Under the pieces are notes generated by a model. The model worked only from the letters and a program-made list of their open reading frames with translations. It was not told where the DNA came from and searched no databases. Of a stretch of 64,000 nt of DNA, positions 1-64,000 are shown piece by piece. How positions within the stretch are numbered: position 1 is the first letter of the stretch; every line of letters starts with the position of its first letter. The DNA comes from Dehalococcoidia bacterium (GTDB lineage: Bacteria; Chloroflexota; Dehalococcoidia; GIF9; AB-539-J10). The stretch is taken from positions 1 to 64,000 of the forward strand of contig SKVJ01000007.1 of the NCBI GenBank assembly GCA_007129495.1. Direction: 5' to 3'. The translations under genes and the position numbers were made by a program.

Positions 1-91
1 GCAATCTCGCGCTGAATAGCCGCTCCGCCTGCGGACAGCGCTGCTGCATTTGCCGCAGGTTGAGATCGGACCCATACGCGAAGTATTTCAT
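1..91 (-). CDS. gamma-glutamylcyclotransferase-like protein (N-terminus only, cut by window edge)
   Basis: Only the first 30 codons are inside the window. The start reads MKYFAYGSDLN, the hallmark N-terminal strand and YGS loop of the gamma-glutamylcyclotransferase/AIG2-like fold, where this loop holds the gamma-glutamyl group of the substrate. Members release 5-oxoproline from gamma-glutamyl peptides or amines. The rest of the gene, including the catalytic glutamate, lies beyond position 1, so the exact substrate cannot be judged. The usual motif is YGSNL; here the Asn is Asp. Confidence 0.75.
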   Translation of the reverse strand, partial: MKYFAYGSDLNLRQMQQRCPQAERLFSARL

Positions 92-162
92 CGTCCCTTG
101 CCGTGCTGACAGCGTGCAAGGTAAACCCTTGCACGCTGTTCACAACTGGTGCGGGTCAGGCA

Positions 163-462
163 TCAACACTCGAGTTTGCCCGTGATTTCAGCGAACTCCT
201 CCATCGGAATCACCGTCCACGTTTCGGTCTGGATTCCTGGGTCAAGATACGATATCGACAGGGGTACTCCAGCCGCCTTTTCCTCGCTCGGAGCTTCATA
301 GATGAAAGCCATATCATACGGACCCAGAATTCCATAGGAGCCCATAAGCTTGATGCCGAGTCCTTCGATCCGTTTCGCGCTGTCCTGCCATTCCTTACAG
401 AAGTTCGAGATACCGCGCGCTTCCTGATGAGTGAATCGAACCATCGTCATATACATCGCCAT
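163..462 (-). CDS. GYD-domain-like small protein
   Basis: A 99-residue protein beginning MAMYMTMVRFT and containing the segment LGIKLMGSYGILGPYDMAF near residues 36-54. This is the GYD domain pattern (a ferredoxin-like alpha/beta fold named for a Gly-Tyr-Asp motif, here GPYD). A strong ribosome-binding site, AGGAGGTG, sits just upstream of the ATG on the minus strand. The family has no settled biochemical role; members are small soluble proteins found singly in many bacteria and archaea. It is followed by nothing obvious in the same operon. Confidence 0.8.
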   Translation of the reverse strand: MAMYMTMVRFTHQEARGISNFCKEWQDSAKRIEGLGIKLMGSYGILGPYDMAFIYEAPSEEKAAGVPLSISYLDPGIQTETWTVIPMEEFAEITGKLEC

Positions 463-597
463 TTCTTACACCTCCTATCATCGCTGCAACATTTTCCGTT
501 CACACGCCCAATAGACTTGGTTGCCCAGGATCCCGGCCTGACTAACCTGGCCACTCTCCCCGTACTCCAAGAGTCGAAACCCCCTTACGCCGGATGC

Positions 598-735
598 CTA
601 GCCCACCAGAATCAGTATCAGTCCAACCAGGATGAAGTAAATACCCACTATGTAGTTGAGGATTTTCGGAAAGATCATGACTATGATTCCGAACACAAGG
701 CTGGCCACGCCGAATAGAAGACTTGCTCCAGGCAT
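598..735 (-). CDS. DUF3096-like small membrane protein
   Basis: A 45-residue ORF with a good ribosome-binding site (GAGGAGG, 8 nt before the ATG). The protein is almost wholly hydrophobic, with two membrane segments joined by FPKILNYIVG. That linker and the repeated pattern of Gly, Ile and Leu match the DUF3096 family (typically about 50 residues, with P(R/K)xLNYIV in the middle). Function unknown; it would sit in the cytoplasmic membrane as a hairpin. It lies downstream of the ROK kinase on the same strand, separated by 76 nt. Confidence 0.75.
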   Translation of the reverse strand: MPGASLLFGVASLVFGIIVMIFPKILNYIVGIYFILVGLILILVG

Positions 736-811
736 CTTCCCTGCCTCCTCTCCACCGTATTAGGGATATTTTGCCAGAATGCTCGCGCTCGGCAAAAAGC
801 CTTGTTCACGA

Positions 812-1798
812 TCAAACTTCAGGTGTTGCGTTTCCGCGAACCAGCACCGCCGCACCAAGCAGGGGTGAGTCATCTCCCAGCCGTGCAGCTATGATGTCCA
901 CGTCACAAGCTGAAGTAACATATGCTCGCTCGCGGGCTTCTTTCTCCGCAGGCTCGAGTAGCGCTTCACCGATTTTCGTGAGTCCTCCGCCGAGTACCAG
1001 CACCGAAGGATTGAATATGTTGATGAGGTTACCTAACCCTACTCCCAGGTAGAAGGCTGTCATTCGAATCATCTCGCGGGCGAGGCCGTCGCCATGGCGG
1101 GCGGCAATCGACACCAACTGTGCATCCACGTTCGACATATCTCCACCGGCCAATTCGCCTATGATGCTTGGCTCTCCTGCCTCGATCCGGCTGACCGTTC
1201 GCTCGGCGAGGGCCCTTCCGGAACCCAGGGCTTCCCAGCAGCCGAACCTGCCGCATGGACATTCAGGGCCGTTGACATCTATTGTCATGTGTCCCACCTC
1301 TCCTCCTGCTCCACACGAACCTTCGATCAACCGCCCGCCGGCAATAATGCCACCGCCGATGCCAGTACTCGCGGTTACATACACAATGTCCTGAACCGCT
1401 CTGTGAAGCCCGAATTCCCACTCCCCCAGCGCAGCAAGAGTTGCATCGTTCGCCAGTCTTACGGATACTCCGAAACGTTCATGCAGCATAGCCTGCAGAG
1501 GTGTTCTCCGCAGGGAAACCACGTTCGGCGAGGAAACGACAATGCCGTCTCGAACGTTAATGATGCCTGCACAAGAGACGCCAACCCCCCCCATGTCATG
1601 GATCTGCAGTCCCGATGATCCCAGCGCGTGGCGGGCAACTCGCTCTACTGCATCGACCAGCACCACATCATCATCAGTCTCGGGGCTGTGATCGCGCGCC
1701 TTCGCACCCACTTCGCCATCCCCGTATATAACGGCAGCCGCTATCTTCGTTCCTCCGATATCGATGGCAAGTACCGGCATCTGCAGTTCATTCTTCAT
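812..1798 (-). CDS. ROK-family sugar kinase (glucokinase-like)
   Basis: 328 residues of the ROK family: ATP-binding DIGGTK at residues 13-18, NDA with the likely catalytic Asp at 118, glycine-rich TGIGGG at 145-150, and the ROK zinc site with His170 (EVGHM) and Cys180, Cys182, Cys187 (CPCGxxGCxE). There is no N-terminal helix-turn-helix, so this is an enzyme rather than a ROK repressor. It probably phosphorylates glucose or another hexose in the cytoplasm; sugar specificity cannot be read from sequence alone. It is divergent from phosphoglycerate mutase and shares a promoter region with it. Its -10 box lies only 9 nt before the ATG, so the mRNA should have almost no 5' untranslated region. 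Confidence 0.9.
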   Translation of the reverse strand: MKNELQMPVLAIDIGGTKIAAAVIYGDGEVGAKARDHSPETDDDVVLVDAVERVARHALGSSGLQIHDMGGVGVSCAGIINVRDGIVVSSPNVVSLRRTPLQAMLHERFGVSVRLANDATLAALGEWEFGLHRAVQDIVYVTASTGIGGGIIAGGRLIEGSCGAGGEVGHMTIDVNGPECPCGRFGCWEALGSGRALAERTVSRIEAGEPSIIGELAGGDMSNVDAQLVSIAARHGDGLAREMIRMTAFYLGVGLGNLINIFNPSVLVLGGGLTKIGEALLEPAEKEARERAYVTSACDVDIIAARLGDDSPLLGAAVLVRGNATPEV

Positions 1799-1807
1799 CG
1801 CGTGACC

Positions 1808-1860
1808 ATACTACTTCCGCCCGTCTCCTGTTGTCAACGCGATATGCAAGTGTCTACAAT
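1808..1860. promoter_or_regulatory. divergent promoters with overlapping -35 boxes (ROK kinase / apgM)
   Basis: Plus strand: TTGTCA (1831-1836), 18-nt spacer, TACAAT (1855-1860), then 7 nt to the apgM ATG. Minus strand: TTGACA (1837-1832), 18-nt spacer, TAGTAT (1813-1808), then 9 nt to the kinase ATG. The two -35 hexamers are the same five base pairs read on opposite strands, so only one polymerase can bind at a time. Both starts would give transcripts with little or no leader. Confidence 0.75.
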
Positions 1861-1867
1861 AGGGCTG

Positions 1868-3076
1868 ATGATTTCCTTCGATGATATGCGGAAGCTCGCC
1901 CAGGTGACACCATCCAAGATCGTCGTCCTTGTGATGGATGGTGTTGGCGGTTTGCCTGATCATGAAACCGGCAGGACCGAACTTGAGACCGCGCATCGGC
2001 CTAACCTCAACGGGGTAGCAGATGCCGGCATCTGCGGCGTCACATATACCGTCAGCCCGGGAATTACTCCCGGCAGCGCCCCAGGGCATCTGGCGCTATT
2101 TGGTTACGACCCGCGTGAATACAACATTGGCCGCGGCATTGTGGAAGCACTCGGCCTTGATATCGAGGTGAATGCAGGCGACGTAGTAGCTCGAGGAAAC
2201 TTCTGTACTATCGATGAACACGGCCGCATTTCCGATCGACGGGCAGGACGCCTTCCAAGCGAGACCACAGTTGAGTTATGCACTCTTCTTAATGACAAGA
2301 TTCATGCCAACGGAGCCGACATAGCCTTTTTCCCGGGCAAGGAACACCGGTTTGTCGTCCGACTCCGAGCCGAGGGACTTTCTGCACAGGTAACAGATAC
2401 CGACCCGCAACACGAAGGGTTGGAACCTCTTAAGGCCCAGGCCATCGATGACTCGGCTGAGGCGACGTCCGACCTGATTAACGATGTCGTCATGCAAGTC
2501 CGTGCGCTGCTTTCGGCCAGGCAACCCGCAAACATGGTGCTCCTCAGGGGATTTTCTCAGCATCCGGACTTCCCATCACTCTCCGATGTGTTCCATCTCA
2601 CTCCGGCGTGCATCGCAGTTTATCCGATGTATCGTGGCGTTGCACGAGTGGTGGGCATGGATATTCTTCCCACAGGCGATACACTCCACGATCAGATCGA
2701 GGTGCTCACACAGAACTGGGACAGCTACGATTATTTCTTCGTCCACTACAAGAGAACCGACGCACGAGGCGAGGACGGTGACTTCGATGCCAAGGTCAAG
2801 GCTGTCGAAGAAGTCGATGCCGTTATCCCTTCGATCCTTGCCTTGGATCCCGATGTGCTGATCGTTACCGGTGATCACTCAACGCCTGCTGCGCTGGCGA
2901 TGCACAGTTGGCATCCCGTCCCTGTAGCATTACAAGCCAGATACTGCCGCCGCGATCTTGTGCAGGAGTTTGGGGAACAGGCCTGCCTGGCGGGGGGTCT
3001 CGGCCACATTCTTGCAGCCGAACTAATGACGCTCGCAATGGCGAACGCACTCAAGCTCAATAAGTACGGAGCTTAG
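1868..3076 (+). CDS. apgM: 2,3-bisphosphoglycerate-independent phosphoglycerate mutase, archaeal type
   Basis: 402 residues, the usual length for the ApgM branch, which interconverts 3- and 2-phosphoglycerate in glycolysis and gluconeogenesis. Visible alkaline-phosphatase-superfamily signatures are metal-binding Asp24 in VMDGVGG, the phosphorylated Ser70 in TPGSAPGH, and TGDHSTP with a further His about ten residues on near the C-terminus. The open frame extends 80 codons upstream, but ATG 1868 is preferred because TACAAT ends 7 nt before it, so the longer frame would lie outside the transcript. Its TAG stop overlaps the TAA stop of convergent ftsK (4-bp overlap). Confidence 0.9.
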   Translation: MISFDDMRKLAQVTPSKIVVLVMDGVGGLPDHETGRTELETAHRPNLNGVADAGICGVTYTVSPGITPGSAPGHLALFGYDPREYNIGRGIVEALGLDIEVNAGDVVARGNFCTIDEHGRISDRRAGRLPSETTVELCTLLNDKIHANGADIAFFPGKEHRFVVRLRAEGLSAQVTDTDPQHEGLEPLKAQAIDDSAEATSDLINDVVMQVRALLSARQPANMVLLRGFSQHPDFPSLSDVFHLTPACIAVYPMYRGVARVVGMDILPTGDTLHDQIEVLTQNWDSYDYFFVHYKRTDARGEDGDFDAKVKAVEEVDAVIPSILALDPDVLIVTGDHSTPAALAMHSWHPVPVALQARYCRRDLVQEFGEQACLAGGLGHILAAELMTLAMANALKLNKYGA

Positions 3077-5325
3077 CTCTCCGGTTCGAGTCGCCTTTCC
3101 GTTTCTGATTCTTCACCCGTATTCTCCATCTCAAGCTGTTCCATGATGCGTGCTGCGCGAGGGTAGCCGATTCGAAGCCGCCGCTGGAGAAACGATGCGG
3201 ATATCTGTGTATGCTCAGTAGCCAATTTGCGCGCTTCAGCGAGCATGGGATCCGCTGCCGCAGCCTTCTGGATTGCCCTCTCGGCATCCTCCACCTGATC
3301 AAGGTCGACAATAGTCTTGCCTTGCCTTCGCTGCCCGGCCCAGAACTGCACCAACCGTTCCATCTCAGCATCGGACACAAACGTACCCTGAAGGCGCTTC
3401 GGCCGTCCCGCCTCGCTCGGCAGATACAACATGTCACCACGTCCCAACAGCTTCTCTGCTCCAACGGTGTCCAGAATGGTCCGGGAGTCCACCTGAGAAG
3501 TCACTGCAAAGCTGATACGAGTGGGGAAGTTGGCCTTGATGAGTCCAGTCACCACATCGACCGATGGGCGCTGAGTAGCGACGATAAGATGGATACCAGT
3601 AGCCCGGGCAAGCTGGGCCAAGCGGCACAGTGAATGTTCTACTTCGTCGAACGCCGCCATCATAAGGTCCGCCAGTTCGTCTATCACGAGCACAAGATAC
3701 GGCATAGCTTCACCAGGCGTCCGGTCTCTGTTGAATGACTCTATATTGCGTGCCTTAGCCTTTGCGAACTCTCGATAACGCCGGTCCATCTCTACATTAA
3801 GCCACCGCAGCACCTTCACTGCCTTATCGGTATCCACTACCACTGGAGAGGCAAGGTGCGGGAGTTCGCTAAATGCCACCAATTCCACACGCTTCGGGTC
3901 TACGAGAAGAATCCGCAGGTCATCAGGGCTGTTGTGCATCAACAGGCAACAGACGATGGAATCAAGGCAGACCGTCTTGCCGCTTCCTGTCGAGCCCGCG
4001 ATCAGGAGATGCGGCATCTTGGTGAGGTCGCCGGCTATGGATTCGCCGCCAGCCCCCTTGCCAAGCGCCAGAGCCAACTTCGTCTTGGCATGCATCTTCT
4101 GAAATGAGGTGCTTTCGATGACATTCCTGAGAGACACAGATCCGAACGCCGTATTCGGCACCTCTATGCCAACCATAGACTTGCCGGGGATAGGCGCCTC
4201 TATTCGTATGCTGGGAGCAGCCAGCGCAAGGGCAAGATCGTTACCCAGCGCGGTGATACGATCTACGCGTATCCGGGTTCGGGATACTTCCTCCTGCCGC
4301 TCATCGCCTTTGTCATCGATCACTTTGCGGTACTTGCGAATCCAGCCGGGCTCAACGCCGAACTGCGTGACCGTAGGACCACTGTTGATCTGCACTACTT
4401 TTCCTTCGACGCCATAGCTATCGAGTGCTTCCTCGATGAGCCGGGCACGTTTGTCGATTTCCTCGCGGTTGAGTTCGAGTTCCTTCGGTTTGTCCAGCAC
4501 ATCGACCGGCGGTATCTGCCAGCCCCCCATCGTCACTATCGGTTCCCGCATGGGTTCGGCGATTGGAACTGCGCCAGGGGATGGTTCAGCGGGCTCTTTC
4601 TGACCAAGGCGAAACGTCCGTTTCTTATCGGGCACAAGATCAGGCAGCGCATCTGGAACCTTCATAGGGTGGCCAGGCGGCGTACTGCTGCGTCGATCCG
4701 CTTGGGATGATTCATCTTCGGGCAACACCGAGCGTCCTGTTAAGCCAGACCATCCGCTTGCATAGCTGGACGTTACCTGTTGCTTGGCTACACGAGGCCG
4801 TGGCCGAAGAAGCCAGCGGGTCGCCTTGATGAGAGGTTGCGGAACCATTGTCACAAGCCCGGCAATCAGCAGTGCCGAGACACGCGCTATAGCCCAAAGT
4901 CCGTCAGGACCCAGTATGGCCTCGCCGACGCGACCGCCGAGTGTCACCGTCCAGAATATGGTGCCGGGCACCCTGACCAGGGCGAGCAATCCCCAGACCC
5001 CCAGGCCAACAAGGAAAGCTCCAAGAAAGACATTCCAGTGATTACGCAGAGGACTGAATCCGTTCCAGATAAGGCGGATCAGGATGCCGAGAGCGATCAC
5101 CAGCAGTACAAGGCCAAGGCCGAACGAGACAAGCAGGCTTCCCCAGACCTCGGCACCGACAGACAGAAGCCGCGGACCGTATAGCACAGCGCCCACTCCA
5201 ATGGCGATGACCAATACGAGGCGGAGTGCAATCCTGAGCGGAACGCCGGGCGATTGCCTCCCCATCGGCCTCCCTTCTGTCCCGCGGGAAGTGTTTCGGG
5301 CCTTGTTGCTGCGCTTCTTAGCCAT
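3073..5325 (-). CDS. ftsK: DNA translocase FtsK/SpoIIIE
   Basis: 750 residues. An N-terminal membrane domain (about residues 30-160, several hydrophobic segments) is followed by a Pro/Ser/charged linker (about 175-290) and the hexameric motor. Walker A is GSTGSGKT (444-451) and Walker B is LVLVIDELAD near 545. The C-terminal gamma winged helix (about 690-735, with SASFLQRRLRIGYPRA) reads orienting DNA sequences. It pumps chromosome DNA through the septum and helps dimer resolution. The linker is shorter than in E. coli FtsK, like Gram-positive SpoIIIE/SftA proteins. It lies 53 nt downstream of RNase J and is probably cotranscribed. No strong ribosome-binding site is seen at the ATG. Confidence 0.95.
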   Translation of the reverse strand: MAKKRSNKARNTSRGTEGRPMGRQSPGVPLRIALRLVLVIAIGVGAVLYGPRLLSVGAEVWGSLLVSFGLGLVLLVIALGILIRLIWNGFSPLRNHWNVFLGAFLVGLGVWGLLALVRVPGTIFWTVTLGGRVGEAILGPDGLWAIARVSALLIAGLVTMVPQPLIKATRWLLRPRPRVAKQQVTSSYASGWSGLTGRSVLPEDESSQADRRSSTPPGHPMKVPDALPDLVPDKKRTFRLGQKEPAEPSPGAVPIAEPMREPIVTMGGWQIPPVDVLDKPKELELNREEIDKRARLIEEALDSYGVEGKVVQINSGPTVTQFGVEPGWIRKYRKVIDDKGDERQEEVSRTRIRVDRITALGNDLALALAAPSIRIEAPIPGKSMVGIEVPNTAFGSVSLRNVIESTSFQKMHAKTKLALALGKGAGGESIAGDLTKMPHLLIAGSTGSGKTVCLDSIVCCLLMHNSPDDLRILLVDPKRVELVAFSELPHLASPVVVDTDKAVKVLRWLNVEMDRRYREFAKAKARNIESFNRDRTPGEAMPYLVLVIDELADLMMAAFDEVEHSLCRLAQLARATGIHLIVATQRPSVDVVTGLIKANFPTRISFAVTSQVDSRTILDTVGAEKLLGRGDMLYLPSEAGRPKRLQGTFVSDAEMERLVQFWAGQRRQGKTIVDLDQVEDAERAIQKAAAADPMLAEARKLATEHTQISASFLQRRLRIGYPRAARIMEQLEMENTGEESETERRLEPES

Positions 5326-5378
5326 GTACCACGATCCGTCTGGACAGGGTCCGATTCCCGAAGTGCACGCATTCGTCT

Positions 5379-7124
5379 TCAGAGACCGGTAAGGACAGGA
5401 ATAACCACGGGCTTCCTGTGGGTCTTCGCGTAGAAGTACTTCGAGAGGGCGTCTCGCGCCTTTGTTTCGAGCTCGGCCCGGTCCTTACCCGTACGGCGTC
5501 CCTCCCCGATAGCTGCGCTGACTGCCATTCGTGCGCCGGAGATCATGTCCCCATCATTTCGTGTGTTCACAAAACCTTTGCTCACTATGGCTGGCTCTCC
5601 AATAGGCTTACCATCGTCAGGAGAGAAAGCGACGGTGACAACCACTACTCCATCTCTCGAGAGAAGGCGTCGGTCACGGAGCATGCTGGGATCCAGCGCT
5701 CCCGTCATCGGACCGCTTGCCACCATGCCCTCTGCAGGCACCTTGTCAATAACCTTCCCCCCGCTCTCACTCAGTTCGAGTACATCACCATTGTTCAGCA
5801 CGAAGACATTTGCCTTCGAAACGCCCATCTGCTGTGCCAGCTTCGCGTGCCTGGCCAGGTGGCGATACTCGCCATGAACGGGAATGAAGTACTTCGGCCT
5901 CACGAGGTTGAGTATAGTTCTCAACTCTTCTTCGCTGCCATGTCCATGCACATGCACGCGGGATAACGAACCGTACACAACGTTAGCTCCCAGCCGGAAC
6001 AGATTATCTATGGTTCTACTGACCAACTCATCATTTCCTGGTATCGGCGTGGCAGACATTATCACCGTATCTCCGGGCACTATGCGCACCTGTTGATGCT
6101 CCCTGTTCGCCATACGCACCAATGCCGACGTAGGTTCCCCTTGGGTACCCGTTGTAAGGATAACGACCTTATCGTGCGGAAGGTTGTGTATCTGATCATA
6201 ATTGCCCAGCGTCTTCGGGGGAATCGTCAGATATCCTGCCTCCGAAGCCACTTTCACAATGTTCTCCATCGATCGGCCGGTTACCAGCACATTACGTTTG
6301 TTCTTTGCCGCAACTTCCAGCACCTGCTGTATTCTGGCCACTAGTGAAGAGAACGTGGCGATAATCACCCTGCCCGGAGCATCGGAGATGATCCGTTCCA
6401 GATTCTCCCTCACGGTACGCTCAGACGGCGTATAGCCGGGTAATTCGACATAGGTTGAATCCGACATCAGCAAGAGAACCTGCCGTGTGCCCAGCAGGGC
6501 AAGACTATGGAGATCGGTGGGTTGGCCTATAACGGGAGTGTGATCAAGCTTGAAGTCGCCAGTATGTACAATCGTTCCCAGCGGCGTATGCACAATCAGG
6601 CCCATGGCATCCGGGATGCTATGACACACAGCGAAGAACTCGACCGAGAGCGAACCCAGTGTGATTCTCTCGCCTGCCGCCACTTCGTGAACATCCGGCT
6701 TGACTTTGCAGCCTTTCTGCTTCAGCTGAACAGAGATGAGTCTTGCACTCAACTTGGAAGCGTACACTGGCACACGCAACGACTGCAGCAGATAGGGAAG
6801 CGCACCGATATGGTCTTCATGCCCGTGGGTAATCACAATCCCGCGAACTTTCTCGCGGTTCTCCAACAGGTAGGTGAAATCTGGTATGAGAATATCAACG
6901 CCGAGTATGTCCTCGCTCGGAAACATCAGTCCGGCATCGATGACGACGATGTCGTCGCCATATTCGAGCGCCATCATGTTCTTGCCAATCTCGCCCAGCC
7001 CACCCAGAGGTATGACTCGAATCCGCCGAGCCGCGGCCTTCTTGCGTGCACCGCGACGTCGTACGGGACGTCTCGATGATTTCGTACCGTGAGGGGGGCT
7101 GTTTTGCGGCCTAATCTCAGACAT
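5379..7124 (-). CDS. rnj: ribonuclease J
   Basis: 581-residue beta-CASP metallo-beta-lactamase nuclease. The zinc site HGHEDH is at residues 100-105, followed by the beta-CASP region (ATFSSLVARIQQ and the GRSMENI segment) and the C-terminal small domain. It acts as endo- and 5'-to-3' exoribonuclease on mRNA and rRNA precursors. The first 34 residues are an Arg/Lys-rich tail of unknown use. The ATG has no Shine-Dalgarno sequence; instead a TAGAAT box ends 6 nt upstream and contains the TAG stop of the preceding udg gene. It could be read both from that promoter and by readthrough from udg. Confidence 0.95.
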   Translation of the reverse strand: MSEIRPQNSPPHGTKSSRRPVRRRGARKKAAARRIRVIPLGGLGEIGKNMMALEYGDDIVVIDAGLMFPSEDILGVDILIPDFTYLLENREKVRGIVITHGHEDHIGALPYLLQSLRVPVYASKLSARLISVQLKQKGCKVKPDVHEVAAGERITLGSLSVEFFAVCHSIPDAMGLIVHTPLGTIVHTGDFKLDHTPVIGQPTDLHSLALLGTRQVLLLMSDSTYVELPGYTPSERTVRENLERIISDAPGRVIIATFSSLVARIQQVLEVAAKNKRNVLVTGRSMENIVKVASEAGYLTIPPKTLGNYDQIHNLPHDKVVILTTGTQGEPTSALVRMANREHQQVRIVPGDTVIMSATPIPGNDELVSRTIDNLFRLGANVVYGSLSRVHVHGHGSEEELRTILNLVRPKYFIPVHGEYRHLARHAKLAQQMGVSKANVFVLNNGDVLELSESGGKVIDKVPAEGMVASGPMTGALDPSMLRDRRLLSRDGVVVVTVAFSPDDGKPIGEPAIVSKGFVNTRNDGDMISGARMAVSAAIGEGRRTGKDRAELETKARDALSKYFYAKTHRKPVVIPVLTGL

Positions 7125-7130
7125 TACGGT

Positions 7131-7136
7131 ATTCTA
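7131..7136 (-). promoter_or_regulatory. candidate -10 box for rnj, overlapping the udg stop codon
   Basis: TAGAAT on the minus strand, 6 nt before the rnj ATG. Its first three bases are the udg TAG stop. I see no good -35 hexamer at 16-18 nt, so this call rests on the -10 box, the spacing, and the same leaderless arrangement at other genes in the window. Confidence 0.45.
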
Positions 7137-7739
7137 GAAGAGAGTAAGTTGCTGATGGCTGTCATCCCCGCGGGGCACCGCATCAATACTTCGCAGCTCC
7201 TTCAAAATCTTGGGGAGAAGTAGCATGTCGGATTCGAGAGTGTTCCTTAAGCCGCCCTGATGCAGTGCTGCGGCAGGATGGTACATCGGAAACAACACAA
7301 ACTCCCCCATACGGATTGGTTTGCCGTGTACTTTGCTGATACTCTCGTTCGGTCTGAAACGGGAAAGGGAAACCCGACCAAGCGTCACTATAACCTTCGG
7401 TCGTATCATCTCCATCTGGCGGTCCAGCCATGGTTTGCAGGCCGCTATTTCACCCGGACCAGGGTCGCGATTACCGGGCGGCCGACACTTAATGATGTTG
7501 GCGATATATACATCGCTACGTCCCATTCCGATTGAAGCCAGCAACCCATCCAGAAACACGCCGGCAGCACCAACAAATGGCCGCCCCAGACGATCCTCAT
7601 TATATCCGGGGGCCTCGCCGACGAAGAGAATGTCCGTGTCGACCGTTCCCTCGCCTGGCACGACCTGAGTCCGATGCTGAGCTAAGCCACAAGACTGACA
7701 GCTTGCCATCTCGCGATAGAGCTCACTGAGAGCCGCCAT
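7134..7739 (-). CDS. udg: uracil-DNA glycosylase, family 4 ([4Fe-4S] type)
   Basis: 201 residues. It removes uracil from DNA to start base-excision repair. Four cysteines spaced as in family 4 enzymes ligate a [4Fe-4S] cluster: Cys14 and Cys17 (CQSC), Cys85 (IKCRPP) and Cys101. The uracil pocket motif GEAPGYNED is at 41-49 and a C-terminal MYHPAAAL supplies the catalytic His region. An in-frame ATG lies six codons further upstream, but the promoter TTGACC-17-TACTAT ends 8 nt before ATG 7739, so the shorter start is chosen and the mRNA is predicted to be leaderless. RNase J follows. Confidence 0.92.
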   Translation of the reverse strand: MAALSELYREMASCQSCGLAQHRTQVVPGEGTVDTDILFVGEAPGYNEDRLGRPFVGAAGVFLDGLLASIGMGRSDVYIANIIKCRPPGNRDPGPGEIAACKPWLDRQMEMIRPKVIVTLGRVSLSRFRPNESISKVHGKPIRMGEFVLFPMYHPAAALHQGGLRNTLESDMLLLPKILKELRSIDAVPRGDDSHQQLTLF

Positions 7740-7747
7740 TCGTAACG

Positions 7748-7776
7748 ATAGTAGCATCAGGATGATGAGTGGTCAA
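7748..7776 (-). promoter_or_regulatory. promoter of udg
   Basis: Minus strand TTGACC (7776-7771), 17-nt spacer, TACTAT (7753-7748), then 8 nt to ATG 7739. A TG dinucleotide one base before the -10 box makes it an extended -10. The -35 box contains the TGA stop codon of the upstream PAC2 gene. Confidence 0.7.
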
Positions 7777-8627
7777 TTACGACCGAAATCCTGGTCGCTA
7801 TCCTCATCCTCCTCTCCTCCCTCTTCTTCTTCGGTTTGATTCTGCTCCCATATGGGTTCGGTGAATTGATCGATGTACGCCGCAGTCGCCTGCTTGGAGA
7901 TGACATCCATTTCCATCTCTGACTGCTTTGAAAGTCCTTCCAACTCCTCGGTATCAATGTCGATCCCGATCATTTCGGCAAATACGCTCAGCACAGCAAG
8001 CGCTGCCTTCGGATGCGCCATCTGTGTCGCGAAGCCGGGCACCTCCCCCAACAGACACATTCCATCGATGCCTCGTTCCTTCGCGCGTCCCAGAATAAGG
8101 CCGTTCAGGCCGGCGATGCGCAGAGTGCCTCTCAGCACGACTTTGTATCTACTGAACTCGTCAAGAAGCTCAGTTCGCGTGGCAACCCCCCACACCTTCG
8201 TTTCCTCGGAATGGTGAATCCGTGTTACCGCAGCGGCGCAACTGAAAATCCGGCCGACGCCCAGTTGTTCTGCAGCGTCCAAAACTGTCTCAACCATCTC
8301 ATAGCCTCTGGATCTCGGTTGCTCTTCGCCGATGAATAGCACTACCCCCAAGCTCCTATCCTCTTTCTCCCAGTAGTAGAACTTGCTTTCAGGAAAACGG
8401 GGCTCCTCCACCACATTTTCCCTCACCATTACACCAACCGGTTCGAAGAAATCCACCGGGTCTATCTCCCCCACTTCGCGTGCACCCAGCTTCTCCTTCA
8501 AATACTGCGCGAGAATGAGAGATACATTGCCAATGCCGGGCCACGATGCAAGCATTACGCAATGATCGACCTGCGGTTTCTCTGTCAAGCTGATCGATAC
8601 TCCCTTCTTTCCCTTGCGTTCTCTCAC
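7773..8627 (-). CDS. PAC2-family protein (proteasome assembly chaperone 2-like)
   Basis: 284 residues. The pattern VMLASWPGIGNVSLILAQYL near residues 24-43, the FIGEEQP turn near 97, and the GLILGRAKERGIDGMCLLGEVPGF segment near 175-200 match the PAC2 (DUF75) family. The C-terminus is a very acidic tail rich in Glu and Asp. Eukaryotic PAC2 helps assemble proteasomes; the role of bacterial and archaeal members is not established, and no proteasome gene is in this window. Start is GTG with AGGAGGTG upstream; GTGA overlaps the TldE stop, so it is translationally coupled to the TldD/TldE pair. Confidence 0.85.
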   Translation of the reverse strand: MRERKGKKGVSISLTEKPQVDHCVMLASWPGIGNVSLILAQYLKEKLGAREVGEIDPVDFFEPVGVMVRENVVEEPRFPESKFYYWEKEDRSLGVVLFIGEEQPRSRGYEMVETVLDAAEQLGVGRIFSCAAAVTRIHHSEETKVWGVATRTELLDEFSRYKVVLRGTLRIAGLNGLILGRAKERGIDGMCLLGEVPGFATQMAHPKAALAVLSVFAEMIGIDIDTEELEGLSKQSEMEMDVISKQATAAYIDQFTEPIWEQNQTEEEEGGEEDEDSDQDFGRN

Positions 8628-9940
8628 GCTTCACCTCCTGTGGTGGATACCGAGACGTCTCTGCACAAAAGCGACGGCGTCCAGAGGCTCCCTCCTACCC
8701 AGCGCGAATCGTTGCCAATAGTTACGGCGCCTCCCAGGGCTTCCATTAGGTTGCCGGAGATCATAGTATCCTTGACTCTGCCGACTATCTCGCCTTTCTC
8801 CACCTTGTAGCCCAGCAGGACATTGCCGCCGAAATCGCCAGACAGCAGATTTCCCTGGCCAGACCCAATGAGTTCTTCCACGAGGAGACCCTCATCTATA
8901 CTCGAGAGCATCTCTTCAAACGTCGCATTACCCGAATCCAGCACAAGCGCACTGATTCCCGGCCGAACCTGGCTGCGGGCATTGGAGCGGTGGCCACTGC
9001 CGGTGCTTTCAACGCCGGCAACCGCCGCCGTCTGCAAATCATACAGAAAACCGCTCACTACACCGTTGTCGATCAATCGAACAGGACGCGAAGGTGAGCC
9101 CTCTGCGTCACAAGGAGCGCTTGAGACACGACCGTCGATGGTGGCATCATCACGCAAGCTCACTCCGGAATGAAATAACCGCTCGCCCTGGCGACCAGCC
9201 AGTCGTGATGACTTCTCAATAACATTCCTACCGTTAAATGCTACCGCCAGCGGCGGCTGCAACGCAGCCCCCACTCCATGCGGCGTGAATAGAACCGGAT
9301 AGACACCCGTATTGATATGGGCGGCACGGGAAGCCCTGTCCAGTTGCTTCAGCATAGTAGTCGTCACTTCATCGGCCTCATCAAAAAGGTAACACGAACT
9401 CATGCTGTCGCCGACAAACAGCATATCTGTGCCACTGACACGAATTCCTTCCATGAAAAGCCCCAGGCTCGACTTGGGGTAGCTTGTATCAAGGCCTGAA
9501 CTATTCAGGATGCGGACGAGTCCGGAGCTAGCAGACACCATCCCCTCGCACTGGATATGGTTGTCGTGCGTCCTTACCTGATCGATAACGCCGCGGCCGA
9601 TGTCGATAAGCCTGTATGCCTCAATTGCGGCGACTCTTTCGTCATAGGTTGATACTGTGGGCAGAGATAGGTGGCCGGGAAACGACCATTCAACACTGGA
9701 ACCGAAATCAGATGTTTGAACTGCCATTTGCACCAGGCGAGTCGAATCTACCGATCCTGCAGCAGATGCGAATCCCAGCTTTCCGTCACGTACAATTCTG
9801 AGCGCGACACTGCTGCTCTGGCGGCTCTCGAGCTGCTTGACACGATTGGCCTCAAAGTGAACAAGAGTGCTCTCGAAGCGCACCTCGTAGATTTCCGCCT
9901 GCTGCGACTGTCTGAGTGCAAGTTCGAGCACTTGCTCCAT
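8624..9940 (-). CDS. pmbA: TldE/PmbA-type subunit of the TldD-TldE peptidase
   Basis: 438 residues of the peptidase U62 family without a metal-binding HExxxH motif, as expected for the non-catalytic TldE partner. The N-terminal strand pattern (AEIYEVRFES, ANRVKQLES) and the C-terminal GNLLSGDFGGNVLLGYKVEKGE segment are family features. With TldD it forms a heterodimer that cleaves unfolded or ribosomally made modified peptides. It begins one base inside the tldD stop codon (TAATG), so the two subunits are translated together, and it is coupled to PAC2 downstream. Confidence 0.9.
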   Translation of the reverse strand: MEQVLELALRQSQQAEIYEVRFESTLVHFEANRVKQLESRQSSSVALRIVRDGKLGFASAAGSVDSTRLVQMAVQTSDFGSSVEWSFPGHLSLPTVSTYDERVAAIEAYRLIDIGRGVIDQVRTHDNHIQCEGMVSASSGLVRILNSSGLDTSYPKSSLGLFMEGIRVSGTDMLFVGDSMSSCYLFDEADEVTTTMLKQLDRASRAAHINTGVYPVLFTPHGVGAALQPPLAVAFNGRNVIEKSSRLAGRQGERLFHSGVSLRDDATIDGRVSSAPCDAEGSPSRPVRLIDNGVVSGFLYDLQTAAVAGVESTGSGHRSNARSQVRPGISALVLDSGNATFEEMLSSIDEGLLVEELIGSGQGNLLSGDFGGNVLLGYKVEKGEIVGRVKDTMISGNLMEALGGAVTIGNDSRWVGGSLWTPSLLCRDVSVSTTGGEA

Positions 9941-11298
9941 TACCGCCCTCCCACAATGCAGCGGCTGATCCGGATGTGCGGGCTACCATTGGAAACCGGC
10001 AATGGTGACTGTCCTCCCTTGCCACAACCGCCGCCCTGATTCATGTCCAGATCATTACCTATGGCATCGATCCGCGCGAGGGTAGTAAACACATTCCCGC
10101 TGAGAACCACCGGCCGCAGCATCTCTGCCAGCTTCCCATTACGAATCATATAGGCTTCTGCCGCGGAAAAGGTGAACATCTCCAGGCTGGTCTGGCCCCC
10201 ATACCAGTCCTTGACGTATACGCCCTCTTCGATATCGGAAAGCATGTCGGCTAACGCTACGTCGCCTGGCTCGATGTACGTGTTACTCATTCGCACTATA
10301 GGACTGTGCCGAAAACTGATCGCCCGTGCGTTACCCGAGTACAGTTCCGCCATGCGCGCGGCCGTCTCCCGTGAGTGCAATCTTCCTTCCAGACGGCCTT
10401 CACGGATAAGGTATGTTCTCTGACCAGGCATACCTTCATCATCATACGCATAGCTGCCCCGGAGAGACGGCAATGTCGCGTCATCCACGATATGGAGTTG
10501 CTGCCCCCCAAATCTTCTGCCCAGTACCATCAACTCCCTGAGTTCCGGATTCTGATACACAAGGTCGGCCTCGGACAAGTGTCCGAACGCCTCATGTGTG
10601 AATACTCCAGCAAGAATCGGGTCAAGTACAACCGTATACTCGCCACCTTTCACTGGCTTAGCATCGAGCAATGCCCCCGCACGACGTGCGATATCACGTG
10701 CTTCGTGGTGCAGCCTTGACATGGGGGCGAAGTCGCCCACGGTACCGAGACTCACTCCCACCTGTTGTACTTCGTCTCCTTCCCGGGCGATGGCGGTAAG
10801 CCGTAGGGACAGGTCCGGCACCTTCTGTTCGATGTAGTTGCCATCGGATGCTGCATAGCGGACCGTGCGATCGGTATCTGTATAGAGGATGTGGGAGCTT
10901 TGTATGTGGGGACTGGACATGATAATGTCGTTGTACTCATCCAGCAGTTCCTTCTTCTCTCGGAGGGATACGTGTGCCACATTGATCGATGGCAGAGAAG
11001 TGACACTCGCCTCGACAGAATCCCTGTCGGGCAGAGTCAGCGGATCGCCGCTTGAGTAACGCGCCTCCGTGATTGCCTTGGCAACGCTTCCCTCGATCGC
11101 ATTGATATCATTGAAGCTAGCAAACCCCCAACCACCATCGACCAGTGCGCGGACACAACCACCACTGTCGCTCAGAAGGCTCGCCTCTTCAAGCTTTGGT
11201 CCGCGATACACAATACGAGTATCCGTCCGCTCTTCCAGGCGAATATCGACATGGTCGGCAGCGTGATTATGCAGAATCTCAGATAGACGGTCTCTCAT
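9940..11298 (-). CDS. tldD: TldD metallopeptidase subunit
   Basis: 452 residues. The catalytic zinc motif HEAFGH is at 235-240, preceded by VVLDPILAGVFT, and the conserved glycine-rich C-terminus (GNDLDMNQGGGCGKGGQ) is present. TldD is the metal-bearing half of the TldD/TldE peptidase that processes microcins, RiPP precursors and other extended peptides. The frame opens 22 codons earlier, but that region overlaps the predicted promoter, so ATG 11298 is used. First gene of the tldD-tldE-PAC2 operon. No peptide precursor gene is evident next to it. Confidence 0.92.
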   Translation of the reverse strand: MRDRLSEILHNHAADHVDIRLEERTDTRIVYRGPKLEEASLLSDSGGCVRALVDGGWGFASFNDINAIEGSVAKAITEARYSSGDPLTLPDRDSVEASVTSLPSINVAHVSLREKKELLDEYNDIIMSSPHIQSSHILYTDTDRTVRYAASDGNYIEQKVPDLSLRLTAIAREGDEVQQVGVSLGTVGDFAPMSRLHHEARDIARRAGALLDAKPVKGGEYTVVLDPILAGVFTHEAFGHLSEADLVYQNPELRELMVLGRRFGGQQLHIVDDATLPSLRGSYAYDDEGMPGQRTYLIREGRLEGRLHSRETAARMAELYSGNARAISFRHSPIVRMSNTYIEPGDVALADMLSDIEEGVYVKDWYGGQTSLEMFTFSAAEAYMIRNGKLAEMLRPVVLSGNVFTTLARIDAIGNDLDMNQGGGCGKGGQSPLPVSNGSPHIRISRCIVGGR

Positions 11299-11334
11299 GG
11301 GGATTGCCACACCCGGGCCCACCGAAGCTGCTGA

Positions 11335-11364
11335 ATTGTACCTTACGACAGACAGAGTCGGCAA
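11335..11364 (-). promoter_or_regulatory. promoter of the tldD operon
   Basis: Minus strand TTGCCG (11364-11359), 18-nt spacer, TACAAT (11340-11335). Transcription would begin near 11328, about 30 nt before the chosen ATG. Confidence 0.5.
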
Positions 11365-11484
11365 AGACCGCGGCGGTTCCCTGCAGTGACGGGAATCAAA
11401 TGTAACAACAACATGCTGAAGGTTGCCGTCTCATAATGTATACCTTTGTACCTTGCGAACATGACCATTTGGTGATAGACAAGG

Positions 11485-11523
11485 CTACACGATAGAGCTA
11501 AACTCATCTATCATCAGGTGTAG
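11485..11523 (+). promoter_or_regulatory. interrupted palindrome upstream of the HTH gene (possible operator)
   Basis: Left arm CTACAC-GATAGA (11485-11496) and right arm TCTATC (11507-11512) plus GTGTAG (11518-11523) are reverse complements, with 5 extra bases in the right arm. A further GATAGA lies at 11475-11480. The palindrome ends 7 nt before the HTH start codon, a natural position for self-repression. A possible promoter, TTGCGA (11453-11458)-17-TAGACA (11476-11481), lies just ahead of it. Confidence 0.45.
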
Positions 11524-11530
11524 TACAGAA

Positions 11531-11749
11531 ATGACAAGAGAACTGTTCGATCGTCAGAAACCACCAGCACTTCTCACCACAGCTCAGGCAGCCAAGTTCC
11601 TAAACGTTCACCCCAACACAGTGCGCAACTGGGCCGAGACCGGCCTGCTGCCCGCCTATCGCATAGGTCCACGCCGCGACAGACGCTTTCGCAGAGAGGA
11701 TGTGGAATCTCTCCTTACACCCGGTAACCCTCTTCCAGGGGAATTCTGA
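11531..11749 (+). CDS. MerR/excisionase-type helix-turn-helix protein
   Basis: 72 residues. The core LLTTAQAAKFLNVHPNTVRNW (split here at about residues 15-35) followed by GLLPAYRIGPRRDRRF is the winged helix-turn-helix of the MerR/excisionase (HTH_17) type: helix, turn, recognition helix, then a basic wing with the RRFRRED motif. It has no effector domain. No Shine-Dalgarno sequence is visible before the ATG. It may regulate itself through the palindrome directly upstream. Comparable free-standing HTH_17 proteins act as excisionases or small transcription factors; no phage or integrase gene is nearby, so a regulator is more likely. Confidence 0.85.
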   Translation: MTRELFDRQKPPALLTTAQAAKFLNVHPNTVRNWAETGLLPAYRIGPRRDRRFRREDVESLLTPGNPLPGEF

Positions 11750-11799
11750 GAAAACACCAGGGCATTTGTCCGTTTCCCCCAAATCACATAGGCGCATCA

Positions 11800-11829
11800 T
11801 TGGGTTTTCTCTACCTGTTCGGGTATACT
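11800..11829 (+). promoter_or_regulatory. promoter ahead of the SWIM-protein unit
   Basis: TTGGGT (11800-11805), 18-nt spacer, TATACT (11824-11829). The expected transcription start, 7 nt downstream, is the A of an ATG at 11836 that opens a 27-codon ORF. Confidence 0.5.
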
Positions 11830-11835
11830 TCGCTT

Positions 11836-11919
11836 ATGGTGAAGGGTCTATTCCGGTCACCTTCTGCTGCACTTCAGTCGCTCGCCCCAATGACATCCAC
11901 AAGGAGGACGTGTAGATGA
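11836..11919 (+). CDS. 27-codon upstream ORF coupled to the SWIM gene (tentative)
   Basis: The reading frame MVKGLFRSPSAALQS... runs 27 codons and ends TGA overlapping the SWIM ATG as ATGA. The -10 box TATACT ends 6 nt before its ATG, so the mRNA would begin with this codon. The peptide (Ser, Thr and Arg rich) resembles nothing I know. It could be a leader ORF that couples translation to the SWIM gene, or a chance frame across a 5' leader, since the SWIM gene has its own AAGGAGG sequence. Confidence 0.35.
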   Translation: MVKGLFRSPSAALQSLAPMTSTRRTCR

Positions 11920-12173
11920 GGTCGAGTCTGATCGGCAAGATAGAAAAGGCAAGACGCTATGCGAAAGAGCCGGGCCGTGTGACATTGAGCGGTCTTACAG
12001 CCGATTTCCATGGCGAGAATGCCGACCACAAGATTCGCTATACAGACGGCCGATGGCACTGCACGTGCGACTTCTTCGGCCACTGGGACACCTGCAGTCA
12101 CGTAATGGCGTTGCAGGAGATGTTCCGAACTGAACTTCCGGCCGAAGCGCTGGAGTCATTCCTGGAGGAATAG
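11916..12173 (+). CDS. SWIM zinc-finger protein
   Basis: 85 residues. The motif WHCTCDFFGHWDTCSHVMA at about residues 47-65 is a SWIM zinc finger (CxCx(n)CxH), a small DNA- or protein-binding module found in SWI2/SNF2 helicases, MuDR transposases and many short prokaryotic proteins. Here it stands alone with a basic N-terminus. AAGGAGG is well placed before the ATG. The two halves (basic region 8-20, zinc finger 47-65) suggest nucleic-acid binding, but the role is unknown. It converges on folC with 8 nt between stops. Confidence 0.85.
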   Translation: MRSSLIGKIEKARRYAKEPGRVTLSGLTADFHGENADHKIRYTDGRWHCTCDFFGHWDTCSHVMALQEMFRTELPAEALESFLEE

Positions 12174-12181
12174 CAGCCGAA

Positions 12182-13561
12182 CTATTGGCCCGCCACGCAG
12201 GTTATTGCGTCTGGGCCAAGCGCCCAGCGGCTTCTGGCTGTGTCATCCTTCTGCCACCAGTCCAGCACCTCTGCAACGAGGTACAGCGATCCTGCCACGC
12301 AAACACTGCCGTGCTCGCCTGCCGAGCACCTTGCGCGACACAGGGCTCTCAACATCTCCCGTTCTGAAGCTATCTCCAGCCCCAGATCATTAATTCTCAG
12401 CGCGATACTTCGCGGTTCCAGGGCACGTGGTTGATGCGACCTGGTCAGAATGACCCGTGCGCCCAGCTGTACCAGTTCTTTCGCCGTTCCCCGTACATCC
12501 TTGTCTCCCGACATGCCAAGCACGAAAACCAGATTCTTCTGCAAGCCATGCGCCAGCAGACTTTCCGCCAATCGCCGCATAGAGGTCGGATTGTGCGCCC
12601 CGTCAAGTATGAGAAGCGGGGCACGAGCCAGAACGTGAAATCTACCGGGCCAGCTCGTATCCGCGAATCCGCGGATGACACACTCCCAGTTCAAGGCTGT
12701 CCCGCGGGCTACCAGAGCTTCGAGAGCCGCCACCGCCGTGGCTATGTTCTCAGCCTGGTATGTGCCCGCCAGGCGGGTGTGGTATGTATGTATAGCATTG
12801 AGCGTCTTGACACGCACCGCCTGTCCCTCCAGAGAATGAGCCACTGTCTCAAATGTGACATGCTCCCCGACAAGCAGCGGCACTACGCCGATTGCAGCAC
12901 TCGCAGCCTCAATAGTCCGTCTTGCGCCATCCGGCTGTGGAGCGGATACAACTGACGCGCCGGGTTTGATAATGCCCGCCTTCTGGGAGGCGATCTCTTC
13001 TATCGTTTTGCCCAGCACTGAAGTGTGTTCGAGGCTGATGGGTGCTATCACGCAGATATCCGGAGATACAACGTTGGTTGCGTCGAGCCTCCCTCCAAGT
13101 CCTACCTCAACCACTTGCGCAGCAACACCCATGGAGCGGAAATGGAGGAACGCAAGCACAGTGATCAACTCGAAATACGTGAACGTTCGCCAGTTTCCGG
13201 AGGCAGCCATATCGTCAATGTGGGGCTGCATCGCCTCCCACGCGTTGATTAGCTGTTCCGGCAACACACATGCGTCGTTCACCTTGATTCGTTCGCCAAG
13301 ATGAAGCAGGTGAGGCGAAGTATAGAGGCCGGTTCTGAGTCCACACGCATGTAACGCACTCGCAATCAGCGCCGAGATGGTACCCTTGCCCTTGCTGCCG
13401 GCAACGTGGACCGTCAAAGGACCAACGTGAGGATTGCCGAGACGGCGCAGCAACTCGCACACATGACTGAGGCTGTAGCCCGCCTCAGCAAATCCGAATC
13501 CGGGAATCACCTCGTAGTCGACGTACGTATTCAAGTATTTCTCGACATTGGAGTAATCCAT
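12182..13561 (-). CDS. folC: folylpolyglutamate synthase / dihydrofolate synthase
   Basis: 459 residues of the Mur-ligase superfamily. The ATP P-loop is GSKGKGT (55-61); the folate loop and TSPHL follow near 85, EVGLGGRLDATN near 155, and the C-terminal domain holds ILDGAHNPTSM. It adds glutamate to dihydropteroate and folates in the cytoplasm. The open frame extends 32 codons further upstream, but MDYSNVEKYL is where family alignments normally begin, and the extension would cross the divergent MaoC promoter. Confidence 0.93.
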   Translation of the reverse strand: MDYSNVEKYLNTYVDYEVIPGFGFAEAGYSLSHVCELLRRLGNPHVGPLTVHVAGSKGKGTISALIASALHACGLRTGLYTSPHLLHLGERIKVNDACVLPEQLINAWEAMQPHIDDMAASGNWRTFTYFELITVLAFLHFRSMGVAAQVVEVGLGGRLDATNVVSPDICVIAPISLEHTSVLGKTIEEIASQKAGIIKPGASVVSAPQPDGARRTIEAASAAIGVVPLLVGEHVTFETVAHSLEGQAVRVKTLNAIHTYHTRLAGTYQAENIATAVAALEALVARGTALNWECVIRGFADTSWPGRFHVLARAPLLILDGAHNPTSMRRLAESLLAHGLQKNLVFVLGMSGDKDVRGTAKELVQLGARVILTRSHQPRALEPRSIALRINDLGLEIASEREMLRALCRARCSAGEHGSVCVAGSLYLVAEVLDWWQKDDTARSRWALGPDAITCVAGQ

Positions 13562-13601
13562 GCGTAGCCCCTGTTTGGCGCCGGCACCTGCTGTACACTC
13601 C

Positions 13602-13630
13602 TTGCGGAGTGGTACTGCGCCGCTTACAAT
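13602..13630 (+). promoter_or_regulatory. promoter of the maoC-maoC-pyrF-DUF951 operon
   Basis: TTGCGG (13602-13607), 17-nt spacer, TACAAT (13625-13630). Transcription would start near 13637, about 22 nt before the GTG start, leaving room for the GGAGGG ribosome-binding site. Confidence 0.65.
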
Positions 13631-13658
13631 AGCACAGCAGGCACCAGGGAGGGACACA

Positions 13659-14096
13659 GTGAGCCAGCAGGTATATTACGAAGACGTATTCGAGGGCTTG
13701 GAAATCCCCACGCTGCAGAAACATCCTACCCGTCGCCAACTCGTCATGTGGGCCGGAGCGTCTGGCGATTTCTACGAGATTCACTACGACCCAGAGTTCG
13801 CGCGCAGGAACCAACTGGAGGATGTGGTGGTGCATGGCCGCCTCAAGGCATCCTTTTTTGGGGAGATCCTGACCAGTTGGGCTGGGCCGGATGGTTGGCT
13901 GAAGAAGTTAAGCTGCCGGTTTAAAGGCACGGACCCGGTGGACGAGGATATGCTGGTGCGTGGAGTGATAACCGGTAAACGTATTGAGGGGCACGAGCAC
14001 CTTGTCGAAGTGAATATCTGGACGGAGCGGCCGGATGGGACAAGAACTACGCAAGGCTCGGCTGCCATTATGCTGCCCGCACGAGGGGAAAAGTAG
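13659..14096 (+). CDS. MaoC-like hot-dog hydratase
   Basis: 145 residues with the hot-dog fold. The hydratase-2 motif is recognisable in YEIHYDPEFARRNQLEDVVVHGRL (about residues 38-61), where Asp and His of the overhang act on an enoyl-CoA. The likely reaction is reversible hydration of a 2-enoyl-CoA or a related acyl-CoA. GTG start chosen because GGAGGG lies 8 nt before it and because the promoter lies within the longer open frame. It is followed 36 nt later by a second hot-dog protein, so the two may form one heteromeric enzyme. Confidence 0.85.
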   Translation: MSQQVYYEDVFEGLEIPTLQKHPTRRQLVMWAGASGDFYEIHYDPEFARRNQLEDVVVHGRLKASFFGEILTSWAGPDGWLKKLSCRFKGTDPVDEDMLVRGVITGKRIEGHEHLVEVNIWTERPDGTRTTQGSAAIMLPARGEK

Positions 14097-14132
14097 CCGG
14101 ACCTTTGACTCTGCAGGGAGGAGGATTCAACC

Positions 14133-14618
14133 GTGGAACACACACAACTGACCCTTGAAGATATGCAGCGATATATCGGCACTGAGTCGCCTCCTCATGT
14201 GTTGCATGTAGAGAGGGAGGTAGTACAGCGCTATGTCGAAGCAGTACAGGATACGAATCCGCTTTGGCATGACGAGGATTATGGCAGATCCACACATTGG
14301 AACGGCCCGATAGTTCCTCCCTACATATTCTGCGCACTGATGACCATCACCAAGTGCAGTTCCGAGTCAGGCGTCGTTCCTATCCCGGCACCGAACGTGC
14401 CCCTTCCCCGCAAGAACGTGCTGGAGGGTGAGGAGACCTGGGAGTTCTTTGCACCGCTCAGGGTAGGGGATGTCATCACCTCGCGCGTTAGCCTCGCCGA
14501 CGTCAAGCGCCGAGAGGGACGTCTCGGAGAGATGTTTATTCTCAGTTATCAGGCGGAGACGGTGAACCAGCGGGGGGAACTGATTGCAAAGAGCATCAAC
14601 ACTATTGTCAACTACTAG
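14133..14618 (+). CDS. FAS1-like / MaoC N-terminal dehydratase-domain protein
   Basis: 161 residues resembling the MaoC_dehydrat_N (FAS1-like hot-dog) domain: VEREVVQRYVEAVQDTNPLWHDEDYG near 27-52 and GPIVPPYIF near 60. In known enzymes such as actinobacterial HadA/HadB, an N-type and a catalytic MaoC hot-dog pair up; the preceding gene supplies the catalytic one, which fits a two-subunit hydratase. GTG start with GGGAGGAGG upstream. The acyl-CoA substrate is unknown. It is linked to pyrF, which has no obvious metabolic relation. Confidence 0.83.
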   Translation: MEHTQLTLEDMQRYIGTESPPHVLHVEREVVQRYVEAVQDTNPLWHDEDYGRSTHWNGPIVPPYIFCALMTITKCSSESGVVPIPAPNVPLPRKNVLEGEETWEFFAPLRVGDVITSRVSLADVKRREGRLGEMFILSYQAETVNQRGELIAKSINTIVNY

Positions 14619-14636
14619 GCAAGGAGAATTCAGGAC

Positions 14637-15437
14637 ATGGGGTTCAAGCGGAAACTCAGGGAAGCTGCAGCAGAGAATAACAGCCTCCTGTGTATAGGAT
14701 TGGACCCCGACCCTGAGCGCCTTCCCTGTGGACTCACAATTGCGCAGTTTAATCGCATGATTATCGAAGCCACCAGCGACCTCGTCTGCGCCTACAAGCC
14801 TAACCTTGCTTTCTACGAGGCACATGGGCTTGAAGGATTGCGGGCGCTTGAACAGACAATCTCGTGCATACCAGCCGGCATCCCCATTATCGGCGACGCG
14901 AAGCGGGGAGATATCGGGAACACAGCGCGGCACTATGCCAGAGCGCTATACGACTCTTTCGGTTTTGATGCCACAACATTGAGTCCTTACCTCGGATTGG
15001 ACTCCATAGAGCCCTTCATCTCGTATGCTGACAGGGGAGTGTTTCTCCTCTGTCGTACGTCAAATCCAAGTTCCAAGGACTTCCAGGACCTGAAGATCGA
15101 AGGGCAGCCTCTGTACGAATACGTGGCCTTCAAGGCGCTCGAGTGGAACATTCACGGAAACATCGGTCTTGTCGTAGGCGCCACGTATCCTCAGGAACTT
15201 GCACGCATTCGTCAGCTATGCCCAACCATGTGCCTGCTCGTGCCTGGTGTCGGAACTCAGGGAGGAGACATGGAGGCGGTCGTGCGCTTCGGAACCGATG
15301 AGTCAGGAGCCAATGCCATTATCAACGTGTCGAGGGCGGTGCTCTACGCCTCATCGGGCTCCGACTTCGCCACTGCCGCGAGGATGAGTGCCATCAGACT
15401 GCGCGATGAGATGAATTTGCACAGAGTTGCCGGGTGA
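14637..15437 (+). CDS. pyrF: orotidine-5'-phosphate decarboxylase
   Basis: 266 residues of the PyrF type 2 branch (about 270 aa). It converts OMP to UMP, the last step of UMP synthesis. CIGLDPD at 19-25 and AYKPNLAFYE at 52-61 bind substrate; the catalytic Asp-Lys-Asp array is GDAKRGD at 86-92; VVGATYP near 180 and the phosphate loop PGVGTQGGD near 205 follow. Start ATG with AAGGAG 9 nt upstream. Its stop overlaps the GTG of the DUF951 gene by 4 nt. Confidence 0.95.
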   Translation: MGFKRKLREAAAENNSLLCIGLDPDPERLPCGLTIAQFNRMIIEATSDLVCAYKPNLAFYEAHGLEGLRALEQTISCIPAGIPIIGDAKRGDIGNTARHYARALYDSFGFDATTLSPYLGLDSIEPFISYADRGVFLLCRTSNPSSKDFQDLKIEGQPLYEYVAFKALEWNIHGNIGLVVGATYPQELARIRQLCPTMCLLVPGVGTQGGDMEAVVRFGTDESGANAIINVSRAVLYASSGSDFATAARMSAIRLRDEMNLHRVAG

Positions 15438-15658
15438 AACTGATGTCGGACAAGCAGGATGGAGACGACAGGACTGTCAGGACTGGCGACAAAGTCGCCC
15501 TGCGCAAGAAGCACCCTTGCGGCAGCCGGAACTGGGAAGTAACCCGGATTGGAGCCGATATCGGCCTCAAGTGCCTCGGCTGTGGCCGTGTAATCCTCCT
15601 GCCCCGTCACGAGTTCCGCGTCCGGCTGCATGAGATCGTCCGGGTCTGTGAAGGCTGA
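15434..15658 (+). CDS. DUF951 family protein
   Basis: 74 residues. The family core is visible: ALRKKHPCGSRNW, then GADIGLKCLGCGR and ILLPRHEFRVRL. Three cysteines (HPCG, KCLGCG) suggest a small metal site. DUF951 proteins are near-universal in Firmicutes and some Chloroflexota, often near genes for chromosome or ribosome functions, but their role is unknown. It begins GTGA over the pyrF stop, so it is translationally coupled. An ATG three codons in is an alternative start. Confidence 0.85.
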   Translation: MKLMSDKQDGDDRTVRTGDKVALRKKHPCGSRNWEVTRIGADIGLKCLGCGRVILLPRHEFRVRLHEIVRVCEG

Positions 15659-15688
15659 TACGGGCCACCGGTTAATCTCAGCGTTATG

Positions 15689-15717
15689 TTGCGTCAACGC
15701 CGCTTCCGCTTTACAAT
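15689..15717 (+). promoter_or_regulatory. promoter of dinB
   Basis: TTGCGT (15689-15694), 17-nt spacer, TACAAT (15712-15717), then 6 nt to the GTG start. The mRNA should be leaderless. No LexA-type palindrome is evident. Confidence 0.7.
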
Positions 15718-15723
15718 CTTGCC

Positions 15724-16911
15724 GTGTCCCGCTGTATCTTCCATGTGGACCTCGACGCCTTCTTCGTGTCGGTTGAGCGACTTCACAACCCTTCACTGAA
15801 AGACAAGCCGGTGATAGTCGGCGGCATTCCCGGGTCTCGTGGTGTTGTTTCAGCTGCCTCATATGAAGCTCGGCGTTACGGCGTGCACTCGGCAATGCCA
15901 CTCGTACAGGCGCAGCGGCTCTGTCCGCAGGCTGTGTTCCTTCCCGTACACTTCTCTCGGTATATCGATGCTTCGAGACACTTCATGACACTGCTTGAAA
16001 GCATGTCCTCCCATATCGAACCACGAGGCTTGGATGAAGCATTTCTTGATGTCACGAACGTTGTTGAAGACTCAGAACAGGCACTCACGTACGCGACGAC
16101 CCTCAGGTGCCGCGTCCGGGAAGAGTTGGGGCTTACCACTTCGATAGGAGTCGCTACCTGCAAGATTGTCGCCAAGGTGGCCTCGGACCATAACAAGCCC
16201 GATGGTCTCGTGCTTGTACCTCCCGGAGACGAGGCCGGTTTTCTCGCACCGCTGGACGTGAGGAAACTGCCAGGTGTGGGCAAGAAGACTGCCGACTGCC
16301 TGGAAGACATGGGAATCCGCCGTATCGGACAACTCGCTGCCATCCCTCATAAGGTCCTATACCAGAAACTCGGTAGATACGGCCTCCTGCTTCTGGCCCA
16401 CGCGCGAGGCATCGACAACAGTCGCGTTGAACCTCGGGGTGAACCCAAGACGATTAGTCGCGAGACGACATTTCAGACGGATACTCGCGACCCGGCATTC
16501 CTCCAGTCTGCCCTGTGCGCAATGTGTGAGGAGGTTGTTCACGACATGCGTGCACAGAGAAAGCGTACCGGAACCGTTACCCTCAAGATTCGTTTCGAAG
16601 ACTTTCAGACTATCACCAGGCAGTGCTCGCTGAAAGAGCATACGAGCGAAGCCTCGGAGCTTCTTGCTGCGACACGAGACCTGTTGAAAGCGGTCATTGA
16701 GAACGAGACAAGGCGCATTCGCCTGATCGGTGTCAAGACATCCCGACTGTCCGGTCCGGAGCGGCAACTCGACATGTTTTCTCAAGAGGCGCTAAGATTA
16801 CGTCGTCTGGAACACGCCATCGCCCAGGTGCACAGAGAATATGGTCCCGACTCCATACGAACGCTGGGAGAGCACAAGAGAAACCGCGATTCGTTCCGGC
16901 GAACCACTTGA
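15724..16911 (+). CDS. dinB: DNA polymerase IV (Y-family)
   Basis: 395 residues. Y-family palm motifs: HVDLDAFFVSVE near residues 6-17 and GLDEAFLDVT near 102-111 hold the catalytic Asp and Glu; thumb helix-hairpin-helix LPGVGKKTADCLEDMG near 182; little-finger domain from about 230. It bypasses lesions and extends mismatched ends. The C-terminus stops soon after the little finger, with no typical beta-clamp peptide visible beyond QLDMF near 345, which may serve as one. Leaderless GTG start. The TGA stop lies inside the -35 box of the ilv leader promoter. Confidence 0.93.
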   Translation: MSRCIFHVDLDAFFVSVERLHNPSLKDKPVIVGGIPGSRGVVSAASYEARRYGVHSAMPLVQAQRLCPQAVFLPVHFSRYIDASRHFMTLLESMSSHIEPRGLDEAFLDVTNVVEDSEQALTYATTLRCRVREELGLTTSIGVATCKIVAKVASDHNKPDGLVLVPPGDEAGFLAPLDVRKLPGVGKKTADCLEDMGIRRIGQLAAIPHKVLYQKLGRYGLLLLAHARGIDNSRVEPRGEPKTISRETTFQTDTRDPAFLQSALCAMCEEVVHDMRAQRKRTGTVTLKIRFEDFQTITRQCSLKEHTSEASELLAATRDLLKAVIENETRRIRLIGVKTSRLSGPERQLDMFSQEALRLRRLEHAIAQVHREYGPDSIRTLGEHKRNRDSFRRTT

Positions 16912-16937
16912 CAAGTGTAATCACAAGCCTCTAATAT
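16908..16937 (+). promoter_or_regulatory. promoter of the ilvBNC-leuACDB operon
   Basis: TTGACA (16908-16913), 18-nt spacer, TAATAT (16932-16937). The -35 contains the dinB TGA stop. Transcription would begin about 10 nt before the leader-peptide ATG. Confidence 0.65.
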
Positions 16938-16952
16938 TCTGACTGATATCAT

Positions 16953-17048
16953 ATGAACACAACGGCACGAATAGTCTCCCCCGGACTCATCCTTAGCATC
17001 GTCATTATTGTGCGCACCATGCGTGCGTCTGGGAGGCTGACCGGCTAG
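16953..17048 (+). CDS. ilv leader peptide
   Basis: A 31-codon ORF, MNTTARIVSP-GLILSIVIIV-RTMRASGRLTG. Eight of the nine residues at 12-20 are Leu, Ile or Val (LIL-S-IVIIV), the three end-products of the operon behind it. This is the codon cluster expected of a ribosome-stalling attenuator. The last codons overlap a hairpin and the antiterminator strand. It ends 109 nt before ilvB. The second leader near 24.95 kb ends in the same IVRTMxAxGR motif. No strong Shine-Dalgarno sequence is visible before the ATG. Confidence 0.8.
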   Translation: MNTTARIVSPGLILSIVIIVRTMRASGRLTG

Positions 17049-17112
17049 TTCATACCGTTAGATCACGATAAAGCAGAGGGGCTCTCCCAGGCGGAGAGCC
17101 CCTCTCTTTTTT
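17010..17112 (+). promoter_or_regulatory. transcription attenuator of the ilvB operon
   Basis: Three alternative RNA structures can be drawn. (1) Early hairpin CGCAC/GTGCG (17013-17017 with 17023-17027, loop CATGC) inside the leader ORF. (2) Antiterminator: 17026-17035 pairs with 17084-17093 over 10 bp including one G-U, core CTGGGAG with CTCCCAG. (3) Terminator 17075-17112. Structures 2 and 3 use the same bases and exclude each other. A ribosome held at the Ile/Val/Leu codons would cover the 5' arm of hairpin 1 and free the antiterminator strand, so scarcity of these amino acids should turn the operon on. Confidence 0.75.
17075..17112 (+). terminator. attenuator terminator before ilvB
   Basis: Perfect 13-bp stem AGAGGGGCTCTCC (17075-17087) with GGAGAGCCCCTCT (17093-17105), loop CAGGC, followed by a C and six T. 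It ends 44 nt before the ilvB start. Confidence 0.9.
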
Positions 17113-17156
17113 GTCAGCGTCACACAAGAGCGCAGCAACGAGAAGAAAGGAGCAGC

Positions 17157-18851
17157 ATGAAAAGGACAGGCGCACAGATCCTCTGCGAATCCCTGCTGAG
17201 GGAAGGGGTTGAAGTGATCTTCGGCATTTCGGGTGGCACTGTCATTCCGCTGTATAATGCCTTCTCGGAGTACCCCCAGATTCGAAGGATTCTTGTCCGC
17301 CACGAGCAGGCTGCCGCCCATGCCGCCGCCGGCTATGCCCGGGCAATGCATAAGGCGGGAGTTTGTGTCGCAACCTCCGGACCCGGAGCTACGAACCTGG
17401 TTACCGGAATCGCTGACGCCTATATGGATTCCACTCCTCTCGTGGTAATAACGGGACAGGTTTCGACCGGACTAATAGGGAAGGACGCATTTCAAGAGTG
17501 CGATATCACCGGAATCACCTTGCCTATCATCAAACACAACTACCTGGTGCACGACGTGAACGACCTTGCGCGAATCGTCAAGGAGGCGTTCCACATCGCG
17601 CAGAGCGGCAGGCCAGGGCCGGTGCTTATCGATATTCCGAAGAATGTCCAGACGGCGATGACGGATTTCGCTTACCCGGAGACTGTCGATCTACCAGGCT
17701 ACAAACCTGTGTCGGAACCTAACCCGTCACATGTGACAAATGCAGCGGAGTTGCTCAACCAGGCTGAACGCCCGGTCATTATTGCGGGAAGGGGAGTGAT
17801 CATTTCCCAGGCTTACGAGGAACTCAGAAGTCTCGCCGAGAAGTACCAGGCACCGGTGGTTCATACGCTGCTTGGCCTCGGCTCCTTTTCTCCTCGACAT
17901 GACCTCCACTTCGGAATGCTTGGGCATCACGGTACCGTGGCTGCAAATATGGCCATCCAGGAGGCCGACCTCATTTTGGCGATAGGTACACGGTTTGGTG
18001 ACCGCGCGACCATGAGGACGCGAGACTTCGCGCGAAAGGCAGTGGTGGTACATATCGATATCGATCCAGCAGAGATCGGCAAGAACATAGTTCCCTTCGC
18101 ATCGGTTGTCGGTGATGCAAGACAGATCCTGTGCCAGCTTACTCCGCTGGTGAACAGGGTTGAGAGACCGGAGTGGCTCCTGCAGCTCCGCGAGTGGAAG
18201 TCGGAGCACCCGCTGGCGCCGGCCGCGGCACCCGGGACATTGTCCGCCCGCACTGCAATCCGCCAGGTGTGTCGCTCGGCCGATGATCGCACCACCATCG
18301 TCACGGGCGTGGGACAACATCAGATGTTCGCCGCTCAGGAGTATGCCTCGCCGAGACTGAACGGCTTCATCTCCAGCGGCGGGCTGGGAACCATGGGCTT
18401 TGAATTGCCTGCTGCGATCGGAGTTCAGATGGCCTCGCCGCAGGATGCAGTCTGGGTCGTGGCCGGGGATGGCAGTTTCCAGATGACGATGCAGGAGCTG
18501 TCCACCATTGTTCAGGAAGGACTGTCGGTGAAGATAGCTGTAATCAGCAACGGGTATCTCGGTATGGTGCGGCAGTGGCAAGACCTCTTTCAGCAGCATA
18601 ACTACGTCGATGTGGCCCTCCATGCACCCGACTTCGTGAAGCTCGCGGACGCCTACGGCATCAGCGCGGTGCGTGTTGATAACGAAGAGGATATTGGCCT
18701 CGCTCTCAGCCGTGCAACTGCCCATCCAGGCCCGTTCCTCATCGACTTCGTCGTAGACCCGGAAGAGAACGTGTACCCGATGGTCGCCCCCGGAGAGAGC
18801 CTTGACTGTATCATCGAGGTTCCGGAAAGGACACAGGCAATGGCCTCTTAG
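17157..18851 (+). CDS. ilvB: acetolactate synthase, large (catalytic) subunit
   Basis: 564 residues. It condenses two pyruvates to acetolactate or pyruvate with 2-ketobutyrate to acetohydroxybutyrate, the first shared step of Val, Leu and Ile synthesis. The thiamine-diphosphate activating Glu lies in VRHEQAAAHAAAGYAR (near residue 48), and the cofactor motif GDGSFQMT starts near 438 with the closing N near 464. FAD-binding and central domains are of normal length. ATG with AAAGGAG upstream. First gene of the seven-gene operon behind the attenuator. Confidence 0.96.
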   Translation: MKRTGAQILCESLLREGVEVIFGISGGTVIPLYNAFSEYPQIRRILVRHEQAAAHAAAGYARAMHKAGVCVATSGPGATNLVTGIADAYMDSTPLVVITGQVSTGLIGKDAFQECDITGITLPIIKHNYLVHDVNDLARIVKEAFHIAQSGRPGPVLIDIPKNVQTAMTDFAYPETVDLPGYKPVSEPNPSHVTNAAELLNQAERPVIIAGRGVIISQAYEELRSLAEKYQAPVVHTLLGLGSFSPRHDLHFGMLGHHGTVAANMAIQEADLILAIGTRFGDRATMRTRDFARKAVVVHIDIDPAEIGKNIVPFASVVGDARQILCQLTPLVNRVERPEWLLQLREWKSEHPLAPAAAPGTLSARTAIRQVCRSADDRTTIVTGVGQHQMFAAQEYASPRLNGFISSGGLGTMGFELPAAIGVQMASPQDAVWVVAGDGSFQMTMQELSTIVQEGLSVKIAVISNGYLGMVRQWQDLFQQHNYVDVALHAPDFVKLADAYGISAVRVDNEEDIGLALSRATAHPGPFLIDFVVDPEENVYPMVAPGESLDCIIEVPERTQAMAS

Positions 18852-18861
18852 GAGCACCTCC

Positions 18862-19362
18862 ATGGAAGACAGACAACACACTCTGGTATCTCTTGTTCAG
18901 GACGAACCGGGAGTCCTGACACGAATTGCCGGGCTCTTTCGCCGCCGCGGATTCAACATTGAGAGTCTCTCAGTCGGCCACTGTGAGCGCCCCGGCCTCT
19001 CGCGCATGACTATCGTGGTCAAAGGCAACGATGCCGAAGTCGAACAGGTTACAAAACAACTCGACAAACTCATCAACGTAGTCAGCGTTACGGACATTAC
19101 ACGTCTGGATACAGTGTCGAGAGAACTTGCACTTATCAAGGTCGCCGCCGGGTCCGATGACCGCAGCGAGATAATGCAGATGGTCGACATCTACCGGGCG
19201 AAGATCGTTGATGTTGCACCTGATTCGTTGACAGTCGAAGTAACCGGCGGCGAGGACAAAATAGATTCCCTTCTGACCCTGCTTCTTCCCTTTGGCATCA
19301 CAGAGATGGCGCGTACCGGACGAACTGCCCTGACCAGGGGTGCACAGTCCAGCATCAAATAA
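18862..19362 (+). CDS. ilvN: acetolactate synthase, small (regulatory) subunit
   Basis: 166 residues. An N-terminal ACT domain ([21 protein letters not shown], residues 6-26, with FNIESLSVG) binds valine for feedback inhibition, and a second ACT-like half follows (about 80-160, [18 protein letters not shown]). Together with IlvB it forms the holoenzyme. Start ATG 18862 follows GGAGCACCTCC and is 10 nt after the ilvB stop; the frame stays open into ilvB, but that extension does not match the family. Confidence 0.95.
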
Positions 19363-19385
19363 GACGGAAATTGGAGGATTTCGAG

Positions 19386-20378
19386 ATGGCCAAGGTTTAC
19401 TACGACAGCGACGCGGACCTTTCACATCTTAAAGGGACACTTATCGGCATAATCGGCTATGGCAGCCAGGGACATGCGCATGCGCAGAACCTGCGGGACA
19501 GTGGATGTGAGGTAGTGGTAGCCAGCAAGCCCGGGGGCGCAGGATGGAAGGCAGCTGAGGCTGATGGCTTCGCGGTGATGAGTGTCGCAGAGGCGACGAA
19601 GAAGTCCGATGTTCTTACTCTCCTGGCCCCGGATAACCAGCATGCCGCAATATACCAAGAGTCGATCGAACCTAATCTCACCCCGGGGAAGACACTGATG
19701 TTCGCCCATGGTTTCAACATTCATTTCTTCCAGATCGTACCTCCAAGGGACGTTGACGTCAGCATGGTTGCGCCCAAGTGTCCGGGGCACATGCTCCGTG
19801 CCATCTATCTGGAAAACGCAGGCCCTCCAGCAATCATGGCGGTACACCAGGACGTGTCGGGAAAGGCGAAGGAGGTTGCGCTGGCGTACGCCAGCGGCCT
19901 CGGATGCGCGCGTGCGGGCGTCATCGAGACAACGTTTGCCGAAGAGACGGAGACGGACCTGTTCGGTGAACAGACTGTGCTCTGCGGTGGTGTGACCGCG
20001 CTGATTAAGGCAGGATTCGACACGCTCGTGGAAGCCGGCTATCAACCGGAAATCGCCTATTTCGAGTGCCTTAACGAGTTGAAACTCATAGTCGACCTCA
20101 TTTATCAGGGCGGGTTGAAGTACATGCGCTACTCGGTGAGCGATATCGCTGAGTTTGGTGACTATACGCGCGGACCACGCATCATTAACGAGTCCGTAAG
20201 GGAAGAGATGCGCAGCGTTCTCAAGGAGATTAAGGACGGGACATACGCTCTCGAATGGGTGCTCGAGAATCAGGCGGGTCGACCCCACTTCAATGCAATG
20301 AAACGAAATGAACAGCAGGAACTCATCGAAGTTGTCGGTGAGCAACTGAGAGGAATGATGCCATGGACGAAGAAGTAG
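19386..20378 (+). CDS. ilvC: ketol-acid reductoisomerase, class I
   Basis: 330 residues, the class I (short) length. It isomerises and reduces acetolactate with NADPH and Mg2+. The N-terminal Rossmann motif [10 protein letters not shown] lies near 24-33. The metal-binding knot includes [13 protein letters not shown] near 184-196 with Asp and Glu ligands, and further helices carry [12 protein letters not shown] near 225. ATG 19386 sits 8 nt after GGAGG; a TTG five codons upstream overlaps that ribosome-binding site and is rejected. leuA starts 16 nt before its end. Confidence 0.96.
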
Positions 20379-22006
20379 ACATTACAACCGATGAAGGTGA
20401 CCGGGCCTCATCCACATCGTATGTAGATGAGGCTGGATCAGACAGAGTGATCATATTCGACACAACACTCAGAGACGGTGAGCAGGCCGCCGGCACGAGT
20501 CTCACTCCCAGGGAGAAACTGGCTATCGCCTGCCAACTCGAAAGACTTGGGGTGGACGTTATCGAAGCCGGATTCCCGATAAGTTCGCCGGGCGACTTCG
20601 AAGCGGTACAGCTCATCGCACGAGAGGTCCGTCAGCCTGTTATATGTGGCCTGGCCCATTGCAGGCCGGCCGCAATCGATGAATCCTGGAGAGCAGTGCA
20701 GGACGCAGCACACCCGCGCATCCACGTGTTCCTTTCCGCCTCAGATATCCAACTCGCACATATGCTCAAGAAGAGCCGCCAGGAGGCTCTTGCGATGGCG
20801 CGGGAGATGGTCGCAAGAGCGAAGAGCTACACACACGACATCGAGTTCTCTCCCATGGATGCAACGCGGGCTGAACCAGGCTTTCTCTATCAATTGCTGG
20901 AGGCTGTTATCGACGCTGGTGCGGTCACAGTGAACATCGCCGATACCGTTGGCTACAGCACAGTGAACGAGTTTGGCAACCTCATACGGAGCATCGTGAA
21001 AAACGTGCCAAACATACATAAGGCCTGTCTCAGTGTGCACTGCCATGACGACCTCGGGCTCGCCGTGGCGAACAGCCTGGAAGCTGTCCGATTGGGAGCG
21101 CGTCAGGTGGAGTGCACCATTAACGGTATCGGAGAACGTGCCGGAAACGCCGCTCTTGAGGAAGTGGTGATGGCCTTGCGAACCCGGTCGGACGCATTCG
21201 GACTTAAGACTCACATCAATACAACACAACTCTACAAGACAAGCAGAATGGTAAGCGACCTCACCGGCTTTCTCGTGCAGTCGAACAAAGCAATCATTGG
21301 AGCTAACGCATTCCGGCACCAGTCCGGTATCCACCAGGACGGAATGGTCAAGGAATCCACCACGTACGAGATCATGGACCCCCGGTCAGTTGGTATTCCG
21401 GCGAGCAGTCTTGTGTTGGGCAAACTCAGCGGTCGGCACGCGTTCCGCGAACGGCTGGCTGAACTGGGATTCACTCTTGGCAATGATGCCTTGAGCCACG
21501 CTTTTGAAGCGTTCAAGGATCTCGCCGACAAGAAGCGGGAAATCGCCGACCGCGACCTCATATCACTGGTGAGCGAAGAATTGCGCCAGGAGACACAGGT
21601 CTACAAATTGGACCACGTTGATGTGTCCTGCGGCGACCACAGTCTCCATTCAGCAGCAGTGCGACTCATCGGACCGGACGGTGAGACTCTGGCCGACGCA
21701 GCGCTCGGTACTGGACCGGTCGACGCTGTATACAAGGTTATCAATCGCATAATCGGTATCCCGAACACGCTGGTCGAATTCTCTATCAATGCGAACACCG
21801 AGGGCTTCGACGCCATTGGAGAGGTGCTGATTCGCATCGAGAGCGACGGAGGGCTCTATACCGGACGCGGCGCGTCCACTGACATCGTCGTAGCCAGCGC
21901 CAAGGCCTACATGAATGCACTTAACAGGCTCATTCTCTCCCGACAACATGCAGGCGTGAAGGAGTCGACGGAAGAACCCGCATATCGTGTCCACGAGGCA
22001 TCGTAA
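20363..22006 (+). CDS. leuA: 2-isopropylmalate synthase
   Basis: 547 residues. It condenses acetyl-CoA with 2-ketoisovalerate, the committed step to leucine. The HMGL-like barrel starts at about residue 30 with [16 protein letters not shown]; metal-binding HCHDDLG near 228 and the [15 protein letters not shown] helix near 256 are intact. A LeuA dimer region (about 395-530, with [15 protein letters not shown]) would carry leucine feedback binding. The first 25 residues are an acidic extension. Citramalate synthase is an alternative, but the leuCDB context favours LeuA. Overlaps ilvC by 16 nt. Confidence 0.94.
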
Positions 22007-23298
22007 TGGCAACCATCACCGAGAAGATTCTGTCCGTACATGCCGGGCGAGACAATGTCTCGCCCGGCGACTTTGCCAATGTCGCGGTGGACATGGTGCT
22101 CGCGAATGACATCACTGGCCCATTGGCTATCAGGGAGTTCCACAAGCTTGGCGTCAAGCGGGTGTTCGACCCGGCTCGAATCGTCATGGTACCGGATCAC
22201 TTCGTCCCCAACAAAGACATTGCCTCGGCGATCCAGGCACAGGAGCTTCGCGAATTCGCGAGGGAGCAGGGCGTCGTGTATTACGAGGCCGGGAGGGCCG
22301 GAATCGAACATGTGCTGCTCCCGGAGGAGGGTCTCGTGGGGCCCGGACAGGTGGTGATCGGGGCCGATTCTCACACCTGTACCTACGGCGCAATTGGCGC
22401 ATTCGCCACGGGAATGGGTTCTACCGACATTGCGGTGGCGATGGCTACCGGTGACATCTGGATGAAGGTCCCCCCTACCATCAAGTTTGTGTTTCATGGC
22501 CGACTGAACCCGTGGGTAAGCGGTAAGGATCTCATACTTCACACAATAGGCAACATCGGTATCGATGGTGCATTGTACGCAGCGATGGAATTCCACGGGG
22601 AGGCGATCGAGAGGCTGGATATCGACGGGCGATTCACCATGGCAAATATGGCCATCGAAGCCGGCGCCAAGGCCGGTATATTCCAGGTTGACGCCATCAC
22701 ACACACGTACACAACCGCACACCCACAGCGTACGGGCACTGCCCCGTACAGGACCTACGTGACCGATTCGGACGCTGACTACTCGCAAATCATTGAATAC
22801 GAGGCTTCGGACATCGAACCACTGGTCGCATTTCCGCACCTTCCGTCAAATACGCGGCCGGTGCGCCAGGCGAACAGTGTTCCAATCGACCAAGTGGTAA
22901 TCGGCAGTTGTACGAACGGGCGACTGAACGACCTGAAAGTTGCGGCGAAACTGCTGGAAGGACATGTCGTGCATCCATCAGTGAGGTGCATCATTATTCC
23001 GGGGACGCAGCAAGTGTATACGAAGGCAATCGAAGAAGGGTTCGTGCGCATCTTCCTTGATGCGGGCGCAGTAGTCAGTACTCCAACCTGTGGACCGTGC
23101 CTGGGAGGCTACATGGGGATTCTGGCACCGGAAGAACGCTGTCTCTCGACGACAAATCGTAACTTCATAGGGCGTATGGGTAGCCCACAGTCCGAGGTGT
23201 ATCTGGCGGGACCTGCCGTAGCGGCAGCTACCGCGGTTACCGGTCGAATAACACATCCCGCTGATATCTCAGGGGGTGGAGTGGAGAAATCGATATGA
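22006..23298 (+). CDS. leuC: 3-isopropylmalate dehydratase, large subunit
   Basis: 430 residues of the aconitase superfamily. With LeuD it isomerises 2- to 3-isopropylmalate. The [4Fe-4S] cysteines are in GSCTNGR near 304 and in [10 protein letters not shown] near 364-373. [21 protein letters not shown] near 121-141 is the substrate-binding core. At this length it belongs to the shorter archaeal/HacA-like LeuC branch rather than the 470-residue E. coli form. Start ATG overlaps the leuA TAA by one base; stop overlaps leuD by 4 nt. Confidence 0.95.
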
Positions 23299-23801
23299 CC
23301 ATTTTGCAAGGTAGGGCACATGTCTACGGCGCCGACGTGGACACCGATGCCATTATCCCCGCGAGGTATCTCAATGTCTCAGCGCCTGACCTTCTGGCCG
23401 AACACTGTATGGAAGATATCGATCCCGGCTTCAGAAGCCGCTCTTCGACGGGGGACATGATAGTGGCGGGCACGAATTTCGGCTGCGGTTCGTCGCGGGA
23501 ACACGCGCCTATCGCCATCAAGGCAAGCGGCATATCATGCGTTATCGCCCGTAGTTTTGCGCGAATCTTCTTCCGCAATGCGATCAACATCGGTCTCCCG
23601 TTACTGGAATGCAGCGAAGCTGTTGCCTCGTGCGAAGCCGATGATATACTGAAGGTTGACCTCGCGAGTGGACGGATAACCAACACGACAAAAGGTCTCT
23701 CTTTTTCCGCCAGGCCGTACCCGGAGTTCATGATGGGCATCATCAATTCCGGAGGTCTGATAGCCCACACCGTGCGCAGACTGGAGGGGATTAAAACATG
23801 A
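23295..23801 (+). CDS. leuD: 3-isopropylmalate dehydratase, small subunit
   Basis: 168 residues, typical of the short LeuD paired with HacA-like Leu[13 protein letters not shown] (residues 16-27) and [14 protein letters not shown] (about 58-71) form the swivelling-domain active site. It binds the LeuC iron-sulfur subunit in the cytoplasm. ATGA overlaps with both the leuC stop and the leuB start, so leuC, leuD and leuB are translationally coupled. Confidence 0.95.
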
Positions 23802-24895
23802 GCCACAGGATTGCAGTACTCCGTGGAGACGGGATTGGACCCGAGGTAACGGACCAGTCACTTAAGGCTCTGGTCACGGTCGCTGAACAATTCGGCCACG
23901 ACCTTGAGTTTGAGGAAGGTCTGGTAGGGGGAGCCGCAATCGATGCACATGGCATTCCCATGACTGAGGAGACACTGGCAATGTGCCAGAGTTCAGATGC
24001 AATCCTGTTTGGAGCTGTTGGGGGGCCGAAGTGGGACGACGCCGGAGTCGACCTGCGACCGGAGCAGGCTCTGTTTCGCCTCCGCAAGACACTCAACCTT
24101 TTTGCGAACCTGAGGCCGGTTACGTCTTATCAGATGCTCGTCGACAAAAGTCCACTGCGTCCCGAGGTCGTGCGGGGTGCGGACATCATGTTTGTAAGAG
24201 AACTCACCGGTGGACTTTACTTCGGTCAGCCTAAGAAACGGTGGGAGACTGTCGAAGGCAGACGAGCAGTTGATTCCGAGGACTACTCGGAAAACGAGAT
24301 AGCCAGGGTAGTGCGCGTGGCATGTGAGTTAGCCAGGAAACGACGCGGTAAAGTCGTATCGGTTGACAAATTCAACGCCCTCATCTCCTCGCGTCTCTGG
24401 CGTCAAGTGGCGACCGAGGTTGGTGCCGAGTATTCCGATATTGAGTTGTCCCACATGCTGGCAGATACTTTCTCAATGCAGCTTATTGCGCAGCCCACTC
24501 AATTCGACGTAGTCGTCACAACTAATATGTTCGGCGATATCTTCACCGATGAGGCCGCCGTGATCGCAGGATCAATGGGACTGCTTCCCTCCGCCAGTCT
24601 GTCAGGTCTGCCAACAGGGAAGACGCTCGGGATGTATGAACCAATCCATGGTTCCGCACCGGACATCGCAGGACAAGGTGTCGCCAATCCCATCGCAGCA
24701 ATCCTTAGTGCGGCTATGCTGCTCAGATACTCACTTGGCATGGAGACCGAAGCCCTGGCCCTCGAGTCTGCTGTTATGTCCGTGCTCGAGGAGGGATATC
24801 GGACGGCGGATATCTACTCAGAGGGGACGAAACGGACCACGACTGAGGAGATGGGAGACCTCATTGTGTCGAAAGTTCAAGCGAAAAAGGGTTGA
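23798..24895 (+). CDS. leuB: 3-isopropylmalate dehydrogenase
   Basis: 365 residues of the beta-decarboxylating dehydrogenase family. It oxidises 3-isopropylmalate with NAD+. GDGIGPEV near residues 9-16; [11 protein letters not shown] near 71-81; [10 protein letters not shown] near 133-142; metal-binding Asp in [24 protein letters not shown] near 243-266; NAD-binding [15 protein letters not shown] near 284-298. Last gene of the operon; its TGA stop is contained in the -35 box of the ilvE leader promoter. ilvD, also needed for the pathway, is not in the window. Confidence 0.96.
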
Positions 24896-24920
24896 CACCA
24901 TAGGGTGGTGTTCTTACAAT
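24892..24920 (+). promoter_or_regulatory. promoter of the ilvE leader
   Basis: Near-consensus TTGACA (24892-24897), 17-nt spacer, TACAAT (24915-24920). The leuB TGA stop lies inside the -35. Transcription would begin about 22 nt before the leader ATG at 24950. Confidence 0.8.
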
Positions 24921-24949
24921 GTACCGTCTCTGTTTGGCAGGTTGAGTTA

Positions 24950-25048
24950 ATGAAGGCTCCAGCCGCTGTAATGATTGTGGTCGTAGCAGTTATGCTTATC
25001 GTGCGCACCATGAGTGCGCACGGGAGGATTCTTCGACCGTCAGATTAG
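24950..25048 (+). CDS. ilvE leader peptide
   Basis: A 32-codon ORF, MKAPAA-VMIVVVAVMLIV-RTMSAHGRILRPSD. Nine of the twelve residues at 7-18 are Val, Ile or Leu, mostly Val. Its tail repeats the IVRTMxAxGR motif of the ilvB leader. Placed between a strong promoter and a terminator hairpin ahead of ilvE, it has all the parts of a translation-controlled attenuator. Confidence 0.8.
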   Translation: MKAPAAVMIVVVAVMLIVRTMSAHGRILRPSD

Positions 25049-25113
25049 GCAGAGACAGCAACTCAGAACAGGAAACGAAGAAGAAGCCTCCCAAGGGAGG
25101 CTTCTTCCTATTT
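25001..25113 (+). promoter_or_regulatory. transcription attenuator of ilvE
   Basis: Hairpin 1: perfect 8-bp GTGCGCAC/GTGCGCAC (25001-25008 with 25014-25021, loop CATGA) within the leader ORF. Antiterminator: GGGAGG (25022-25027) pairs with CCTCCC (25087-25092), and TTCTTCG (25029-25035) pairs with CGAAGAA (25076-25082). Terminator: 25080-25107. The antiterminator and terminator share CCTCCC. The order of parts and the key sequences are the same as in the ilvB attenuator. Confidence 0.75.
25080..25113 (+). terminator. attenuator terminator before ilvE
   Basis: GAAGAAGCCTCCC (25080-25092) pairs with GGGAGGCTTCTTC (25095-25107); with a CAAG tetraloop this is 12 bp. The following tract is CTATTT, a weak run of T compared with the ilvB terminator, so termination may be less complete. 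Confidence 0.75.
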
Positions 25114-25239
25114 CGCTCATGTGTTCGGATAAGGATTGTCAGGAAGGCCATGCAGGATTTGTGGGGACTCTACCCGCCAATTCGCCGGGTTTGTAGACCA
25201 GGGATTGACTGATTGAGTACACAGAGGAGGTACGAAGCA

Positions 25240-26157
25240 TTGGAACCGTATGCCTTTTTCCAGGGAGAATACATGCCCCTCAAGGATGCCAAGATCGGCA
25301 TACTTACACAGGCGCTACACTACGGCACTGCGTGTTTTGGTGGAATCCGCGCGAATTGGGATGGAGAGAGCGAGCAGTTCTGCATCTTCAGGTTGAAGGA
25401 TCACTATCGGCGCCAGCTGGATGCCTGCAAGATCCTGAATATCTGTCTGCCGTATGACGAGCACGATATGGCTGAATTCACGGTAGAAACCCTGCGGCGA
25501 ACTGGATTCAGGGAGAACCTTTATTGCCGCCCACTCGCATACAAGTCCTCGGAAGCAATCGGCGTCAAACTGCACGACCTTGAAGACGATTTCTTCGTGA
25601 TTGTGACTCCTCTTCCTCCTTATCTCGGCACGGGAGGTATCAGGTGCTGCACCTCGTCGTGGCGACGCGTGAGCGACAGTCAGATTTCACCCCGCGGAAA
25701 GATTACAGGCATCTATGTGAATAGCGCACTCGCCAAGACCGATGCCAACCGGTCCGGATTCGATGAGGCGATCATGCTGAACGAGAAGGGCCACGTCTCC
25801 GAGGGCACCGGAGAGAACATATTCGTGGTCATCAAAGGCCAACTGATCACACCACCGCCATACGATAGTATCCTGCTTGGAATCACAAGAGATACGGTGA
25901 TGCAGCTTGCCAAGAACGAACTTGGCCTGACGACGGTTGAGAGAAGCATCGATCGAAGCGAACTCTACGTAGCGGACGAAGCATTCTTCACCGGCACCGC
26001 AACTAACGTGGCTGCTATTGTCTCGGTCGACCAGCGGCCAATCGGCACCGGAGACACTGGCCCTATCACTGCGAGGTTGCAGGACCTGTTCTCTCAGGTC
26101 GCGCTTGGAAGAAATCCGGATTACTCCGAATGGTACACGATAGTCAAGTACGACTAG
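25240..26157 (+). CDS. ilvE: branched-chain-amino-acid aminotransferase
   Basis: 305 residues of fold-type IV PLP transaminases. It makes Val, Leu and Ile from their 2-keto acids using glutamate. LHYGTACFGGIRA near residues 27-39 is the family signature. The PLP lysine should be the Lys in GKITGIYVNSALAKTDANRSGFDEAIMLN (about 156-185), and GEGTGEN-type SEGTGENIFVV follows near 190. TTG 25240 is preferred because AGAGGAGG ends 9 nt before it; an in-frame TTG nine codons upstream overlaps the ribosome-binding site. Its own attenuated promoter separates it from leuB. Confidence 0.94.
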   Translation: MEPYAFFQGEYMPLKDAKIGILTQALHYGTACFGGIRANWDGESEQFCIFRLKDHYRRQLDACKILNICLPYDEHDMAEFTVETLRRTGFRENLYCRPLAYKSSEAIGVKLHDLEDDFFVIVTPLPPYLGTGGIRCCTSSWRRVSDSQISPRGKITGIYVNSALAKTDANRSGFDEAIMLNEKGHVSEGTGENIFVVIKGQLITPPPYDSILLGITRDTVMQLAKNELGLTTVERSIDRSELYVADEAFFTGTATNVAAIVSVDQRPIGTGDTGPITARLQDLFSQVALGRNPDYSEWYTIVKYD

Positions 26158-26342
26158 TTGTCTTTGCAATAACACTGGACGGGAAGCTGGCGACGCAATA
26201 GACACTGGTGGGAATGGCATACCACCGATTGTGAGCGAGAATGGCCTGTCTGGCTCAGTATCCGAATTGGTGGGGGACTGAGAGCGCCTTCTTGTCCAGG
26301 CTATGAACAATGGTATGGGAACGAATTGCTGGCACGTAGGCC

Positions 26343-26621
26343 TTAGCTCGGCTGGCTCGCGCCAACCGCGTTGGCTTGCCTCACCAGGCGGGACTTCAGG
26401 CGCGAGGCCTTATTCCTGTGATACAGACCTTTAGTCACTGCACGGTCCAGCGTCGACACAGCCTTCCCGGTTGCCTTCTGCGCATTATCCGCTTCTCCTG
26501 ACACAACTGATTGCCTGGCCTGTCGCAGTATAGTACGTGTACGCCCCCTGAGGACACGATTGCGTAGCCTCTTTCTCTCTTGCACTCTGGTGGCCTTATC
26601 TACTGACTTGCTCCCTGACAA
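26343..26621 (-). CDS. rpsT: 30S ribosomal protein S20
   Basis: 92 residues, very rich in Lys and Arg and helical throughout, with SAxxRxRQxxxxxxRNRxxR-like spacing (KSVDKATRVQERKRLRNRVLR) and the C-terminal KGLYHRNKASRLKSRLV motif of S20. It binds 16S rRNA early in 30S assembly. The start is TTG at 26621 with AAGGAG six nt away, and it lies 26 nt inside the 3' end of the rel gene. E. coli rpsT also begins with TTG, where the weak start is part of autoregulation. Confidence 0.92.
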   Translation of the reverse strand: MSGSKSVDKATRVQERKRLRNRVLRGRTRTILRQARQSVVSGEADNAQKATGKAVSTLDRAVTKGLYHRNKASRLKSRLVRQANAVGASQPS

Positions 26622-28764
26622 TTGATTCTCCTTTTCTTACCACGTTCATTACACTCCAAAGGGCATTCAACCTGGCCACGAGTTTACTGAGCTGAGACGT
26701 GCTCGTCACCTCGACATCAATATGCAGGCATGCCATTCCACCGTCCCCACGGGTAAAATCCACATCGGTGATGTTGACACCCGCCTCGGCAATAACCGCA
26801 CTGATATCCCGCAACAGAGCAGTCCTGTCCCATGCATCTATCTGGAGTTTAACGGGATAGACTTGTGCGACATCCCCCCAATCCACGGCGACCAGTCGCT
26901 CTTTTTCGGCCTCGTTGACCACATTGATGCAGTCACGACGGTGGACAGTGACTCCGCGACCCTGCGTAATATACCCGATTATCTCCTCACCAGGCAAGGG
27001 ATTGCAGCAGTTAGCCAACCTCGTATACAGGTCGCCCACTCCGAGCACCCGTATGCTTCCGGGACTTACGCGCCTCGGCGCCGACACTTCGATGGACTTC
27101 TCACGGGGCTCGACTTCGGCACTCAGCTTGACCGCGATCTGCGATACCGTGATGTTTCCTCGCCCTACCGCCAGGTACAACTCTTCCGGTTGACTATAGT
27201 CGAGCTTGCTGGCGAGCTTCTCAGCTTTTGGCACTGTGACAGCCAAACGCTTCAAGCCACTCTCAAGCATCTGCCGTCCTGCCTCAACGCTCTGACTGCG
27301 TTCCTGCTTGTTGAACCACTGGCGAACTTTATTCTGCGCGTGCGAGGTTCGCACATACCCCAGTTCAGGATTCAGCCAATCCAGGCTGGGCCCCCGTTCT
27401 GTCTTCGAGGCCACTATCTCAACCACGTCACCATTGTTCAGCGGCTGGTTCAGCTGCACGAGCTTGCCGTTCACCTTTGCGCCGATGCAGCGATATCCCA
27501 AATCAGTGTGAATACGAAATGCGAAGTCAAGCGGTGTCGCTCCCTTCGGCAGGTCCTTGATCTCGCCTTTGGGCGTGTACACGAAGACCTGATCAGTTAG
27601 TACGTCGGTTTTCAGCGATTCGATGAATTCCTCGCTGCCAAGTTCGTCGCGGCGCTCAGCCAGATCCTGCAGCCATGCAATTCGCGGGTCCGTCGATCGA
27701 TCTCGCTGGCCTCCCTCTTTGTAATGCCAGTGCGCTGCGACACCGAACGTGGCGACCTGGTTCATTTCATGCGTTCTGATCTGCACCTCGATGGGAGTCG
27801 TTCCATTACAGAGGACAGTGGTATGTAACGACTGATAGCCGTTGTCCTTCGGATTCGCGATGTAGTCGTTGAACTCCTCGATTATCGGATGCCAGAAATT
27901 GTGCACGGCGCCGAGAGCTTTGTAGCAATCGGCGACAGTGTTCACCAGAATTCGCAGCGCGAAAAGATCGTGGATGTCCCCAACGCTCTTGCCTTGTTCA
28001 GCATATCGTTTGGCTTTGAGGTACGTGCTGTAGATATGCTTGGGACGTCCCAGCACCCGCGCTTCGACCCCCTGCGCATTCAACTCTTCAGTGATAGAGC
28101 GAATGGCCTCGTGCACGAATCCCTCTCGCTCCGCCCGCTTCGTCGCAATTAGTCGAGAGAACCGCCGATATTGCTTCGGTTCGAGATAGCGAAACGCCAG
28201 GTCTTCCAGCTGCCATTTCGTACGGCGAAGGCCCAGACGATGCGCGAGGGGCGCATACACTTCCAGTGTCTGCTGCGCAATGGCCCGGCGCCGGCCAAGC
28301 GGCAATGCACCCAGCGTTCGCATATTGTGCAGCCTATCGGCAAGCTTGATAAGCACGACTCGAAGGTCCTCGGCGGTCGCCATTAACAGCTTGCGAAGGT
28401 TCTCCGCCTGTGACTTCGAGTCAAATTCCTTTTCCTCACTTCGACTTGCCAGGAGCTTGAGCTTGGTCACTCCATCAACAAGTTTCGCTACATCCGCGCC
28501 GAAGCGGGAGGAAATCTCGTCCAGCGATATCTCGCAGTCTTCAACAACATCATGCAGCAATGCTGCGGCAATAGATGGTGCGTCAAGCTGGAATTCAACC
28601 AGGGTCAAGCTTACGTTTAGAGGGTGCTCGAGAAAGGGTTCCCCGGACGCACGAACCTGACCCGCATGTGCCTCGGCAGCAAATGAGTAGGCCGAACGGA
28701 TGAACTCCAGCTTGTCAGGAGGCAGATAGGTGCTGGCCTCCTTAAGCAGCGTCTCAACATCCAT
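26596..28764 (-). CDS. rel: bifunctional (p)ppGpp synthetase/hydrolase (RelA/SpoT, Rel)
   Basis: 722 residues. Domains in order: HD hydrolase (about 20-180; HPLNVSLTL, LLHDVVEDC), synthetase (about 220-340; IHDLFALRI, NPKDNGYQSLHTTV, EVQIRTHEMN), TGS (about 380-440; VYTPKGEIKDLPKGATPLDFAF), zinc-finger/RIS region, and C-terminal ACT (about 645-720). The intact HD residues suggest it can both make and degrade the stringent-response alarmone. The frame opens 25 codons earlier, but TATTAT ends 6 nt before ATG 28764, so that start is chosen and the mRNA is predicted to be leaderless. rpsT follows. Confidence 0.94.
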   Translation of the reverse strand: MDVETLLKEASTYLPPDKLEFIRSAYSFAAEAHAGQVRASGEPFLEHPLNVSLTLVEFQLDAPSIAAALLHDVVEDCEISLDEISSRFGADVAKLVDGVTKLKLLASRSEEKEFDSKSQAENLRKLLMATAEDLRVVLIKLADRLHNMRTLGALPLGRRRAIAQQTLEVYAPLAHRLGLRRTKWQLEDLAFRYLEPKQYRRFSRLIATKRAEREGFVHEAIRSITEELNAQGVEARVLGRPKHIYSTYLKAKRYAEQGKSVGDIHDLFALRILVNTVADCYKALGAVHNFWHPIIEEFNDYIANPKDNGYQSLHTTVLCNGTTPIEVQIRTHEMNQVATFGVAAHWHYKEGGQRDRSTDPRIAWLQDLAERRDELGSEEFIESLKTDVLTDQVFVYTPKGEIKDLPKGATPLDFAFRIHTDLGYRCIGAKVNGKLVQLNQPLNNGDVVEIVASKTERGPSLDWLNPELGYVRTSHAQNKVRQWFNKQERSQSVEAGRQMLESGLKRLAVTVPKAEKLASKLDYSQPEELYLAVGRGNITVSQIAVKLSAEVEPREKSIEVSAPRRVSPGSIRVLGVGDLYTRLANCCNPLPGEEIIGYITQGRGVTVHRRDCINVVNEAEKERLVAVDWGDVAQVYPVKLQIDAWDRTALLRDISAVIAEAGVNITDVDFTRGDGGMACLHIDVEVTSTSQLSKLVARLNALWSVMNVVRKGESIVREQVSR

Positions 28765-28770
28765 GCTGGC

Positions 28771-28799
28771 ATAATAACGCAGCACTACTGGACACGCAA
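28771..28799 (-). promoter_or_regulatory. promoter of rel-rpsT
   Basis: Minus strand TTGCGT (28799-28794), 17-nt spacer, TATTAT (28776-28771), then 6 nt to the ATG. Confidence 0.7.
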
Positions 28800-28874
28800 A
28801 CGAGAGCGTCGCAGACGGAAAAGGCAGGGATGCTATCATCCAGTGCCACGGTTCCCTCGGAGAAAGATTGTCGC

Positions 28875-29597
28875 ATGCTGGAACAACTGGTGGATGGCCT
28901 GAGGTCGCTCGGTTACGACATCACTTCCTCTCAACTGCAGATGTTCGAACTGTACAGAAGTGAACTCTTACGCTGGAATGAGTATTCGAATCTTACCGCC
29001 ATCACAGACCCCGATCAGATTGAAACTCGGCACTTTCTCGATTCGATCACACCGCTTCAATTACTCGATGCCCTCAACTCCTCGGATTACCGCCTGACAA
29101 TTCTGGATGTGGGCTCCGGTGCTGGTTTTCCCGGAATCCCCTTGAAGCTGATCCTTCCCCACTCCCGCCTTGTCATGCTGGAAGCGACGGGCAAGAAGGT
29201 TGCGTTCCTCGTCCATTTGGTAGATCTGCTGCATCTGGATGACACCGAGGTGGTGCAGGAAAGGGCGGAGGTCCTTGCTCATTCCGCATCACACCGAGAG
29301 CATTATAGTCTGGTTGTCGCCCGTGCGGTCGCGCCTCTCCGCACACTGGCTGAGATTTGTCTTCCGTTCACCTCCCTCGGAGGACTTTTCGTCGCCTTCA
29401 AGAAAGGCGATATGACGCAGGAATTGTTCGAAGCGCGCAATGCAGTCAGCCGGCTTGGAGGAGGAGAGTCCCGCATCACCGAAGTACGTCTGCCCCAGTT
29501 GCCCGACCAGCGGTGCCTCGTTTCGATCACGAAGGCTTATCCGTCCCCCAATCGCTATCCTCGACGGATTGGCATCCCCTTCAAGCGTCCGCTGTAA
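28875..29597 (+). CDS. rsmG: 16S rRNA (guanine527-N7)-methyltransferase
   Basis: 240 residues. It methylates G527 of 16S rRNA using S-adenosylmethionine. WNEYSNLTAI near 33-42, the family motif RHFLDSITPLQLL near 53-65, the SAM-binding VGSGAGFPGIPLKL near 77-90 and VVARAVAPL near 146 are all present. The frame is open from 28830, but an extended -10 box TGCTATCAT (28831-28839) predicts a start of transcription near 28846, so ATG 28875 with GGAGAA upstream is used. Divergent from rel. Confidence 0.93.
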   Translation: MLEQLVDGLRSLGYDITSSQLQMFELYRSELLRWNEYSNLTAITDPDQIETRHFLDSITPLQLLDALNSSDYRLTILDVGSGAGFPGIPLKLILPHSRLVMLEATGKKVAFLVHLVDLLHLDDTEVVQERAEVLAHSASHREHYSLVVARAVAPLRTLAEICLPFTSLGGLFVAFKKGDMTQELFEARNAVSRLGGGESRITEVRLPQLPDQRCLVSITKAYPSPNRYPRRIGIPFKRPL

Positions 29598-29703
29598 GGC
29601 ATTGATCGACACGTCCTTCGCCGCCGCGAGAAACCTCAACTTACATCTGAATACCGGTGGTAAATATGTTAGGATACGACCAGCCTGAACAAGGAGTTCA
29701 CGT

Positions 29704-30468
29704 ATGTGCTCAGCGCCATTCTCTCTTGAGGGGAAGGTAGCTCTCATCACTGGCGGCAGCCGCGGTATCGGAAAAGAGACTGCCCTTACATTGGCAGGGG
29801 CTGGCGCGGACGTGGTGGTTGCGGATATCACGTCCGAAGCTGAAGATGTCGCCGGGGAAGTGAGGGCGATGGGCCGCAAGGCACTGGCTGTAATTGTTGA
29901 CGTAACGAACAGCAGGCAAGTCTACGAGTCTGTCGCAACCGCCCAAGGCAAGTTCGAAAGAATCGACATCCTGGTAAACAATGCGGGTACCCATCTGGTC
30001 GAGCGCTTCTCCGAGGGTAGAATGGAAGACTGGGACAGATGTATTCGAGTCAACCTGCTCGGTCACATTACATTCTGCCACGCGGTGATTGATGGCATGA
30101 TCGGACGTCACTATGGCAAGATCGTGAATGTAGCTTCCGATGCGGGAAGAGTTGGCAGCCTGGGGCAGGCCGTGTACGGGGCAGCAAAGGGTGGCATAAT
30201 CGCATTCACACGCAACCTGGCAGTCGAGTTGGCCCGCTACAAGATCAATGTCAATTGCGTGTCTCCCGGGCTCATTGATACCGACATGTGGAACTCGACA
30301 CGCCATGACAAACCTAACCTGGCACACGCCTATGAGAGTACGGTTCTGTGGAAGCGTCTGGGTGAACCGGAGGAGGTCGCCGCTGCAATCCGGTTCCTCG
30401 TCTCAGATGAAGCCGAGTACATAACAGGCCAGACTCTCAGCGTTAATGGTGGAGTGTTCATAGCATAG
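29704..30468 (+). CDS. short-chain dehydrogenase/reductase (FabG-like)
   Basis: 254 residues, classical SDR: cofactor motif TGGSRGIGKE near 17-26, NNAGTHLVE near 90-98, catalytic Ser in VASDAGR near 139 and YGAAK (Tyr-x-x-x-Lys) near 158-162, and a C-terminal GQTLSVNGG. Asp in VVADIT after the second strand points to NAD+ rather than NADP+. First gene of a four-gene acyl-CoA operon (with 3-hydroxyacyl-CoA dehydrogenase, HMG-CoA-synthase-like/DUF35 and thiolase), so it is more likely a hydroxyacyl-CoA or related alcohol dehydrogenase than a fatty-acid synthesis FabG. AAGGAG precedes the ATG. Confidence 0.9.
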   Translation: MCSAPFSLEGKVALITGGSRGIGKETALTLAGAGADVVVADITSEAEDVAGEVRAMGRKALAVIVDVTNSRQVYESVATAQGKFERIDILVNNAGTHLVERFSEGRMEDWDRCIRVNLLGHITFCHAVIDGMIGRHYGKIVNVASDAGRVGSLGQAVYGAAKGGIIAFTRNLAVELARYKINVNCVSPGLIDTDMWNSTRHDKPNLAHAYESTVLWKRLGEPEEVAAAIRFLVSDEAEYITGQTLSVNGGVFIA

Positions 30469-30537
30469 GCCTCGAACGGAACACCACTGCAAACTGTGCG
30501 TTGCTGCTTGAATCAAGAGGTAGGAGGAACAAGTCGC

Positions 30538-31395
30538 ATGGACATCAAGAGCGTTGGAATAGTCGGCTGCGGCTTGATGGGTTCCGGTATCGCGGAGATA
30601 TCAGCCCGTGCAGGTTATGACGTTGTGGTGATGGAGGTAACCGACGAGCTTCTCAAGAAGGGGATGGCGAGAATTGATGCGTCAACCCAGAGGGCCGTGG
30701 ACAGAGGCAAGGCGACTGCTGAGGACCGTTCCACGACTCTTTCCCGCATTACGGGATCGACTCGCTTGGAGGACCTCAGGGACTGCCAGCTTATCATCGA
30801 GGCCGTCCTTGAACAGATGGACGAGAAGAAGAGAGTGTTTGCCGCACTTGATGCCATCTGCCCTCCCGCGACCATCTTCGCAAGCAATACCTCCTCCCTC
30901 TCCATTACCGAGATTGCGGGAGCTACCAATCGGCCTGACAGAGTCCTCGGGCTCCATTTCTTCAGCCCTGTGCCGGTGATGAAGCTCCTCGAGGTAGTCC
31001 GCACAATTATGGCAAGCGACGAGGTCATCGCGGCAGGAGTTGCCTATGGCAAGGCGATAGGGAAGGAAACCGTGGTTTGTAAGGATGCCCCGGGATTCAT
31101 CGTCAATCAGCTGTACCTTCCCTACACTCTCGTGGCCCTGCGCCAATGGGAGCGCGGCCTTGCCACGATGGAGGATATCGACAAGGCGATGACCCTAGGC
31201 CTCAACTACCCGATGGGGCCGTTCACTCTCATGGACTTCGTGGGGCTCGATATCCACTACAACGCGTGCATGGCGATATATGAGGAGACGAAGGATCCCG
31301 CATACTTCCCTCCACCTGTATTGAAGAAGATGCTTCAAGCCGGCCATCTGGGCCGCAAGACAGGCAAGGGGTTTTACGACTACAGCCAGAAATAG
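30538..31395 (+). CDS. 3-hydroxyacyl-CoA (3-hydroxybutyryl-CoA) dehydrogenase
   Basis: 285 residues, the typical length of the free-standing HBDH. N-terminal NAD-binding VGIVGCGLMGSGIAE near 5-19; family signature NPDRVLGLHFFSPVPVMKLLEVV-like segment near 133-153 with the catalytic His in LHFF; C-terminal dimer domain with GFIVNQLYLPY, NYPMGPFTLMDFVGLD and GRKTGKGFYDY. It oxidises L-3-hydroxyacyl-CoA to 3-ketoacyl-CoA, feeding the thiolase three genes along. ATG chosen because AGGAGG lies about 9 nt before it. Confidence 0.94.
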   Translation: MDIKSVGIVGCGLMGSGIAEISARAGYDVVVMEVTDELLKKGMARIDASTQRAVDRGKATAEDRSTTLSRITGSTRLEDLRDCQLIIEAVLEQMDEKKRVFAALDAICPPATIFASNTSSLSITEIAGATNRPDRVLGLHFFSPVPVMKLLEVVRTIMASDEVIAAGVAYGKAIGKETVVCKDAPGFIVNQLYLPYTLVALRQWERGLATMEDIDKAMTLGLNYPMGPFTLMDFVGLDIHYNACMAIYEETKDPAYFPPPVLKKMLQAGHLGRKTGKGFYDYSQK

Positions 31396-31444
31396 AAGTC
31401 CGGCAAGCGATCATCTGAACCGGACGAATTAAGGAGTCAGTGAA

Positions 31445-32860
31445 ATGACAGGAATAGTCTCGTATGCAGCATATCTCCCGCTGTACCGCCTGAATCGCGC
31501 GGAGATCGGACGCGCCTGGGGAACCGGCGGCAAGGGAGAGAAGGCAGTAGCCAGCCACGATGAGGACAGTCTTACGATGGCCGTGTCCGCAGCACAGCAG
31601 TGCCTCCGTGGCATTGATATCGAGTCCGTCGATGGTGTGTACTTCGCGTCCACCACCGCACCTTACAGAGAGAAACAGTCTGCGGCAACTATAGCCGCAG
31701 TACTCAATATGGCAGCCGACGTCTGCACCATAGACTTCGGCGGGTCATTGAGGAGTGGCACCAATGCGCTAAGAGCTGCGATGGATGCGGTGAAGGGTGG
31801 CTCTCTCAAGAAGGTTCTGGTCCTCGCCGCTGACACCCGCCTCGGCCTGCCCAATGGTAGCAATGAGATGGCATATGGCGACGGTGCGGGTGCGCTGCTC
31901 ATAGGTTCCGAAGATGTCGTGGCCTCAATCGACTCGTTGTACACGATTGCGGATGAGATTATCGATGTGTTCAGATCGGATAGGGACCGCTACGTGCGCA
32001 CATGGGAAGCCAGGTTCGTGCGTGACGACGGTCACGGCCGCGTCGTCCCACAGGCAGTGAAAACTGCGCTCGGGAAGGCTGGCCTCGCGGCGTCTGAACT
32101 CGCCAGGATTGTGATGTACTCGCCTGATCAGCGACAGCTTCAGGCTGTTACGAAGTCCATGAAGCTCGATCCTGCAGCAGTGCAGGACACCTTCTACAAT
32201 CAATTTGGAGACACCGGGACGGCACAGGTGTTCATATCCCTGGCAGCTGCGCTGGAACAGGCGAGCAACGGTGACAAGCTGCTGGTGGCATCATATGGTA
32301 ATGGAGCCGATGTACTGCTACTCAGCGCACAATCCGGCATCGCTACCCACAAGCCGGCGCGCGGTATCGACTACTATTTGAACACCAAGCTCATACTCGC
32401 CACGTACGAGAAATACCTCCGCTGGCGCCAGATTATCGAGACCGAGCCTGCCGCCACTGCTCCCATGGAGCAGCCCTCTCCAGTTGCACTATGGCGCGAC
32501 AACAAGAGCGGACTGGATTTGCACGGAGTGAAGTGTCGCAAGTGCGGCACGGCCCAATATCCTGCCCAGCGTGTCTGTATGGAATGTGGATCGAAGGACG
32601 ACTTTGACGACTACGCTTTTGTGGACAAACCAGCAATTCTTGCTACATTTAGCCATGACAGCCTGGGCGCCAGTGCCGATCCTCCTACGACGGTCGCAGC
32701 TGTCGATTTTGAAGGAGGCGGCAGGATCACCTGCGACATGACCGATCGCGATCCGGCCGAAATCAAGATCGGTATGCCGATAGAAATGGTCTTCCGGATC
32801 CTCAGGTACGTTGGAGGATTCTACACATACTGGTGGAAGGCGCGACCAAAGAGGGACTAG
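31445..32860 (+). CDS. HMG-CoA-synthase-like protein fused to DUF35 (Zn ribbon + OB fold)
   Basis: 471 residues. Residues 1-340 follow the HMG-CoA synthase/ketosynthase III thiolase fold (MTGIVSYAAYLPLYRL, GDGAGALLIG near 143, YNQFGDTGTAQVFISLAAAL near 253). Residues 360-471 are a DUF35 unit: CRKC...CMEC zinc ribbon, then an OB domain. Where active HMG-CoA synthases have ACxxGT, this protein has GGSLRSGTNAL (about 98-108), with no Cys. In archaea HMG-CoA synthase, thiolase and DUF35 form one complex; here two of the parts are fused and the thiolase is next door. It may be a C-C bond-forming or -breaking acyl-CoA enzyme, or a structural partner. Substrate unknown. Confidence 0.8.
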   Translation: MTGIVSYAAYLPLYRLNRAEIGRAWGTGGKGEKAVASHDEDSLTMAVSAAQQCLRGIDIESVDGVYFASTTAPYREKQSAATIAAVLNMAADVCTIDFGGSLRSGTNALRAAMDAVKGGSLKKVLVLAADTRLGLPNGSNEMAYGDGAGALLIGSEDVVASIDSLYTIADEIIDVFRSDRDRYVRTWEARFVRDDGHGRVVPQAVKTALGKAGLAASELARIVMYSPDQRQLQAVTKSMKLDPAAVQDTFYNQFGDTGTAQVFISLAAALEQASNGDKLLVASYGNGADVLLLSAQSGIATHKPARGIDYYLNTKLILATYEKYLRWRQIIETEPAATAPMEQPSPVALWRDNKSGLDLHGVKCRKCGTAQYPAQRVCMECGSKDDFDDYAFVDKPAILATFSHDSLGASADPPTTVAAVDFEGGGRITCDMTDRDPAEIKIGMPIEMVFRILRYVGGFYTYWWKARPKRD

Positions 32861-32887
32861 AGACATTATTCGAGAACGAGGTGAAAT

Positions 32888-34078
32888 ATGGACGGAATTA
32901 AGGACAAAGTTGCCATCATCGGAATGGGCTGCTCCAAGTTCGGAGAGAACTGGGAGAAGAGCGCCGATGACATGATAATCGATGCAGTGTACGAAGCATA
33001 CGAGGATGCAGGCGTTGAGTCGAAGGACATTGAAGCGGCCTGGCTCGGAACCTACGTAACCGAATGGACGGGACAGATGCTGTCACGGGCGCTCAAGTTG
33101 GATTATGTACCGGTGACGAGGGTCGAGAACGCGTGTGCCACCGGATCCGATGCACTAAGAAACGCATGCTACGCAGTCGCATCCGGAGCGTGTGATATCG
33201 CGCTCGCGGTTGGTGTCGAGAAGCTGAAGGATTCAGGGTACAGCGGACTTCCGGACTTTGAACTTCACAGGAGACAGCTCAACACCTACCGAAGCCGTAC
33301 GTTCAGCCCTCCGGGCCATTTCGCCATGATGGCGACGAAATACTTCGACCAATATGGTCTCGGTCCCGAAGAGGGCAAGCGAATCATCGGTGAGATTGCA
33401 GTCAAGAACCATTATAACGGAGCTCTCTCCCCCAAGGCCCATTTCCAGTCGGAGACGACGCTCGAGAAAGTCCTTGCCGCACCCATGGTTGCATGGCCTC
33501 TCGGACTGTTCGACTGCTGTGGCGTGAGCGACGGTGCCGCCGCTGCCATTGTGACTCGTGCCGATCTGGCCAGCAAGTTCCGCCCCGATCCCATCTATAT
33601 CAAGGCGCTTCAGATCGCGGTTGGCCCCTACGAAGGCTACATGAGTCCGAAGTACGATTGGGTTCATGTTGAGGAAACGGTCCGTGCCGCTGATAGAGCA
33701 TACGCCGAAGCAGGGGTGAAGAATCCTCGTGAAGAGATAAGCATGGCAGAGGTGCATGATTGCTTCACGATTACCGAACTCGTCATCATGGAGGACCTGA
33801 AGTTCAGTGAACGAGGAAAGGCAGCTGACGACGTGCAGAGTGGCTTCTTCCATTTGGATGGCGGACTCCCGATCAATACGGACGGAGGCCTCAAGTGCTT
33901 CGGCCATCCCATCGGAGCCAGCGGTCTGCGCATGATGTACGAGGTGTACAAGCAATTGCAGCAGAAGGCCGACAAGAGACAGATCAAAGACCCACGACTT
34001 GGTCTTACTCATAACCTTGGTGGCACACCCGCTACATGCAGTGTGAGCGTCATTATCGCGGGCAACGAAAAGGGTTAG
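32888..34078 (+). CDS. thiolase (SCP-x / acetyl-CoA acetyltransferase-like)
   Basis: 396 residues. Nucleophile Cys in VENACATGSDALRNA (near residue 78), HDCFT near 296 and CFGHPIGASGLRM near 337-349 supply the second Cys/His set. It belongs to the SCP-x-like branch used with DUF35 partners, rather than the degradative AtoB branch. With the HMG-CoA-synthase/DUF35 fusion 28 nt upstream it probably forms a hetero-oligomer that cleaves or makes 3-ketoacyl-CoA. GAGGTGA precedes the ATG. Last gene of the operon, followed by a terminator hairpin. Confidence 0.92.
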   Translation: MDGIKDKVAIIGMGCSKFGENWEKSADDMIIDAVYEAYEDAGVESKDIEAAWLGTYVTEWTGQMLSRALKLDYVPVTRVENACATGSDALRNACYAVASGACDIALAVGVEKLKDSGYSGLPDFELHRRQLNTYRSRTFSPPGHFAMMATKYFDQYGLGPEEGKRIIGEIAVKNHYNGALSPKAHFQSETTLEKVLAAPMVAWPLGLFDCCGVSDGAAAAIVTRADLASKFRPDPIYIKALQIAVGPYEGYMSPKYDWVHVEETVRAADRAYAEAGVKNPREEISMAEVHDCFTITELVIMEDLKFSERGKAADDVQSGFFHLDGGLPINTDGGLKCFGHPIGASGLRMMYEVYKQLQQKADKRQIKDPRLGLTHNLGGTPATCSVSVIIAGNEKG

Positions 34079-34139
34079 AGATTCGTTTCCGCCTGTCGCC
34101 ATTGCGACCGGATGGAGAAGTATTGTTCGCTTGAGCGGT

Positions 34140-34169
34140 GGGAAGCCATCGAAACTCGATGGCTTTCCC
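34140..34169 (+). terminator. terminator of the acyl-CoA operon
   Basis: GGGAAGCCATCGA (34140-34152), loop AAC, TCGATGGCTTTCCC (34156-34169): a 13-bp stem with one bulged T. Only a short GTTT follows, so the U tract is weak. Confidence 0.6.
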
Positions 34170-34189
34170 GTTTGGTGTCGCCGATACCT

Positions 34190-34218
34190 TTGCGTCGTAG
34201 CAGAACCTGACTTATAAT
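34190..34218 (+). promoter_or_regulatory. promoter of pdxS
   Basis: TTGCGT (34190-34195), 17-nt spacer, consensus TATAAT (34213-34218), then 6 nt to the ATG. Confidence 0.75.
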
Positions 34219-34224
34219 ATCGTT

Positions 34225-35106
34225 ATGGAGAAGAGCACTTTCCGTACCAAGAGCGGCCTTGCCCAATCTCTCAAGGGTGGGGTGATAATGGATGTCGTGA
34301 CTCCGGATCAGGCACGCGTCGCAGAAGATGCAGGCGCCTGCGCGGTAATGGCACTGGAACGGGTGCCAGCCGACATCCGGGCTGCTGGTGGTGTTGCCCG
34401 AATGGCAGAACCTTCCGTCATCAGTGCTATCATGGAGGCGGTAAGTATACCTGTCATGGCGAAGTGCCGGATCGGACACTTCGTGGAAGCACAGGTGCTT
34501 CAGGCCTTGGGCGTCGACTTTCTGGATGAATCTGAGGTTCTCACTCCCGCCGACGAAAGCTTCCACGTGTGGAAGCATGATTTCGAAGTGCCGTTCGTAT
34601 GCGGATGCCGCGACCTTGGTGAGGCTCTCAGGAGAATCGCCGAGGGTGCCGCTATGATACGTACCAAGGGCGAGGCTGGCACAGGCAATATTGTTGAAGC
34701 GGTTCGTCATATGCGAGCCGTTCAGGACGGTATTCGAAGGGTCACATCGCTTCCCAAGGAAGAATTGGTTTCGGAGGCGAAGCTTATCGGTGCTCCTCTT
34801 CAACTCCTGATCGATCTGCAGGAAACCGGCACCTTGCCGGTCGTCAATTTTGCCGCCGGTGGTGTGGCAACGCCGGCTGATGCGGCCCTTATGATGCAAC
34901 TGGGTGCCGAGGGAGTTTTCGTCGGCTCTGGCATCTTCAAGTCAGGCAATCCTCCGGCCAGAGCCAAGGCGATTGTTGAGGCGGTAACTCACTATCGCGA
35001 TCCTGAAATACTCGCTCGAGTGTCTCGAGGACTGGGAGAGGCCATGCCTGGGCTTGAGATTACGGGCATTCCTCAACAGCAACTCCTCTCCTCGAGAGGC
35101 TGGTAG
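34225..35106 (+). CDS. pdxS: pyridoxal 5'-phosphate synthase, PdxS subunit
   Basis: 293 residues, the usual PdxS length. It builds PLP from ribose 5-phosphate, glyceraldehyde 3-phosphate and ammonia in a 12-mer barrel complex. [20 protein letters not shown] near 13-32 has the catalytic Asp; the ribose-bound Lys is in [10 protein letters not shown] near 77-86; the second Lys is in [18 protein letters not shown] near 143-160; [16 protein letters not shown] and [10 protein letters not shown] close the barrel. PdxT, the glutaminase partner, is normally adjacent but is not here. Predicted leaderless: TATAAT ends 6 nt before the ATG. Confidence 0.96.
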
Positions 35107-35114
35107 GAAGCTAT

Positions 35115-36548
35115 TTGCGACAGATAGTGGCCGATAATCTGGATGCTCTACTGGAAGTTCTCCCCCCTCACGTCCGCGAACCTCTGCGGGAACAGATGCA
35201 GTTCACAGAGCTCCTTGAGGTAGTCATTGATCTCGGATCCCCTCCCGAGGCCCGGTTTCCTCACGGGGAGAGCGCCATAGTCAGCAAAGAGGTCGACCAG
35301 GCTGATATAGCCTACGTCGTCTCTCGGGTTGGCGAGTTTACATCTGACAACAGGGCAGGCATCGAGCGCACACTCCACCGGATTTCGGCGATGAGAAATC
35401 GCCAGGGCAGGATTATTGGACTGACCTGCCGAGTTGGTCGCGCCGTGTTCGGCATGGTGGACATGATTTCGGATCTCATCGAATCCGGCCAGAGCATCCT
35501 CTTACTGGGACGTCCCGGCGTCGGCAAGACCACCATGCTCCGCGAGGCGGCACGAGTTCTGGCCGACACCTCACGAAAGCGCGTCATTGTCATAGACACC
35601 TCCAATGAGATAGCTGGAGACGGAGATATCCCACACCCGGCGATAGGCCACGCTCGAAGAATGCAGGTGCCTACTCCCGAACAGCAGCATGCCGTGATGA
35701 TTGAGGCAGTCGAGAACCACATGCCTGAGGTCATCGTCATAGACGAGATCGGAACCGAACTTGAAGCTCAGGCCGTCCGCACCATTGCCGAACGAGGAGT
35801 GCAGCTCATCGGAACTGCCCACGGCAACAATCTCGAGAATCTGGTACTGAACCCCACACTGTCCGACCTTGTGGGAGGCACACAGTCGGTGACCCTTGGC
35901 GACGAGGAGGCACGCAGACGACAGACCCAGAAATCCATACTGGAGCGCAAAGCTCCCCCAACATTCGATGTGGTAGTCGAAATACTGGACTTCTACCGCG
36001 TCTCTGTCCATGCTGACGTACAGGAGGCAGTCGACGGATTGCTCACGGGGCGCCTCATTCCCACAGAGTTGCGGTGGGTGGACAGCAATGACGAAATACG
36101 CAAGGAAATGGTCCTGTCTGCGCAGACCGGGACCGAGACGGGTCTACGGCCTGAAGTCGAACATCCGGAATTCACGAGGGAGAAGGTTGTCAAAGTATAC
36201 CCGTTTGGGGTCAACCGGACCCGTCTTGAGGGCGTCGCCAAGAGAGAGCGGTTGAATGTTCAGATCGTCAGCGATCTTGAATCGTCCGACCTGTTACTGA
36301 CCACCAGGTCCCACTACAGGCGTAAGCCACAGCATGTTCGCGACGCCGAGAACGCTGGCATTCCCATCTATGCCCTGAAGAGCAATGATGTACAACAGTT
36401 GCTCCAGTGGTTGCACACTATAGCACCCGGGATCTCCCGATCCAGCTACGTACACCAGATGCAGGACCTTCTCGACGAGCGAGGAGGCGGACGCAAGAAG
36501 AGCGTGAGAAAGCGTTCGCACTCGGGCAGCTCCCGGCGGGGTATCTAG
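35115..36548 (+). CDS. SpoIIIAA/Ycf45-like P-loop ATPase
   Basis: 477 residues. AAA-type ATPase core at about 110-290: Walker A GRPGVGKT near 134-141, IDTSNEIAGDGDIPHPAIGHARRMQVP near 160, Walker B VIVIDEIGTELEAQ near 206, GTAHGNNLENL near 236. A C-terminal extension (about 350-460; VYPFGVNRTRLEGVA, VQIVSDLESSDLLLT) resembles the R3H-containing Ycf45 relatives. The start region (DNLDALLEVLPPHVREPL) is typical. Members are known as the sporulation export ATPase SpoIIIAA or as plastid/cyanobacterial Ycf45; in a non-sporulating bacterium the role is unknown. TTG start, 8 nt after the pdxS stop; likely cotranscribed. Confidence 0.87.
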   Translation: MRQIVADNLDALLEVLPPHVREPLREQMQFTELLEVVIDLGSPPEARFPHGESAIVSKEVDQADIAYVVSRVGEFTSDNRAGIERTLHRISAMRNRQGRIIGLTCRVGRAVFGMVDMISDLIESGQSILLLGRPGVGKTTMLREAARVLADTSRKRVIVIDTSNEIAGDGDIPHPAIGHARRMQVPTPEQQHAVMIEAVENHMPEVIVIDEIGTELEAQAVRTIAERGVQLIGTAHGNNLENLVLNPTLSDLVGGTQSVTLGDEEARRRQTQKSILERKAPPTFDVVVEILDFYRVSVHADVQEAVDGLLTGRLIPTELRWVDSNDEIRKEMVLSAQTGTETGLRPEVEHPEFTREKVVKVYPFGVNRTRLEGVAKRERLNVQIVSDLESSDLLLTTRSHYRRKPQHVRDAENAGIPIYALKSNDVQQLLQWLHTIAPGISRSSYVHQMQDLLDERGGGRKKSVRKRSHSGSSRRGI

Positions 36549-36551
36549 CTT

Positions 36552-37193
36552 ATGAGCTTCTTCATCTCGTTCGAGGGCTGCGAGGGTTGTGGCAAGAGCA
36601 CTCAGGCGAAGCTTCTGGCTGAGAACCTCCAACTGCTCGGCTATAGCACATGTCTTACACACGAACCAGGCGGCACCCCCCTCGGAGAAGAGCTGCGCCG
36701 CTGCCTGAAAAGAGCACGCGAAGGCGCCATAGCTCCTGAGGCCGAACTCTTACTTTTTGCAGCGGCAAGAGCGCAGCTCACGCTTGATGTGATTCTGCCG
36801 GCGCTCGAGGAAGATCGGATTGTTATCTGTGATCGCTACTCCGATTCCACTGTTGCATATCAGGGTTATGGACGCGGACTGGACCTTGATACTGTTTCTA
36901 CCGTAAATCTCACTGCCACGAGAGGACTGTCTCCCGATCTTGTAGTGCTCCTCGATATGGATCCTTCACGTGCACTGGCGCGGAAAAGGCTGCCTCGCGA
37001 CAGATTTGAACACGAAGGTTTGGAATTCCACGAGCGGGTCAGAAAAGGCTATCTCAAACTGGCGCAGGCAGAACCCGCACGATGGTTTGTGCTTGATGCC
37101 ACCAATCCTCCGTCCATTTCCGCTCAAAGCGTGTATGAAAGAGTCGCTACTTCACTGGACAAGTCCACGGTGTCACACGACCTTCCAGCCTAG
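36552..37193 (+). CDS. tmk: thymidylate kinase
   Basis: 213 residues. It phosphorylates dTMP to dTDP. The P-loop reads FEGCEGCGKSTQ (residues 7-18) in place of the common EGxDGAGKST, with Cys for two small residues. DRYSDSTVAYQGYGRGL near 96-112 is the DRY dTMP-binding motif, and the lid is around RLPRDRFEHEGLEFHERVRKGY (split) near 145-165. Start ATG lies 3 nt after the preceding stop, so it is in the same operon. MnmA follows after 39 nt. Confidence 0.94.
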   Translation: MSFFISFEGCEGCGKSTQAKLLAENLQLLGYSTCLTHEPGGTPLGEELRRCLKRAREGAIAPEAELLLFAAARAQLTLDVILPALEEDRIVICDRYSDSTVAYQGYGRGLDLDTVSTVNLTATRGLSPDLVVLLDMDPSRALARKRLPRDRFEHEGLEFHERVRKGYLKLAQAEPARWFVLDATNPPSISAQSVYERVATSLDKSTVSHDLPA

Positions 37194-37232
37194 GTTGTTT
37201 CCACGAGCTACCTGGTTCTTGGACCGATTACC

Positions 37233-38285
37233 ATGACACAGCGCTTAGGAGTCGCACTCAGCGGAGGAGTTGATTCGGCCTTCACCGCATCCCTGCTGCT
37301 GTCCGGTGGATATAGCGTCTTCGGGTTGCATCTCTTGATGGCTCGTACTCCCGAAGCACGACTGAAGGAAGAGCACGCTCGAAACATCGCCTCCCGCCTG
37401 AACATCGATCTCCAGGTGCTCGACATAGTGGATGCTTTTTCATCCCGGGTCGTCAGCCCCTTTTGCCAGGAGTATGCAGCAGGCAGGACCCCCAACCCGT
37501 GCATCACCTGCAACAGGGACATTAAGTTCGGCCTGCTCCTTCGCATGGCTCTCGACAGGGGTGCGGACAAACTGGCCACTGGTCACTATTCAAGGATTGC
37601 AGAACAGCCACACGGTCCTGTGCTGCAGAGAGCACTCGATGCAAGGGCCGATCAGTCCTACTTCCTTTATTCCATTGAGCGTTCAGCACTTTCGCATGTA
37701 GCAATGCCTCTCGGGACAATGTTGCGCACCGAAGTCCGATTTCTGGCATCCCAACAAGGATTCGTCCTCGGTCGTTCGAGCCAGGACATCTGCTTCATCG
37801 GCAGCCAAGGCTACCGCTCCTTTCTCGCAAAGCATGTAGCTGCCGCGGCGGGTGACATCGTCGATATTGAAGGGCGTGTCCTGGGTCGTCATCCGGGCTT
37901 GCACTTCTTCACAATCGGACAGAGACACGGCCTAGGAGTCGCACTCGGCACACCGGCATATGTCGTTTACCTCGATGCGCATCGCAACAGATTGGTTGTT
38001 GGGGAGGAGCATCATCTCATGAGAGACACCGCAACGCTACACCAGGTTACCTGGCTGGTCAGGCCGGAAAGCCGCGAATTGCTGCTTCAGGCACGCACGC
38101 GGTACCGTGCTCGAACCTCGGCAGCACTTGTGTCCCTTACAGGGGACGTGGCAACGGTGCACTTTCAGGTCCCACAGAAAGCAGTTGCTCCCGGGCAATC
38201 AGTCGTCTTCTATGATAAGGACACAGTTGTTGGAGGTGGAATCGTGGCCAAGACCCATGCGAGAGCGCGTGATGCAGAATCATAG
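37233..38285 (+). CDS. mnmA: tRNA-specific 2-thiouridylase MnmA
   Basis: 350 residues. It makes 2-thiouridine at U34 of Lys, Glu and Gln tRNAs. PP-loop SGGVDSAF (residues 9-16) activates the uridine with ATP; the two catalytic Cys are in NPCITCN near 90-95 and in SQDICFIG near 181-188. ATGHYSRI near 112 and DQSYFLY near 138 are family markers. The C-terminal beta-barrel runs to 340. Its end overlaps the start of rnhB by 14 nt. Confidence 0.95.
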   Translation: MTQRLGVALSGGVDSAFTASLLLSGGYSVFGLHLLMARTPEARLKEEHARNIASRLNIDLQVLDIVDAFSSRVVSPFCQEYAAGRTPNPCITCNRDIKFGLLLRMALDRGADKLATGHYSRIAEQPHGPVLQRALDARADQSYFLYSIERSALSHVAMPLGTMLRTEVRFLASQQGFVLGRSSQDICFIGSQGYRSFLAKHVAAAAGDIVDIEGRVLGRHPGLHFFTIGQRHGLGVALGTPAYVVYLDAHRNRLVVGEEHHLMRDTATLHQVTWLVRPESRELLLQARTRYRARTSAALVSLTGDVATVHFQVPQKAVAPGQSVVFYDKDTVVGGGIVAKTHARARDAES

Positions 38286-38913
38286 CGTGCTGCCAACGGC
38301 AGACCGGGAGAACCTGCTCCGCCAGCAAGGATCCTGGCCTGTTGCGGGCGTAGACGAGGCCGGACGAGGCGCCCTTGCAGGACCGGTGGTCGCCGGGGCG
38401 GTCATCGCGGATTGGTCTCTCAGCCTCCCCTGGCACAGCGATGTCCGTGACAGCAAACAGCTTCCCCAGGTGAACAGAGAGCGTCTGTACGAACTGATCC
38501 TGCAATCCGCACTGTCGGTGGGCGTGGGTATCGTCGCCAACGGTGAGATCGACCGCATCGGTGTTGCAGCTGCCGCCCGCCAGGCGATGTACCAGGCGTT
38601 GCAGTCCCTGTCCATCGCTCCTGCCTGCGTACTTATTGACTGGTTCACATTGCCGGCGCTTCGAATGAGGCAGGAGGGAGTTCCAGGAGGAGATTCCCTC
38701 TGTCTTTCGATCGCCTGCGCATCGATCGTGGCGAAGGTAAGTCGCGACCGTATAATGAATGAACTCGATGCTCAGTACTGCGGCTATGGGTTCTCGCTCC
38801 ACAAGGGATACGGCACAAGAATGCACCTGCGCTGCCTCTCGGATAGAGGAGTATCACCGATTCACCGCCTTTCCTTTCAACCCGTGCGACGTATCGCAGG
38901 CGGTCTGCTATGA
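38272..38913 (+). CDS. rnhB: ribonuclease HII
   Basis: 213 residues. It removes RNA from RNA/DNA hybrids, including single ribonucleotides. DEAGRGALAGPVVAGAV near residues 24-40 supplies the first two acidic metal ligands, DSKQL near 61 and the third Asp in VLIDWFTL near 123. SIACASIVAKVSRDR near 149 and KGYGT near 181 are family motifs. The frame is open from 38107, but that overlaps most of the mnmA C-terminus. ATG 38272 is my choice; ATG 38257 is also possible. yraN overlaps its stop by 4 nt. Confidence 0.92.
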   Translation: MQNHSVLPTADRENLLRQQGSWPVAGVDEAGRGALAGPVVAGAVIADWSLSLPWHSDVRDSKQLPQVNRERLYELILQSALSVGVGIVANGEIDRIGVAAAARQAMYQALQSLSIAPACVLIDWFTLPALRMRQEGVPGGDSLCLSIACASIVAKVSRDRIMNELDAQYCGYGFSLHKGYGTRMHLRCLSDRGVSPIHRLSFQPVRRIAGGLL

Positions 38914-39278
38914 ACTACGCCGAAGTCGGACGTCGAGGGGAAGAACTGGCAGGCAGGCTTCTCAAGCGACACGGATACAGAATTCTGGCTACTAATGTGC
39001 GCGGTCATTTCGGCGAGATCGACATCATCGCCCGAAAGAAAGACTGTCACGTGTTCGTGGAAGTGAGGACGAGAACTGGAGACGCGTTCGGCACTCCCGA
39101 GGAGTCAATCACGCGGCGCAAGATGGGCAAGATGGTGGTTTGCGCACTCGACTACATCGCGTCACACAAGGAGTTACGGGAAGCCAATTGGCGCATCGAT
39201 GTGGTCGCCATAGAGCTTGACAGAAACGGTGCCCAGGTACGTGCGGAAATCATCGAGGGCGCCGTCCCTATAGACTGA
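38910..39278 (+). CDS. yraN: YraN family (UPF0102) endonuclease-fold protein
   Basis: 122 residues, standard length. The restriction-endonuclease-like core is visible: GEELAGRLLKRHGYRIL near 10-26, GEIDIIARK near 36-44 with catalytic Asp, and VFVEVRTRTGDAFG near 50-63 with Glu-x-Lys replaced by EVRTR. YraN almost always sits next to rnhB, as here. A role in Holliday-junction or chromosome processing has been proposed but is not proven. ATG overlaps the rnhB stop. Confidence 0.9.
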   Translation: MNYAEVGRRGEELAGRLLKRHGYRILATNVRGHFGEIDIIARKKDCHVFVEVRTRTGDAFGTPEESITRRKMGKMVVCALDYIASHKELREANWRIDVVAIELDRNGAQVRAEIIEGAVPID

Positions 39279-39290
39279 CAGCCCGTAGGA

Positions 39291-39296
39291 TATAAT
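39291..39296 (+). promoter_or_regulatory. candidate -10 box for the hydroxyacid dehydrogenase gene
   Basis: TATAAT at 39291-39296, 34 nt before the ATG. No convincing -35 at 16-19 nt. The mRNA would include the GAGGAGGT ribosome-binding site. Confidence 0.45.
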
Positions 39297-39330
39297 GGGT
39301 CGCGATTTCCAGACGAAGAGGAGGTAGCAC

Positions 39331-40299
39331 ATGAAGGTGTATGTATCATTCTGGCTTCCCGAGGCTCCATTGAATGCCCTGCGCGAGAAGCATGCGGTTG
39401 AAGTAAACGAAATTGATCGACTTCCAACTCCGGATGAATTGATTGCACATCTGACGGACGCTGACGCCTTCCTCTGTGTCGGAAGCAGAGTCGATGCTGC
39501 GGTGCTCGACAAAGTGGGTGATCGACTCAAGATAATCGCCAACTGGGGCGTAGGCTACAACAACATAGACGCAGAGCACGCGGCGAAGAAAGGCATAATG
39601 GTCACGAATACGCCCGACGTGCTGACGGAGACAACTGCTGACATGGCGTGGGCACTCCTGATGGCTGTCGCCAGAAGAATTGTAGAGGCCGATACTTACG
39701 TACGAGCAGGACATTTCCAGGGCTTCAAACCGTTTGCAATGCTGGGAGCGGATGTTTGGGGTAAGACTATCGGGATCGTGGGATTCGGCCGCATTGGACA
39801 GGCGGTCGGCAGGCGGGCCCTTGGATTCGGCATGAACGTACTCTACTACGATGCAGTTCGCCTTGCCCCCGAGACTGAGAGTGCTCTGTCCGCTACCTAC
39901 TTCGACCTCGAACCCCTGCTCAAGGAATCAGACTTCGTATCGGTCCATGTTCCGCTCATCGAGGAAACTCGACACCTGATCAATGCTGCCCGTCTTTCTC
40001 TCATGAAGTCCAGCGCTTTTCTTGTCAATACGGCCAGGGGGCCTGTAGTCGATGAACTGGCACTACTCGAAGCCCTTCGTGACAAGCGAATAGCGGGAGC
40101 CGCGCTCGACGTGTTCGAAAAAGAACCCGAGGTCACGCCCGGATTGATCGATCTCCCCAACGTGGTCCTCGCTCCTCACATAGGCAGCGGCACATGGGAA
40201 ACGAGGACTAACATGGCGCATTTGGCTGCGAAGAACATTCTGGCAGCCCTTGCCGGCGATACTCCTCCCAATCTCGTGAATAAGCCGGTTTCCAGGTAG
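39331..40299 (+). CDS. D-2-hydroxyacid dehydrogenase (glyoxylate/hydroxypyruvate reductase-like)
   Basis: 322 residues. NAD(P)-dependent reduction of a 2-oxoacid such as glyoxylate or hydroxypyruvate. Dinucleotide motif GFGRIGQAVGRR near 151-162; catalytic Arg in NTARGPVVDE near 235, Glu in DVFEKEPEV near 261 and His in APHIGSGT near 281. WGVGYNNID near 72-80 is typical of GyaR/GRHPR enzymes. No ACT domain, so it is not full-length phosphoglycerate dehydrogenase. GAGGAGGT lies before the ATG. Confidence 0.9.
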   Translation: MKVYVSFWLPEAPLNALREKHAVEVNEIDRLPTPDELIAHLTDADAFLCVGSRVDAAVLDKVGDRLKIIANWGVGYNNIDAEHAAKKGIMVTNTPDVLTETTADMAWALLMAVARRIVEADTYVRAGHFQGFKPFAMLGADVWGKTIGIVGFGRIGQAVGRRALGFGMNVLYYDAVRLAPETESALSATYFDLEPLLKESDFVSVHVPLIEETRHLINAARLSLMKSSAFLVNTARGPVVDELALLEALRDKRIAGAALDVFEKEPEVTPGLIDLPNVVLAPHIGSGTWETRTNMAHLAAKNILAALAGDTPPNLVNKPVSR

Positions 40300-40330
40300 T
40301 CTCTCCGTGAAGATCTTCTCAAACGTAGAA

Positions 40331-40353
40331 GGGGCGGGCCGTTTGCCCGCCCC
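40331..40353. terminator. hairpin between convergent genes (probable terminator)
   Basis: Perfect 9-bp GC stem GGGGCGGGC (40331-40339) with GCCCGCCCC (40345-40353), loop CGTTT. It sits between the convergent hydroxyacid dehydrogenase and acyl-CoA synthetase genes. T runs are poor on both sides, so it is only a likely bidirectional terminator. Confidence 0.5.
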
Positions 40354-40376
40354 ACAAGTATTCGCCTGTTACCGCG

Positions 40377-42086
40377 TCAGGCAGTCTCTATCCCCGCCGC
40401 CTTTTCAAGTCCGAGTTCCTTTATCGCGGTCTCTCGCATCTTGAACTTCTGTATCTTGCCCGTGACCGTCATAGGATACTCAGTCACGAACTTCACGTAG
40501 CGCGGTATCTTGTAATGGGCTATCTTGCCCTTGCAGTACGTTCGAATCTCCTCCTCCGTTGACGTCTCGCCCTCACGGAGTTCAATCCATGCCTGGATCT
40601 CCTCGCCGTACTTCTCATCAGGGACTCCGATAATCTGTACGTTCCTTACTTTTGGATTCGTGAAGAGGAACTCCTCGATCTCCCTTGGGTAGATGTTCTC
40701 TCCTCCCCTGATGATCATCTCTTTGGCCCGGCCGGTAATTCTGCAATAGCCTCGTTCGTCCATTGTTGCCAGGTCTCCGCTGTGCAGCCACCTCGCCTCG
40801 TCTATCACCTCTCGGGTACCTTCGGGGTTATTATAGTAGCCACGCATGATGTTGTAACCGCGGTAGCATATCTCACCCTGCGTCCCACACGGTACAATGG
40901 CACCGGTGTCCGGATCGATTACTTTCAGCTCGATATGAGGGGAGGCCAGTCCCACGGTGCCCGTGCGGTCTTCGATCGAGGCATCAACCGGCGTCTGCGT
41001 TGCGATCGGCGAGGCTTCTGTCTCTCCATATCCTATCGTCACTTGCGACACGTGCATCTTCGTGATGACCTTCTTCATCACTTCGATCGGACAGGGAGCA
41101 CCCGCCATGATTCCCGTGCGCAACGACGTAAGATCGAACGAATCGAAGTCCTCATGCTCCAGTTCGGCGATGAACATAGTCGGCACCCCGTGCAGCGCAG
41201 TGCAACGTTCCTGTTGCACTGCTCGAAGGGTTGCACCGGCTTCGAAGCTCTCGGCAGGTATCACCATGGTCGCGCCATGGGATACACAGGCGAGATTGGC
41301 CAGCACCATTCCAAAGCAGTGATAGAACGGTACCGGGATACACAACCGGTCTGAATCCTTCATCCACATGCCCTCTCCGGAGAAGAAACCGTTATTCAGA
41401 ATGTTGTGGTGCGTCAGAGAGGCTCCCTTGGGCATGCCTGTCGTACCCGACGTGTACTGGATATTGATGACGTCATCGAAGTCGAGAGATGCCTGCCGCT
41501 CATCAAGAGCGGCATCGGTGATATCGCTGCCAAGTTCCAGGAACCGTCCCCACGTGTAGAGCCCGGGGTGTTCCTGTGGTTGCATAAGAATCGCAGTCTT
41601 CAGCATAGGCAGTTTCTTCGACTTGAGGGCGCCGGGCTGCGCCTCTCTCGCCTCGGGACAGACATCATGAAACATGGCGACATAATCCGAGGACTTGAAT
41701 CGGTCGATCAGAAACAAGGCACTGGCCCCTGAATTGCCCAATGCGTACTCAAGTTCATGCGTGCGATACGCTGGATTAATGTTGACCAGCACCGCCCCGA
41801 TGATCGCCGTGCCGAACTGCACCAGCACCCACTCAGGATGGTTAGTGGCCCAAATGGCAACACGGTCCCCCCGATTGATACCCAGATGCATAAGAGACTT
41901 TGCCACGCGGCGACAATCATCCCTGAACTGTGCATACGTCCAGCGTTGGCCGGATGGCACGTCAACGAGTGCCTCGTTATTGGGATACTGCGCTGCAATT
42001 CGATCGAGGTAATCAGGTATCGTCAGTCCGATCAGCGGTGTTGATGAGCTTCCGTGAGAGTAACTCAGGGCCTTTGAATGGGTCAT
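40377..42086 (-). CDS. acyl-CoA synthetase (AMP-forming)
   Basis: 569 residues of the ANL superfamily. P-loop YTSGTTGMPKGASLTHHN near 190-207; adenine-binding GYGETEASP near 335; motif YCRITGRAKEMIIRGGENIYPREIEEFL (split) near 440-465, which includes the hinge; catalytic Lys in MTVTGKIQKF near 545. It activates a carboxylic acid, probably a medium- or long-chain fatty acid, to an acyl-CoA, fitting the acyl-CoA genes at 29.7-34 kb. AAAGGAGA lies before the ATG, and serS ends 85 nt upstream. Confidence 0.92.
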   Translation of the reverse strand: MTHSKALSYSHGSSSTPLIGLTIPDYLDRIAAQYPNNEALVDVPSGQRWTYAQFRDDCRRVAKSLMHLGINRGDRVAIWATNHPEWVLVQFGTAIIGAVLVNINPAYRTHELEYALGNSGASALFLIDRFKSSDYVAMFHDVCPEAREAQPGALKSKKLPMLKTAILMQPQEHPGLYTWGRFLELGSDITDAALDERQASLDFDDVINIQYTSGTTGMPKGASLTHHNILNNGFFSGEGMWMKDSDRLCIPVPFYHCFGMVLANLACVSHGATMVIPAESFEAGATLRAVQQERCTALHGVPTMFIAELEHEDFDSFDLTSLRTGIMAGAPCPIEVMKKVITKMHVSQVTIGYGETEASPIATQTPVDASIEDRTGTVGLASPHIELKVIDPDTGAIVPCGTQGEICYRGYNIMRGYYNNPEGTREVIDEARWLHSGDLATMDERGYCRITGRAKEMIIRGGENIYPREIEEFLFTNPKVRNVQIIGVPDEKYGEEIQAWIELREGETSTEEEIRTYCKGKIAHYKIPRYVKFVTEYPMTVTGKIQKFKMRETAIKELGLEKAAGIETA

Positions 42087-42171
42087 GTGTGTATCTCCTT
42101 TGTATACAGAGTGCGCTCTTGCGCCGTTCTACGAATCGGGGCTCATACGCACCCGTTCGCCCGCGGAGGCG

Positions 42172-43413
42172 TCACATGTACTTGTCGAGCACTTCGGGCA
42201 CCAATACGGTACCGTCCCCCTGTTGATAACTCTCAAGTACCGCGATCAACACCCGGGGAAGGGCCAACGCCGAGCCGTTCAGCGTATGTACGAACCATGG
42301 CTTGGCCCCGGGTTGCGGACGGAACCTGAGGTTTGCACGGCGGGCCTGAAAATCGCTGCAGTTGCTGCATGAGCTTACCTCAAGCCATTCTCTGGATCCC
42401 GGAGCCCAGACCTCAATGTCAAACGTCTTGCATGACGCAAATCCCAGATCTCCTGTACAAAGCTGCACAATCCGATAGGGTAACTGCAACTGCCGCAACA
42501 CTTCCACAGCATCGGCAACGAGCCGGTCCAATTCGTGATCCGACTCCTCAGGTCTCACGTACTTGTATAGCTCCACCTTGTCGAATTGATGCCCCCGTTT
42601 GATGCCGCGGGTGTCCTTGCCGGCAGCCATCTTCTCTCTCCGAAAGCACGGAGTATACGCAGTGTAGTTCAGTGGCAGATCCGCTCCATCAAGTATCTCA
42701 TCCCGATGTAAATTGGTCAGCGGCACCTCTGCGGTTGGTACAAACCAGAAATCCTCTTCAGCATCATGGTACAAATTGTCTGCAAATTTGGGCAGATTGC
42801 CCGAGCCTACCATGCACTCTCGATGAAGCATGAACGGAGGATATATCTCTTTGTAACCGTGCTCCTTGGTATGAAGGTCCAGCATAAACGAGATAAGTGC
42901 CCGCTGCAATCGTGCCCCTAGCCCCTTGAGCACGTAGAATCGGCTACCCGAGAGCTTCACACCTCTCACGAAATCGATTATGTCCAGACGTTCACCAATC
43001 TCCCAGTGCGGAGCCAGTTCAAAGCCAACTTCACGGAAGATACCTCCCGTTCCAACGACGACGTTATCTGTGGCATCCCTTCCTTCAGGAACACTGGGGT
43101 GAGGAATATTGGGGAGCTCGAGGAGCAGCGCATCGAGCGATTCCTTCGCTTCCCGAGTGACACGCTGCAATTCAGCCGCGCGCTCCCCCATGTCCCGAAG
43201 CTCGTCCAGCAGTTTCTGTGGCTTCTCCTTCGTCCTTCCCAATTGCTTGCTTGCCTGATTATGGAGGGCTCGAAGGTCCTCGGTCTGCCGCAACAATTCC
43301 CGGTACTTCTCATCCGCCTCGAAAACCCCGCCAAGGGCATCGGGAACGCCTCTCAATGCCATCGCACGCTCGACCGAGGGGCGATCCTCTCGAATCAGCT
43401 TAATATCAAGCAT
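42172..43413 (-). CDS. serS: seryl-tRNA synthetase
   Basis: 413 residues, class II. The N-terminal antiparallel coiled coil (about 30-100) binds tRNA-Ser; core motifs follow: motif 2 [28 protein letters not shown] (split) near 255-282, motif 3 with [17 protein letters not shown]-like [20 protein letters not shown] near 377-396. ATG follows AAGGGGG and overlaps the lysS stop by 8 nt, so the two synthetases are translationally linked. Confidence 0.96.
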
Positions 43414-44878
43414 CTCGTTTCCCCCTTAGTTGAGGAAAGAGTATCACGTCACGAATGGACTCCTGCCCGGTTAACAGCATCACTAGTCGATCAATACCGA
43501 TGCCCAGTCCGCCCGTGGGTGGCATCCCGTACTCCATCGCCTCTATGAAGTCCTCATCCGCAACCTCGACGTCGTCAGCTCCGGAACGTTCTCGGAGTTG
43601 CCCTTCCAGACGTTCTCGCTGGTCGATGGGGTCGTTCAGCTCTGTGAATGCATTTGCGAACTCAAGACCGCATATGAACGCTTCGAACCGTTCTACGAGT
43701 CGATCATTCCCTCTCTTCTTCTTGGGAAAGGGAGACATCTCGAGTGGATAGTCGAGCAGGAACGTCGGCTGATCCAGGCCGGGCTCGACGAAAGTGGAGA
43801 TCAGTTCGTCAATGAGTCTGCCTCTGCCGGGAGTGCCTTCGATTTGCACTCCAAGCTGCAACATGCGCTCATGAAGAGACCTTGCGTAGGAATACTCCTC
43901 AAAATCCAGTCCGCTGGCCTCCCTGACTGCGTCGCGAAGCGCAACGCGCCTCCAGGGAGGCGTCAAATCTACGCTGCGGCCCCGGAACTCCACTCGGGTG
44001 GTACCAAGCACTGACTGAGCAACGAATGCGAAAAGGCGCTCGGTAAGATCCATCATATCCTCATAGTCCGCATACGCGCAGTAACACTCCATGAGGGTGA
44101 ACTCCGGATTGTGCCGCACGGATATCCCCTCATTCCTGAATACCCTGCCGAGTTCATACACCCGGTCGATGCCGCCGACAATGAGCTTCTTAAGCGCTAA
44201 CTCCAGGGCGACCCTCAGATACAGGTTCTGGTCAAGCGCGTGATGGTGTGTCATGAAGGGCCGTGCCAGAGCGCCGCCAGCCGTCGCTTGCAGGACAGGC
44301 GTCTCCACTTCCAGATAGCCTTGCTCGTCCAGGAATCGTCGTGTGGCGCTCACAATACGGCTTCGGAGAATAAAGGTGCGACGTGTTTCTTCGTTGGAGA
44401 CGAGATCGAGATATCTCTGCCGGTAACGTGTCTCCACATCAACCAGCCCGTGCCATTTCTCGGGCAACGGCCTGAACGACTTGGCGAGCACCGTGAGAGA
44501 CGTTACCTCAACGGTTACCTCTTCAGTCTTCGTCAGAAACAACTCTCCCTCAACACCAACGAAGTCGCCAATATCGATATCTCTGAGAATCCCGTAGCGT
44601 TCATCGCCCAGAAGGTCCTTCCTGAGACAGACCTGAATCTTCCCGGACGTGTCCCTGACATCGAGAAAGGCCATCTTTCCCATCTTGCGCTTCGCCATTA
44701 CACGACCCGCGATCGAGACTACTCTCGTACGCTCTCCCTCGCATTCGCATAATGCATGAGTGTCATGAATGGAGAAAGTGGGGCGATAGACATGAGGGAA
44801 GGGGTCTATCCCTCTGGCCCTGAGGTCCTCGATCGACTTGGAACGCTCTTCGGTGACACGGTCGAGACGTGAACCCAT
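43406..44878 (-). CDS. lysS: lysyl-tRNA synthetase, class II
   Basis: 490 residues. An N-terminal OB-fold anticodon-binding domain (about 55-150; [22 protein letters not shown]) is followed by the class II catalytic core: motif 1 near 175, motif 2 [20 protein letters not shown] (near 243-262), motif 3 [14 protein letters not shown] (near 454-467). It charges tRNA-Lys. ATG with an AGGTAGGA ribosome-binding site. Ahead of serS in a two-gene operon. Confidence 0.96.
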
Positions 44879-44938
44879 GTTCCTACCTTTGCAGCTCTTG
44901 TCGGCGCTGCGTGACGCGGTTACGCGATTGCCGGGAAT

Positions 44939-45196
44939 TCACTGCGGCGGGCTTTCAGCCTCTCCGTTCTCCACATCGACGCTATCGGCAAGCACGGCCT
45001 TGGCCTGTTCGTAATAAGCCTCGGGCACGAGAATCCGAACCTCGCCGAGCCCGTCTATCGTAAGTCCATAGACTATGCTGGCGCTCTCGTAGCTCAGTGC
45101 CGATGGGATGCCCTCATCCTCGAGCCGGGCACGAATGATCTGGGCTGCTCCGTGTCTCGATGTGCAAAGTACCATCAGCGCATTTCTGTCAGTCAT
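44939..45196 (-). CDS. DUF2007-like putative signal-transducing protein
   Basis: 85 residues. LMVLCTSRHGAAQIIRARLEDEGIPSAL near residues 7-34 followed by VRILVPEAYYEQAKAVLAD near 57-75 is the ferredoxin-like repeat of the DUF2007 group (domain also seen in GlnB-like signalling names, without known ligand). No catalytic residues are apparent. Start ATG 45196 is supported by AGAGGAG upstream; the frame is open 33 codons further but overlaps the divergent nitrilase promoter region. Confidence 0.75.
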   Translation of the reverse strand: MTDRNALMVLCTSRHGAAQIIRARLEDEGIPSALSYESASIVYGLTIDGLGEVRILVPEAYYEQAKAVLADSVDVENGEAESPPQ

Positions 45197-45326
45197 TGCT
45201 CCTCTGATTTTACCAGAAAGCATAGCTGTCTCCAACGTGCGCCCAGTAGAGAATTGACACGCGGGCCCGTGTATGATGCACTGTACCACGGCCACTGCTC
45301 AACTGCACGAGGAGGATCACGGAACA

Positions 45327-46415
45327 ATGAAAGTCGCAGCCATACAGGCCTCTCCCGTTCTACCGATGAATAGAGACGCTACGGTCGACAAAGCCTGCTC
45401 ACTCATACGTGAGGCAGGCGCGAATGGAGCTCGTCTGGTGGTCCTTCCGGAGACGTTCGTGCCGATGTATCCTAACTGGTCCATCGACCTCAGTAATCCC
45501 ACGGAGTGGCCAAGAAATCTTCTCGGTCTTACTCGCAATTCGGTATCCATACCCGGTCCCGAGATAACCAGGCTCTGTGACGCTGCACGGACAGCACAAT
45601 CGTGTGTGTGTATAGGAGTCAACGAGTACGTGCCCCGTTACGAAGGGATGCTGTTCAATTCGCTGGTATTCATCGATGCCGATGGCACCCTTCTTGGCGT
45701 ACACAGGAAGCTCACACCCTCGAATCGGGAACGTTGTTTCTGGGCTCGTGGCGACGGCACGTCGCTGCGCGTATACGATACCGCAGCAGGTCGGGTGGGA
45801 GGCCTCATTTGCTACGAACATCTGCAGCCGCTCAGCAAGTATTCCCTCATGGCTCAGGGAGAACAGATCCATTGCATTTGCTGGCCCGGGTGGCCGAACT
45901 TCCCTAACGGCCGGAGCAACAAGGCCGTCTTCGACGTCGCCACCCGAGCCTACGCTATTGAGGGCCAGTGTTTTGTGGTCGCTGCATCAATGTACATCGA
46001 TCCTGCAGAGGGCGAAGGAGCGGGTCTGGGTAATGCAAGTTGGACTTTCTTTGGTGGAAGCACCATCGTCGGGCCCGAGGGTGACTACATCGCCGGGCCT
46101 GTGTATGATCAGGAGGCTATCCTTTACGGGGAGGTTGATTTCGATCGCATAGTGCTGAGGAAAGCGGCTGCGGACCTGACTGGAAAGGATAATCGCTGGG
46201 ACGTGCTCCGTATCGAAAACGATGCACACCCGTATGTTCCTTTCACTGGTTCATACGGCGATCGCCTCGTGTCGGACATGGGTCTCTTCAGCGAGGCAGG
46301 ACGACAGCGACTCAACTTCCCGGTATCGCTCCAGGAGAGGCTCCGCAACGTTGAATCCGAACTGCACCGGTTAAGGGAGAGTCTCGCCGCGGAGACAGAT
46401 GGCCTGTCTCCTTGA
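45327..46415 (+). CDS. nitrilase (aliphatic/arylaceto-type)
   Basis: 362 residues of the nitrilase superfamily. Catalytic triad: Glu in VLPETF near 47, Lys in HRKLTPSNRERCFWARGDG near 130-148, Cys in GGLICYEHLQPLSKYSLMAQGEQIH (split) near 163-187. The RxxxWxxGDG and CWEH-like pattern is that of true nitrilases, which convert nitriles to carboxylic acid and ammonia. GAGGAGG precedes ATG 45327. A second nitrilase is at 54.5-55.5 kb. Natural substrate unknown. Its TGA is within the -35 of the speD promoter. Confidence 0.9.
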   Translation: MKVAAIQASPVLPMNRDATVDKACSLIREAGANGARLVVLPETFVPMYPNWSIDLSNPTEWPRNLLGLTRNSVSIPGPEITRLCDAARTAQSCVCIGVNEYVPRYEGMLFNSLVFIDADGTLLGVHRKLTPSNRERCFWARGDGTSLRVYDTAAGRVGGLICYEHLQPLSKYSLMAQGEQIHCICWPGWPNFPNGRSNKAVFDVATRAYAIEGQCFVVAASMYIDPAEGEGAGLGNASWTFFGGSTIVGPEGDYIAGPVYDQEAILYGEVDFDRIVLRKAAADLTGKDNRWDVLRIENDAHPYVPFTGSYGDRLVSDMGLFSEAGRQRLNFPVSLQERLRNVESELHRLRESLAAETDGLSP

Positions 46416-46440
46416 CCTCCCTTCCCCGTTACCATATAAT
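46412..46440 (+). promoter_or_regulatory. promoter of speD-speE
   Basis: TTGACC (46412-46417), 17-nt spacer, consensus TATAAT (46435-46440). The -35 box holds the nitrilase stop codon. Transcription should begin near 46447. Confidence 0.8.
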
Positions 46441-46449
46441 TGCGGTCGT

Positions 46450-46470
46450 ATGCCCAGCGTTGCTGGGCAT
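46450..46470 (+). other. 5'-terminal mRNA hairpin ahead of speD
   Basis: ATGCCCAGC (46450-46458), loop GTT, GCTGGGCAT (46462-46470): a perfect 9-bp stem that would start within about 3 nt of the predicted mRNA 5' end. There is no T run after it, only TCTCTCTT, so it is more likely a 5' protective or regulatory stem than a terminator. The speD ribosome-binding site follows 26 nt later. Confidence 0.6.
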
Positions 46471-46511
46471 TCTCTCTTACGACTTCTAATGCTCCAAGGA
46501 GGGAAGGTGAT

Positions 46512-46889
46512 TTGTATGCGCTGGGACGACATCTTCTTATAGAGTTAAAAGGCTGCAACACAAACCTGCTTGACAACCTCGAGTTCCTCAGGGAGTGCCT
46601 CCATTCCGCAGCGGTCCGCTGTGGTGCCACAGTAGTCGGCGATTCGTTTTATCACTTCTCCCCTTACGGAGTGAGTGGCGTGGTGAATATAGCTGAGTCA
46701 CACATCTCGATCCACACTTGGCCGGAGTGCGGCTACGCCGCAGTAGATGTGTTTACCTGTGGAGACAAGGTCACACCTGAGGAAGCGGCGCGCTTGATCA
46801 TGCAGTCGCTGGAGGCAACAGACTGCTCTTTGGTCGAGCTTCGTCGTGGTCTGCTGGAAGCAGGCGCGACTCACGGTGCACAAGTATGA
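46512..46889 (+). CDS. speD: S-adenosylmethionine decarboxylase proenzyme
   Basis: 125 residues, the small prokaryotic class. The enzyme cleaves itself before a Ser to create a pyruvoyl group; the cleavage site is in IAESHISIHTWPECGYAAVDVFTCG (split) near 59-83, with Ser62 as the likely pyruvoyl precursor and the Cys in FTCG as general acid. It supplies decarboxylated SAM for SpeE. The frame is open from 46440, but that is the promoter. TTG 46512 is chosen: AAGGAGGG lies 8 nt before it and the protein then begins MYALGRHLLIEL, as the family does. Confidence 0.92.
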   Translation: MYALGRHLLIELKGCNTNLLDNLEFLRECLHSAAVRCGATVVGDSFYHFSPYGVSGVVNIAESHISIHTWPECGYAAVDVFTCGDKVTPEEAARLIMQSLEATDCSLVELRRGLLEAGATHGAQV

Positions 46890-47809
46890 GCGACTCTACA
46901 CCTCCCAAACATACCTGGTTTCACGATGCATTGACTCCCGATCTCGGGATACTCCATCGCGTCGAAGGGTTTCTCTATTCCGGCAGGAGCGCCTACCAGG
47001 GCGTCGAGGTGATCAAGACCCGCAGCTTCGGAACCTGCCTGGTTCTCGACGGCAAGATTCAGTCGAGCGAGGCAGACGAGTTCATCTATCACGAGACTCT
47101 CGTCCAGCCGGTCATGATCGCGCACCCCGAGCCACGTCGGGTTCTTATCGCAGGAGGTGGGGAAGGAGCTACACTTCGTGAAGTGCTGCGACACGAGTCC
47201 GTCAGCGAGGCGACGATGGTGGACCTCGATGAGCAGGTAGTGAATGTCTGTCGACAGTACCTCCCTTCTTTCAGTGATGGTGCCTTCGACGATCCTCGCA
47301 CGGAATTCATCGTGGGAGATGCCCGGAAGTTCATTGAGGAAAGTCCGCGCACATTTGACGTCATCATTATCGACCTGCCAGATCCCCTCGAGGCCGGTCC
47401 AGCCCAGGCTCTCTACACGCGCGAGTTCTACACTGCAGTCAAGGCTCGCCTCTCCACTGGAGGCATCGTGAGCATCCAATCCGAATCATCCCGGTGGTAT
47501 GACCTGCACGCATTTGCTGCAATCGTCCATACGATACGCCAGGTATTCTCCTGTGTAGCTCCCTATCAGGTTCACATGCCATCGTTTTCCAGCCTGTGGG
47601 GCTTCTCGGCAGCTTCCGATATCCTTCATCCTGAGGGCCTGACCTGCGAAGATGTGGACCTGCGAATCCTGCAACGGCTGAAGAGCGCGGTTCGCTCTTA
47701 TGACGGACGGTCTCATATCGGCATGTTCTCCTTGCCCAAACACATCAGGTCCGCCGTTGAAGACGCCAGGACAGTCATCACTGACGACTCTCCCCTCACC
47801 GTTTTCTAG
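46886..47809 (+). CDS. speE: spermidine (polyamine aminopropyl) synthase
   Basis: 307 residues. It transfers aminopropyl from decarboxylated SAM to putrescine. N-terminal beta domain (about 10-65; SAYQGVEVIKTRSFGTCLVLDG), SAM-binding VLIAGGGEGATLREVLRH near 89-106, VDLDEQVV near 113, catalytic DVIIIDLPDPLEAGPAQALYT (split) near 161-180. It starts ATGA on the speD stop, so both polyamine genes are coupled. No speA/speB is nearby. Confidence 0.94.
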   Translation: MSDSTPPKHTWFHDALTPDLGILHRVEGFLYSGRSAYQGVEVIKTRSFGTCLVLDGKIQSSEADEFIYHETLVQPVMIAHPEPRRVLIAGGGEGATLREVLRHESVSEATMVDLDEQVVNVCRQYLPSFSDGAFDDPRTEFIVGDARKFIEESPRTFDVIIIDLPDPLEAGPAQALYTREFYTAVKARLSTGGIVSIQSESSRWYDLHAFAAIVHTIRQVFSCVAPYQVHMPSFSSLWGFSAASDILHPEGLTCEDVDLRILQRLKSAVRSYDGRSHIGMFSLPKHIRSAVEDARTVITDDSPLTVF

Positions 47810-47847
47810 GCCCGTTCGTTCGGTTTCCCGTGTAGCAGCCGCGATGG

Positions 47848-47853
47848 TATAAT
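47848..47853 (+). promoter_or_regulatory. candidate -10 box for pcrA/uvrD
   Basis: Consensus TATAAT, 5 nt before GTG 47859 (8 nt before GTG 47862). The -35 region is unconvincing (TTTCCC at 18 nt). Same leaderless spacing as several other genes here. Confidence 0.5.
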
Positions 47854-47858
47854 CACTT

Positions 47859-50039
47859 GTGGTGGCTATGGACCTGCTCCTATCTTTAAATCTTTCACAG
47901 CGCGAGGCTGCCCAGACTGGTAACGGACCGTTGCTCATTATCGCTGGTCCCGGGAGTGGCAAGACTCGAGTAATCACCAGCCGAATCGCGCACCTTATCT
48001 CCACCTGTGGAGTCCAACCACACAGCATTCTCGCGGTGACCTTCACCAACAAAGCTGCCCGCGAGATGAAGGAAAGACTGGTGCGGTCCCTTGACGGCTC
48101 TGCCGAAGGCCTGATTATAGGCACTTTCCATGCCGTCTGTTGTCGAATTCTCCGCGATAATGGTCAGGCCATCGGGTTGAGCCGCGGATTTGTGATCTAC
48201 GACGACGACGACCAGATCAACCTCATCAAGCAGAGCATGTCTGAACTGAAACTGGACCCCAAGCAGTACAGCGCCCGCCTCATCCAATCCTCCATCAGTG
48301 CGGCTAAGAGCCGCCTTCTCTCTGAGCATCGGCATGCTGAAGGCGTCGATAGCTACTTCGAGGAGATCGTTCAGAGAGTCTACCAACGCTACCAGTCATT
48401 GCTGAACCAGAGTGACGCTGTGGATTTCGACGACTTGCTGCTCAAGACGGTTCGCCTGTTCGAGACCCGCCCGGATATCCTGGAGAGGTACCAGTCCCGT
48501 TACGAGCACATACTGGTCGACGAATTCCAGGACACTAACCTTGCGCAATTCGAGGTCGTCAGGCTTCTCGCAGCCAGGCATCGCAACATTTGCGTCGTCG
48601 GCGACCCGGATCAGTCCATCTATTCATGGCGCTCAGCGGATCTGCGTAACATCCTGAGTTTCGAGAGGGAGTTTCCCGACGCAAAGGTGGTGCTGCTGGA
48701 GCAGAACTACCGCTCCTCCAAGACAATCCTTAAGGCCGCGTTGCAGGTTATTACGGCAAACCCACTCCGCAAGGAGAAGGACCTGTGGACGGAGAACGAT
48801 GTGGGCAGGCCCGTGGTCCTTACTGAATGCCCGAACGAAAAGGACGAGGCTCAGTTCGTGGTCCAGACCATTGAGAAACTCGTGCGTTACGAGGGGCTTC
48901 GCTATGGCGAGTGCGCAGTGATGTATCGCATCAATGCGCAATCGCGCACCATTGAGGAAAGCCTTATGCGGTTTGGAGTACCGTACAGGCTTGTGGGCGG
49001 CACGCGTTTCTACCGCAGGCAGGAGATCAAAGACATCATTGCCTATCTGCGGGTATTCAACAATCCGCACGACAGCGTCAGCCTGACACGCATCATCAAT
49101 ACACCGGGTCGCGGTATCGGCCAGGGAACTCTCAATAAGCTGCAGTCTCGGGCAGGCGATCAACAGGTGTCATTGTATGAGTCCCTGACACACATGGTAG
49201 AGGAGAAATACATGGCGGCGAGGGCGAGTAACGCCCTTACGAAATTCCTGGAGATGCTCAATTGGCTTATCCAGAGAAGCCGTCAGACGCCCCTGCCGGA
49301 TCTCATCGATGACGTATTGCAGCAAACTGCGTACCGCGCTTATCTGATGGAGAGCGACGACGGAGAGGACCGCTGGCAGAATGTCCAGGAACTACGGGGG
49401 GTGGCTGCAGAGTACGCTCATTTCTCGCCTGAGGAGGCTATGTCCGCTTTCCTGGAGAAGGTGAGCCTGGTCGCGGATGTTGACGAGATGGACGACTTCT
49501 CTGACGCGGTGACACTCATTACTCTCCATCAGGCAAAAGGACTTGAGTTTCCGGCGGTCTTCATAGTAGGCATGGAGGATGGCGTCCTTCCCTACCGGAA
49601 GTCGTTTGACGACCCCGCAGATATGGAGGAGGAGTGTCGGCTGTGCTACGTAGGCTTTACCCGGGCTCAGCATTTTCTGTTTCTCTCTCGCGCACATCGT
49701 AGGAGCCTGTTTGGAAACGGCCTCGCGAATCCGCCTTCACGCTACCTGGAACGTCTCAGCCCCGACCTCATTACCACACGAGGACTGTGGGAAGAGGATG
49801 CGGTCGACAGGACTGGTGCAATCTGCTCTCAACCACTCACCTTTGGCATGTCTGATGATGAATTTCGAGTGGGCGACTGGGTGTTTCACAAGAAGTTCGG
49901 CCAAGGCGTGGTAATGGACTGCTTTCCGGACAAGAGCGACCTCGTCGTCACGGTCTCCTTCGAAGACACCGGAGTCAAGCGACTCCTGCTCAGTCTTGCC
50001 CGCCTGGAAAAGGTAGAGAATTTCGACAGCCTGCCCTGA
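47859..50039 (+). CDS. pcrA: ATP-dependent DNA helicase PcrA/UvrD
   Basis: 726 residues, superfamily 1A. Q motif NLSQREAA near 11-18; Walker A AGPGSGKTRVITSRIAHLI near 30-48; motif II VDEFQDTN near 218; GDPDQSIYSWRSAD near 247; motif IV/V FRINAQSR-type YRINAQSRTIEE near 353 and TLHQAKGLEFPAVFI near 546; motif VI CYVGFTRAQ near 590. C-terminal Tudor-like tail (about 660-715, VFHKKFGQGVV) contacts RNA polymerase in relatives. It unwinds DNA in repair and replication restart; mutL is next. GTG start; two more GTG/ATG codons follow within nine bases. Confidence 0.95.
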   Translation: MVAMDLLLSLNLSQREAAQTGNGPLLIIAGPGSGKTRVITSRIAHLISTCGVQPHSILAVTFTNKAAREMKERLVRSLDGSAEGLIIGTFHAVCCRILRDNGQAIGLSRGFVIYDDDDQINLIKQSMSELKLDPKQYSARLIQSSISAAKSRLLSEHRHAEGVDSYFEEIVQRVYQRYQSLLNQSDAVDFDDLLLKTVRLFETRPDILERYQSRYEHILVDEFQDTNLAQFEVVRLLAARHRNICVVGDPDQSIYSWRSADLRNILSFEREFPDAKVVLLEQNYRSSKTILKAALQVITANPLRKEKDLWTENDVGRPVVLTECPNEKDEAQFVVQTIEKLVRYEGLRYGECAVMYRINAQSRTIEESLMRFGVPYRLVGGTRFYRRQEIKDIIAYLRVFNNPHDSVSLTRIINTPGRGIGQGTLNKLQSRAGDQQVSLYESLTHMVEEKYMAARASNALTKFLEMLNWLIQRSRQTPLPDLIDDVLQQTAYRAYLMESDDGEDRWQNVQELRGVAAEYAHFSPEEAMSAFLEKVSLVADVDEMDDFSDAVTLITLHQAKGLEFPAVFIVGMEDGVLPYRKSFDDPADMEEECRLCYVGFTRAQHFLFLSRAHRRSLFGNGLANPPSRYLERLSPDLITTRGLWEEDAVDRTGAICSQPLTFGMSDDEFRVGDWVFHKKFGQGVVMDCFPDKSDLVVTVSFEDTGVKRLLLSLARLEKVENFDSLP

Positions 50040-50045
50040 ACACTG

Positions 50046-50074
50046 TTGACACTCTACACGCCACCGTGTAGACT
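50046..50074 (+). promoter_or_regulatory. promoter of mutL
   Basis: TTGACA (50046-50051), 17-nt spacer, TAGACT (50069-50074), then 5 nt to GTG 50080 (8 nt to GTG 50083). Confidence 0.7.
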
Positions 50075-50079
50075 CGATT

Positions 50080-51768
50080 GTGGTGGAACTTCATGTACTG
50101 CCTCCGGAAGTGGTTTCCCGCATCGCTGCTGGCGAGGTTGTCGAGCGTCCTGCTTCAATTGTCAAAGAGCTTATCGAGAACTCTCTTGACGCTGGTGCGG
50201 ACAAGATAGACGTTGACAGCAGAGGTGGTGGCGCAGAGTTGCTCTGTGTAGCTGACAACGGCTCCGGCATCCCCTGTGCGCATGTCGAGATGGCCTTCCT
50301 TCGCCACGCCACGAGCAAGATAGCGTCGCTGGACGATCTCGTGCACCTGCGCTCACTCGGATTCAGAGGAGAGGCTTTGCCGAGCATCGCAGCAGTGGCC
50401 GATGTCGAGGTTTCGACAAGTGCCGCAGATACCGAACTCGGCACTTATCTCTATATCCATGGTGGCACTGTCGTCCACCGTGAAAGCAAGCCGCGAGCGC
50501 AAGGTACTACCATCGCTGTCAGGCGGCTCTTCCGCCATTTTCCTGCGCGCCTTAAGTTCCTCAAGTCCGAGGCCACTGAGAACGGGCACATCGCGCAGGT
50601 GGTGAGCCAGTATGCTCTTGCGTTCCCGTCGGTTGCCTTCAGCCTCTTGCTTGAGGATAGAATCGCCGTGCGGAGCCCGGGCAATGGCGTCCTGCGCGAT
50701 GTGGTAGTGCAGCTTTATGGAACAGAACTCGCCCGGGCTATGATCAGGATCGAGTCCAGTTCTGATTCGATGAGTATCACCGGACTCGCTGCTCCGGCAT
50801 CTCTCTCGCGCGCCGGTCGGGGCCATCAAAGCATGTTCATCAACCATCGATGGATTCGCAGCCCGCTCTTGCAGCGAGCCGTTGACGACGCATACCGTGG
50901 TTTGCTTCAGGAAGGAAGAAATGCCGTCACGGTGCTTAATCTCGAGATGTCACCGGATCGCCTCGATGTGAATGTACACCCCGGCAAAGCTCTGGTGAAG
51001 TTCGCAGATGAACAGGCTGTCTTCAGATTCGTGCGGGGCGCACTTAAGACGGCCCTAATGAACACGTCGGTAGCAACTGACGCACGACACCTGTCGTATA
51101 CATCCACAGGCACCCAGTACAACTGGTCGGTTGGCGAACCGATGGAGCACACGCCTTCACCTCATCTTGCCGCAACCCCCACTCCTGGTTCAGAGGCTCT
51201 TCCGCCGCTTCGCATACTGGGCCAACTGCTTGCAACCTATATCGTCGCAGAAGGGCCGGACGGAATGTACCTGGTGGACCAGCATGCTGCGCATGAACGA
51301 GTAGTGTACGACAGCCTGGTCGCACAAGAGGCGGGAGCTGCGCCCGAGGTTCAGGGCCTGCTCGAGCCAATCACCATAGAGTTGAGCCCGACGGAGGACT
51401 CCTTACTGATTGATGCGTTTGAGGAGCTCTCAACTGTGGGGTTCATGATCGATAATTTCGGGGACCGTACGTATCTGCTACGCAGCATCCCTGCGGTTCT
51501 CAGAGACTTTGATGCCGCAACGATCTTGCGTGACATCCTGCACGAACTCTCGCAGCACAGTCGTCAGGACATTCACGCGCGGCTGGCAATAACCATTTCC
51601 TGTCATGCCGCCGTACGGGCAGGTCGCCACCTCTCTGTCGACGAGATGAAACAGTTGATACTCCAACTCGAGCGTTGCGCACAGCCACGAACATGCCCTC
51701 ATGGCAGACCGACGGTCATTCGCTATGACAAGGGAGAACTCGACCGGCTGTTCGGACGGCGCTCCTGA
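50080..51768 (+). CDS. mutL: DNA mismatch repair protein MutL
   Basis: 562 residues. GHKL ATPase N-terminus: IAAGEVVERPASIVKELIENSLDAG (split) near 12-36, DNGSGI near 59, ATSKI near 75, GFRGEALPSI near 92. The C-terminal endonuclease domain has DQHAAHERVVYD near 401-412, where the last acidic residue of DQHAx2Ex4E is Asp, and CPHGRP near 541, so it should be the nicking type found in bacteria without MutH. mutS is not in the window. Predicted leaderless GTG start. Confidence 0.95.
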   Translation: MVELHVLPPEVVSRIAAGEVVERPASIVKELIENSLDAGADKIDVDSRGGGAELLCVADNGSGIPCAHVEMAFLRHATSKIASLDDLVHLRSLGFRGEALPSIAAVADVEVSTSAADTELGTYLYIHGGTVVHRESKPRAQGTTIAVRRLFRHFPARLKFLKSEATENGHIAQVVSQYALAFPSVAFSLLLEDRIAVRSPGNGVLRDVVVQLYGTELARAMIRIESSSDSMSITGLAAPASLSRAGRGHQSMFINHRWIRSPLLQRAVDDAYRGLLQEGRNAVTVLNLEMSPDRLDVNVHPGKALVKFADEQAVFRFVRGALKTALMNTSVATDARHLSYTSTGTQYNWSVGEPMEHTPSPHLAATPTPGSEALPPLRILGQLLATYIVAEGPDGMYLVDQHAAHERVVYDSLVAQEAGAAPEVQGLLEPITIELSPTEDSLLIDAFEELSTVGFMIDNFGDRTYLLRSIPAVLRDFDAATILRDILHELSQHSRQDIHARLAITISCHAAVRAGRHLSVDEMKQLILQLERCAQPRTCPHGRPTVIRYDKGELDRLFGRRS

Positions 51769-51773
51769 TCAAA

Positions 51774-53210
51774 TCAGTCATTCATCATCCGCTTGCGCTC
51801 ATGGTATCGCAATAATCGGTTGGTCGACCTCGCTGCGTGCCGAATCGAGTTGTAGACGGAGATGCCGGACAGGTAGCACTTCTCCCGAGCTTGCGCCATC
51901 CACTCGTAATGCTCCTTGAGCGTCATCATCTGGATGACTACGACCACCGGCTTATGGAAGTCCTTGTGGGCCAGTACCACATCATCTATAAGTTTGTCCC
52001 ATATCTCCCTGTGCAACTCGGGTGGCCGCGCAATCAGTCCCACGGAAAGGTGTACGATCGAGAGATCGATATGCTCGTACTCACTGAAGGCTTTCAGCAC
52101 CGGGTAATAGCCAACGGTCCATGCCTCCGCAGAAAGGTCCATCGGGTTGTTGATAATGGTACCCGCTTCGCTACCGAGTAGTGCAGCTGTCTGCCGTCGC
52201 ATCTCTTCGGGAAATCCGAGAATCTCAAGTCCTTCCTTCGCCGCCTCATCTCCAGCAAGTACTGTAGCACCACCCCCAAGCCCCAGAAGCGCAACGCGCC
52301 GACCTGCCGGCTTCGGAAGAAACATGAACGTAACCGCCATGTCAATCCACTCTTCAATGGTGTGCGTCCGTACCGCATTAACCTGTTGCAGAAGTCCATC
52401 CCACACCCGGTCGGTTCCGGCAAGCGAGCCTGTATGAGAAGCTGCCGCGCGGGCACCGGACTCTGTCACGCCAACCTTCAGCACTATCACGGGTTTGCGT
52501 CTGGCGGCGCGCTCAATAGCTTTCTTGAAGTGGGACCCTTCCTTCACGCCCTCGATATACGCCATGATGATTCCAGTGTCAGGGTCATCCGCCATGTAGT
52601 CCATCAGGTCTGACTCATTCACATCGCTTGCATTCCCGTAGGACACCACCTTGCTGAAACGAACGCCTCGGCGTGCTGCTTCACGAGCGACATAGATAGC
52701 ATTACCTCCGCTCTGGCAGATGACGCCGACCGGCCCGCTTTCGTCGCACAGATCGGACAGAAATGACACCCCCGCTGCAGGAGCGTATACGCCCATGCAA
52801 TTGGGCCCGACAACGCGGATGCCATGCGTGCGCGCGATAGCGAGGACCTCCTTTTCAAGCTGTATGCCCGCGTCCTGGCCCAGTTCCGAGAACCCCGAAG
52901 TGAAGAAATGAATCGCTTTTACTCCCTTTTCAGCGCAGTCTGTCATCAACTGGAGAGCGCTGGCTGCAGGGATCGCGGAAATGACGTAGTCAACCGGTCC
53001 AGGGATGTCACGCAGGCTGCGATACACAGTGAGTCCACGCATTTCACCACCCTTGGGATTAACCGGATATAGCTGCCCCTTAAAGCCACAGCGAATCATT
53101 GCGTCGAGATAGCTGTTGCCTCCCAGTTGGGTGTGATCGGCTGTGGTCGAGACCCCTGCGATCGCGATAGCACGGGGATTGAATATCGCATCCAGATTTG
53201 ATGTGCTCAT
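51774..53210 (-). CDS. CoA-binding acyl-CoA synthetase (ADP-forming) alpha-type subunit
   Basis: 478 residues. N-terminal CoA-binding Rossmann domain (about 5-130; PRAIAIAGVS, YPVNPKGGEMRGL, GPNCMGVY), then two succinyl-CoA-ligase-like flavodoxin domains; the phosphohistidine is expected in AASHTGSLAG near 265. No ATP-grasp beta domain follows, so the nucleotide-binding subunit must be elsewhere. Such enzymes make ATP from acyl-CoA, or act as protein or small-acid CoA ligases. Start ATG with AGAGGAG. Convergent with mutL, 5 nt between stops. Confidence 0.87.
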   Translation of the reverse strand: MSTSNLDAIFNPRAIAIAGVSTTADHTQLGGNSYLDAMIRCGFKGQLYPVNPKGGEMRGLTVYRSLRDIPGPVDYVISAIPAASALQLMTDCAEKGVKAIHFFTSGFSELGQDAGIQLEKEVLAIARTHGIRVVGPNCMGVYAPAAGVSFLSDLCDESGPVGVICQSGGNAIYVAREAARRGVRFSKVVSYGNASDVNESDLMDYMADDPDTGIIMAYIEGVKEGSHFKKAIERAARRKPVIVLKVGVTESGARAAASHTGSLAGTDRVWDGLLQQVNAVRTHTIEEWIDMAVTFMFLPKPAGRRVALLGLGGGATVLAGDEAAKEGLEILGFPEEMRRQTAALLGSEAGTIINNPMDLSAEAWTVGYYPVLKAFSEYEHIDLSIVHLSVGLIARPPELHREIWDKLIDDVVLAHKDFHKPVVVVIQMMTLKEHYEWMAQAREKCYLSGISVYNSIRHAARSTNRLLRYHERKRMMND

Positions 53211-53321
53211 TCTGCTCCTCTGACGAAGGTTGTCCGCTCGACCGAGAATTCTACTATATCCTGGAGTGGTGGGCCGCCGTAGCCGCCAGGCGCATTCCGT
53301 GACGTAATACCGTTACTCCCG

Positions 53322-53349
53322 TTGTCCGTGGCATCACGTATGCTACACT
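53322..53349 (+). promoter_or_regulatory. promoter of asd
   Basis: TTGTCC (53322-53327), 16-nt spacer, TACACT (53344-53349). Transcription would start near 53356, 30 nt before ATG 53385, leaving GGAGG in the leader. Confidence 0.55.
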
Positions 53350-53384
53350 TTACGACTCACGAAGCATTCTGGAGGCATCCGCGA

Positions 53385-54464
53385 ATGATCAGGGCAGCAA
53401 TTGTCGGCGCCACGGGTATAGTCGGGCAGCAGTTTCTTGTGGCTCTCAAGAATCACCCCTGGATACAGGTCACGGCGCTTGCCGCGTCCGAAAGGACTGC
53501 AGGCCAGAGTTATCGCAAAGCTCTCACCGATCCTTCATCAGGGGCACTGCGATGGTTCTGTGCAGAGCCTCCGGTGGAAGAGCTTATGGATATGCCAGTC
53601 GTGAATGCGACCGAGCTTGTTACGGAGCAGTTGGACCTGGTGTTCTCCGCCATAGAGTCAGGCCCTGCGAAAACACTCGAGCCGAAGTACGCAGCCGACG
53701 TCCCGGTTATCAGCACGGCCTCGGCTTTCCGCTATGAAGAGGACGTGCCGATGCTTATCCCGGGGGTGAACACCTCGCACGCCCGTCTCCTCGACGCGCA
53801 GAGGAAACGCCGCGGATGGAAGGGATTCATTACGCCTATTCCGAACTGCACCACGTGCGGGCTCGCCATCACATTGAAGCCGCTCCATGAAACGTTCGGC
53901 ATCAACTCCGTCATCATGACTTCACTGCAGGCAGTGTCCGGTGCGGGTCGCAGCCCAGGAGTCATAGGGCTGGATATTCTCGACAATGTCATTCCTTTCA
54001 TACCGGGCGAAGAAGAAAAGGTACAGAAGGAGACACAGAAGCTCCTGGGACAGTTGAACGGAGACTCAATCGAAGCGGCACCGTTCAGTGTCAGTTGCAC
54101 CTGCACGCGCGTCGGTGTGCTTGAGGGACATACCGAGACGGTATTCGTATCGACCCGAAAGCCCTGCGATGTGCCCTCCGCTATCGAGGCGATGCGCGAG
54201 TTTGCAGTGGGAGACGACATCGCCAGCCTACCCTCGGCACCGGAGCACATGATTCTGGTGAACGATGATCCGTTCCGGCCACAACCACGCCTTGACAGAG
54301 ATAACTGTGGCGGCATGGCCACCACAGTTGGGCGGGTTCGAACGGACTCAGTGCTCGATAACGGAATCAAGTATGTGCTGGTTTCGCACAATACCAGGAT
54401 GGGGGCGGCAGGGGGCGCGGTGCTCGTGGCCGAGATGCTGATGCGCGACGGCTACATTGGGTAG
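53385..54464 (+). CDS. asd: aspartate-semialdehyde dehydrogenase, archaeal/fungal type
   Basis: 359 residues. It reduces aspartyl phosphate to the semialdehyde for Lys, Met, Thr and Ile. NADP-binding IVGATGIVGQQF near 6-17, nucleophile Cys in PNCTTCGLA near 150-158 and His-bearing CTRVGVLEGH near 237-246. The length and PNCTTC sequence match the archaeal/fungal branch rather than the usual 330-residue bacterial form. ATG 53385 has GGAGG at the right distance; 21 upstream codons are in the promoter region. Confidence 0.93.
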   Translation: MIRAAIVGATGIVGQQFLVALKNHPWIQVTALAASERTAGQSYRKALTDPSSGALRWFCAEPPVEELMDMPVVNATELVTEQLDLVFSAIESGPAKTLEPKYAADVPVISTASAFRYEEDVPMLIPGVNTSHARLLDAQRKRRGWKGFITPIPNCTTCGLAITLKPLHETFGINSVIMTSLQAVSGAGRSPGVIGLDILDNVIPFIPGEEEKVQKETQKLLGQLNGDSIEAAPFSVSCTCTRVGVLEGHTETVFVSTRKPCDVPSAIEAMREFAVGDDIASLPSAPEHMILVNDDPFRPQPRLDRDNCGGMATTVGRVRTDSVLDNGIKYVLVSHNTRMGAAGGAVLVAEMLMRDGYIG

Positions 54465-54472
54465 CGGATCGG

Positions 54473-55468
54473 CTATACGTCGACTGCTGTAACCGGATCC
54501 ATCCGCCGGCGGTTCACTGTCAATGAGAACACATCCGGTCGCGCATAGTGTCCGGCCACGTCCAGCAGTTCTTTCTCTTCGGGTATCCGGTTCAAATCGA
54601 TGTCTGCATAGACCACCGTCTCGCAGTCGTAGACCGGACCTGCAATGAACCTCGCATCAGGACCGATCACTGCGCTCCCCCCCAGGCACAGCTGCTCGGA
54701 GAATATCTCCATCTCCTTCTTGAGAGGGAAGTCCTCAGGAAGCATCGATTGGGTAAGATAGCTGGCGGCCGCCACTACGAACAGGCGCCCCTCAAAGGCC
54801 ATTGCACGGCACGACAGAAGGAATGTCTCGGGCGCGCTCGGCCAGACAGCTGCGTGTATCTGTTCGCCCTGGGCGTAGAGTGCGTAGCGCGCCAGCGGCA
54901 TCCAGTGCTCCCAGCAGACCAGGCCCCCGAGTCGACCGACTGCTGAATCGAACACGGATAACGTGGAACCGTCTCCTCTTCCCCAGACCATGCGCTCATG
55001 ATACGTTGGCACGAGTTTCCTGTGCACTCCCAGCAGCATGCCATCGGAATCGATGAACAGCATCGAATTGTAGAGAGTTCCAGTGAGTGTACGTTCGTTA
55101 ATGCCCATCACAACAGCGATCCTGTGCATTCGCGCCGCTTCGCACAGTCTCGCAACCGCCGGCCCGGGGACATCAACTGCATTTCGATAGAGCTGGCCGT
55201 ACAGCTGCTTGGAAGGCTTGTAGTTCCATCGAGAGTCGGCATTTGTCCACACAGGATATCCGGGTATCCAGGTCTCGGGAAACACCGCTAGCCTCGCCCC
55301 TGCTTCAGCCACTTCCGAGATGAGTCGGCAGCCCTTTTCGACAGTAGCTTCTCTGTCGAGAAAGACCGGCGCAGCCTGTACGGCAGCGACCTTGAAGGCC
55401 GTCTGTTTCCCTTGGATTCCCCCAGCCTCCTCTTGTTGAGTTTCCGTCGTTCGAGTGCTGCTTGTCAT
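54473..55468 (-). CDS. nitrilase (second copy)
   Basis: 331 residues. Triad: Glu in VFPETWIPGYP near 65, Lys in HRKLVPTYHERMVWGRGDG near 147-165, Cys in GGLVCWEHWMPLARYALYAQGEQIH (split) near 182-205. CWEHWMPL and FETWIPGYP are typical of nitrilases/cyanide-degrading enzymes. It is clearly related to, but distinct from, the nitrilase at 45.3 kb. The frame is open to 55552, but that overlaps the promoter; GAGGT lies 5-8 nt before ATG 55468. The first 24 residues are a Ser/Thr/Gln-rich extension. Confidence 0.9.
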   Translation of the reverse strand: MTSSTRTTETQQEEAGGIQGKQTAFKVAAVQAAPVFLDREATVEKGCRLISEVAEAGARLAVFPETWIPGYPVWTNADSRWNYKPSKQLYGQLYRNAVDVPGPAVARLCEAARMHRIAVVMGINERTLTGTLYNSMLFIDSDGMLLGVHRKLVPTYHERMVWGRGDGSTLSVFDSAVGRLGGLVCWEHWMPLARYALYAQGEQIHAAVWPSAPETFLLSCRAMAFEGRLFVVAAASYLTQSMLPEDFPLKKEMEIFSEQLCLGGSAVIGPDARFIAGPVYDCETVVYADIDLNRIPEEKELLDVAGHYARPDVFSLTVNRRRMDPVTAVDV

Positions 55469-55530
55469 TAGGGACCTCGCATCAGAGTTTGCGTCTCCAG
55501 CCCGGGCGTGGGCAGGATGTTGCTCCAGAG

Positions 55531-55559
55531 AGTATAGAGTCGCCATGCCCAACGGTCAA
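55531..55559 (-). promoter_or_regulatory. promoter of nitrilase 2
   Basis: Minus strand TTGACC (55559-55554), 17-nt spacer, TATACT (55536-55531). Start of transcription near 55524, so the 5' leader is about 56 nt. Confidence 0.7.
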
Positions 55560-55609
55560 TCTGCTTCGCTCCGCAAACGGCGCATTGTCCTCGCAAAGGA
55601 ACGTCGCGC

Positions 55610-55615
55610 TATAAT
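55610..55615 (+). promoter_or_regulatory. candidate -10 box for the RHH gene
   Basis: TATAAT at 55610-55615 with TTGTCC 19 nt upstream (55585-55590), a wide spacer. About 30 nt lie between the expected start and the TTG start codon. Confidence 0.45.
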
Positions 55616-55651
55616 AGCCTGAATCACGAGTCTCCTTGAGGAGTGTGCTCA

Positions 55652-55891
55652 TTGGATGAAGTGCTGATAGAAATAACTGTTCCGCAGAATCTTCTTTCTG
55701 AGGTGGAAGAGCAAAGCCAGTTACGAGGCGAGTCTCTGAGCCACTTCTTTTGCAGAGGAGCACAGACCCTTCTGCGGCGACACAGAGAGAGGCGCATGTT
55801 GGAGGAATATGTCGAGTCCCGCACGCAGATGCCGGATGAGGACGAAATCGAAGATGCGCGCCGCGCGCTCAATGGCTCTGACGACACGTAG
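55652..55891 (+). CDS. small ribbon-helix-helix-like protein (possible orphan antitoxin or regulator)
   Basis: 79 residues. DEVLIEITVPQNLLSEVEEQSQLRGESLSHFFCRGAQ (split) has one short beta strand (LIEITVP) and two helices, the layout of ribbon-helix-helix proteins. A basic patch, RRHRERRMLEEYVESR, and an acidic tail follow. RHH proteins bind DNA as dimers; many are antitoxins, but the next gene is on the other strand and no toxin is present. TTG start is chosen because GAGGAG lies 8 nt upstream; GTG 55643 overlaps that site. Confidence 0.65.
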   Translation: MDEVLIEITVPQNLLSEVEEQSQLRGESLSHFFCRGAQTLLRRHRERRMLEEYVESRTQMPDEDEIEDARRALNGSDDT

Positions 55892-55894
55892 CGT

Positions 55895-57628
55895 TCACGC
55901 CTGATAATACAGTCGCGGGAGCAGGCGTGCGAGTACCACGGGCAATTCCGCAACCGAGTACGCCATTTCACACTTGCCCTCGCCGTAAATCGTCTCCTGA
56001 GGCGCGCCGACCGATACGGTTAACACCTCTATTCCGGACCGCTGGCTCAGTCCCAGGGCCTGTCGCACAACATACGTATCCTTTGGATGGCCATCGGTGA
56101 AATGCAGCACCAGTTTCCGTTCCGCCCTTTGTCTCCTGAGTACGAGCACCGCAGCGGCAATCGCCTCTCCGGTCGGCGTCCCTCCATCGGTCCACACATC
56201 CGCCAGCGACAGAGGTATTCCTGTGGCTGCCAGTCTCGTCAGTTGCACAGGGGCCCCGGGGTGCAGCCCGCCGCTGGTATACGTCAGCACCTCGTACCAC
56301 ACCCGCGGTGCAAGTCCACGAAGTGCCTCAGACACCACGCAGGCGGCGCGGTTGACAACCGGCATGTGTGACCGCATCGATGCCGAGACATCAATGAGGA
56401 ACACCAGCGCCATTGAGCGTCCGTGGTGCCGATCACGCCTCTTGAACACGCTCGATTTGCCGGCGGCAGCTTTCGTAAGGGCTCTTCCGTCCAGCTTTCC
56501 GTTGCGCAGTCCATAGCGCCAGCGCGATTTGACCTCGTCAAGGCGCGCGAAGATCCGGCGCACGGATTCGATCTCCCGGGATGTCTCTCTACGTGCCCGC
56601 TCATAACTCTTCGAGTCAAAACGGGCTTCCCTGATTGTGGTGACTGAGGCTCGTATTCCAAGTTCACGCAGTTCTCCAGTCACAACTTCTACTTCAGATC
56701 CTGACTCGGCGGGCTCTACGGGCATGTCCGGAGGTACCGGAACAGCTGCTTCGAGTTCTATTGTTGTCAGGTCGGTCAAACCGCTACTGTCTCCGCCTCC
56801 ACGTGCATTCCTCCACAGACGCAGCCGTGTTGCTGCCTGCACATCACCTTCCCAGTCGTCTTCTCTCCCGCTGAACCACCCTCCTGAATCCTCAGACAAG
56901 GATGGAAACGATTCCAGCCACTTCCAGATGTCTCCTGCCAGACACAATCGACGCAAAGCGTCCCTCACCTTAAGATACTTGTCGACACGCTTGTCGAGGC
57001 CAGTGACTGCCTGGCGCAGATCACTGCCGCCCAGCATCGACGCGTCCCATCCGTGAAGCCTGTAACCCAGCCAGAGTCCAGTCACGGTATGCCGCGATAA
57101 CGGAAGATCGACAGCCGCAACGCCCTTCGGGATGCGCCAGGGCATGACGGTCCTTCGCATCTCCCTGAGGTACGAGGACAAGGTCTTCGAAAGTCTTCCA
57201 AGTCGCTCCGACACGTACACCTCTTCGAGCATGCAGTGCAGGCGCGCAAACTGCGTGCGATCCCGTTCGTTGAGGTCGGGCCACTCTCTCCAGCGTGAAC
57301 TCGCCACAGAGAGTTCCCTCAGTGCCACCTCGCGGATGGCAAGGCCTACGAGACAATCGACTACAACACCCGGAATCGGCGCGGCAAAGCCGCTCACCAG
57401 TCTGGGGTCAAGAATCACTGGAGATGAAACGGGAGTATGCGTCCGGCCGCCCGCAGGTCGAAGTCGTCTCCGTACTAATTCAGCCTGAGCAGCCGCCCCT
57501 CCAAGGGCGGAGGACAGCTCTCGCGAACGGTCCGTCGAGCGATCTATGCGCCAGTAATCAGACAGGTTCCTGCCAGCCCCACCCGGAGTGGGCTCAACTG
57601 TTATCTGGTCCGGCCACAAAGGGTTCAT
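55895..57628 (-). CDS. von Willebrand factor A domain protein (CoxE/NorD-like)
   Basis: 577 residues. A C-terminal vWA domain from about 405 shows the metal-ion site ALVFLIDVSASMRSHM (DxSxS near 413-417), then GGTPTGEAI and FTDGHPKD. The N-terminal 400 residues are mostly helical and charged without a known domain. It is paired with a MoxR ATPase directly upstream; MoxR/vWA pairs act as chaperones for metalloenzyme or complex assembly. Start unclear: ATG 57628 abuts a GGAGG sequence, while TTG 57619 has better spacing. The gene overlaps the MoxR stop by about 30 nt. Confidence 0.85.
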   Translation of the reverse strand: MNPLWPDQITVEPTPGGAGRNLSDYWRIDRSTDRSRELSSALGGAAAQAELVRRRLRPAGGRTHTPVSSPVILDPRLVSGFAAPIPGVVVDCLVGLAIREVALRELSVASSRWREWPDLNERDRTQFARLHCMLEEVYVSERLGRLSKTLSSYLREMRRTVMPWRIPKGVAAVDLPLSRHTVTGLWLGYRLHGWDASMLGGSDLRQAVTGLDKRVDKYLKVRDALRRLCLAGDIWKWLESFPSLSEDSGGWFSGREDDWEGDVQAATRLRLWRNARGGGDSSGLTDLTTIELEAAVPVPPDMPVEPAESGSEVEVVTGELRELGIRASVTTIREARFDSKSYERARRETSREIESVRRIFARLDEVKSRWRYGLRNGKLDGRALTKAAAGKSSVFKRRDRHHGRSMALVFLIDVSASMRSHMPVVNRAACVVSEALRGLAPRVWYEVLTYTSGGLHPGAPVQLTRLAATGIPLSLADVWTDGGTPTGEAIAAAVLVLRRQRAERKLVLHFTDGHPKDTYVVRQALGLSQRSGIEVLTVSVGAPQETIYGEGKCEMAYSVAELPVVLARLLPRLYYQA

Positions 57629-58472
57629 CCTCCACCCACTGTAGCGCCTGGAGGGCCGTCTTCTCAAGGGCGATATCTTCTGTGCCGAATATTATCGCCG
57701 TCTCAACTGCCTCGCGTAGCGATGCTCCCTCGCATATCTCCTCGGCAGCGACCATGAGTTGCCGCGTGGAAACCGGAACCGGACGCGAGGCTTTGCGCAG
57801 CGTATGTGCGAACTCGGTCAGCTTGTGGGCCATAGGAGAGGAGAGTCCATGGGACTGGAGAATCGCCGCCTCCTCTCGCTTCGGCGGATAGTCGAGTCTG
57901 ACCGTCCGTGGAAACCGGTCGCGTACTGCTGCGTCGAGAGGATTCACCCCGAAGAACTCCTCCCCTTCATTGAGAGTGGCAAAGAAGACCACTCCGGCTG
58001 CGACCCGGACCTCATAGGTGAGGTCGTCGCTCCAGAGTGAGCGTCGCCAGTCCAGTAGCCCTAACACGGCATTCAACACCTCTGGATGAGCCCTGTTGAT
58101 TTCATCCAGAAGAATCACGCAAGAAGGAGTCTCGGTTGCATGAATGAATCGGGCCTTTCGATACCAGGTCTCTCCCTGGTTCAGCCTGTCCTTTCCGAAC
58201 CACTGCTCGGCATCAACAAACGCCCCGCAATGGACTTCATAGAAAGGCCTGCTCCAGCGAGCCGCGAAATCCCTTGCCAGTGTGGTCTTGCCGCATCCCT
58301 TAGGGCCGCGTATCAAGACATTGACCTGCTCGCCACGATCTGAGCGGGACGCGACACGGCTGAGGCGCTCAATATTCTTCGCGGAAACCCAGAATCCTTC
58401 TTCTCTCGGAGGAACGGCGAGGGCCGTCCGGGCCGTCCCGTGCTGCAATACTTCTTCGTCCATGCTATGCAT
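57594..58472 (-). CDS. MoxR-family AAA+ ATPase
   Basis: 292 residues. Walker A RGPKGCGKTTLARDFA near 54-69 and Walker B CVILLDEINRAHPEVL near 121-136 with the sensor region VAAGVVFFATLNEGEEFFGV near 155-175. C-terminal AAA lid is present. MoxR proteins use ATP to remodel or load cofactors into a partner bound through the vWA protein that follows. The promoter TTGTTC-17-TAGAAT puts transcription near 58517, so ATG 58472 is preferred over GTG 58520. Substrate complex unknown. Confidence 0.88.
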   Translation of the reverse strand: MHSMDEEVLQHGTARTALAVPPREEGFWVSAKNIERLSRVASRSDRGEQVNVLIRGPKGCGKTTLARDFAARWSRPFYEVHCGAFVDAEQWFGKDRLNQGETWYRKARFIHATETPSCVILLDEINRAHPEVLNAVLGLLDWRRSLWSDDLTYEVRVAAGVVFFATLNEGEEFFGVNPLDAAVRDRFPRTVRLDYPPKREEAAILQSHGLSSPMAHKLTEFAHTLRKASRPVPVSTRQLMVAAEEICEGASLREAVETAIIFGTEDIALEKTALQALQWVEDEPFVAGPDNS

Positions 58473-58523
58473 CTTTGCCGATCCCGCTTTCACAACCAGT
58501 CTCGGTTCACCCTGCTGCACGTC

Positions 58524-58552
58524 ATTCTACAGACTGCCCTTCTGCTGAACAA
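58524..58552 (-). promoter_or_regulatory. promoter of moxR-vWA
   Basis: Minus strand TTGTTC (58552-58547), 17-nt spacer, TAGAAT (58529-58524). Lies in the 60-nt gap after the MFS gene. Confidence 0.55.
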
Positions 58553-58579
58553 ACACGGTAAACGCCAGACTCCTGAGTC

Positions 58580-59875
58580 TCAGTGATGATGGACGGGATT
58601 CAAGTGCGAGGGCCTGGCTGCATAGAGGAGCAGTCCGCACAGCAGTAGAGCTCCTACGAGGATGACGAGCATCGGTGTATATGACCCTGTGATATCGTAG
58701 AGGTATCCCGAGAGCCAGGGGCTGATTGCCCCACCCGTTGAGATACCCAGAACCATCATGCCTTGAATCGCTCCATAGGATTTGCCGTGAAACAGGTCTG
58801 CGACCGTGGCAAACAGTACGGGAGGCAGCACTCCCAATCCAAAGCCGAAGGATACTGCGAATGTATAGGCCATCCATGGCTGTGTGGCGTCCTGGATGAT
58901 GAACAACAGGCCCGCTGAGGCAACGGTAAGCGCGCAGGCAGGGAGATACACTCGCTCACGGCCCAGCCTGTCGGAGACGGAACTGGCGAGATTGCCCGTC
59001 ACAAAGACTATGCCAAAGACACTGTATACTGTTGCGGCAGCCATCGGGCTGTAACCGGCATCTCGAAAGAAATAGACCTGGTGTGCGATGGCAATCTTCT
59101 CCGCTATGCCTATCTGACAGAACCCGGCGACCCACAGCATCCAGAACTGAGGCGTCTTCGCTGCCCGTCTGAATGTCCACGGCTCCCTGCGCCACGGCGT
59201 AACATTTGCCTCATTATGTGCCGTCCCGGCTGCAGTTCCGGACAAATCTCCGGTCGGAGTGGTAACCGCAAGGGGGGCTCTCCTCATGAACACCAGTACC
59301 AGAGGAACCATCACAACGACGAAGGACAATCCGCCTATAACATAGGCGCTTTGCCACCCGTACGTTGATATGAGGTGCTGCGCCCCTGACGCGGCTACAA
59401 GGCTCATCCCGAATCCTGCAGCCAGGACCGCGAAGACCAGTCCTCTATTCCGGGTGAACCAGGGAGTCACAATTGCTCCGAGGGGCGTGATTCCAATCAT
59501 GCTTATCCCGACCGCGACTACAACGCCGAACAGCAGGTAGAAGTGCCACTCCCGTGTGCCGAGGCCGCAGAGCGCGAACCCTGCTCCGAGAATCAGAATT
59601 CCCAGGGCCACCACCAACTGAGGTTTGAATCTGTCCACCAGGCTGCCAACCGCGGGAGAAAGCAGTCCGTACACCAGGATGCTGAGCGAAAACATAGCAG
59701 CGGTGTTGCCTCTGGTCCAGCCGAAGTCCTCAACAATGGCCGGATAGAATACGGAGAACGAGTTCCTCAGCGCGAAGCCGAAAGCCATAACCAGGAATGC
59801 GACTCCCAGTACGCTCCAGCGACGTTTGTTGCCTTCTCTCCAACTGTGAATCGGACTATCTGACGGTATCTTCAT
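58580..59875 (-). CDS. MFS transporter (monocarboxylate/oxalate-formate type)
   Basis: 431 residues with 12 predicted membrane segments; N-terminal AFGFALRNSFSVFYPAIVEDFGW near 30-52, and the family motifs PAVGSLVDRFKP near 74-85 and TRNRGLVFAVLAAGFGMS (split) near 140. It looks like the OFA/MCT branch that moves small carboxylates. The N-terminus is cytosolic and the loop between TM6 and TM7 carries a cluster of charged residues. Start ATG follows GGGG. Might export or import the acid made by neighbouring enzymes, but there is no direct evidence for the substrate. Confidence 0.87.
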   Translation of the reverse strand: MKIPSDSPIHSWREGNKRRWSVLGVAFLVMAFGFALRNSFSVFYPAIVEDFGWTRGNTAAMFSLSILVYGLLSPAVGSLVDRFKPQLVVALGILILGAGFALCGLGTREWHFYLLFGVVVAVGISMIGITPLGAIVTPWFTRNRGLVFAVLAAGFGMSLVAASGAQHLISTYGWQSAYVIGGLSFVVVMVPLVLVFMRRAPLAVTTPTGDLSGTAAGTAHNEANVTPWRREPWTFRRAAKTPQFWMLWVAGFCQIGIAEKIAIAHQVYFFRDAGYSPMAAATVYSVFGIVFVTGNLASSVSDRLGRERVYLPACALTVASAGLLFIIQDATQPWMAYTFAVSFGFGLGVLPPVLFATVADLFHGKSYGAIQGMMVLGISTGGAISPWLSGYLYDITGSYTPMLVILVGALLLCGLLLYAARPSHLNPVHHH

Positions 59876-59935
59876 GCTTGCCCCATTCTGGCCGATGGTT
59901 TGCCACTATTGGAATCAGTCAACCGACCGGTGGCG

Positions 59936-60634
59936 TTACTTCTCATGGGTTAGAATGTCACCCACCTGCTCTTCACCCTCGACTTCTCCATCTTTCAGCC
60001 AGATGACCCGGTCGGTATACGACCACTCCTCTCGCTCGTGAGTTACCATTACGATGGTCTGGCCGTAAGAGTCACACAGTTCTCTAAGCAGTCCCAGAAC
60101 AATCTTCCGGTTCTCCGTATCAAGGTTCGCGCATGGCTCATCGGCGAACAGGATTCTTGGACTGTTCGCGAGTGCCCTCGCAATCGCAACGCGCTGCTGC
60201 TCTCCACCGGACAGTTCGTAAGGCAGGTGTGCCGCTCGATTACCCAGTGCTACCCTCTTAAGGAGTTCGTGTGCCCTTTCGATGCATTTGGCTCGCGTTT
60301 CCCCGGTGAGAAGAACCGGCAGGTACACGTTCTCAAGCGCCGTCAATTCGGGCATGAGCGCATATTCCTGAAAAATGTAGCCGCACTGCCGCAGACGAAA
60401 ATCTGCCTTGCGGCCGGGCGGAAGGTATGACACTTCAGTGCCATCTACTACAATGCTCCCTTCAGAAGGAGTATCGAGTAATGCCAGCAGGTGGAGAAGC
60501 GTCGACTTCCCCGCACCACTCGGTCCCATGATAGCGACGAACTCTCCTTCAGCCACTTCAAAGCTCACCTTCTTGAGAGCCTCTACGGGGACTCTCCCTC
60601 CATAGGTCTTACTCACATCACTCACTGTAAGCAT
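59936..60634 (-). CDS. ABC transporter ATP-binding protein (LolD/MacB type)
   Basis: 232 residues. Walker A GPSGAGKSTLL near 38-48, Q-loop EYALMPE near 88, signature LSGGEQQRVAIARAL near 138-152, Walker B RILFADEPCANLD near 159-171, His-loop VTHERE near 196. Typical of the MacB/LolD class that works with FtsX-like permeases. The start overlaps the permease frame region; ATG 60634, 2 nt after the permease stop, gives the standard N-terminus MLTVSDVSKTYG. Same operon as the permease. Confidence 0.9.
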   Translation of the reverse strand: MLTVSDVSKTYGGRVPVEALKKVSFEVAEGEFVAIMGPSGAGKSTLLHLLALLDTPSEGSIVVDGTEVSYLPPGRKADFRLRQCGYIFQEYALMPELTALENVYLPVLLTGETRAKCIERAHELLKRVALGNRAAHLPYELSGGEQQRVAIARALANSPRILFADEPCANLDTENRKIVLGLLRELCDSYGQTIVMVTHEREEWSYTDRVIWLKDGEVEGEEQVGDILTHEK

Positions 60635-60638
60635 TATT

Positions 60639-61862
60639 TCAGCCCCATATCGCTTCAATAATGTCGGCTTTCACAACCCTGTATGATGGCAGAAAGCCTC
60701 CGATAATACTCATCACTACAAGTCCTGCGCCGTTCACGAGCAGATCACGGCCTGTCACGACGAGACTAACGTCGCCAATCGGAAAGTCGAGAGGATTTGA
60801 CCGAAAGTATGGTCCCACCGCGAAGTACATGAATGAAGCGCCCAGCCCGACCCCGACAATTCCGAAGAACAGTGCCTGGAGAACGTACGAGGTGGTTATG
60901 ATTCCCTCGCTCATCCCGATCGCCTTGAGAATGCCTATCTGCCGTTTCCGGGTGAACGCATTGATGTAGATCACGATGAAGATAGTGATGCCGGCGACCA
61001 GCAGGCCAATGGAGGAGATAATGCCTACTATCCTGATGAGACTGTCGGTGAATCCCCTGAAGAAGCTCAGGTAGTCAGTCCATGGCCGTAGCACAACAGT
61101 ATCTGCGCCACGCTGCTCCAGGCTGCGGATGAATTGCGCCTCCCTGCCCGGTTCCTCCGTCCGTATGAGTATCTCCGAAGCCCTGTCATGAAGTCCCAGG
61201 ACTCCTTCCATCTCCCTTTGCGTTACAAACGCTCCAATGTCCACCAGAGGGAACCTGGTGGCAAAGATACCCTTCACGGTATAGATGCGCTCCACTCCAT
61301 TGGCGTAGAAGACCGAAATCTCGTCGCCCACGTCGGCGCCCTGGAGCGATTGCATCTCAATCGACGCGCCATAACCGCCGGAGAGTTCCCTCCCCAGCAT
61401 TATCTGGTCGTGATCCAAAGGTTCCAGGTATTCCCCGGCCACCATCCATTCATGCAAGTGAGTTACCCTCTGCTCTTTGGCCGGGTCGATCGATCGAATC
61501 GGCCATGACATCTGTCGTTCCGTCTCGTCATCCTCGCGAGGGTCAAACACCAGAGTCGCACCGAGAATATACCTCGGGCTGGTGGCAACGATGCCGGGAG
61601 TACTCTCAATAAGCACCTCAAGGGCAGCCACGCTCCGAATGTGTTGCTCACCCGCAAGGGGTTCCGCAACTATATTGCCAACGTGGTTGTCTATAACCTG
61701 CCGGTCGATCGTGGCTACCACTCCGTCGACAAGGCCGGCCATCACCGTCATATTGACGAAGGCGAGCGCAATGATAAGAATGGTGAGAAGCAGTGTTCCT
61801 TTGCTGCCTCTCGTCACCGACCTTGAGACAAGTAGAAGAGCAACTTTCAGGTTGGATATCAT
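60639..61862 (-). CDS. ABC transporter permease (MacB/FtsX-like)
   Basis: 407 residues. One N-terminal membrane segment (about 18-42), a long extracytoplasmic domain (about 45-275), then three C-terminal segments ending near 400, the MacB/LolC layout. SRSVTRGSKGTLLLTILIIALAF opens the protein, and GILKAIGMSEGIITTSYVLQALFFGIVGVGLG (split) is the FtsX core. Members export lipids, peptides or drugs, or sense envelope stress. Start ATG 61862 matches the family start; a frame is open 16 codons further upstream. Confidence 0.87.
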   Translation of the reverse strand: MISNLKVALLLVSRSVTRGSKGTLLLTILIIALAFVNMTVMAGLVDGVVATIDRQVIDNHVGNIVAEPLAGEQHIRSVAALEVLIESTPGIVATSPRYILGATLVFDPREDDETERQMSWPIRSIDPAKEQRVTHLHEWMVAGEYLEPLDHDQIMLGRELSGGYGASIEMQSLQGADVGDEISVFYANGVERIYTVKGIFATRFPLVDIGAFVTQREMEGVLGLHDRASEILIRTEEPGREAQFIRSLEQRGADTVVLRPWTDYLSFFRGFTDSLIRIVGIISSIGLLVAGITIFIVIYINAFTRKRQIGILKAIGMSEGIITTSYVLQALFFGIVGVGLGASFMYFAVGPYFRSNPLDFPIGDVSLVVTGRDLLVNGAGLVVMSIIGGFLPSYRVVKADIIEAIWG

Positions 61863-62038
61863 GATCTGCTGTTGGCCTGCCAGCCGTTCCCTCGATTGTA
61901 CACCAGACAATATGACACAGGCAGCCGGCGGATCGTATCCGCGGAAGGCTGGAGGTTGCTCCCGCGACCTGCTCTCTCTACAATTACTCCATCACTGTGA
62001 ACCGGCGCACCAGTGCCGGAGATCGAAGGAGATATATC

Positions 62039-62983
62039 ATGCGCACACTTGGAGAGATACGTGAGTTCATGGAATCGATGGGGATACCAGGGCGTGACCA
62101 GTGGGAGTTGCCGGATTCGACCCTGTCATTTCCCGATGGCGCGCACTGGAGGATAGAAATCGCAGGCATCGAACGAGTGTCGACTATGGAGGCCATGATC
62201 GACGAGTCCCGCAAGAGGCAGATTCCCGTGCATCGGGCCATAGCCACCGTCGGCGGTTCGACCTACCTTGATGCAGGGGAACTCCGTGCAATGGCTCAAC
62301 TGGCACGCGATGAAGGAATCGAAGTCATCATGGGGGTAGGTCCGCGCAAGGCATGGGATATAGGAGCGAGAGAATCCTCGACGTGGGAGGGCGGAATGCT
62401 GGGTTTGCGCCTTCGCGGCTCCGACAGCATCTCGTACTGGCTCGCCGACATGATGCGGAATATCGAAGGCGGCTTCCGTGGTTTTCTTGTGTATGATGAG
62501 GGAGTTCTCTCCATTGTCGGCCGGATGCGGGAGCAGGGGTTTGTGCCGAAGGAGACCGTCTTCAAGTTCTCCGTCTTCGGGGGACACGGCAGTCCGGCGG
62601 GAGCCCGTGTTCTCGTGGGGCTGGGCGCCAATACATTCAATCCATGTTCCGACGTCTCGCTGCCCATACTGTCCGCCATTCGCAAGGGTGTGCAAATCCC
62701 TCTCGACGTCTATATCTCCTTGTGCGATGCCCTCGGAGGCGCATACCGCATCATGGAGACTCCGGAGATCGCCCGCATATCTTCTCCCTGCTATTTCAAG
62801 ATTGAACCCGCGAAATCGGAGATGGAACTCTACAAACCGTGGACTGAAGAGGGCGTACATGCGAGCCTCGCGCGAGAAAAAGTGAAGATGGCCGAGGTGA
62901 TCAGTGAGATAATGGCCCTCCATGCGCCCCAGTTGAAGATGTCGGCCGCGCGACCTTCTGACCTGACGCTTCCCGTAGTATGA
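62039..62983 (+). CDS. unrecognised protein with an alternating beta/alpha (TIM-barrel-like) pattern
   Basis: 314 residues that I cannot assign. Eight hydrophobic stretches look like barrel strands: WRIEIAGI, VHRAIATVG, IEVIMGVG, GMLGLRLRG, GFLVYDEG, FKFSVFGGH, ANTFNPCSDV, PLDVYISLC. Some end in charged or small residues that could be an active site (Glu, His, Asp). No signal peptide or membrane segment. ATG 62039 has GAAGGAG upstream. Just downstream on the same strand is a phosphotriesterase-family hydrolase, so the two may act on the same substrate. Distant relation to U32 peptidases or DUF-type barrels is possible but unproved. Confidence 0.6.
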   Translation: MRTLGEIREFMESMGIPGRDQWELPDSTLSFPDGAHWRIEIAGIERVSTMEAMIDESRKRQIPVHRAIATVGGSTYLDAGELRAMAQLARDEGIEVIMGVGPRKAWDIGARESSTWEGGMLGLRLRGSDSISYWLADMMRNIEGGFRGFLVYDEGVLSIVGRMREQGFVPKETVFKFSVFGGHGSPAGARVLVGLGANTFNPCSDVSLPILSAIRKGVQIPLDVYISLCDALGGAYRIMETPEIARISSPCYFKIEPAKSEMELYKPWTEEGVHASLAREKVKMAEVISEIMALHAPQLKMSAARPSDLTLPVV

Positions 62984-63015
62984 GGCGCTACATCCGGAAT
63001 AAGGAGATTGCTTAC

Positions 63016-64000
63016 ATGAGCATTCCCAGCCTGATTGGAGAAGCACAGACCGTCCTCGGCACAGTGTCCCCTGACGCCTTGGGCATCATCCTCCCCCATG
63101 AGCACTGCATGCTGGACATGTCTATCTGGTTCGCCGAGCCTCCGACTGTCACGGGCAAGCGGGTCGCTCGCGAACCGCTAAGCCTGGACAATCTCTGGTA
63201 CGTTCGGTATCACCCGTACAGCAACATAGATAACGTCCAGTTGCTCGACGAAAATATGGCCATCCAGGAGTTGATGCGGTACCGTCTCTCCGGAGGATGC
63301 ACCGTCGTCGACATGACCAACGTTGGGTTAGGCCGCGATCCTCTCGCTCTCGCTCGCATCTCGCGTGCAACGGGGCTCCATATCGTCATGGGTGCCGGCT
63401 ACTACGTGGAAGAATCTCTTCCGCCGGGATCGAATATGAATGAAGATGATATTGCGCGCGAAATCGTGCGCGATATTACGGAGGGTGTCGACGGTACCGG
63501 CATCCGCGCCGGGCTCATCGGGGAGATAGGTATCAAGGTCTGGCCGTTGTCCGAGGGAGAAAAGACCTTTCTTCGGGCTGCCGCGCTCGCCCAGAAAGAG
63601 ACCGGTGGGTTCATCAACATCCATACGGGCCGCAGTCCCAACTCTCCGTTCGAAGTTATTGAGTTCCTGGATAAGGCAGGAGCAGATGTGAGCCGGGTAG
63701 TGATGAGCCATATCGACCGCACCCTGTTCTCCCACGAGGACCGGGTGCGCCTCGCCAGGACTGGCTGCATTCTGGAATACGATCTGTTCGCACTGGAAGG
63801 CTGGATGCCGGAGAACATTCGCATGGTGTATTCGGAGGATGAACCGACCAGGAGGGCTGATCTGCCAAACGACGCAGCACGTGTGGACCATCTGATCGCT
63901 CTCATCGGTGACGGATTCATCAACCAGTTGTTGGTCTCGCATGATCATAATTCCAAGACACGGCTCTGCCGGTACGGGGGTCCGGGCTACGCGCACCTCC
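63016..64000 (+). CDS. phosphotriesterase-family amidohydrolase (3' end beyond window)
   Basis: About 328 codons are in the window, with no stop yet. Metal-binding HEH at residues 28-30 (IILPHEHCMLD); the bridging ligand is in GLIGEIGIKV near 173, where Glu replaces the carboxylated Lys of true phosphotriesterases, as in PHP proteins; His in INIHTG near 203 and SHIDRT near 231; Asp in SHDHNSKTRL near 311. Such enzymes are lactonases or hydrolases of unknown esters. AAGGAG lies 9 nt before the ATG, and the barrel-like gene is 32 nt upstream, probably the same operon. Confidence 0.88.
   Translation, partial: MSIPSLIGEAQTVLGTVSPDALGIILPHEHCMLDMSIWFAEPPTVTGKRVAREPLSLDNLWYVRYHPYSNIDNVQLLDENMAIQELMRYRLSGGCTVVDMTNVGLGRDPLALARISRATGLHIVMGAGYYVEESLPPGSNMNEDDIAREIVRDITEGVDGTGIRAGLIGEIGIKVWPLSEGEKTFLRAAALAQKETGGFINIHTGRSPNSPFEVIEFLDKAGADVSRVVMSHIDRTLFSHEDRVRLARTGCILEYDLFALEGWMPENIRMVYSEDEPTRRADLPNDAARVDHLIALIGDGFINQLLVSHDHNSKTRLCRYGGPGYAHL

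Follow-up and report, generated by a model that had tools for sequence, protein, structure and literature searches.

A probable leader-peptide attenuator of ilvBNC-leuACDB in a Dehalococcoidia bacterium and a putative class-wide family of similar attenuators

The closest described counterparts of the leader reported here are the attenuators of the enterobacterial trp, ilvGMEDA, ilvBN and leu operons, in which a leader ORF with cognate codons and mutually exclusive protector, antiterminator and terminator structures precede a biosynthetic operon. The Dehalococcoidia leaders have the same layout; however, their antiterminator pairs with the terminator loop, and the same RNA core is used for several amino acids. 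An upstream ORF rich in codons for branched-chain amino acids (BCAA) is also combined with a terminator before ilvBNC in Actinobacteria (ilvB leaders, PMC1262725; Corynebacterium ilvB-II motif, PMC10272879), where peptide and RNA differ from those of the Dehalococcoidia ilvB leader. T-box leaders (RF00230) control the same pathway by tRNA charging, but the T-box binds tRNA directly, whereas the Dehalococcoidia ilvB leader would sense charging via the translating ribosome. In 2010, the authors of PMC2965389 knew of no leader-peptide system beyond the Proteobacteria and Actinobacteria before their own case in the Firmicutes. We found no literature report of leader-peptide attenuation in Chloroflexota or Dehalococcoides, for which the survey of Lopatovskaya et al. 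(2010) may hold predictions; nor did we find a motif of this kind described in PMC11109978, a paper that includes Dehalococcoides.

Here, we describe an RNA leader in the window (the whole stretch of 64,000 nucleotides that was analyzed) that is very probably a ribosome-mediated Leu/Ile/Val transcription attenuator of ilvBNC-leuACDB, one of a family of leader-peptide attenuators that extends across the class and is probably homologous. A first-pass annotation of the sequence had placed this leader ahead of ilvB in a Chloroflexota-type host, and both statements hold: the downstream genes are ilvBNC-leuACDB by NCBIfam matches, and the closest relatives that bear a name are Dehalococcoidia MAGs. 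The promoter, the 31-codon ORF with eight of nine consecutive Leu/Ile/Val codons, the internal hairpin and the 13-bp terminator with six T were all confirmed in the sequence (Table 1). The 10-bp antiterminator proposed earlier (17026-17035 with 17084-17093) exists and extends to 11 pairs, but it does not take most of the terminator arm: it uses the entire terminator loop and only the uppermost 4-5 of the 13 bases of the 5' arm. The leader RNA folds 4.9 standard deviations below dinucleotide shuffles. A consensus scan found no promoter-like site between the leader stop codon and ilvB. Downstream of the leader the gene order is ilvB, ilvN, ilvC, leuA, leuC, leuD, leuB, ilvE; since ilvE, 345 nt past leuB, has its own promoter and attenuator, the unit described by the annotation ends at leuB.

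Table 1. Positions of the features of the ilvB and ilvE leaders in the window
Feature	Position	Strand	Details	Basis
Promoter of the ilvB transcript	16908..16937	+	TTGACA 16908-16913, 18-nt spacer, TAATAT 16932-16937	consensus scan
ilvB leader peptide ORF	16953..17048	+	MNTTARIVSPGLILSIVIIVRTMRASGRLTG; 31 codons plus stop	translation
Regulatory codons 12-20	16986..17012	+	LILSIVIIV; 8/9 Leu/Ile/Val	
ilvB protector hairpin (strands 1:2)	17012..17028	+	17012-17017/17023-17028	
ilvB antiterminator, 5' strand (strand 2)	17026..17036	+	within the ORF	covaries with 17083-17093
ilvB antiterminator, 3' strand	17083..17093	+	terminator loop and top of terminator 5' arm	
ilvB intrinsic terminator	17075..17112	+	13 bp, 17075-17087/17093-17105; 5-nt loop	
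ilvB terminator, 3' tail	17107-17112	+	T run (six T), preceded by C	
Regulated operon ilvB-ilvN-ilvC-leuA-leuC-leuD-leuB	17157..24895	+	genes abut or overlap	NCBIfam matches
Second promoter (ilvE)	24892..24920	+	TTGACA, 17 nt, TACAAT; overlaps leuB end	read from sequence; layout shared by relatives
ilvE leader peptide	24950..25048	+	MKAPAAVMIVVVAVMLIVRTMSAHGRILRPSD, then stop	read from sequence
ilvE protector hairpin	25001..25021	+	GTGCGCAC/GTGCGCAC, 8-bp	
ilvE antiterminator, 5' strand	25022..25034	+	partner 25080-25092	0/300 shuffles as good
ilvE terminator	25080..25107	+	12 bp, weak U tract (CTATTT)	
ilvE, branched-chain aminotransferase	25240..26157	+	TTG start after GAGGAGG	TIGR01122

The predicted 5' UTR of the leader ORF is about 8-10 nt long (16944-16953) and has no clear Shine-Dalgarno sequence. 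Given this near-absent 5' UTR and the missing Shine-Dalgarno sequence, translation of the leader is probably leaderless. A title cited in PMC10272879 likewise reports that the C. glutamicum leader is made without a ribosome binding site. Evidence of coding from codon-position bias is weak, as is the third-position excess between leaders.

No curated leader-peptide or leader-RNA model from Pfam, NCBIfam or Rfam matched the ilvB leader, and Rfam 15 holds no family for the Dehalococcoidia attenuator. In the window, a riboswitch, a T-box or another known Rfam RNA was ruled out by the lack of any Rfam match; likewise there was no Rfam match bearing on the Corynebacterium ilvB-II and ilvB-OMG motifs, which Rfam 15 may not include. 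The T-box covariance model (RF00230), which had no match in the window, finds T-boxes elsewhere in the same genome, before trpE and trpB. T-boxes also precede ilvB at five other Chloroflexota loci, mostly from Dehalococcoidia (L044, L046, L051, L054 and L057), which indicates that sensing systems have been exchanged at ilvB. The earlier suggestion of a possibly new attenuator class was half right: the mechanism at ilvB appears to be classical enterobacterial attenuation, while the RNA belongs to a class-wide family without an Rfam model, a finding beyond the reach of an annotation made from the sequence alone.

The ilvB leader was found in all seven genomes of the genus, partly incomplete MAGs, in one copy each and always ahead of ilvB, with the conservation of ORF and terminator that the annotation had named as a check. 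Promoter, protector hairpin, antiterminator and terminator are common to the seven leaders, and both ACTTGACA and the -10 box are kept in each of them. The leader ORF, 30-32 codons long, is open and alignable throughout, its length shifts only by multiples of three, and the columns of regulatory codons stay Leu/Ile/Val with few exceptions. Covariation was assessed on alignment A3 (103 columns, seven genomes), where the 11 antiterminator pairs are 98.7% paired, against 35-63% if the pairing is slid by one to three columns. The compensatory changes that had been sought in relatives are present: both partners vary in three antiterminator pairs (5 double-changed cells versus 1.3 in shuffles) and in four pairs of the terminator, whereas the protector is nearly invariant in the genus and shows compensatory changes at the class level. 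The variable antiterminator bases pair with the terminator-loop bases 17089-17091, which are unpaired in the terminator. The codon at 17028-17030 encodes Ser, Pro, Leu or Thr depending on the genome while the loop pairing is retained; what is conserved is thus the pairing rather than the peptide. Other genera of the family and order contributed 23 ilvB loci (L008-L030), none of which showed a comparable ilvB leader or an Rfam match. In one genus member, a second ilvB copy carries its own BCAA leader attenuator MNSLVLVGVLVLSLVLVAVRTERATGGLFS (L158, G003:C7:7449-7549, minus strand).

The pairings and the mutual exclusivity of protector, antiterminator and terminator are evident from the aligned sequences, and folding calculations indicate that the position of the ribosome decides between antiterminator and terminator. 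In these calculations the nascent RNA ended at 17094, and pairing was restricted to RNA downstream of the ribosome. As long as the A site lay at codons 1-21, the antiterminator probability was 0.80-0.91; it was 0.64 at codon 22, 0.25 at codon 23 and 0 from codon 24 to the stop. All regulatory codons thus fall within the "on" zone, whereas the stop codon belongs to the "off" zone. For the untranslated leader the probability was 0.05, because the upstream leader sequence holds the antiterminator arm. When pairing across the ribosome was allowed, the values for codons 18-20 dropped to 0.01-0.03 and the antiterminator was no longer favored, so the result depends on the assumption that no such pairing occurs. 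In the full-length RNA at equilibrium the terminator wins in every state (0.998), and control must therefore be kinetic, which is the general assumption for attenuators of such kind. Taken as a leader-peptide attenuator, as originally proposed, the locus is well supported, in that antiterminator and terminator covary and ribosome-placement folding reproduces the expected switch.

We propose the following sequence of events. Transcription would start about 8-10 nt before the leader ATG, and a ribosome would load. When too little tRNA is charged with Leu, Ile or Val, stalling would occur on codons 12-20 and prevent the protector from forming, leaving 17026-17036 free to capture 17083-17093 as it emerges; the terminator could then not nucleate, and the operon would be transcribed. 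When amino acids are plentiful, the ribosome would reach the stop codon and cover 17026-17036, the terminator would form, and transcription would end near 17112. If the leader is not translated, sequestration of the antiterminator arm by the upstream sequence would make termination the default.

R1, a covariance model of the ilvB leaders, also matched positions 25001-25114 between leuB and ilvE in the same genome (E = 7.2e-5), where a complete second attenuator (24892-25107), absent from the first-pass annotation, has its own promoter, a leader rich in Val, Ile and Leu, a protector, an antiterminator and a terminator. Counterparts of this leader occur in 7/7 genus genomes. Its antiterminator forms 12 of 13 possible pairs and spans the complete 5' arm of the terminator. 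A second, broader model, R2, matches the site with E = 4.6e-20, having been trained on it. In the ribosome walk the antiterminator probability stays near 0.75 as far as codon 20 and is zero from codon 24 onward. The ilvE leader would work in the same way as the ilvB leader, as a separate unit.

Similar sites are found across the class. Matches to R1 occur in 70 of 393 Dehalococcoidia genomes, many of them genuine. R2, built from 29 sites (alignment A5) with both window sites in the training set, has matches at E<=0.001 in 75/393 class genomes (53 of the 220 good ones), and across 400 genomes of the phylum all matches stronger than 1e-5 fall within Dehalococcoidia. Five R2 matches outside the class were examined and look like chance terminators, except an ilvB site in genome G444. 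A profile of the leader peptides gave a convincing match across the phylum only in the window's own genome, the short peptides being too weak for such a search. About 20 weak R1 matches were rejected as ordinary terminators (L181, L182, L186-L189, L192, L193, L195, L197, L199-L202, L207, L209, L211, L213, L215, L217 and L218). An antiterminator duplex at p<=0.01 was present at 26/43 sites versus 0/22 of the ordinary terminators usable as controls, drawn from the same R1 matches; at three of the 43 sites the failure came from a wrong choice of hairpin by the script. For a later set of sites the figure was 38/56, which is not an independent test, since both R1 and R2 reward GGGAGG/CCTCCC. The antiterminator takes at least three bases of the terminator loop at 46 of 56 sites. 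The leader codons give a further criterion: among the 13 leader-ORF codons before the protector, at least three encode Phe, Tyr or Trp at 53 of 59 further sites and at least five do at 39, compared with 1/21 and 0/21 control terminators and with 8% and 0.2% of shuffles.

Most class matches have Tyr/Phe leaders and precede genes for DAHP synthase, an operon of acyl-CoA synthetase and a Liv-type transporter, or aminotransferases. Among the targets are genes for DAHP synthase (PRK08673), a HisC-like aminotransferase, CoA-transferase III, acyl-CoA synthetase of two kinds, an octopine-dehydrogenase-like protein and, assigned by eye only, a symporter-like protein. The genome from which the window comes has four such sites. 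Besides ilvB and ilvE, they precede DAHP synthase, whose leader attenuator is of the Phe/Tyr/Trp type MKTFRAYFGYWFYFYHTLTPGSGLVT (L177, G000:C74:44260-44356, minus strand), and a paralogue of ilvE, whose leader is rich in Met MKTPVTVMPIAGAMAMRPLYCHGRVLPYSK (L264, G000:C58:1312-1421, minus strand). Met-rich leaders (MM, MMM) are found at ilvE paralogues in the genus (L264, L168, L265 and L153:9699-9807); their codons suggest a methionine-linked aminotransferase. At L281 (G299:C9:54603-54713), a leader with eight consecutive Tyr codons (MLIYTTAHYYYYYYYYAFTGRIGTLGG; YYYYYYYY) precedes a HisC-family protein, which may be an aromatic aminotransferase. In genome G153, one leader MLNVKSFKNYYYFTKTSLLGR precedes DAHP synthase (G153:C1:441893-441993, minus strand). 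A second, a Phe/Tyr leader MRYTGYAYFYFMFTGRTLCALSGAVDK (G153:C1:868719-868838, minus strand), stands before an operon that encodes an acyl-CoA synthetase, permeases of the LivH/LivM type, two binding proteins, two ATPases and a PaaK-like phenylacetate-CoA ligase (L325, G153:C1:858500-869300). We infer that Phe/Tyr shortage would induce the uptake and activation of aryl acids.

Several other explanations of the ilvB element were considered. With only 4-5 of the 13 arm bases taken and 8 bp of the lower stem left free, 17026-17036 and the terminator loop could in principle form a pseudoknot with the lower stem that stabilizes the terminator, a ribosome at the stop codon then relieving termination. 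The ilvE antiterminator, however, covers the entire 5' arm (12/12) and cannot coexist with the terminator, and a pseudoknot promoting termination would turn a biosynthetic operon off in starvation, which makes this very unlikely. The strong conservation of the RNA core would also suit a riboswitch or a protein-bound leader with an incidental ORF, but apart from the negative Rfam result, the codons track the downstream gene (I/L/V, F/Y/W or M) while the core stays constant, which a small-molecule aptamer leaves unexplained; we regard this explanation as highly improbable. Hardly any weight can be given to a constitutive terminator that yields a short 5' RNA only, without regulation: stable as the terminator is, such an element would not retain a covarying antiterminator or matched codon runs. 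Ribosome-mediated attenuation is the best of these explanations.

The origin of the class-wide family is a separate matter. In the scenario that we consider fairly probable, one homologous loop-capturing RNA core became widespread in Dehalococcoidia, and codon swaps changed its specificity repeatedly, giving a modular family that putatively includes cultivated Dehalococcoides. DAHP synthase and aminotransferases would have received Tyr/Phe/Trp codons, the apparent aryl-acid uptake and activation operon Phe/Tyr, ilvB and ilvE Leu/Ile/Val, and the ilvE paralogue Met. Independent inventions converging on GGGAGG/CCTCCC are possible though doubtful, and would challenge the family but not the attenuators themselves. 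Repeated origin of attenuators is conceivable (discussed in PMC2965389), and leader peptides with GGGAGG-type terminators also occur before ilvB in a second Chloroflexota class: L328 (G444) and L329 (G436) have Leu/Ile/Val-rich leader ORFs (..VIILPILVILSVLVLIAGAGGWRS and ..VLLISIISVLLPVLEVPGGSTGG) and terminators before ilvB. Against convergence, the protector GCGCAC/GTGCGC is shared, at most sites its reading frame is the same too, giving Arg-Thr or Arg-Ile, and one covariance model recovers sites at E down to about 1e-18 in the class and essentially none outside it. Homology is thus likely, short of proof in view of the G444 and G436 leaders.

For amino-acid control in Dehalococcoidia, the only reports that we found are of T-boxes. 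If the family is real, its leader codons would be a readable label of operon purpose, as for the HisC-like aminotransferase with eight Tyr codons, the branched-chain aminotransferase paralogue with Met, and the acyl-CoA synthetase/Liv transporter/PaaK-like operon with Phe/Tyr. The family would also be a clean natural series for the change of attenuator specificity at a constant RNA fold. Leader-peptide attenuation would then be one of the main ways in which this large and mostly uncultivated class controls its amino acids.
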